DNA from: a virus
Direction: 5' to 3' (one strand)
Virus record (IMG/VR): IMGVR_UViG_3300048591_000173
Coordinates: 1-21,178 of that record
DNA: 21,178 nt
Both the position numbers and the translations under genes were made by a program. The notes under the pieces are model-generated. The model was not told the origin of the DNA and ran no database searches. It saw only the letters and a list, made by a program, of their open reading frames with translations. Below, piece after piece: positions 1-21,178 of the stretch. Position 1 is the first letter of the stretch; each line of letters opens with the position of its first letter.

Positions 1-1
1 C

Positions 2-148
2 CGCACGGATCAGAACATGAACACAGCCCCGGACAAGAAACGGGCGCCGGAGAAGATCGACGACATGACCGCGCTGCTGATGGCGATTGGTGTCGGCCTG
101 GCTCCCAAGGAGCCTGAGCCTGAGTATCAGATTCACTTCCTGGGCTGA
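2..148 (+). CDS. Terminase large subunit, C-terminal end (partial)
   Basis: Only the last 48 codons are in the window and the gene continues upstream. The frame starting at base 2 is open to TGA at 146-148. It contains the stretch PDKKRAPEKIDDMTALLMAIG, which matches the typical tail end of HK97/lambdoid large terminases (pattern PDKKxSxExIDGxxALIMAxG). In that family this lies at the end of the nuclease domain. The protein packages DNA into the prohead by ATP-driven translocation and cuts concatemers. Its position directly before the capsid genes fits. The ATG at 17 lies within the conserved stretch and is not the start. The assignment rests on a short motif only. Confidence 0.75.
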   Translation, partial: RTDQNMNTAPDKKRAPEKIDDMTALLMAIGVGLAPKEPEPEYQIHFLG

Positions 149-164
149 GTCCCAGAACCGAGAA

Positions 165-189
165 AGAGGCCCGCCTAGTGCGGGCCTTT
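165..189 (+). terminator. Terminator-like hairpin between terminase and capsid genes
   Basis: AGGCCCGC (167-174) pairs perfectly with GCGGGCCT (180-187) around a 5-base loop, and a G-U and an A-U pair extend the stem to 165-189. The T tract after it is short and interrupted (TTTCGCATTTC), so termination may be weak. It could also be an RNA processing or stability element that separates terminase from capsid mRNA. Confidence 0.6.
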
Positions 190-210
190 CGCATTTCTGG
201 AGCCTGGAAA

Positions 211-2130
211 ATGGATCGAGCCTATTCGCTGCTTGAGATCAAGGCGGTCGACGAGGACGCGCGCGAAATCGAGGGATGGGCGACGACGCCCGCTCCGGAC
301 CGCGTTGGCGACATCGTCGAACCGCTGGGCGCGAAGTTCAGCAACCCGCTGCCGCTGCTGTGGATGCACCGGCACGAGGCCCCTGTCGGCGAGGCGACCT
401 TCGGGAAGCCGACCGCGAAGGGCATCCCGTTCAAGGCCCGCATCGCCAAGATCGCCGAGCCCGGAATCCTCAAGGACCGGGTGGACGAGGCGTGGCAGAG
501 CCTGAAGGCCAAGTTGGTCCGGGCCGTGTCCATCGGCTTCCGGTCCCTGGAGCACAGCTACATGGACACCGGCGGCATCCGGTTCTCGGCGACCGAGATC
601 CTGGAGCTGTCGCTGGTGACCGTGCCGGCGAACGCAGAAGCAACGATCACCGCCATCAAGGCAATCGACACCGTACAGCGGGCCGCGTCAGGCCACGACG
701 CTGGGCGAGTCGTTCGCTTGGATGGCCACCGCCCCGGCGTCTCGGGGAACACGACCAACCCCCCGAAACGAGAGGAACCGAACATGAGCAACAAGACCCT
801 GCAGGAGCAGATCGCGGCCTTCGAGGCCAAGCGCGCTGCCAACGTCGCCCGGATGGGCGAGATCATGGAGAAGTCCGCCGAGAAGGGCGAGACCCTCGAT
901 GAGGCACTTGCCGAGGAACACGACGGCCTTTCGGCCGATGTCTCGGCCATCGACAAGCACATCGGCCGGCTGAAGGCGTCCGAGTCGCTGATGGTTTCCA
1001 AGGCCGCGGTCGTAGACAAGGCGCCGGCCAACGGCGGCCAGTCCGGCGTCGAGGTCAAGGGCTCCGTGCACAGCAAGATCACCGTTTCCAAGAACCTGCC
1101 CAAGGGCACCGGGTTCACCCGATACGTCATGGCCATGGCCAACGCGCGCGGCAGCATCTCGGACGCCCTGAAGCACGCCGAGCGGTGGACCGACACCCCG
1201 GAAGTCGCCGAGTACATCAAGGCGGCGGCGGGTACCACGACCGGCGCCAACTGGGCCGCTCCGCTTGTGGACCCCGGCAATCTGGCGGGCGAGTTCCTGG
1301 AACTGCTGATGCCGGAAACGGTGCTGGGCAAGATCAGCAACTTCCGCCGGGTGCCGTTCAATACGCAGATCCCGATCCAGACCGGCGGCGCGACCGTCAA
1401 CTGGGTGGGCGAAGCTGCGGCCAAGCCGGTCACCGAGAACACCTTCGACACCGTGGCGCTCGGGATCAACAAGGTCGCCGGCATCATCGTCCTGACGGAC
1501 GAGCTGGTCCGCCTGTCGACCCCGAACGCGGAGCAGCTGGTTCGGAATGACCTGATCCGCCAGATCAGCAAGTTCCTGGACGAGCAGTTCCTGGACCCGG
1601 GCGTTTCCGCCACTGGCTCCAACCCGGCCTCGGTGACCAACACCGCTGCCTCGATCACCGCCACCGGCACCGATGCCGATGCGTTCCGTGCGGACCTGCG
1701 TGCCCTGCGTGCCCTGTTCTACCAGGCCAACATGAGCACCGCCGGTTCCGTCCTGGTGATCGACTCCGTGACTGCCGATGCGCTGGCGGACATGGTGAAC
1801 CCGCTGGGCCAGTCGGAGTTCCCGAACCTGTCCGTGACTGGCGGCAGCATCCGCGGCATGGAAGTCGTGGTGTCCAACAACTCCCCGGCCGATTCGAGCG
1901 GCAGCAACCTCACCCTGATGAAGGCCAGCGAGATCCTGATGGCCGACGACGGGGTGACGCTGATCGACGCCAGCCGCGAGGCTACGCTCGACATGAACGG
2001 TGGCAACACGCCGGCGTTCAGCCTCTGGCAGAAGAACTGCGTCGGCGTCCGCGCCGAGCGCTGGATCACCTGGCTGAAGGCGCGTGCGAACGCGGTCGCG
2101 TACATCACTGGCGCCAACTACGGCCAGTAA
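211..2130 (+). CDS. Fused prohead protease and major capsid protein
   Basis: One uninterrupted frame of 639 residues. Residues 1-155 are an HK97 gp4-type (S78/U35) prohead protease. The proposed catalytic His lies in LLWMHRHEAPVG (His53 or His55) and Ser107 in VSIGF, followed by LELSLVTVPAN with the family's acidic position. Residues 156-191 form a linker. From Met192 the sequence is an HK97-fold capsid protein with a charged, helical delta (scaffold) region of about 95 residues and then the shell domain. ATG 211 is preferred because a GTG at 178 would lie in the loop of the upstream hairpin and the family similarity begins after Met 211. A good internal ribosome binding site precedes codon 192, so free capsid protein is probably also made. 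The protease should cleave delta domains during prohead maturation. A strong terminator follows. Confidence 0.92.
   Translation: MDRAYSLLEIKAVDEDAREIEGWATTPAPDRVGDIVEPLGAKFSNPLPLLWMHRHEAPVGEATFGKPTAKGIPFKARIAKIAEPGILKDRVDEAWQSLKAKLVRAVSIGFRSLEHSYMDTGGIRFSATEILELSLVTVPANAEATITAIKAIDTVQRAASGHDAGRVVRLDGHRPGVSGNTTNPPKREEPNMSNKTLQEQIAAFEAKRAANVARMGEIMEKSAEKGETLDEALAEEHDGLSADVSAIDKHIGRLKASESLMVSKAAVVDKAPANGGQSGVEVKGSVHSKITVSKNLPKGTGFTRYVMAMANARGSISDALKHAERWTDTPEVAEYIKAAAGTTTGANWAAPLVDPGNLAGEFLELLMPETVLGKISNFRRVPFNTQIPIQTGGATVNWVGEAAAKPVTENTFDTVALGINKVAGIIVLTDELVRLSTPNAEQLVRNDLIRQISKFLDEQFLDPGVSATGSNPASVTNTAASITATGTDADAFRADLRALRALFYQANMSTAGSVLVIDSVTADALADMVNPLGQSEFPNLSVTGGSIRGMEVVVSNNSPADSSGSNLTLMKASEILMADDGVTLIDASREATLDMNGGNTPAFSLWQKNCVGVRAERWITWLKARANAVAYITGANYGQ
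771..786 (+). promoter_or_regulatory. Internal ribosome binding site and in-frame start for free capsid protein
   Basis: AGAGGA (771-776) sits 7 bases before ATG 784, in the same frame as the protease fusion. Translation from here gives a 448-residue protein starting MSNKTLQEQIAAFEAK, which looks like a normal capsid N-terminus. It would allow much more capsid protein than protease to be made from one mRNA. No stop codon separates the two parts. Confidence 0.7.
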
Positions 2131-2150
2131 TTCCTGGTGGTGTGTCATTG

Positions 2151-2178
2151 CTCGGGGGCTTCGGCCCCCGGGCTTTTT
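2151..2178 (+). terminator. Intrinsic terminator after the capsid gene
   Basis: A stem of 7 G-C pairs (CGGGGGC 2153-2159 with GCCCCCG 2164-2170) closes a TTCG tetraloop. Two further possible pairs lie at the base, and TTTTT follows at 2174-2178. This is a textbook rho-independent terminator. Downstream structural genes then need readthrough, antitermination or their own promoter. Confidence 0.88.
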
Positions 2179-2189
2179 GGGAGTACGCG

Positions 2190-2510
2190 ATGCGAGTAGA
2201 GATCGAGATGCGCGGCGGCCGTCGTCGGCTGGCCAGTCCGCGGGATGCCCGGATTCTGTGTGCGCTTGGGAAGGCGAGGCTCGTGGAGCCTGCTCCCGAA
2301 CCCGCGCCGGAGCCCGTGGTCGTGGCAACGCCGCCCGTGGAGGCGCCGATTGCAGCCGACGAGCCGGAACAGACCGGCAAGGATTCCAGCCCCGTCACAG
2401 ACGAGGCTGTCATGCGCCCGAGGCGCAAGTACACCCGGCGCGCCAAGCCGGAAGCAGATGAGCCGCGGGCTTACCTGCGGAACGACCTGACGGACCTGGA
2501 CACCAAGTAA
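2190..2510 (+). CDS. Small basic/proline-rich protein between capsid and portal, unknown function
   Basis: 106 residues, family not recognised. ATG 2190 is chosen because GGGAG (2179-2183) lies 6 bases upstream and an earlier in-frame start at 2142 would run through the terminator. The N-terminal 32 residues (MRVEIEMRGGRRRLASPRDA and on) look folded. The middle is rich in Pro, Glu, Val and Ala and probably disordered. The C-terminal third is basic (RPRRKYTRRAK) and ends in YLRNDLTDLDTK. Its stop codon abuts the portal start, so the two genes are translationally coupled. A capsid-associated or assembly role is possible from position only. Confidence 0.75.
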   Translation: MRVEIEMRGGRRRLASPRDARILCALGKARLVEPAPEPAPEPVVVATPPVEAPIAADEPEQTGKDSSPVTDEAVMRPRRKYTRRAKPEADEPRAYLRNDLTDLDTK

Positions 2511-3887
2511 ATGGCCCTGACTGCACTCTTCACCGATGATGTCGAGAAGCGATTCTCGTCCACCCTGTCGGTGACGGGTGCCGGCGCATGGTGGCCGCTG
2601 GTCAATGAACCGTTTGCCGGAGCTTGGCAGCGGAACGAGGAAATCCACCAGGACACGGTGCTGGCCTACTCGGCCGTGTTCGCGTGCATCACGCTGGTAG
2701 CGTCAGACATCGCGAAGATGCGGCTGAAGCTGGTCAAGTACAATTCGTCCGATGGCATCTGGAACGAGGTCGACGCCAATTCCCCGTTCTGGCCGGTGCT
2801 GCGCAAGCCGAACCGTTATCAGACCCGGATCAAGTTCGTCGAGCAGTGGCAGGTGTCCAAACTGATCCACGGCAACACCTACGCGCTGAAGGTGCGCGAC
2901 GCGCGCGGGATCGTGACGGGCCTCTACATTCTGAACCCGTTCCGCGTGCAGGTGCTGGTGTCCGAGGACGGCGGCGTCTACTACCAGCTGTCGCAGGACG
3001 AGCTGAACGGCCAGCGCGAGGCCAGCATCACGGTGCCGGCGAGCGAGATCATCCACGACACGATGGTGTCGCTGTGGCATCCGTTGGTCGGGGTCTCGCC
3101 GCTGTACGCCTGCGGGCTTGCTGCGATGCAGGGCTTCAGGATTCAGCAGTCCTCGTCCAAGTTCTTCAAGAACGCGGCGATGCCGAGCGGCATCCTGTCG
3201 GCTCCGGGCACGCTTGATGCGGCCAAGGCGCGCGCCCTGTCTCAGCAGTGGAACGACGCCTACGGTGGCGACAAGTCCGGACGCGTGGCGGTGCTTGGTG
3301 ACGGCCTGAAGTTCGAGCCGATGACCATGACGGCCGTCGACGCGCAGATGATCGAGACCCTGAAGTGGACGGCCGAGGACGTTGCTCGGGCCTTCCGCGT
3401 GCCGGGGTACAAGATCGGGGTCGGCCAGATGCCGGCCTACAACAACATTGCCGCACTGGACCAGCAGTACTACAGCCAGTGCCTGCAGATCATGGTCGAG
3501 TCCATGGAACTGTGCCTGGATGAAGGCTTGGGCCTGACGAAGGTCGAGGGCCAGACGCTTGGCGTGGAGTTCGACCTGGACGACCTGATCCGGATGGACC
3601 CCGCGGCGCAGACCGACAACATCGAAAAGGGCATCAAGGCCGGAGCGCTGTCCCCGAACGAGGGGCGCCGCAAGCTGGGATACGGCCCGGTCAAGGGCGG
3701 CGAAAGTCCGTACCTGCAGCAGCAGAACTACAGCTTGGGCGCGCTCGCCGACCGGGATGCAACCAACCCCCTGGCTGCGCCGCCGCCTGCACCACCCCCG
3801 CCCCCGGAGCCCGAAGCCGATCCAGGCGAAATGGCGATGGCGTTTCTGACCGCAATCAAGAAGGGGCTGATCGCCGATGCAGCATGA
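2511..3887 (+). CDS. Portal protein (HK97 family)
   Basis: 458 residues, normal for HK97-type portals. The portal forms the dodecameric ring at one head vertex through which DNA is packaged and ejected, and it binds terminase and the connector proteins. Family hallmarks are the N-terminal segment AVFACITLVASDIAKMRLKL, the stretch HGNTYALKVRD, the basic/hydrophobic QQSSSKFFKNAAMPSGIL, and the late region TAEDVARAFRVPGYKIG followed by NNIAALDQQYYSQCL. The C-terminus carries a proline tract (about residues 422-435) and a short helix, probably flexible. ATG directly follows the TAA of the previous gene. The 3' end overlaps the next gene by 11 bases. Finding the portal after the capsid gene reverses the common terminase-portal-protease-capsid order. 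Confidence 0.95.
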   Translation: MALTALFTDDVEKRFSSTLSVTGAGAWWPLVNEPFAGAWQRNEEIHQDTVLAYSAVFACITLVASDIAKMRLKLVKYNSSDGIWNEVDANSPFWPVLRKPNRYQTRIKFVEQWQVSKLIHGNTYALKVRDARGIVTGLYILNPFRVQVLVSEDGGVYYQLSQDELNGQREASITVPASEIIHDTMVSLWHPLVGVSPLYACGLAAMQGFRIQQSSSKFFKNAAMPSGILSAPGTLDAAKARALSQQWNDAYGGDKSGRVAVLGDGLKFEPMTMTAVDAQMIETLKWTAEDVARAFRVPGYKIGVGQMPAYNNIAALDQQYYSQCLQIMVESMELCLDEGLGLTKVEGQTLGVEFDLDDLIRMDPAAQTDNIEKGIKAGALSPNEGRRKLGYGPVKGGESPYLQQQNYSLGALADRDATNPLAAPPPAPPPPPEPEADPGEMAMAFLTAIKKGLIADAA

Positions 3888-4872
3888 TCTGAGTCAGCTT
3901 GCCGGCGAGGTCATCGGCGCGGTCAAGGGGTACGTCGAGCGGGCGATGGCCGCGCTGTCGCCACGCGTGGACGCGCTTGAGCAGAAGCTCGCCACGCTGC
4001 CGGAGCCGAAGGACGGGAAGGACGCCGACATCGCTGATCTGATCCCGGTCATGGAGGCCGAGGTCGCCAAGCGGGTCGCCGAGATTCCGGCGCCGGAGCC
4101 CGGGAAGTCGGTCACGCCGGACGACGTTGCGCCCATGCTGCGCGAGCTGGTGATCGAAGCGGTCGCGGCACTCCCGCCGGCCAAGGACGGCAAGGATGCC
4201 GACCCGGAGCATGTGGCCACCCTGGTCGCTGAAGCCGTGGCCGCGCTGCCCGCCCCCAAGGACGGTACATCGGTCACCCTGGACGACGTGCGCCCGATCC
4301 TTGACGAGGTCGCCGCTGAGGCGATCACGCAGGCTAAGGGCGCCGCCGAGGCCGTAGCCGAGCGCGTGGCCGCCAAGCTGGTGTCGGAGATCCCGGTGCC
4401 CAAGGACGGCGAGGACGGTAAATCGGTCCAGCTTGAGGACGTGCTGCGGGCCATGGACGCCAAGATGGCCGATTGGGTCATCGGGTTCGAGCGCCACGCG
4501 CAGGGCGTGCTTGAGCGTGCCGCCGAGCGCATCCCCAAGCCAGCGGACGGCAAGGACGGGCTCGGCTTCGACGACATGACGGTTTCGGACGACGGCCTGG
4601 GCAACGTGACCATGCGATGGGAGCGCGGCGATCAGGTCAAAGAACACACGGTCCGGCTGCCGGTCATCGTGGACTGCGGCGTGTTCACTGAGGGCGAGTA
4701 CACCCGCGGCTCGGCGGTCACGTTCGGCGGCTCGCTGTGGATCGCGCAGAAGGATTCGCCCGAGGGTAAGCCCGGCCTGTCGCCGGACTGGCGCCTGGCG
4801 GTCAAGCGCGGCCGTGACGGCAAGGATGCGGACGTCCCGCCCGTGCCCCGCGGCCCGGTGAAGCTCAAGTGA
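3877..4872 (+). CDS. Repetitive collagen-like/helical protein with a carbohydrate-binding-like C-terminal domain; possible head fibre
   Basis: 331 residues. Residues 41-219 consist of about five irregular units of 25-48 residues. Each starts with a turn of the type P-x-P-K-D-G-K-D-A and continues as an Ala/Glu/Val-rich amphipathic helix (for example PPAKDGKDADPEHVATLV at 100-117 and PAPKDGTSVTLDDVRPILDE at 125-144). Similar turns recur at 220-228 and 312-319. Residues 266-311 (CGVFTEGEYTRGSAVTFGGS, later WIAQ and PDWRLAVKRGRDGKD) resemble the small CBM5/12-like domains often found in phage GRDGKDG proteins. The repeat pattern suggests a trimeric fibre. Its place directly after the portal, far from the tail-tip genes, makes a head fibre or neck appendage more likely than a tail fibre. 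That is inference. ATG 3877 overlaps the portal end. Confidence 0.7.
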   Translation: MQHDLSQLAGEVIGAVKGYVERAMAALSPRVDALEQKLATLPEPKDGKDADIADLIPVMEAEVAKRVAEIPAPEPGKSVTPDDVAPMLRELVIEAVAALPPAKDGKDADPEHVATLVAEAVAALPAPKDGTSVTLDDVRPILDEVAAEAITQAKGAAEAVAERVAAKLVSEIPVPKDGEDGKSVQLEDVLRAMDAKMADWVIGFERHAQGVLERAAERIPKPADGKDGLGFDDMTVSDDGLGNVTMRWERGDQVKEHTVRLPVIVDCGVFTEGEYTRGSAVTFGGSLWIAQKDSPEGKPGLSPDWRLAVKRGRDGKDADVPPVPRGPVKLK

Positions 4873-5198
4873 GGCTCGTTACGCTGGACAAGGCGCGGCT
4901 GGCGCTGCGCTACGACACGGGCGCCGACGACCTGTTGGCCGATGCCCTGGATGACGCCTCGAACGTCGTCCTGTCCTACGTCGACTCCGATGCCCTGACG
5001 GACACCTCGGGCATGATCCCGATTGACACGGCCGGCGACCCAGACGTTCCGCTGGCCGTACAGCGCGCGGTGATCTATCTGGCCGGCATCTTCCTGCGAG
5101 ACCCGGCCGGAATCGACAAGGACGACTATCGGGACGGCTTCATCCCGGCGCCGCTGCGCGCGCTGCTGAATCCGTACCGCACGCCGACGATGCGCTGA
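4869..5198 (+). CDS. Head-tail connector protein (HK97 gp6-like)
   Basis: 109 residues, the usual size of gp6-like head-tail connectors, which form a ring below the portal and seal the packaged head. The helical pattern fits the family: LDKARLALRYDTGADDLLAD, then ASNVVLSYVDSD, then VQRAVIYLAGIFLRDP, ending in the short tail PAPLRALLNPYRTPTMR, close to the family's typical LLxPYRxP end. The start is GTG at 4869, overlapping the previous TGA as GTGA. The next gene starts on the last base of its stop codon. Confidence 0.82.
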   Translation: MRLVTLDKARLALRYDTGADDLLADALDDASNVVLSYVDSDALTDTSGMIPIDTAGDPDVPLAVQRAVIYLAGIFLRDPAGIDKDDYRDGFIPAPLRALLNPYRTPTMR

Positions 5199-5542
5199 TG
5201 GCTACGCGCCAGCTCAATCCGGGCGACTTCCGTCACCGGGTCCAGATTCAGCGCCTCGCAACTAGCGAGGACACCAGCAACGCGATTCAGGAGGCATGGC
5301 TGCCGCTGGCTACGGTCTGGGCCGCGGTCGAGCCCATGTCGGCCCGAGAGCAAGTCGAGGCCCAGTCCATGCAGTCTGCTGTATCCGTTCGGATACGGAT
5401 CAGGCCGTTGGCCGGCGTGGATGCGGCCTGCCGGGTGATCTTCCGCGGCCAGACCTACAACGTCCATGGCGTGATTCCGGACCCCGTGTCCGGGCTTGAG
5501 TGGTGGACGTTGCCGTGCAGTGTGGGCAACAGCCCGGGCTAG
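5198..5542 (+). CDS. Head-tail joining protein (SPP1 gp16-like, Phage_H_T_join)
   Basis: 114 residues. The opening LNPGDFRHRVQIQR is typical of this family (pattern GxLRxRVTIQ). It is followed by WLPLATVWAAVEPMSAREQ, a strand-rich core (SVRIRIRPLAGVDAACRVIF), and RGQTYNVHGVIPDP near the end. These small beta-barrel proteins bind the portal/connector ring and close the head before tail joining. ATG 5198 shares one base with the previous stop (TGATG). Its last 43 bases overlap the first gene of the inserted glycosyltransferase cassette, so the cassette is tightly joined to the connector genes. Confidence 0.85.
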   Translation: MATRQLNPGDFRHRVQIQRLATSEDTSNAIQEAWLPLATVWAAVEPMSAREQVEAQSMQSAVSVRIRIRPLAGVDAACRVIFRGQTYNVHGVIPDPVSGLEWWTLPCSVGNSPG

Positions 5543-6048
5543 TCGCCTGTCTGGCGACAGGACCGAGCCTGCCCGGCCTGCTGGCCTCGCTGCCTGAGTC
5601 GGTCCCGACCATCACGGTCAATGATGCGTGGCGGCTGCGCCCCGACTGCGTGGCCCTGGTCGCGCAGGACGCGGCATGGTGGCGAGCGAACCCTGGGGCA
5701 GTCCGGATCGCCGGCCGCCGGTTCAGCGCGGCCAAGGTCGACCGGGTAGAGGAATTGCGGATCGGCGGCCTGTACACCGGCACGAACTCCGGTCTTGCCG
5801 CGCTGTACGTCGCCAAACTGCTCGGCTACACGAAGGCGCTGTTGCTGGGCTATGACATCGGCGGCGCGCACTACTTCGGTGCGCATCAGCACCCGCTCAA
5901 GAATCCCGGCCCGAACGACTTCGCCCGGTTCCTGGACCAGTTCAAGCGCGCGCGGCGGTCCCTGTCGGACATCGAGATTATCAACTGCACGCCGGGCAGC
6001 GCCTTGACGTGCTTCCCGTTCGCCAGCCTTTCGGAGGCCGTTCAATGA
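5500..6048 (+). CDS. GT42/DUF115-like glycosyltransferase, first paralogue
   Basis: 182 residues. Landmarks in order are VACLATGPSL (15-24), TITVNDAW (37-44), LVAQDAAWW (53-61), GTNSGLAALYVAKLLGY (94-110), ALLLGYDIGGAHYFGAHQHP (113-132) and IEIINCTPGSALTCFP (158-173). From memory these follow the same order as in CstII-type GT42 sialyltransferases and Maf/DUF115 proteins: GPSL loop, TSG helix, GYD strand, conserved HY..H region, and a late N-x-x-x-x-S-x-L motif. Related phage genes often carry the uninformative label norphogenetic protein. The likely role is sugar transfer from a nucleotide donor; donor and acceptor are unknown. The start is unsure: GTG 5500, 5503 and 5515 are all in frame, and all overlap the previous gene. 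The gene ends in an ATGA overlap with the next. Confidence 0.75.
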   Translation: MVDVAVQCGQQPGLVACLATGPSLPGLLASLPESVPTITVNDAWRLRPDCVALVAQDAAWWRANPGAVRIAGRRFSAAKVDRVEELRIGGLYTGTNSGLAALYVAKLLGYTKALLLGYDIGGAHYFGAHQHPLKNPGPNDFARFLDQFKRARRSLSDIEIINCTPGSALTCFPFASLSEAVQ

Positions 6049-6383
6049 AGTTGCAGGCAATCCGCGACATCAACTCCCGCACTCGCCCGAGCTTCAAGGC
6101 CGGCGAGGTTTTCGAGATCGACAGCGAGGCTGGCAAGGCATGGGTGAAGTCGGGTCTCGCCAAGGAGTACACCCCGCCGGCCGTAAAGCCCCGCGCTGGT
6201 CGGAAATCGCCTGCATCGCGTCCGGTCCCAGCCTCGTTGCCGCCGATTGCGCCCAGCTTCGAGGGTGGCGAGACCGAGCCCCAGGCCGAGCCGTCGTCAC
6301 CGTCAACCTCAGCTTTCGACTCGCTCCATGGGCTGACGTTCTCTACGCAGCCGACGTCAAATGGTGGCGACTCCACCACCTAG
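6045..6383 (+). CDS. Small SH3-like phage protein with a low-complexity tail overlapping the next gene
   Basis: 112 residues from ATG 6045, with GGAGG (6033-6037) 7 bases upstream and an ATGA overlap with the preceding stop. Residues 1-45 (MKLQAIRDINSRTRPSFKAG then EVFEIDSEAGKAWVKSGLAK) match the general pattern of short phage proteins with an SH3-like barrel: a Lys-rich first strand, a K-x-G-E-x-F-x-I turn, and a helix ending in G-L-A. From about residue 50 the sequence becomes Pro/Ser/Thr-rich. This part is read in a different frame over the N-terminal coding region of the second glycosyltransferase paralogue. The tail may therefore be a by-product of overlap rather than a folded domain. 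Function unknown. Confidence 0.65.
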   Translation: MKLQAIRDINSRTRPSFKAGEVFEIDSEAGKAWVKSGLAKEYTPPAVKPRAGRKSPASRPVPASLPPIAPSFEGGETEPQAEPSSPSTSAFDSLHGLTFSTQPTSNGGDSTT

Positions 6384-6832
6384 AGGCGCTTGCCGCCGAG
6401 GGTGAGAAGTGGACATGCAGCGGGGAGCCGCATCGGCTTCATGGCATCAACCGCTGCGAAGGCAAGATCGGACAGGGCCTGTGCCGGGACCCGCGCTACA
6501 TCCACACCGGCGGGAACAGCGGCTACCAAGCCGTGAACTTGGCCTACCACTTCGGCGCCCGGCGGATCATCCTGCTGGGCTACGACATGCAGCACACCGG
6601 CGGCAAGCGGCACTGGCACCCAGACTATCCAAGCGGCGCGGTCATCAACGGCGAGGTCGTCCGGATGGACAACGCGACGCCGGTCATCAACTGGCGCGGC
6701 CGGTTTTCGGCGCTGGCCAGAGACCTTGAGCGCGAATCCGTCGAGGTCGTCAACGCGACGCGAACCAGTGCCCTGCGCTGCTTCCCGCAGATGAAACTGG
6801 AGGCCGCGCTTGATCTGCCTGCCCTTGCGTGA
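6140..6832 (+). CDS. GT42/DUF115-like glycosyltransferase, second paralogue
   Basis: 230 residues, clearly related to the gene at 5500-6048. Landmarks are IACIASGPSL (23-32), VVTVN (52-56), VLYAADVKWW (67-76), GGNSGYQAVNLAYHFGARRI (124-143), ILLGYDMQHTGGKRHWHPDY (144-163) and VEVVNATRTSALRCFP (201-216). It has about 45 extra residues between the WW and GGNSG motifs, including Cys93, Cys106 and Cys115, which may bind metal or form a lid. Glycosyl transfer is inferred from the shared motifs. The only canonical in-frame start before the GPSL motif is ATG 6140. No good ribosome site is seen there, and 244 bases overlap the preceding gene in another frame. Translation by coupling or by -1 shifting from that gene is possible. 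Confidence 0.75.
   Translation: MGEVGSRQGVHPAGRKAPRWSEIACIASGPSLVAADCAQLRGWRDRAPGRAVVTVNLSFRLAPWADVLYAADVKWWRLHHLEALAAEGEKWTCSGEPHRLHGINRCEGKIGQGLCRDPRYIHTGGNSGYQAVNLAYHFGARRIILLGYDMQHTGGKRHWHPDYPSGAVINGEVVRMDNATPVINWRGRFSALARDLERESVEVVNATRTSALRCFPQMKLEAALDLPALA
6799..6812 (+). promoter_or_regulatory. Strong ribosome binding site for a TTG start
   Basis: GGAGG at 6799-6803 stands 6 bases before TTG 6810. No ATG lies in this frame before the conserved part. The optimal spacing decides for TTG as the start of the next gene, which overlaps the end of the preceding glycosyltransferase by 23 bases. Confidence 0.65.
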
Positions 6833-7184
6833 TGCGAGCTGGTCTGAGGTCGTGTCGCAGTTTCACGGGCACGGCGGGGCTCGTCAGGCGCTGGCCAACT
6901 GCCGCATCTGGGCGGAACGGTACGGGAAGCCGGACGAGGACTATCAGCGGTGCCGGGTCAAGCTGGAAAGCTGGTGCCACGCAACGCTGGGCGCGCACCT
7001 GGCCCGCATGGCTGAGATCGAGCCGCGGATGCTGACGGACGAGCTGCCGCGCTGCCACGGCCTGCCGATCACGGTCGTCCGTTGGGACGAGCGCATCGGC
7101 ATGATCGACGGGAAGCACCGGGCGAACTATGCGCTTCAGCATCCTGGCCTGTACGCGGTGCTGGTGATCGAGGCGCGCAAGTGA
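6810..7184 (+). CDS. ParB/sulfiredoxin-like protein of the glycosyltransferase cassette
   Basis: 124 residues starting at TTG 6810 behind a very good GGAGG site. The C-terminal third reads GLPITVVRWDERIGMIDGKH, then RANYALQHPGLYAVLVIEA. The I-D-G-K-H-R-A stretch followed by a strand is the signature of ParB N-domain/sulfiredoxin folds (D-G-x-H-R), where it binds nucleotide. The N-terminal part is helical with Cys30, Cys48, Cys56 and Cys82 and is not recognised. No DNA-binding helix-turn-helix is seen, so this is not a partition ParB. In its setting among glycosyltransferases a nucleotide-binding or NTP-using activity is plausible but unproven. It ends in a GTGA overlap with the next gene. Confidence 0.55.
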   Translation: MICLPLRDASWSEVVSQFHGHGGARQALANCRIWAERYGKPDEDYQRCRVKLESWCHATLGAHLARMAEIEPRMLTDELPRCHGLPITVVRWDERIGMIDGKHRANYALQHPGLYAVLVIEARK

Positions 7185-7837
7185 TCGTCTATACCGCGGT
7201 GTTCGGCAACACGGACCCGCTGTGTGAGCCTGCGGTCAAGACCGATGTTCGCATGGTCTGCTTCACGGACCAGCCGATCAAGTCAAGCCGGTGGGAGATC
7301 GTCAGGCTGCCGGTGTCCGAGGCGCCCAAGCGGGAGTCTCGCCGCTACAAGCAGCCGTCGCATCGGATCTTCCCCGATGCCGACCTGACCCTGTGGATCG
7401 ACTGCTGCTACACCCTGCTCATGGACCCGCGCGAGATCGCGGCCAGGAATCCGGGGCTGATCACCGCGTTCCGCCATCACCGCCGGGACCGGATCAAGGA
7501 CGAGGCCGAGGTCATCATCCGGTCCGGCAAGGGCAAGCGGGACGCGATCATGGCGCAGCTTGCCGCCTACCAGTCGGACGGGTGGGACACGGACGCGAAC
7601 CCCCAGCGGGCTATCCATTGCGGCGGCTTCCTGCTGCGCCGCCACACCCCGGAGGTGCGCGCCTTCAATGAGGCATGGCACCACGAAGTCCAGACCCGGA
7701 CCCTGCGGGATCAGATGTCCATCGATTACGTCGCGTCGAAAACCGGCGTGAAAATCGACAGGTTCACCGGGACATGTCGATCCAATCCCTATGCCCGGCT
7801 TGCGGTCATCCCGCGCAAGCCCACGAACGACTTCTAG
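7181..7837 (+). CDS. DUF616/TOD1-type glycosyltransferase
   Basis: 218 residues. The N-terminus VIVYTAVFGNTDPLCEP, then VRMVCFTDQ (23-31), SSRWEIVRLPV (35-45), SRRYKQPSHRIFPDADLTLW (53-72) and IDCC (73-76) follow the TOD1/MUCI70 (PF04765, DUF616) glycosyltransferase-like pattern: YTAxFGxxD, CFTD, W-x-I, a basic R-x-x-K-x-x-P-H segment and the W-I-D strand that usually holds the donor/metal site. A later GGFLLRRHTP and an RDQMSIDYV segment complete the fold. The start is GTG 7181 in a GTGA overlap with the preceding stop; upstream in-frame sequence is out-of-frame reading of the ParB-like gene. The next gene starts directly after its TAG. Sugar donor and acceptor are unknown. Confidence 0.8.
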   Translation: MIVYTAVFGNTDPLCEPAVKTDVRMVCFTDQPIKSSRWEIVRLPVSEAPKRESRRYKQPSHRIFPDADLTLWIDCCYTLLMDPREIAARNPGLITAFRHHRRDRIKDEAEVIIRSGKGKRDAIMAQLAAYQSDGWDTDANPQRAIHCGGFLLRRHTPEVRAFNEAWHHEVQTRTLRDQMSIDYVASKTGVKIDRFTGTCRSNPYARLAVIPRKPTNDF

Positions 7838-8521
7838 ATGCGAATCAGCCTGATCACCCCGACCGCTGACCAGCCGCTCGGGCTGAGCCTGCTGGAACGC
7901 TACATCGCCGCGCAGACCGTCAAGCCGGACGAGTGGATCGTGGCGGACGACGGCGACGTGCCGGCGACCCTGACCATGGGCCAGACGCACATCGTTCGGA
8001 AGCGGACGGAGCAGGGCGGCCGCAGTCTGGCGACCAACATGCTGGCGGCGCTTGAGGCCGTCACCGGCGACATCGTGATTGTGGCCGAGCATGACGACCT
8101 CTACCTGCCCAACCACATAGCCGAGTGCGTCAAGGGCTTGGCCAAGCAGGGGGCCTACGGGTGTCCGACCCTCTGCTACTACCACGTTCGCCTCCGGATA
8201 TGGGCTCAGATGAGAAACCGCGGTTCGGCGCTGTGCCAGACCGCCTTCCGGTCGAGCCTGATCCCGGACATGCGCCGATCCTGCGAAGCCGCCTACGCCG
8301 CCAACACCGGCTCGGTCGATTGGAAGTTCTGGGAGCCGCGGCAGCAACTGGCCAAGGGGCCGCAGACCGTCATCGGGATCAAGGGTCTGCCAGGGCGGGT
8401 TGGACTCGGCATCGGCCACCGCCCCAAGGACACCACGCAGCGCCGATGGAACAAGGACCCGCACATGATCAAGCTGAAGGAGTGGGCGGGAGCGCACTGG
8501 AAGGAATACGCCAAGTGCTGA
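7838..8521 (+). CDS. GT-A (family 2-like) glycosyltransferase
   Basis: 227 residues. The N-terminus RISLITPTADQPLGLSLLER, the strand EWIVADDGD (32-40), the run of substrate-loop residues RSLATNMLAALEAVTGD (62-78) and IVIVAEHDDLYLPNHI (79-94) are the standard GT-A elements. The EHDD at 84-87 is the DXD-type metal/nucleotide-sugar site. The C-terminal half (YYHVRLRIWAQM, NTGSVDWKFWE, LPGRVGLGIGHRP) is less typical and probably defines the acceptor. ATG directly abuts the preceding TAG, and the 3' end overlaps the next gene by 7 bases. Likely cytoplasmic, since no membrane segment is seen. The product sugar cannot be told from the sequence. Confidence 0.82.
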   Translation: MRISLITPTADQPLGLSLLERYIAAQTVKPDEWIVADDGDVPATLTMGQTHIVRKRTEQGGRSLATNMLAALEAVTGDIVIVAEHDDLYLPNHIAECVKGLAKQGAYGCPTLCYYHVRLRIWAQMRNRGSALCQTAFRSSLIPDMRRSCEAAYAANTGSVDWKFWEPRQQLAKGPQTVIGIKGLPGRVGLGIGHRPKDTTQRRWNKDPHMIKLKEWAGAHWKEYAKC

Positions 8522-9009
8522 TCACGCCGGAGTATCGGGAGCTGAACCGGGAGATGCACGCAAGGAAGGCCCGGTACGGAACCAGCGGCCACAAGTGGGC
8601 CAACTTCGTCACGTCCCTGGCCGCCATGACGGGCTCCGTTACGGTGCTGGACTACGGCTGCGGCAAGGGCACGCTGGCTGACGGTCTGACAGGGCTGACC
8701 GTGACGGGCTATGACCCTGCCATTCCAGGCAAGGACGCCATGCCTGGGCCTGCCGACATTGTGGTCTGCACGGACGTGCTTGAGCATGTCGAGCCTGAGT
8801 GTGTTGACGCGGTGATCGCGCATATCCGCTCGCTGACCAGAAAGGTGGCGTTGCTCCATGCCTGCTGTGTTGTCGGGGATCGTCTGCTTGCTGACGGCCG
8901 CCCGGCACATCTAACCGTCAAGCCTCCGGCCTGGTGGGCTTTCCGCATCGGCCGGCATGTTCCGGTCAAGTGCGGCGAGGACGAGTTCGCCTGCCTGATG
9001 CCCGCGTGA
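8515..9009 (+). CDS. Class I SAM-dependent methyltransferase (first)
   Basis: 164 residues from GTG 8515, with GGAAGGAA about 8 bases upstream. The N-terminus has ITPEYRELNREMHARKARYG then TSGHKWA. Motif I is VLDYGCGKGTLADGL (44-58), the acidic strand-2 region is GYDPAI (65-70), and PADIVVCTDVLEHVEPE (79-95) contains the post-motif-II helix. A late AHLTVKPPAWW (131-141) is common in phage methyltransferases of this type. It transfers methyl from SAM; the target is unknown. As it sits among glycosyltransferases, O- or N-methylation of a sugar is the natural guess. No DNA methyltransferase signature (DPPY or PC) is seen. Confidence 0.82.
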   Translation: MLITPEYRELNREMHARKARYGTSGHKWANFVTSLAAMTGSVTVLDYGCGKGTLADGLTGLTVTGYDPAIPGKDAMPGPADIVVCTDVLEHVEPECVDAVIAHIRSLTRKVALLHACCVVGDRLLADGRPAHLTVKPPAWWAFRIGRHVPVKCGEDEFACLMPA

Positions 9010-9494
9010 AGATCAACGCGGGGTGCGGTCGGCACAAGCTGCCGGGCTTCGTGAATGTCGACGTTCAGGGCGACCCGGACCTTACGGCCGACCTGCGCGC
9101 TATCCCGCTGCCGGACGGCTGCGCGGACGAGCTGCAGGCGATGCACGTCATCGAGCACTTCTACCTGTGGGAGACGCCCGCAGTCCTGACCGAATGGCGC
9201 CGGCTGCTGAAGCCAGGCGGCCGGCTGGTCCTTGAGCTGCCGAACCTTGAGGCGGCCTGCCGCAACGTCCTGGCCGGCCTGCCGGATCAGATGGGCCTAT
9301 GGCCTTTGTACGGCGACCCCAGCCACGCAGACCCGTTCATGTGCCACCGCTGGGCCTACACGCCCGCCAGCATCAAGGCCCTGCTCGCCGAGCACGGCTT
9401 CCGGTCGATCAAGATCCTGCCGCCGCAGACCCACGGGCGGCGGGCCAATCGCGACATGCGCGTGGAGGCGACCCGTGGCGACCATCCGCGTTGA
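9006..9494 (+). CDS. Class I SAM-dependent methyltransferase (second, type 11-like)
   Basis: 162 residues from GTG 9006, overlapping the preceding TGA as GTGA. INAGCGRHKLPGFVNVDV (3-20) is the motif I/II region of the small methyltransferases often found in glycan clusters (pattern LNxGCGxxxxxGxxNxD). LPDGCADELQAMHVIEHF (35-52) and LLKPGGRLVLELPN (67-80) follow in order. The short form lacks a separate target domain. The first methyltransferase and this one are different subfamilies rather than a recent duplication. The 3' end contains the ribosome site for the gp10-like gene and overlaps it by 20 bases, which locks the cassette into the structural operon. Confidence 0.82.
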   Translation: MKINAGCGRHKLPGFVNVDVQGDPDLTADLRAIPLPDGCADELQAMHVIEHFYLWETPAVLTEWRRLLKPGGRLVLELPNLEAACRNVLAGLPDQMGLWPLYGDPSHADPFMCHRWAYTPASIKALLAEHGFRSIKILPPQTHGRRANRDMRVEATRGDHPR

Positions 9495-9954
9495 GGGCCT
9501 GGCCGAACTTGGCCGCAGGCTCCGCGAGCTGCCGAAGGCCATTGCCGGAAAGGGTGGCGGCCCGCTGCGCTACGCCATCTTTCAGGCGGCCAAGGTCATC
9601 AAGGCGCAGGCCATCGCCAACGCGCCCGAGGACACCGGCCGGCTGAAGGCGAACATCGTCACGGCCCGGATGCGCAAGACGCCCGAGGGCCGCGAGGGCT
9701 ACTACATCGAGGTCCGCAGGAAGCGCCGGCACTACGCGCGCACCTCGGCCAATCGGCGCAAGGGGAGGGTCGGCAAGACCTACGAAACCCGCGACGCCTA
9801 CTACGGCATGTTCATTGAGTTCGGCACCGAGCGGAATCCGGCGCGGCCCTTCATGCGGCCGGCCTTCGACGCCAAGAAGGAACAGGCCGCCTATGCGTTC
9901 CGCGACGCGCTCAAGAAGGGGATCGAGATGGCCGTCAGGAAGATGAACAAGTGA
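9475..9954 (+). CDS. HK97 gp10-like head-tail/tail completion protein
   Basis: 159 residues from GTG 9475, with GGAGG (9464-9468) at 6 bases. It starts VATIRVEGLAELGRRLRELP. The hallmarks are APEDTGRLKANI (50-61), YYIEVRRKRRHYA (76-88), YYGMFIEFGTERNPARPFM (109-127) and RPAF (128-131). These match the HK97 gp10 family (PF04883; patterns APxDTGxLxxSI and YxxFxExGTxxxxAxPFxxPA), whose members act at the head-tail junction or tail end. This gene resumes the morphogenesis order after the cassette. Confidence 0.9.
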   Translation: MATIRVEGLAELGRRLRELPKAIAGKGGGPLRYAIFQAAKVIKAQAIANAPEDTGRLKANIVTARMRKTPEGREGYYIEVRRKRRHYARTSANRRKGRVGKTYETRDAYYGMFIEFGTERNPARPFMRPAFDAKKEQAAYAFRDALKKGIEMAVRKMNK

Positions 9955-10328
9955 CGCCGCCGATCCGCGACTGGATCGCGCTGGACCCGACGTGTGAGGC
10001 GTTGCTGCGCCATGACGGCCTACTGCGCGTGACGCTGAACGAGGTCCCGCAGGACAAGGCTGGTCAGCCGTTCCTTCCTGCCGTGGTCTATCAAGTCGTC
10101 ACCGGCATTTCGTTCAAGACCCTGGGCTGCCGGCCGACCATCGACAGCTACCGGCTTCAGCTTGACGCCTACGCCACGGACCAGCACACGGCACAGGCCG
10201 TGTTCGAGGCCGTGCGCAACGTGCTCGAAGGCTACGGCTACGTCGACCAAAGTTTCACCGAGCGAGACCCCGACACCCGCAACTGGCGCATCTCGTTCGA
10301 CTTCTCTAGCTGGCAACACCGCCAGTAA
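9951..10328 (+). CDS. Tail terminator/tail completion protein (DUF3168, gp17-like)
   Basis: 125 residues from GTG 9951 in a GTGA overlap. The features fit the DUF3168 family: an N-terminal helix with VPQDKAGQPFLPAVVYQVVT (32-51), a strand-helix-strand core (YRLQLDAYATDQHTAQAVFE and on to VRNVLEG), and a final strand RNWRISFDFSSW. These proteins cap the tail tube and bind the head connectors. Its position between a gp10-like protein and the tail tube is the standard one. A terminator follows. Confidence 0.82.
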   Translation: MTPPIRDWIALDPTCEALLRHDGLLRVTLNEVPQDKAGQPFLPAVVYQVVTGISFKTLGCRPTIDSYRLQLDAYATDQHTAQAVFEAVRNVLEGYGYVDQSFTERDPDTRNWRISFDFSSWQHRQ

Positions 10329-10355
10329 CCAATCGGCCTTCCAAGGCTGACACCG

Positions 10356-10384
10356 AAAGCCCGGCATCTCGCCGGGCTTTTTTT
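10356..10384 (+). terminator. Intrinsic terminator before the tail tube gene
   Basis: AAAGCCCGGC (10356-10365) pairs perfectly with GCCGGGCTTT (10371-10380) around ATCTC, and TTTT follows to 10384. This is a strong rho-independent terminator. A second inverted repeat with the same arm sequence follows at once (10387-10400). Confidence 0.88.
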
Positions 10385-10386
10385 AT

Positions 10387-10400
10387 GCCCGGCGCCGGGC
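10387..10400. repeat. Perfect 14-base palindrome sharing its arms with the terminator
   Basis: GCCCGGCGCCGGGC is fully self-complementary. Its halves are identical to the terminator arms at 10359-10365 and 10371-10377, so the two elements can pair in alternative ways. It lies 25 bases before the tail tube start, next to the AAGGAG ribosome site at 10411. Confidence 0.6.
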
Positions 10401-10425
10401 GAAACCTTGCAAGGAGATGGCCTAA

Positions 10426-10896
10426 ATGGCTGAGATCAAGACCCAAGGTAGCGAGCTGTACCTGCTCGATACCGACAATGCGACCGTCCTGAAGATCGCC
10501 TGCATCCGCGGTCTGAGTGGCGTCGGCGGACAGGCGTCCGACATCGACATCACCTGTCTGGACGACCTGAAGTCCCGCCGGTTCCTGCCGGGCCTGATCG
10601 ACAACGGGACGGCGACGTTCCAGATGGCGATCGACCTGGACTCGCCGGGCTACCTGCGACTTGGCGAGATCGTCGCCGGTGGCAACTACAAGTGGGCAGT
10701 CGGCTTCTCGAACGGGTTCGGCATCAATCCGACCTACGACGCCGGCCCGCCGGCCGACTTCGACTTCCCCACCGGCCGGTCGTGGATGACCTTCGAGGGC
10801 GGCGTCAACCAGCTGCAGCGTTCGGGCGAGATCGACTCGGTGTGGATGGCCGACATCTCGATCCGCGTGTCGGGCGACATCCTCGAAATCCCCTAA
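10426..10896 (+). CDS. Major tail tube protein
   Basis: 156 residues from ATG 10426, with AAGGAG (10411-10416) 9 bases upstream. The pattern fits tail tube proteins of long-tailed phages: MAEIKTQGSELYLLDTDN, IRGLSGVGGQASDIDITCLD, SRRFLPGLIDNGTATFQMAI, PGYLRLGEI, and a final ISIRVSGDILEIP strand pair (family patterns SDIDVTxLD and FxPGLxDxGxxSxxxxxD). The protein polymerises into hexameric rings around the tape measure. Position after the tail terminator and before the frameshifting chaperone is canonical. A terminator just upstream and a 109-base gap downstream suggest its mRNA level is controlled separately. Confidence 0.9.
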   Translation: MAEIKTQGSELYLLDTDNATVLKIACIRGLSGVGGQASDIDITCLDDLKSRRFLPGLIDNGTATFQMAIDLDSPGYLRLGEIVAGGNYKWAVGFSNGFGINPTYDAGPPADFDFPTGRSWMTFEGGVNQLQRSGEIDSVWMADISIRVSGDILEIP

Positions 10897-11005
10897 GCCC
10901 TGCAACGGCTTTCCCGTAACGGCTCCATGTCGGCCGGCTCTGGCTCTGCGGCTGTTTGCCGTGGCCAGCATCCGGAGTTCGGCCGGCACCTATGAGAGGC
11001 AAACC
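10897..11005 (+). other. Intergenic region between tail tube and chaperone
   Basis: This is the longest gap between genes in the window, at 109 bases. It contains a small hairpin (CGGC 10949-10952 with GCCG 10958-10961, with TGGC/GCCA at 10941-10944 and 10964-10967 as a possible outer stem) and two copies of TCGGCCGGC (10930-10938 and 10979-10987). AGAGG at 10995-10999 serves the next gene. I find no convincing -35/-10 pair. Confidence 0.5.
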
Positions 11006-11386
11006 ATGAGTTCACTGACTTTTTTCACCAACGCGGCCAAGTGCCCCCCCGTGCCCCGCACGATCAAGTACGAAGGAAAGGAGTACACGTTCCTCGTCAA
11101 AAAGCTGAACGCCGGAGAGGCGGAGTCTGTTGGAGAGAAGGCGTACGGAGTCGGCGATAAGAAGGGAAAGAAGGCCGGCAACTTCCGATCCCGATGGATC
11201 GCGTCAGCCATCCTTGATGAGGACGGAACCGACAGGTTTTCTCTGAATATTGTTATCGGATGGCCGAACGACCTGGCTAATGCCGTGTTTGCCGAGGTAG
11301 CCGAGGTGAACAACCTGACGCGCAAGGACGATGACGACGAGGACGACGCGGGGGAAGCCTCGCCCGAGACGACAGACTCCGACTGA
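11006..11386 (+). CDS. Tail assembly chaperone, short form (lambda gpG-like)
   Basis: 126 residues from ATG 11006, with AGAGG 6 bases upstream. The beginning SSLTFFTNAAKCPPVPRTIK and the segment EYTFLVKKLNAGEAESVGE resemble chaperones that coat the tape measure before tube assembly. The end is very acidic (DDDDEDD). Inside this end the frame runs over GGGGG at 11350-11354, where a -1 shift would enter the downstream frame. Position between tail tube and tape measure is diagnostic. The gene is visibly less GC-rich than its neighbours (for example TTTTTTCACC near the start and AATATTGTTATCGG at 11246-11259) and has a C7 run at 11044-11050. Confidence 0.82.
   Translation: MSSLTFFTNAAKCPPVPRTIKYEGKEYTFLVKKLNAGEAESVGEKAYGVGDKKGKKAGNFRSRWIASAILDEDGTDRFSLNIVIGWPNDLANAVFAEVAEVNNLTRKDDDDEDDAGEASPETTDSD
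11350..11356 (+). promoter_or_regulatory. Predicted -1 ribosomal frameshift site
   Basis: In the chaperone frame the codons are GCG GGG GAA. The tRNA on GGG (11351-11353) can slip back one base onto an identical GGG (11350-11352), after which the -1 frame continues GGA AGC. It resembles the lambda G GGA AAG site, but only the P-site pairing is perfect after the slip. The -1 frame is open only from 11335, so the shift must occur between 11335 and 11384. Confidence 0.65.
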
Positions 11387-11724
11387 TCTTCAAGATCGCT
11401 CGGGAGTACAACCGGACGCCTTCCGAGCTGATGGCGTCCGTGTCGCCTCGGGAGTTACAGTACCTGATGACCTTCCACTCAAGGGAAGGCTTCACGGTCG
11501 AACGCACGGAGCTGGCGATTGCCATGCTCACAAGCGTTCAGATCAACAAGGTGTCCAAGAAGAAGGTCAAGCCGAAAGACGTAATGGCCTACGCCGATCC
11601 GTGGCGTGAGATCAAGAACAAGATCGGGCCATCGCCGGACGACGACCAAACCGTCCGAGATGCGTTCTTCGGCAGCGGCCTGCGCGTTGTTCGCGTGGAC
11701 CGTGTAACGCGCCAACCAATCTAG
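11353..11724 (+). CDS. Tail assembly chaperone, frameshift extension (lambda gpT-like)
   Basis: About 123 residues read in the -1 frame relative to the chaperone gene. The protein would be a G-T fusion of about 239 residues. The conserved-looking segment RLIFKIAREYNRTPSELMAS starts at 11380. No ATG, GTG or TTG exists in this frame between its opening stop (11332-11334) and ATG 11431, which lies after that segment. Frameshifting is therefore the best way to make it. The T part continues with SPRELQYLMTFHSREGF and KPKDVMAYADPWREIKNK. In lambda, the fusion recruits tail tube protein to the chaperone-coated tape measure. If translated separately from ATG 11431 it would be 97 residues with a poor ribosome site. 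Confidence 0.75.
   Translation, partial: GSLARDDRLRLIFKIAREYNRTPSELMASVSPRELQYLMTFHSREGFTVERTELAIAMLTSVQINKVSKKKVKPKDVMAYADPWREIKNKIGPSPDDDQTVRDAFFGSGLRVVRVDRVTRQPI
11377..11406 (+). other. Stem-loop downstream of the frameshift site
   Basis: CTCCGA (11377-11382) can pair with TCGGGAG (11400-11406, one bulged G). Inside it TGATCT (11384-11389) pairs with AGATCG (11393-11398) around TCA, with one G-U pair, leaving one C-C mismatch between the stems. It begins about 20 bases after the slippery run, farther than usual for a stimulatory structure, and it spans the zero-frame stop codon. Confidence 0.4.
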
Positions 11725-11747
11725 CCCCTTCGGGGGCTTCTTTATTT
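11723..11747 (+). terminator. Intrinsic terminator after the chaperone genes
   Basis: AGCCCC (11723-11728) pairs with GGGGCT (11733-11738) around a TTCG tetraloop, followed by the T-rich run TCTTTATTT. It overlaps the stop codon of the frameshift extension and lies just before the ribosome site of the tape measure gene. Confidence 0.8.
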
Positions 11748-11757
11748 CGGAGACCTC

Positions 11758-14700
11758 ATGGCCGCACTTGGCAGACTGGCGATTGCTGTTGAAGCTGACA
11801 TCGCCAAGTTCACCACGGACATGGGCAAGGCGGAGCGCGTCGCCAAGCGCACCGCCGGGGAGATGGAGCGCAGCCTTAACCGGGCCTTCGCTGCCATCGG
11901 CGTTGCGGCTGGTGCCGCTGCGCTTGCCATCGGTGCCGCGGTTCGGTCGTCGATCAACGCGGCCGACGAGATGGGCAAGATGGCCCAGAAGATCGGCGTG
12001 TCGGTCGAGGCGCTTTCTGGCCTGAAGTTCGCGGCCAGTCAGGCCGGCGTGTCGTTCGAGCAATTGCAGACCGGCCTGACCCGCTTGGCGCGAGGCGCTG
12101 CGGATGCGGCCGGCGGGCTCAAGGCGCAGCAGGCGGTGTTCCAGGCGCTGGGTATCAGCGTCACGGATGCGGCTGGACGGCTGCGGTCCACCGAGGACCT
12201 GTTCGCGGACGTGGCCGAGGCCATGTCGAAGATGGAGGACAGTGCCGGCAAGACGGCGATTGCGACGCGGATCTTCGGCCGAGCCGGCGCCGACCTGATC
12301 CCGCTGCTGAATTCTGGCCGCTCGGGCTTGGCTGCCTTTTCGGAGGAAGCCCGCCAGCTTGGGCTGGTCATGTCCGGCGCCACGACCAAGGCGGCCGAGA
12401 CGTTCAACGACAACATCGAAAAGCTGCAACTCTCCGTCGGCGCGATTGCCTACACGCTCGCGCAAGAGTTCCTGCCGACCCTGGTCGAGGTGACCAACGG
12501 GCTGGTAGCTTGGGTCAAGCAGCTGCGCGAGTCGGGCGCGATGGACCGGTTCATTGCAGGCGTCCGTGCGTTCCTTGCGATCCTCGACGAGCTTGCGATC
12601 TTCATCGCCACAAAAATGGTCGCCGGTGCGCTGCTGAGCTTTGCGGGCGCCATCGGCGGACTGACCAAGGCAATGGGCGCGGCCCGAGTGGCCACGACAG
12701 CATGGGGCGCCGTCATGGCGTTCCTGGCCGGCCCGATGGGTCTCGTCGCTGGAGCCGTTGGCCTTCTGGTTGTTGGCCTGTACAGCTGGGGCAGCGCAAG
12801 CGACGAAGCGACCGAGGCCAACAACCTGCTGAAGGAGTCGACCGACCGCCTTGCCGGGGCCACGGGTGCCGGGATCAAGCCGGCCATCGAGGCGGCGAAG
12901 GCGAACCGGGAGATGGCGGCGGCTGCATTGGATGCGGCCCGGGCTGACCTTGCGGCTGCTGAGGCTGCTGCGGCCCGCTACCGGTCCGTCCCCAGCGGCG
13001 GCCTGTCGAACGACGGCATGGGCGGCCGGGCGGCCTCTGGCGCCGTTGGCTTCATGGCGGGCGTGAACGAGCTTGAGGCATCCGGCCTGCGCGACCGAAT
13101 CGAGGCCCTGTCAAAGAGCTTCGTCACGCACGAGCAGGCGGTCAAGGCCGCACAGGATCGGCTGAAGGACTTCTCGCAGGCGGCCACCAACACGGTCGCG
13201 CCGGTCATCGACCTGACGGACTCGTCTGGCAAGGCCGCGGAGGAAATGGCCCGGCTGCGCGAGCAGGCCGAGGCGTTCGCCAACCAGACGATCATGGCGA
13301 TGACGCAGCAGTTCGAACCGCTGTTGGCGATCCAGCTTCAGTACGAGCAAAGCCTGCGCAACCTGCTGCCGCTGTTGGACGGGACCGCCGAGGGCGAGCG
13401 CCTGTACGCAGAGGCCCTGTCCGCCGTCGTTCGAATGAAGGACGCGGACGTTGACGCCACCCGCAAGCAGATCGCAGAGACCAAGCGGCAGCAGAACGTG
13501 GTCGGCCTGTTGGCCGCGGCCTATGCCGAGGAAGCGATGGTCATGCGGATGAGCGCCCGCGCGGCGTTCGTCTATGCCGAGACCCAGCGGGCCATCGGCG
13601 ATGCGTTGGCTGCGAACAAGCCTCTGCTGTCGGACCAGATCGAGCAGATCGGCCAGATGGCCGGCGCGATGTACGACTCGCGGGAGTCGTTCGAGCAGGT
13701 GAACGAGCTGCTTGAGGAATTCGGCGGCGACGGCTCGGAAAGTCCGATCCTGAAGCTGATCGACGATATGTCGACCATGCAGGACGAGCTGGCCAAGGTG
13801 TCCGACGCGATGGGCGATGCGTTCGACCCCGCCCGGGCCGACGCCCTGCGTGACGCCATCGGGCGGATGAGCACCAGCTTGAAGGTCGAGACGATTGGCG
13901 GCTACAAGGCGCTGCTCGGGGCGGCTCAGTCCTTCACGAAGGAAGGCAGCAAGGGCTTCAAGGCGATGGAGGCCGGCATGGCCGCGCTGTCCATCGTGCA
14001 GGACATCATCGCGCTGAAGGCTGGCGTGTCCGCGGTCCTGACTCAGGGCCAGGGTGACCCGTACACCGCATGGGGCCGCATGGCCGCTATGGCTGCGGCG
14101 GTCGCTCCGTATCTTGCCAGCATCGGCGTCACCCTGTCGGGCTTCGCTGGCGGCGGTGGGGGTGGCGGCAGCACGCTCGCCCCGGATCGCCAGGCGGCGC
14201 AGGGCACCGGCACTGTGCTGGGGGACGCGGACGCCAAGTCCGAGTCCATCGCCAACGCCATCCAGATCACCGCCGACGCGACGAGCAAGCTGGTCGGGAT
14301 CAACCGCGGGATGCTGAGTGCCCTGCGGGCGATGCAGACGGGCATCAGCGGCGCCGCTGCCGGCATCTCGCGCATGGAATTCGGCGAGATCAACCTGGAT
14401 GAAGCCGCATTCGCCAACGCCTTCGGGCCGCTGTGGACGATTGGCGGCGCGTTGCTGGGCAGCATCTTCGGCGGCGCGCAGGAGCTTGTCGACCAAGGTC
14501 TCATCATCCGCGGCGGATCGTTCGGCGCAGTGTCCTCGAACCCGAGAGCGAGTAGCTACCAGACGGTCGAGACGGACGGCGGATGGTTCGGCAGCGATGA
14601 CATTGACGACCGGCTCGAAGCGTTGGGCGCTGGGGCGATCAGCCAGATTCGACTGATCTTGACCGCCATTGGCGACGCGGTGCGCGAGGGTGCGATTGCG

Positions 14701-17031
14701 ATTGGCCTGGACGCCGAGGAAGTCACGGCCGCCATCGAGGCATACCGGCTTGAGGAAATCCGGATCAGCACCATGGACCTCACCGGCGAAGAGGCGCAGG
14801 CCGAGCTTGAGGCCGTGTTCAGCCAGATCTTCGACGGCCTCGCCGAGCATGTCGTGCCGTTCATCGGCCAGTTCCAGCAGGTCGGCGAGGGCTTGGGCGA
14901 GACCCTGGTCCGCGTTGCGACCAGCGTTCAGGTCGTCCAAGAGGCCATGCGCTACCTCGGCCTTGCGATTGACGAGACCGACCCGGAGCGGTTCGCGCAG
15001 ATCAGCGTCGGGTTGATCGAGATGGCTGGCGGGATCGAGGAATTCATCAACGGGATGATGGCGTTCGCAGACGCCTTTGCGCCGGATGACTTTCAGTTCT
15101 TGGCGGCACAGAGCGCCCTGCGAGACGCCTTCACTGAGGCCGGCCTGAAGATCCCGGCAACCCGGGACGCCATGTGGGAGCTGATGCAGTCCCTGGACGC
15201 GACGACCGAGGCCGGCCAGGCGCAGATCGCCATGCTGCTGTCCATTACGGACTCGGCGGACGCCTACTACACCGAGCTGGAACGTCAGGCGGACGCGGCC
15301 GACAAGGCTGCCGGCGCCCTGCGGGACCTGAACCAGCTGCTGTACGACCTGTCGTTCGACGGGTTCTCGGGTCCGGTCCAGTCCGTCATCGACCTGAACA
15401 ACCAGTACCAGCAGCACATCCAGACCATCCACGACCTTGCTGCGGCAGCAGGCCGGGCGAAGGTGTCGCAGCTTGAGCTTGGCATCGCGACCGCGTGGTA
15501 TCAGCGGCAGCTGCGGGCGCTGGCCGCTGAGATGCGGCAGGCCGCCTTGGGCATTGCCGCGCAGCTGGGCTACATCGCCGAGCAGGAGTCTGCCGGCGGC
15601 ATGTACGGCACCGAGCTTGGCGGCATCCGCGAGGTAGAGGCGGCCGTCGAGGACCGCTACGCCCGCGAGCTGCAGCTGCTGGCCCAGCTGGATCAGTACG
15701 TCCGCGGGCTTGGCATCTCCGCCCTGTCGCCCCTGACCCCCACGGAGCGCCTGGGCGAGGCTCAGCAGGAGTACGAGCGCATCCTGGCCTTGGCGCAGGG
15801 CGGCGACCTTGATGCGCTGTCGCAGCTGCAGGCGGCGGCTGACGCCTACCTGCGGGAGGCTCAGTCCTACTTCGGCGGCGTCGGTGCCTACGAGGGCATT
15901 TTCGACGGCGTTCGTGACGCGCTTCGCGGGCTGGTCGACCGCGGCCCCCTGTCGGAGGAATTGGCCCCGCAGCCGGTCTACGGCGGCCCGGTCACGGTCG
16001 AGCCCGGAGCAGGCTGGGCCGAGCAGAACGCCATCGAGCGCGCGTTGCTGGCCCAACAGCTGGTCGACTACATCGGCGCCCTTGCGCTGGCGATGGGCCA
16101 GACCTCGCTGGAAATCATGGAGGAACTTGGCATCCCGCTTGAGCAGCTGGTGGCCGACCTCGGGATCAACCTGCAGAACATCAGCGGTGCCGCGGTAGAA
16201 GCCCTGGCGCAGCTGGCGATGGACCTGGGTCTGCCGCTGGGCGAGCTCGTGGCTGCCCTGGGCCTTGAACTGCCCGATCTGGCCGCAGGTGTCCGCGAGC
16301 TGGCGACCTCGCTCGGGATCGACCTGACGGCCCTTACGGCGGACACGGCGACGGCCCTTGCAGGTCTGGCGACGAGCCTCGGAGTGGACCTGACGGACCT
16401 GACAACGGCGCTGGGGATCGACCTCGGCGCGCTGACCGACGCCAACAGCCCGATCTTCCTGGCCCTGACGGACTTGATCGACCAGCTATCGCCTGACATC
16501 CGCGACGAGCTTGAGGACTTGCTGGCGGCGATTGCCAACGCGACGACCGAGGCCGACGCGAACGCGGCTATCGACGCGGCGGCGGCCTACATAAACAGCC
16601 TGCCCGCTGGCATCCGGAACGCTCTGGCGCCGTACTTCGCAGACGTGTTCCCGGCCGGCGCCCTGACGGACCTGGACTACCTGCAAACCATCAACACCGC
16701 AGCTGGCGAGCAGGTCACCCGCCTCATCAACATCGAAGGCGGCATCAACGACTTGGGCGGCAAGGCGGACGAGTCCAATCGTCTGCTTCGCCTGATCGCT
16801 GGCGAGACCGAGCCGGATGCGATGGCATCCACGCCGGCAGCTGTCTTGGCGCTGATGAACAACGACATGCTCGCCGCGAACGACGAACGGGTTGACGCGA
16901 CGGAGGACCTTGGCCGCAGGATCGACGCCTTGGCCCAGCGGATTGAGCCGCACCTTGCCAGCATCGCCAGGACCAACAGCGACCAGCTGCAGCAGATGAA
17001 GCGGCCGCAGGCCGCAGGTCGCGGCGGATGA
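11758..17031 (+). CDS. Tape measure protein
   Basis: 1757 residues, the largest gene here. It sets tail length, fills the tube lumen and is ejected with DNA. It starts at ATG 11758 behind CGGAGA. The N-terminus VEADIAKFTTDMGKAERVAK and the stretch AADEMGKMAQKIGVSVEALS (68-87) are typical of phage tape measures, as is LFADVAEAMSKM further on. Hydrophobic segments lie at 43-63 and 272-344 and may insert into the host membrane. A Gly-rich turn is at 798-804. The middle is a long run of Ala/Glu/Gln-rich helices. Residues 1457-1562 carry a leucine-rich LG-I-D-L repeat. At about 1.5 angstroms per residue the tail would be roughly 260 nm, long for a siphovirus. The 3' end overlaps the next gene by 4 bases (ATGA). 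Confidence 0.95.
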   Translation: MAALGRLAIAVEADIAKFTTDMGKAERVAKRTAGEMERSLNRAFAAIGVAAGAAALAIGAAVRSSINAADEMGKMAQKIGVSVEALSGLKFAASQAGVSFEQLQTGLTRLARGAADAAGGLKAQQAVFQALGISVTDAAGRLRSTEDLFADVAEAMSKMEDSAGKTAIATRIFGRAGADLIPLLNSGRSGLAAFSEEARQLGLVMSGATTKAAETFNDNIEKLQLSVGAIAYTLAQEFLPTLVEVTNGLVAWVKQLRESGAMDRFIAGVRAFLAILDELAIFIATKMVAGALLSFAGAIGGLTKAMGAARVATTAWGAVMAFLAGPMGLVAGAVGLLVVGLYSWGSASDEATEANNLLKESTDRLAGATGAGIKPAIEAAKANREMAAAALDAARADLAAAEAAAARYRSVPSGGLSNDGMGGRAASGAVGFMAGVNELEASGLRDRIEALSKSFVTHEQAVKAAQDRLKDFSQAATNTVAPVIDLTDSSGKAAEEMARLREQAEAFANQTIMAMTQQFEPLLAIQLQYEQSLRNLLPLLDGTAEGERLYAEALSAVVRMKDADVDATRKQIAETKRQQNVVGLLAAAYAEEAMVMRMSARAAFVYAETQRAIGDALAANKPLLSDQIEQIGQMAGAMYDSRESFEQVNELLEEFGGDGSESPILKLIDDMSTMQDELAKVSDAMGDAFDPARADALRDAIGRMSTSLKVETIGGYKALLGAAQSFTKEGSKGFKAMEAGMAALSIVQDIIALKAGVSAVLTQGQGDPYTAWGRMAAMAAAVAPYLASIGVTLSGFAGGGGGGGSTLAPDRQAAQGTGTVLGDADAKSESIANAIQITADATSKLVGINRGMLSALRAMQTGISGAAAGISRMEFGEINLDEAAFANAFGPLWTIGGALLGSIFGGAQELVDQGLIIRGGSFGAVSSNPRASSYQTVETDGGWFGSDDIDDRLEALGAGAISQIRLILTAIGDAVREGAIAIGLDAEEVTAAIEAYRLEEIRISTMDLTGEEAQAELEAVFSQIFDGLAEHVVPFIGQFQQVGEGLGETLVRVATSVQVVQEAMRYLGLAIDETDPERFAQISVGLIEMAGGIEEFINGMMAFADAFAPDDFQFLAAQSALRDAFTEAGLKIPATRDAMWELMQSLDATTEAGQAQIAMLLSITDSADAYYTELERQADAADKAAGALRDLNQLLYDLSFDGFSGPVQSVIDLNNQYQQHIQTIHDLAAAAGRAKVSQLELGIATAWYQRQLRALAAEMRQAALGIAAQLGYIAEQESAGGMYGTELGGIREVEAAVEDRYARELQLLAQLDQYVRGLGISALSPLTPTERLGEAQQEYERILALAQGGDLDALSQLQAAADAYLREAQSYFGGVGAYEGIFDGVRDALRGLVDRGPLSEELAPQPVYGGPVTVEPGAGWAEQNAIERALLAQQLVDYIGALALAMGQTSLEIMEELGIPLEQLVADLGINLQNISGAAVEALAQLAMDLGLPLGELVAALGLELPDLAAGVRELATSLGIDLTALTADTATALAGLATSLGVDLTDLTTALGIDLGALTDANSPIFLALTDLIDQLSPDIRDELEDLLAAIANATTEADANAAIDAAAAYINSLPAGIRNALAPYFADVFPAGALTDLDYLQTINTAAGEQVTRLINIEGGINDLGGKADESNRLLRLIAGETEPDAMASTPAAVLALMNNDMLAANDERVDATEDLGRRIDALAQRIEPHLASIARTNSDQLQQMKRPQAAGRGG
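16126..16443 (+). repeat. LGIDL-type protein repeats in the tape measure C-terminus
   Basis: Residues 1457-1562 are made of units starting LG[I/L/V]-[D/P/N/E]-L, spaced 11, 22, 11, 18, 22 and 11 residues apart. Examples are LGIPLEQLVAD, LGLPLGELVAA, LGVDLTDLTTA and LGIDLGALTDA. Most spacings are multiples of 11, which suggests a hendecad helical repeat or short helical hairpins. Confidence 0.75.
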
Positions 17032-18956
17032 ACATCATCCTCGGCGCGACCCTCTATCTCGACGGCGGCACGCAGGTCTTTCGGTTCAGCACCGGCACTT
17101 GGTACAGCAAGGCGGCCGACAGCATCGGTGTCGAGCAATGGACCGGCCGGATCGAGTCGGGTTCGGAGCCGACGTTCGGCCTACGGGTTGGGTGCGTGAT
17201 TTGGGGCCAGGACACGACCGAGAGCTTCGGGAACCTGGACCTGATCAACACGGACGGCGCCCTTTCCAATCTGGCGACGATCAACGCGCGCGACTGCGAC
17301 TGCGAGCTTTTCCTGGTCGAGTCGACCGGGACCTATGACGGCCGGTCTGTTGTGGCCCGCTGCATCGTCGACCGGATCGAGCAAGACGCCGACACCGTTC
17401 GGGTGGTCCTGAAGTCCAAGGGCGCGAAGCTGGACCGTTCCTTGCAGCCGCTGACCTTTGCCGACGACACGCCGAACACGGCAATCCGAGGCGCTCCGGT
17501 GCCGGTGCTGCTGGGCCGGTGCTATCAGGCCGAGCCGCAGCTTACCGACCCGAACGAAGCCAGCCCGCCGTCGCTGCTGTACCAGCTGCACGACTCCGGC
17601 GTGGTCGAGATCGAGACGGTGTACTCTGGCGGCTCTGAGGCCAACGGGCCTTTGGACTCCCCGGAACAGTGGGATTACTTCGCCGACCGTTCCGGCTTCG
17701 CCATGTACATCACTCCCGGTGCCCGTGTGACGGTCAACGCCAGCGGGTCGGGGATCATCAGCCCGGACACCCTTTCTGAGGACGGCGAGTTCTTCGATCC
17801 TGGCAAGTGGACCGGAGGCTACCCGGACAACTGGACCGCCGTAGAGGTCGGGGCGAACGTCATCACCGAGTTCCCCGGCGTAGGCGCGCAGTATGTCGCG
17901 CCAGCCCCATCGGCCAAGACGCCCCGCCTGGAATCCGACGCCCTGTTGGTGGATGGCGAGTGGTACTTGGTGCAGGTGAAGGTCGCCAAGCTGACCGAGG
18001 GCAAGTTCGAGGTCGACGTTGGAGGCGATGCGGTCGAGATCAACGCGGCTGGCGAGTTCTTCTACATGATGCGGGCGGTCGGCAACTCGCCGGTCACTCT
18101 GGCGAACGTCGGCGTCTCTGCGCTCGACGGCATCGTGGCGTACGTCTACGCCTACGCCATGGATCTGGCCACGACCGGCCCGACCGTGCTGCAGCTGCTG
18201 AAGCACTGCCTCATGCGGGGCGGCTTCACGGATGCAGAGATCGACGTTACGCAGTGGCAAGCGGCACCGGCCCTGTCGACTTCGATCCAGTACGAGGCCG
18301 GCTACTTCACCCGGTCCGATGTCACTGTCCGGCAGGTCATCGCGCAGCTGTGCGCCTCGGTGACCGGATGGCTGTACGTCGCGCTTGATGGCGAGGTCAA
18401 GGCCGGGGCGATCTACGACCCGACCACTGGCGGGACTCCGGTCCTCACGGTGTCTGCCCTGAACCTTGTCGGGTATCCGGTGTTCGTTCCCGACACCGCC
18501 CCTGGCCTTTCGGACACCTACGCCGCTGCACGCAACTGGTCGCCCTACACCGACGCTGAGCTTGCAGGGATCACCTACGAAGAACAGCAGGTGTTCATGG
18601 CCGACTACCGCGAGAAGCCGCGGGCCGGCGGTCGTCGGGGCGCGCAGTTCGCCCAGCAGTACCGCGACGCCATCGGCCGCAAGCCGGTCGGCACCCTGCT
18701 TTACGACGGCGACGATGCCCTGGTCGAGGTCGAGCGCGTGTGTGCGCTGTACACACGCCTGCGCGGCTTCTGGACCTTAGAGGTCGCCTTCGCCACCCCG
18801 CAGGAAGCCGCAGCCATTGAGCCGGGCGACATCGTTCTCCTTGACGACCCGGTGTTCGGCTTCAAGCCCGCCGGCAGCAAGGCGATTGTCGTCGAGGTCG
18901 AGGGCCGCTTCCGAAACAACGTCACCCGCCTGACCGTCTGGACTGGCGCCCCATAA
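17028..18956 (+). CDS. Tail-tip (distal tail/baseplate) protein with an inserted carbohydrate-binding-like domain
   Basis: 642 residues from ATG 17028 (ATGA overlap). The N-terminal 150 residues fit a tail-protein type seen in proteobacterial phages: LYLDGGTQVFRFSTGTWY, WTGRIESGSEPTFG, then FGNLDLINTDGALSNL, followed by strand pairs such as VVARCIVDRIEQDADTVRVV. PVPVLLGRCYQAEPQLTDP (156-174) begins a second domain. Residues 250-381 look like a jelly-roll carbohydrate-binding module (FFDPGKWTGGYPDNWTAVEV, then YLVQVKVAKLTEGKFEVDVG), inserted before ATTGPTVLQLLKHCLMRGGF. The C-terminal part has LRGFWTLEVAFATPQEAAAI and PGDIVLLDDPVFGF, typical of hub/baseplate strands. Likely a tail-tip structural protein that also touches host glycans. 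Confidence 0.75.
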   Translation: MNIILGATLYLDGGTQVFRFSTGTWYSKAADSIGVEQWTGRIESGSEPTFGLRVGCVIWGQDTTESFGNLDLINTDGALSNLATINARDCDCELFLVESTGTYDGRSVVARCIVDRIEQDADTVRVVLKSKGAKLDRSLQPLTFADDTPNTAIRGAPVPVLLGRCYQAEPQLTDPNEASPPSLLYQLHDSGVVEIETVYSGGSEANGPLDSPEQWDYFADRSGFAMYITPGARVTVNASGSGIISPDTLSEDGEFFDPGKWTGGYPDNWTAVEVGANVITEFPGVGAQYVAPAPSAKTPRLESDALLVDGEWYLVQVKVAKLTEGKFEVDVGGDAVEINAAGEFFYMMRAVGNSPVTLANVGVSALDGIVAYVYAYAMDLATTGPTVLQLLKHCLMRGGFTDAEIDVTQWQAAPALSTSIQYEAGYFTRSDVTVRQVIAQLCASVTGWLYVALDGEVKAGAIYDPTTGGTPVLTVSALNLVGYPVFVPDTAPGLSDTYAAARNWSPYTDAELAGITYEEQQVFMADYREKPRAGGRRGAQFAQQYRDAIGRKPVGTLLYDGDDALVEVERVCALYTRLRGFWTLEVAFATPQEAAAIEPGDIVLLDDPVFGFKPAGSKAIVVEVEGRFRNNVTRLTVWTGAP

Positions 18957-18964
18957 GGACCGAC

Positions 18965-19894
18965 ATGCCTTCTACTGTTCTTGCGTGGCGCAACTGGTGT
19001 ACCGAGTTCGGTACGATTGCAACCGTCGTCGGCAGCTTCGAGGCTGGCGCTCCGGTCACGAACATGCTCACCCCGCGCACGGGCGAGCTTGCCATCGCTA
19101 CGGCGCCCAACATTGCGGTGGGCTTCGATGTCGATTGGGGCGGCTCCGACTCCCCGCTTGTCGGCCGGCCGGTCGACATCATCGCCCTGCTGAACCACAA
19201 TATCCTTGAGCTGCCGACAGCCGGCGCGTTCAATATCGACATTCTCGACGCGGACGGCGGCGGCTACTCGCCTGCCGGCTTCCCGACGCCTGCGTTGTTC
19301 GTGGCCAGCGACGGCACGTTCCAGTCGCACTTGTTCTGGATTCTGCCGGAGGGCACGCTTGGATCGCTGGACCGGACCAAGGTCGTCAAGATCACGGTCG
19401 GGATCGGCTCGGGCGCGATCTGCGGCACTCGGGATGCCTATACCGGCGTCGTCACCGAGGCTCCGTTCCAGGCCGGCGGAATCTGGGCCGGCCCGATCTG
19501 GACCCCGGAGTACGGGACCAAGTTCGAGTCGTTCTCGCAGAGCGTGTCGGAGATCGCCCGCGGTGCTCGGTCCATCGGCGGCCAGTTCTACCCGAACCCG
19601 GAGCCGCGGTTCCGCAAGGGCCAGCTTGAGTTCACCCTGCTGTCTGAGCCGGAGGTCTACTCGACCGCCGTCGCGCAGCCAAGCCTTCAGCAGCTTGCGG
19701 CATGGTGCGCTCGCTCCCGCCCGCTCATCGTCATCCCCACCGACACCGACCCGGACCTGATCTACGCGCAGGGCATCTACGGATACCTTGAGGGCGATCC
19801 CCAATGGAACCTGGTCGATAGCGCCTACTCCGAAGCGGCCGGCGTCAAGGGCCGGTGCTATCGCGGCGGCCTGAGCATCGCCGAGGCGCTGTGA
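18965..19894 (+). CDS. Tail-tip structural protein, unknown subfamily
   Basis: 309 residues from ATG 18965, with AAGGA about 6 bases upstream. Beta-rich with many Gly and Trp: MPSTVLAWRNWCTEFGTIAT, VGFDVDWGGSDSPLVGRPVD, IIALLNHNI, later GGIWAGPIWTPEYGTKFESF and a C-terminal IYGYLEGDPQWNLVDSAY. The segment VDIIALLNHNI (59-69) resembles phage tail proteins with a galactose-binding-like fold in which A-L-x-x-H-N follows a discontinuity motif. No enzyme motif seen. Position between the tail-tip protein and the fibre-like genes makes a virion role likely. It ends in a GTGA overlap with the next gene. Confidence 0.7.
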   Translation: MPSTVLAWRNWCTEFGTIATVVGSFEAGAPVTNMLTPRTGELAIATAPNIAVGFDVDWGGSDSPLVGRPVDIIALLNHNILELPTAGAFNIDILDADGGGYSPAGFPTPALFVASDGTFQSHLFWILPEGTLGSLDRTKVVKITVGIGSGAICGTRDAYTGVVTEAPFQAGGIWAGPIWTPEYGTKFESFSQSVSEIARGARSIGGQFYPNPEPRFRKGQLEFTLLSEPEVYSTAVAQPSLQQLAAWCARSRPLIVIPTDTDPDLIYAQGIYGYLEGDPQWNLVDSAYSEAAGVKGRCYRGGLSIAEAL

Positions 19895-20445
19895 GGCTCC
19901 TTCGCCGCCTGCGCTTGGGCTACGGGTCCAAGGCCGACTCCTACCCGCACGAAAAGCCGCACTCGGCTGGGATCGACTTCCTTGGCCCGGGTGGCGAGGT
20001 CGGCTACTGGCAGTTCAACGGCACCGATTGGGATGTGTTCGTCGGCGGCGTGCAGGTCGGAACGATCCCCGGATCGGGTGGCGGAGGAAGCGCTGGCGGC
20101 ATCGTCGTCGCGCAGGGCAGCAGCGACGGCGCCGGTCCGATCCTGGCCACCAACTCGCCGGCCGAGCTGATCCTTCTGCGGGCCGTAACCCTGTCGTCCG
20201 GCTGGGCCATCCTCTGCAAGCCCTCGGGCAGCATCACCGTGGACCTGCGCTACGACGCATCATTCCCGACCACGCCGGACGCTGGCGACAGCATCACCGG
20301 CTCAAGCGTCCCCGCCATTTCCTCGGGCACCAGCAACACCGGCGCCCTCACTGGCTGGACCACAACCCTCGCAGCCGGCGGCATCCTTCAAGTGGTTGTC
20401 ACGGCCAACACCGGCGTTCGCTGGTTTTGCTTGATGGCTCGATAA
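19891..20445 (+). CDS. Small tail fibre/decoration-like protein
   Basis: 184 residues from GTG 19891 (GTGA overlap with the preceding stop). Residues 1-60 contain a short basic start (MRLLRRLRLGYGSK) and GEVGYWQFNGTDWDVFVGG, a motif of tail proteins that describe short strand repeats. A Gly/Ser linker (GSGGGGSAGG) follows. The C-terminal domain has AELILLRAVTLSSGWAILCK, SITVDLRYD, GDSITGSSVPAIS, ALTGWTTTLAAGGILQVVV and TGVRWF. This resembles the recurrent phage domain with D-S-I-T-x-S-x-x-P and L-T-G-W-x-x-x-I-A-x-G-D, often found at the end of tail fibres. It may be a host-contact protein. The next gene starts 2 bases after its stop. Confidence 0.7.
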   Translation: MRLLRRLRLGYGSKADSYPHEKPHSAGIDFLGPGGEVGYWQFNGTDWDVFVGGVQVGTIPGSGGGGSAGGIVVAQGSSDGAGPILATNSPAELILLRAVTLSSGWAILCKPSGSITVDLRYDASFPTTPDAGDSITGSSVPAISSGTSNTGALTGWTTTLAAGGILQVVVTANTGVRWFCLMAR

Positions 20446-20447
20446 CT

Positions 20448-21178
20448 ATGACTGTCTACGCTCTCACCTCTGCCGATGTAGGCGCCCCCGTTCTTAGCGG
20501 GACGAACAACGCCATGTGCGCTGTTGTCCAATGGGCCTGCGTAACCGTGGCCGGCATGGCTGCGGAATATACGGGCACCAACTCGCTGATTATCCGGCCA
20601 GTCAACGGCAATCGCTTTCGGTGGTGTTTTGACCACGACAGCACGAAGTCAGGATCGGCAGCGCGTTGCATCGTTCGCATTGCCGAGAGCGCCACGGACT
20701 CCGTGACGTACGTTGATCCGGCCCCAACGGTCGCACAGATCGGCAACACCGCAGCCAACTGGCTGGCATCCACAACCGCCAACAGTACAGCTCGTGCGTA
20801 CCGAATCGTCATTGACGACGGCGACACAAGCGGGCTAGCTTGGATGCACATGATGGTGAACGCCAACAGCGCCACAGGTGTCTGGACTTGGGGGTTTATC
20901 GGAGACTACGTCCCAGCTCTTTCGGCAGACACCTACAACTCCTGCGTTGTCCACAGGAACTTGGCGAGCGAAGGCATCTCCGCGATGCAGCAGATCGGTT
21001 CTCCAACTGCGGGCGCTATTTCTCGTTTACATCATATTCGCAGCTACGACGGAACGATCAAGTCTAGCTTCGGCGGCCTGCTGATACCACAGGGCGACTT
21101 GGGCACCATTTCTCAGTTCCCAACGCCGGGCTCAGGTTACGCTGGCGGCATCAACTTTATGAGATGCCCGGTGTTTGA
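20448..21178 (+). CDS. Fibre-like virion protein, 3' end outside the window (partial)
   Basis: Open from ATG 20448 to the window edge, 243 codons plus 2 bases, with no stop reached. It begins MTVYALTSADVGAPVLSGTN and continues with AAEYTGTNSLIIRPVNGNRF, RCIVRIAESATDSVTYVDPA, and YDGTIKSSFGGLLIPQGDLG. The sequence is beta-rich with many Ala, Gly, Thr and Asn and few charged residues, as in appendage proteins. No recognised family; a tail fibre or virion surface protein is inferred from place and composition. Codon use is less GC-biased than upstream (for example GTTCTTAGC, TTTATCGGA, CGTTTACATCATATTCGC), which hints at a separately acquired gene. It has several Cys residues in the first half. 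Confidence 0.7.
   Translation, partial: MTVYALTSADVGAPVLSGTNNAMCAVVQWACVTVAGMAAEYTGTNSLIIRPVNGNRFRWCFDHDSTKSGSAARCIVRIAESATDSVTYVDPAPTVAQIGNTAANWLASTTANSTARAYRIVIDDGDTSGLAWMHMMVNANSATGVWTWGFIGDYVPALSADTYNSCVVHRNLASEGISAMQQIGSPTAGAISRLHHIRSYDGTIKSSFGGLLIPQGDLGTISQFPTPGSGYAGGINFMRCPVF

Follow-up and report, generated by a model that had tools for sequence, protein, structure and literature searches.

The window analysed here (the whole stretch of 21,178 nucleotides of viral DNA) carries, among its head-tail joining genes, a cassette of eight genes that is best read as a late-expressed, cytoplasmic protein glycosylation module for the virion, a function that we consider probable on balance. The position of the block among head-tail genes and the occurrence of relatives in unrelated phages, often with an apparent frameshift, suggest that these phages sugar their own particles.

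Gene content and borders of the cassette

In the ORF list, eight ORFs on the + strand separate the head-closure gene (5198-5542) from the gp10-like gene (9475-9954). Pfam matches confirmed both flanks, and the same-strand block of eight genes described in an earlier note on this DNA is present. It encodes two DUF115 transferases, a small DUF7210-like protein, a ParB/Srx-like protein, a TOD1_MUCI70 transferase, a GT2 transferase and two methyltransferases. The features are as follows (matching models and their values in brackets).

5198..5542, +, head-closure protein Hc1 / SPP1 gp16-like (Phage_HCP), upstream border (PF05521 2.9e-25, phrog_25 1.4e-28)
5500..6048, +, DUF115a, first Maf/GT42-like transferase, 182 aa (phrog_4603 1.4e-32)
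6045..6383, +, small DUF7210-like protein, 112 aa, with a Ser/Thr/Pro-rich tail (phrog_2616 4.4e-6, family alignment)
6140..6383, +, two-frame overlap of the small gene and DUF115b, 244 bases
6140..6832, +, DUF115b, second Maf/GT42-like transferase, 230 aa (phrog_4603 5.8e-47, AlphaFold pLDDT 87)
6182..6188, +, C GTA AAG, at the position equivalent to the D3 slippery site C CCA AAG; not a canonical heptamer
6810..7184, +, ParB/sulfiredoxin-like small protein, 124 aa
7181..7837, +, TOD1_MUCI70 (former DUF616) glycosyltransferase (PF04765 3.5e-19)
7838..8521, +, GT-A family 2 (GT2) glycosyltransferase (PF00535 2.8e-10)
8518..9009, +, SAM methyltransferase 1, putative start codon (PF13489 1.4e-9, phrog_24759 3.6e-20)
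9006..9494, +, SAM methyltransferase 2 (PF08241 6.8e-8, phrog_5399 1.9e-5)
9475..9954, +, HK97 gp10-like tail-completion protein, downstream border (PF04883 (HK97-gp10_like) 3.6e-5, phrog_5 1.1e-17)
10359..10384, +, hairpin plus T-run, first terminator-like element 3' of the cassette, found by eye and unflagged by the pattern scan

Apart from the overlap at 6140-6383, adjoining genes of the cassette overlap by 1 to 43 bases or abut without a gap, the 43 bases being those shared by the start of DUF115a and the gp16-like gene. The start codon of the gp10-like gene is most likely GTG 9475. A pattern scan detected no promoter or terminator on the + strand between 2174 and 11722, in agreement with the claim that the block contains no terminator; the hairpin plus T-run seen by eye comes after gp17. 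None of the eight proteins has a membrane segment (hydropathy maxima 0.08-1.57). At the DNA level, the whole cassette had no match in phage records.

The DUF616-type and GT-A transferases named in the earlier note were recovered with PF04765 and PF00535, and its two methyltransferases are indeed distinct, matching different Pfam and PHROG models. Searches of PDB sequences with the TOD1_MUCI70 protein and methyltransferase 2 gave no strong match. The gene for the protein called ParB-like is present, but the name itself is weakly supported: the best fold matches of its model (AlphaFold pLDDT 82) were sulfiredoxin and ParB, all with Z 4.3 or less. The gene is a conserved neighbour of DUF616 in the relatives L021, L061 and L057.

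The DUF115 enzymes and the overlapping small protein

DUF115a and DUF115b are paralogues (37% identity), and the description of both as GT42/DUF115-like is upheld by their matches to phrog_4603, which is annotated as 'alpha-2,3-sialyltransferase'. A common bacterial gene it is not, as only 6/369 and 5/385 genomes were matched, many of them weakly. The closest fold to the DUF115b model was that of the Maf flagellin glycosyltransferase 5mu5 (Z 15.7, rmsd 3.5, 187 residues aligned), and MptE 8sd5 (Z 11.2), Cst-I (Z 10.9) and CstII (Z 10.7) were also near; CstII was recovered from DUF115 sequence as well, with E 0.02-0.05. Across most of the domain, the model thus has the fold shared by the Maf/GT42/DUF115 glycosyltransferase superfamily. 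Identity to Maf and to GT42 Cst-I/Cst-II is 11-13%, and the phage enzyme, at about 200 aa, is shorter than 5mu5 with its 632 residues. Maf acts in the cytoplasm, where it modifies Ser/Thr of a structural protein. Against the MptE-like family PF01973, DUF115 scored 22.1 bits, under the Pfam curated cut-off of 34.6 bits, and MptE itself is a pterin kinase; for both reasons the proposed transferase activity rests on the fold.

Thirteen columns, including D72, W75, W76, D149, H158 and N205, were invariant among 16 divergent DUF115 copies, a pattern consistent with an active enzyme. This conservation argues against the idea that DUF115 proteins serve chiefly in structure or assembly and are no longer catalytic, with the other transferases as passengers, as does the finding that the P1 homologue PmgO is nonessential by CRISPRi and deletion, plaques being formed on laboratory hosts (PMC10695390). 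Database labels point the other way: PAJU2 ORF010 was deposited as a 'structural protein', a label that its record gives to only four ORFs, including the capsid, and P7 hdmB as 'head morphogenesis'. We regard a mainly structural role as improbable.

The small gene upstream of DUF115b is homologous in position to D3 orf6.5. Its product had been described as SH3-like; the gene is there, but DUF7210/DUF7302-like is the better label, because 4 and 3 of 27 family members match DUF7210 and DUF7302, respectively, and the window copy matches phrog_2616. A PDB sequence search with this protein gave no strong match. Relative to the small gene, DUF115b is read in the -1 frame; it starts at ATG 6140, which is preceded by GAGG. 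Since 244 bases are shared in different frames, the two genes are not independent. The earlier note mentioned neither this overlapping pair nor the frameshift in relatives.

In the overlapping tail of the small protein, Ser/Thr made up 24.6% of residues, compared with 15.8% expected from synonymous randomisation (Wilcoxon 3e-9). No control showed an excess, and the Ser/Thr-rich tail is therefore not a mere by-product of overprinting. A basic tail was rejected as the selected feature, K/R being under expectation across the overlap.

Start-less DUF115 genes in related phages

No ATG, GTG or TTG precedes the conserved motif in 34 of 91 DUF115 copies. Among these, 32 of 34 overlapped an ORF upstream of them and were in its -1 frame, compared with 6 for the other frame. 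As read from sequence, such start-less -1-frame ORFs, about a third of the non-redundant relatives, are a new observation. An in-phase X XXY YYZ heptamer was found in 17 of the 32 copies, where 1.95 were expected (an approximately ninefold, phase-specific excess), and was absent from the remaining 15. In D3-like alleles (n=50) the heptamer C CCA AAG was invariant, and codon periodicity changed frame at this site (p 1.6e-4). Over 18 sites, no downstream RNA structure that could act as a stimulator was found (mean folding z -0.35), nor was there a regular upstream Shine-Dalgarno signal, GGAG/GAGG being only occasional. Together, the start-less ORFs, the slippery heptamers and the periodicity switch in D3 predict a frameshift fusion of the small protein and the transferase.

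Alternatively, these ORFs might begin at rare codons (CTG, ATT), the heptamers being incidental. Canonical heptamers are missing from half of the start-less copies, D3 alleles mostly carry TTG or GTG at 5813, and PMG1 was annotated with a start at the position equivalent to D3 5813, all of which would fit rare starts. The -1-frame bias, the excess of heptamers in one phase only and the invariant D3 heptamer with its change in periodicity make this unlikely, as do two D3 alleles with CTG at 5813 and no ATG, GTG or TTG upstream.

The window itself is not a canonical frameshift case; at the equivalent site it has C GTA AAG, and DUF115b has its own ATG. Frameshifting is accordingly predicted for relatives rather than for the window phage. 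A known parallel is the tail-assembly chaperone pair G/GT, in which a conserved -1 frameshift fuses a longer C-terminal part onto a small phage protein. The G/GT product is an assembly chaperone; the DUF115 product would be an enzyme fused to a protein of the head-tail segment.

Related cassettes and the proposed function

In other phages, too, glycosyltransferase genes lay within or close to the operon for virion structure. A recognised head or tail gene lay within 6 kb of DUF115 in 74 of 93 non-redundant copies (43/52 of the copies with full flanks), and the capsid-to-tail segment holds related cassettes in many phages, including D3, PAJU2 and Psp6. The 136 neighbouring ORFs were rich in methyltransferase, GT2, GT-D, FkbM, GT9, GT4, sulfotransferase, TupA and pyruvyltransferase families, and none had two or more membrane segments. 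The expectation that the block is gained and lost as a unit held for the DUF616-GT2 pair, which recurred with a DUF115 gene both with and without ParB and the methyltransferases. Identities of DUF616 and GT2 correlated across relatives (rho 0.53, p 2e-4); GT2 identity did not correlate with that of portal, capsid or connectors. In the cassette, L022 and L059/L060 shared 61-76%, while the portals of L022 and L059 were 23% identical and their capsids did not match each other. By these comparisons, related cassettes move between phages with different heads.

In Pseudomonas phages D3/PMG1 (orf6.5, orf7, orf12, orf13), PAJU2 (ORF010-012) and Psp6, the DUF115 homologue lies in the capsid-to-tail segment, accompanied by a phrog_6804 protein and a methyltransferase, as in the window. 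With PAJU2 the likeness extends to the protease-capsid fusion and to the order of the genes, gp16-DUF115-...-gp10. Unlike the window, these phages gave no match for a TOD1_MUCI70, GT2 or ParB-like gene, and D3 has the slippery site that the window lacks. In the P1 pmgN-pmgO-pmgP-ppp-pmgQ and P7 hdmA-D loci, the DUF115 homologue (P1 pmgO) likewise belongs to a late operon, which also encodes a glycosyltransferase (PmgQ). P1 and P7 differ in that they are myophages, the locus adjoins baseplate/tail genes rather than capsid-connector genes, and the overlap of pmgN with pmgO has another frame relationship. Two observations on P1 weigh against the virion reading: its virion proteome paper (PMC9024508) does not name PmgO, and PmgO is nonessential.

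Mycobacteriophages encoding glycosyltransferases (Che8, Rita and others) carry glycans on capsid and tail tube (Freeman et al. 2023, as cited in passages of PMC11256854 and PMC12619734). Those passages do not mention frameshift coupling and place the Maravista glycosyltransferase genes near the 3' end of the genome, whereas those of the window lie between head-tail joining genes.

Phage glycosyltransferases often alter the host surface, as is established for gtr-type cassettes, and the window cassette could do so late in infection or in a lysogen, causing superinfection exclusion or seroconversion. Glycosyltransferase-kinase genes adjoining the portal gene in Gratiaviridae have been interpreted along similar lines (PMC8008677), and the dispensability of PmgO for P1 plaques (PMC10695390) is what one expects of a moron. 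However, no flippase, polymerase, membrane transferase or acyltransferase_3 occurred in the window genes or the 25 listed neighbour Pfam families. The membrane flippase or integral membrane transferase of gtr/O-antigen conversion was thus found neither among the eight window proteins nor among neighbours, none of which has multiple membrane segments. The genes also lie inside a late head-tail operon and not in a lysogenically expressed moron, and the O-antigen conversion genes of D3 presumably sit elsewhere in that phage. We therefore do not think host-surface modification likely. Hypermodification of phage DNA is very improbable: DNA-acting phage glycosyltransferases exist (as cited in a passage of PMC12619734), but profile matches revealed no base-modification gene among the cassette products of this 21-kb linear fragment, and both the fold and the families of the neighbours are types known from the glycosylation of proteins and polysaccharides.

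The virion-glycan reading of the earlier note is thus retained in its main part, given the coherent module, its conserved position in unrelated phages, the predicted soluble proteins and the protein O-glycosyltransferase fold. The 'structural protein' label of PAJU2 ORF010 counts in favour of this reading as well. The collagen-like appendage was dropped as a general acceptor, because L021, L059, D3 and Psp6 carry a cassette of this kind and had no collagen-like match in the searched region.

For glycosylation of the virion we propose the following route. Judged by its fold, the DUF115 enzyme would draw a nucleotide-activated sugar, probably of the nonulosonic-acid type, from the pool of the host and attach it to Ser/Thr in a virion protein. 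From their families, the TOD1_MUCI70, GT2 and second DUF115 enzymes would extend or vary this sugar, and the two methyltransferases may cap it. What would bring the transferase to its target is its link, both genetic and physical, with the small DUF7210-like protein. Many relatives are predicted to make the enzyme fused, by a -1 frameshift, to the N-terminal domain of that protein; the window encodes it as an overlapping gene with a start of its own. As acceptor, the Ser/Thr-rich tail of the small protein in its unshifted form would be most likely, or else an adjacent capsid or connector protein bound by it. The purpose is likely to be particle shielding or adsorption tuning.

A more specific and tentative possibility, which we put at perhaps one chance in three, is that one gene yields two products: the Ser/Thr-rich tail of the small virion protein would be the acceptor, a -1 frameshift would swap this tail for the transferase, and the shared N-terminal domain would bring enzyme, in a low and fixed proportion, to the acceptors on the particle during assembly. 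If so, the same bases would encode acceptor tail and enzyme motif in two frames.

Few cases of phage virion glycosylation are known. Here, a recurrent, variable enzyme cassette (in the classic laboratory phage D3, with a homologue in P1) is tied to head-tail assembly and to a specific predicted recoding event. Annotations such as 'hypothetical' and 'sialyltransferase' become testable questions: whether the particles bear sugar, which protein carries it, and whether frameshifting sets the dose of the enzyme. Sugar coats may matter for the adsorption of phages, the stability of their particles and their recognition by antibodies.

Gene content and order of the window

The record is a linear IMG/VR fragment of 21,178 bases, for which one near-identical contig is known (L003). 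Its genes are ordered as follows:

178-2130: prohead protease-capsid fusion, first in the gene order
portal
3877-4872: collagen-like protein
gp6-like adaptor
gp16-like head closure
5500-9494: cassette of eight ORFs
gp10-like, gp17-like, major tail protein and tape measure, downstream of the cassette

The fusion, a single ORF of 650 aa, joins the major capsid protein to the prohead protease; PAJU2 ORF003 is built likewise ('prohead protease fused capsid protein'). A strong terminator-like hairpin (2150-2173) lies between the fusion gene and the next ORF. The collagen-like protein contains repeats of the KDGKDG type, and its C-terminal segment is conserved in L018, L019, L022 and L055. A tail-assembly-chaperone-like pair is present at 11006-11724: relative to 11006-11386, the second member reads in the -1 frame and is open from 11335; no canonical in-phase heptamer was found within their overlap.

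Two of the cassette products are phrog_4603/DUF115 paralogues with 37% identity to each other. The remaining six are a small protein and a ParB-like one, the transferases TOD1_MUCI70 (former DUF616) and GT2, and two methyltransferases. These contents, between the gp16-like and gp10-like genes, match the description in the earlier note, whose observation of the cassette was confirmed; however, it had overlooked that the second DUF115 gene (DUF115b, ATG at 6140) and the small gene (6045-6383) overlap by 244 bases in different frames. All cassette junctions are overlapping or abutting, and a pattern scan of the window detected no + strand promoter or terminator pattern from 2174 to 11722.

Recurrence of the cassette

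Searches of viral and bacterial contigs, seeded with the cassette proteins, gathered more than 200 loci, and all counts refer to this retrieved set, not to all phages. Within the head-tail segment the cassette core occupies one of three junctions: capsid to gp16, gp6 to gp16, or gp16 to gp10. Locus L022 follows the window's order (portal-collagen-gp6-gp16-[DUF115-DUF616-GT2]-gp10-gp17-tail) with a cassette of three genes only, and in L021 DUF115-ParB-DUF616-GT2 plus others lie upstream of gp16. DUF616 and GT2 identities were correlated across loci (rho 0.53, p 2e-4); GT2 identity was uncorrelated with that of portal, capsid and connectors. Between L022 and L059/L060 cassette identity was 61-76%, while the portals of L022 and L059 were 23% identical and their capsids did not match each other. 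The cassette therefore moves among phages with different heads and recurs in the same segment. A recognised head or tail gene was located within 6 kb of DUF115 in 74 of the 93 non-redundant copies; 43 of the 52 fully flanked copies also had one, and 32 had head genes to the left and connector or tail genes to the right.

In bacterial genomes phrog_4603 is rare; one strong match in a bacterial contig (L095, G003:C214:54132-54707) carries a single in-frame TGA. D3, PAJU2 and Psp6 each have, along with DUF115 and a methyltransferase, a phrog_6804 protein (L089:7748-8575, L090:7540-8367) for which no Pfam match was found.

A predicted -1 frameshift in relatives

In phage D3, orf7 (DUF115) overlaps orf6.5, the small-protein counterpart, and its deposited start (5951) is downstream of the conserved N-terminal motif at 5861. 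In a survey of 91 non-redundant DUF115 copies with intact 5' regions, 34 had no ATG, GTG or TTG ahead of this motif. Among these, overlap with the upstream small ORF was in the -1 frame in 32 and in the other frame in 6. An in-phase X XXY YYZ heptamer (A or T in the A-site) occurred within the permitted stretch in 17 of the 32 and was missing in 15; codon shuffling gave an expectation of 1.95 (maximum 6 over 300 shuffles), and the other phases gave 4 to 5. The heptamers vary in kind (G GGA AAA, A AAA AAG, C CCT TTA, T TTT TTG), so the slippery property is conserved, not one particular sequence.

Across 50 distinct D3-like alleles C CCA AAG was invariant (0/7 sites variable; upstream 42%). Upstream of the heptamer variable sites track the orf6.5 frame, downstream that of DUF115 (p 1.6e-4). 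Two of the alleles lack any ATG, GTG or TTG. No RNA stimulator of frameshifting was found at the relatives' sites. In the public records of D3 and PMG1 the pair is annotated as distinct genes with no slippage, and a full-text literature search, with subscription papers mostly outside its coverage, returned no account of such an orf6.5-orf7-type frameshift. What is new, and strongest in the relatives, is this predicted -1 frameshift, which would fuse a small head-segment protein to a Maf-like transferase.

At the D3 slippery position the window reads C GTA AAG (6182), and no canonical slip site was found in it. Its DUF115b has its own ATG, with GAGG eight bases upstream. The overlap is retained, as are its relative frame and the tail rich in Ser/Thr (33% vs 26% expected, p 0.03). 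The window arrangement looks like a separately started version, probably the derived one.

Predicted transferase, candidate acceptor and proposed virion glycosylation

Maf glycosylates Ser/Thr residues of a structural protein within the cytoplasm. Modelled by AlphaFold (pLDDT 87), DUF115b best matched the Maf flagellin glycosyltransferase (Z 15.7), followed by MptE (11.2), Cst-I (10.9) and CstII (10.7), the last also recovered by sequence search (E 0.02-0.05). This modelled fold suggests that DUF115 may act as a transferase in phage.

When the DUF115 protein was held constant and synonymous codons were redrawn, Ser/Thr in the overlapping tail of the small protein was 24.6% vs 15.8% expected (Wilcoxon 3e-9; the copies are related by descent, making p-values optimistic), and the tail frame stayed open longer than expected. 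No Ser/Thr excess was found in the third frame, past the small-protein stop or in the same region of non-overlapping DUF115 genes. The small protein falls in phrog_2616/7993 and DUF7210/7302-like families; a 'head-tail connector' PHROG is matched by 4 of its 27 family members. Because of this match and the Ser/Thr excess, it is a candidate sugar acceptor.

The 136 ORFs surrounding DUF115 in relatives gave Pfam matches to methyltransferases (19 at most for any model), GT2 (13), FkbM (6), GT-D (5), sulfotransferases, GT9, GT4, TylF, TupA and a pyruvyltransferase. None of the 136 had more than one membrane segment, and the eight cassette proteins of the window had none at all. Such a profile fits soluble glycan building and capping, not O-antigen conversion.

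In P1, the DUF115 homologue pmgO shares an operon with the pmgQ glycosyltransferase; it is nonessential by CRISPRi and by deletion (PMC10695390), and the paper on the P1 virion proteome (PMC9024508) does not mention it. The neighbouring pmgN (L093:7496-7651), essential by CRISPRi and nonessential by deletion (PMC10695390), overlaps pmgO in another relative frame than the small gene and DUF115b. PAJU2 ORF010, a DUF115 homologue, was deposited as 'structural protein', a label on four ORFs of that record. Glycosylation of mycobacteriophage virions at capsid and tail tube has been reported, as cited in PMC12619734 and PMC11256854. Virion glycosylation, as the earlier note had proposed, is the best reading and, in our view, somewhat on the probable side. 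The predicted frameshift fusion is directly testable in phage D3.
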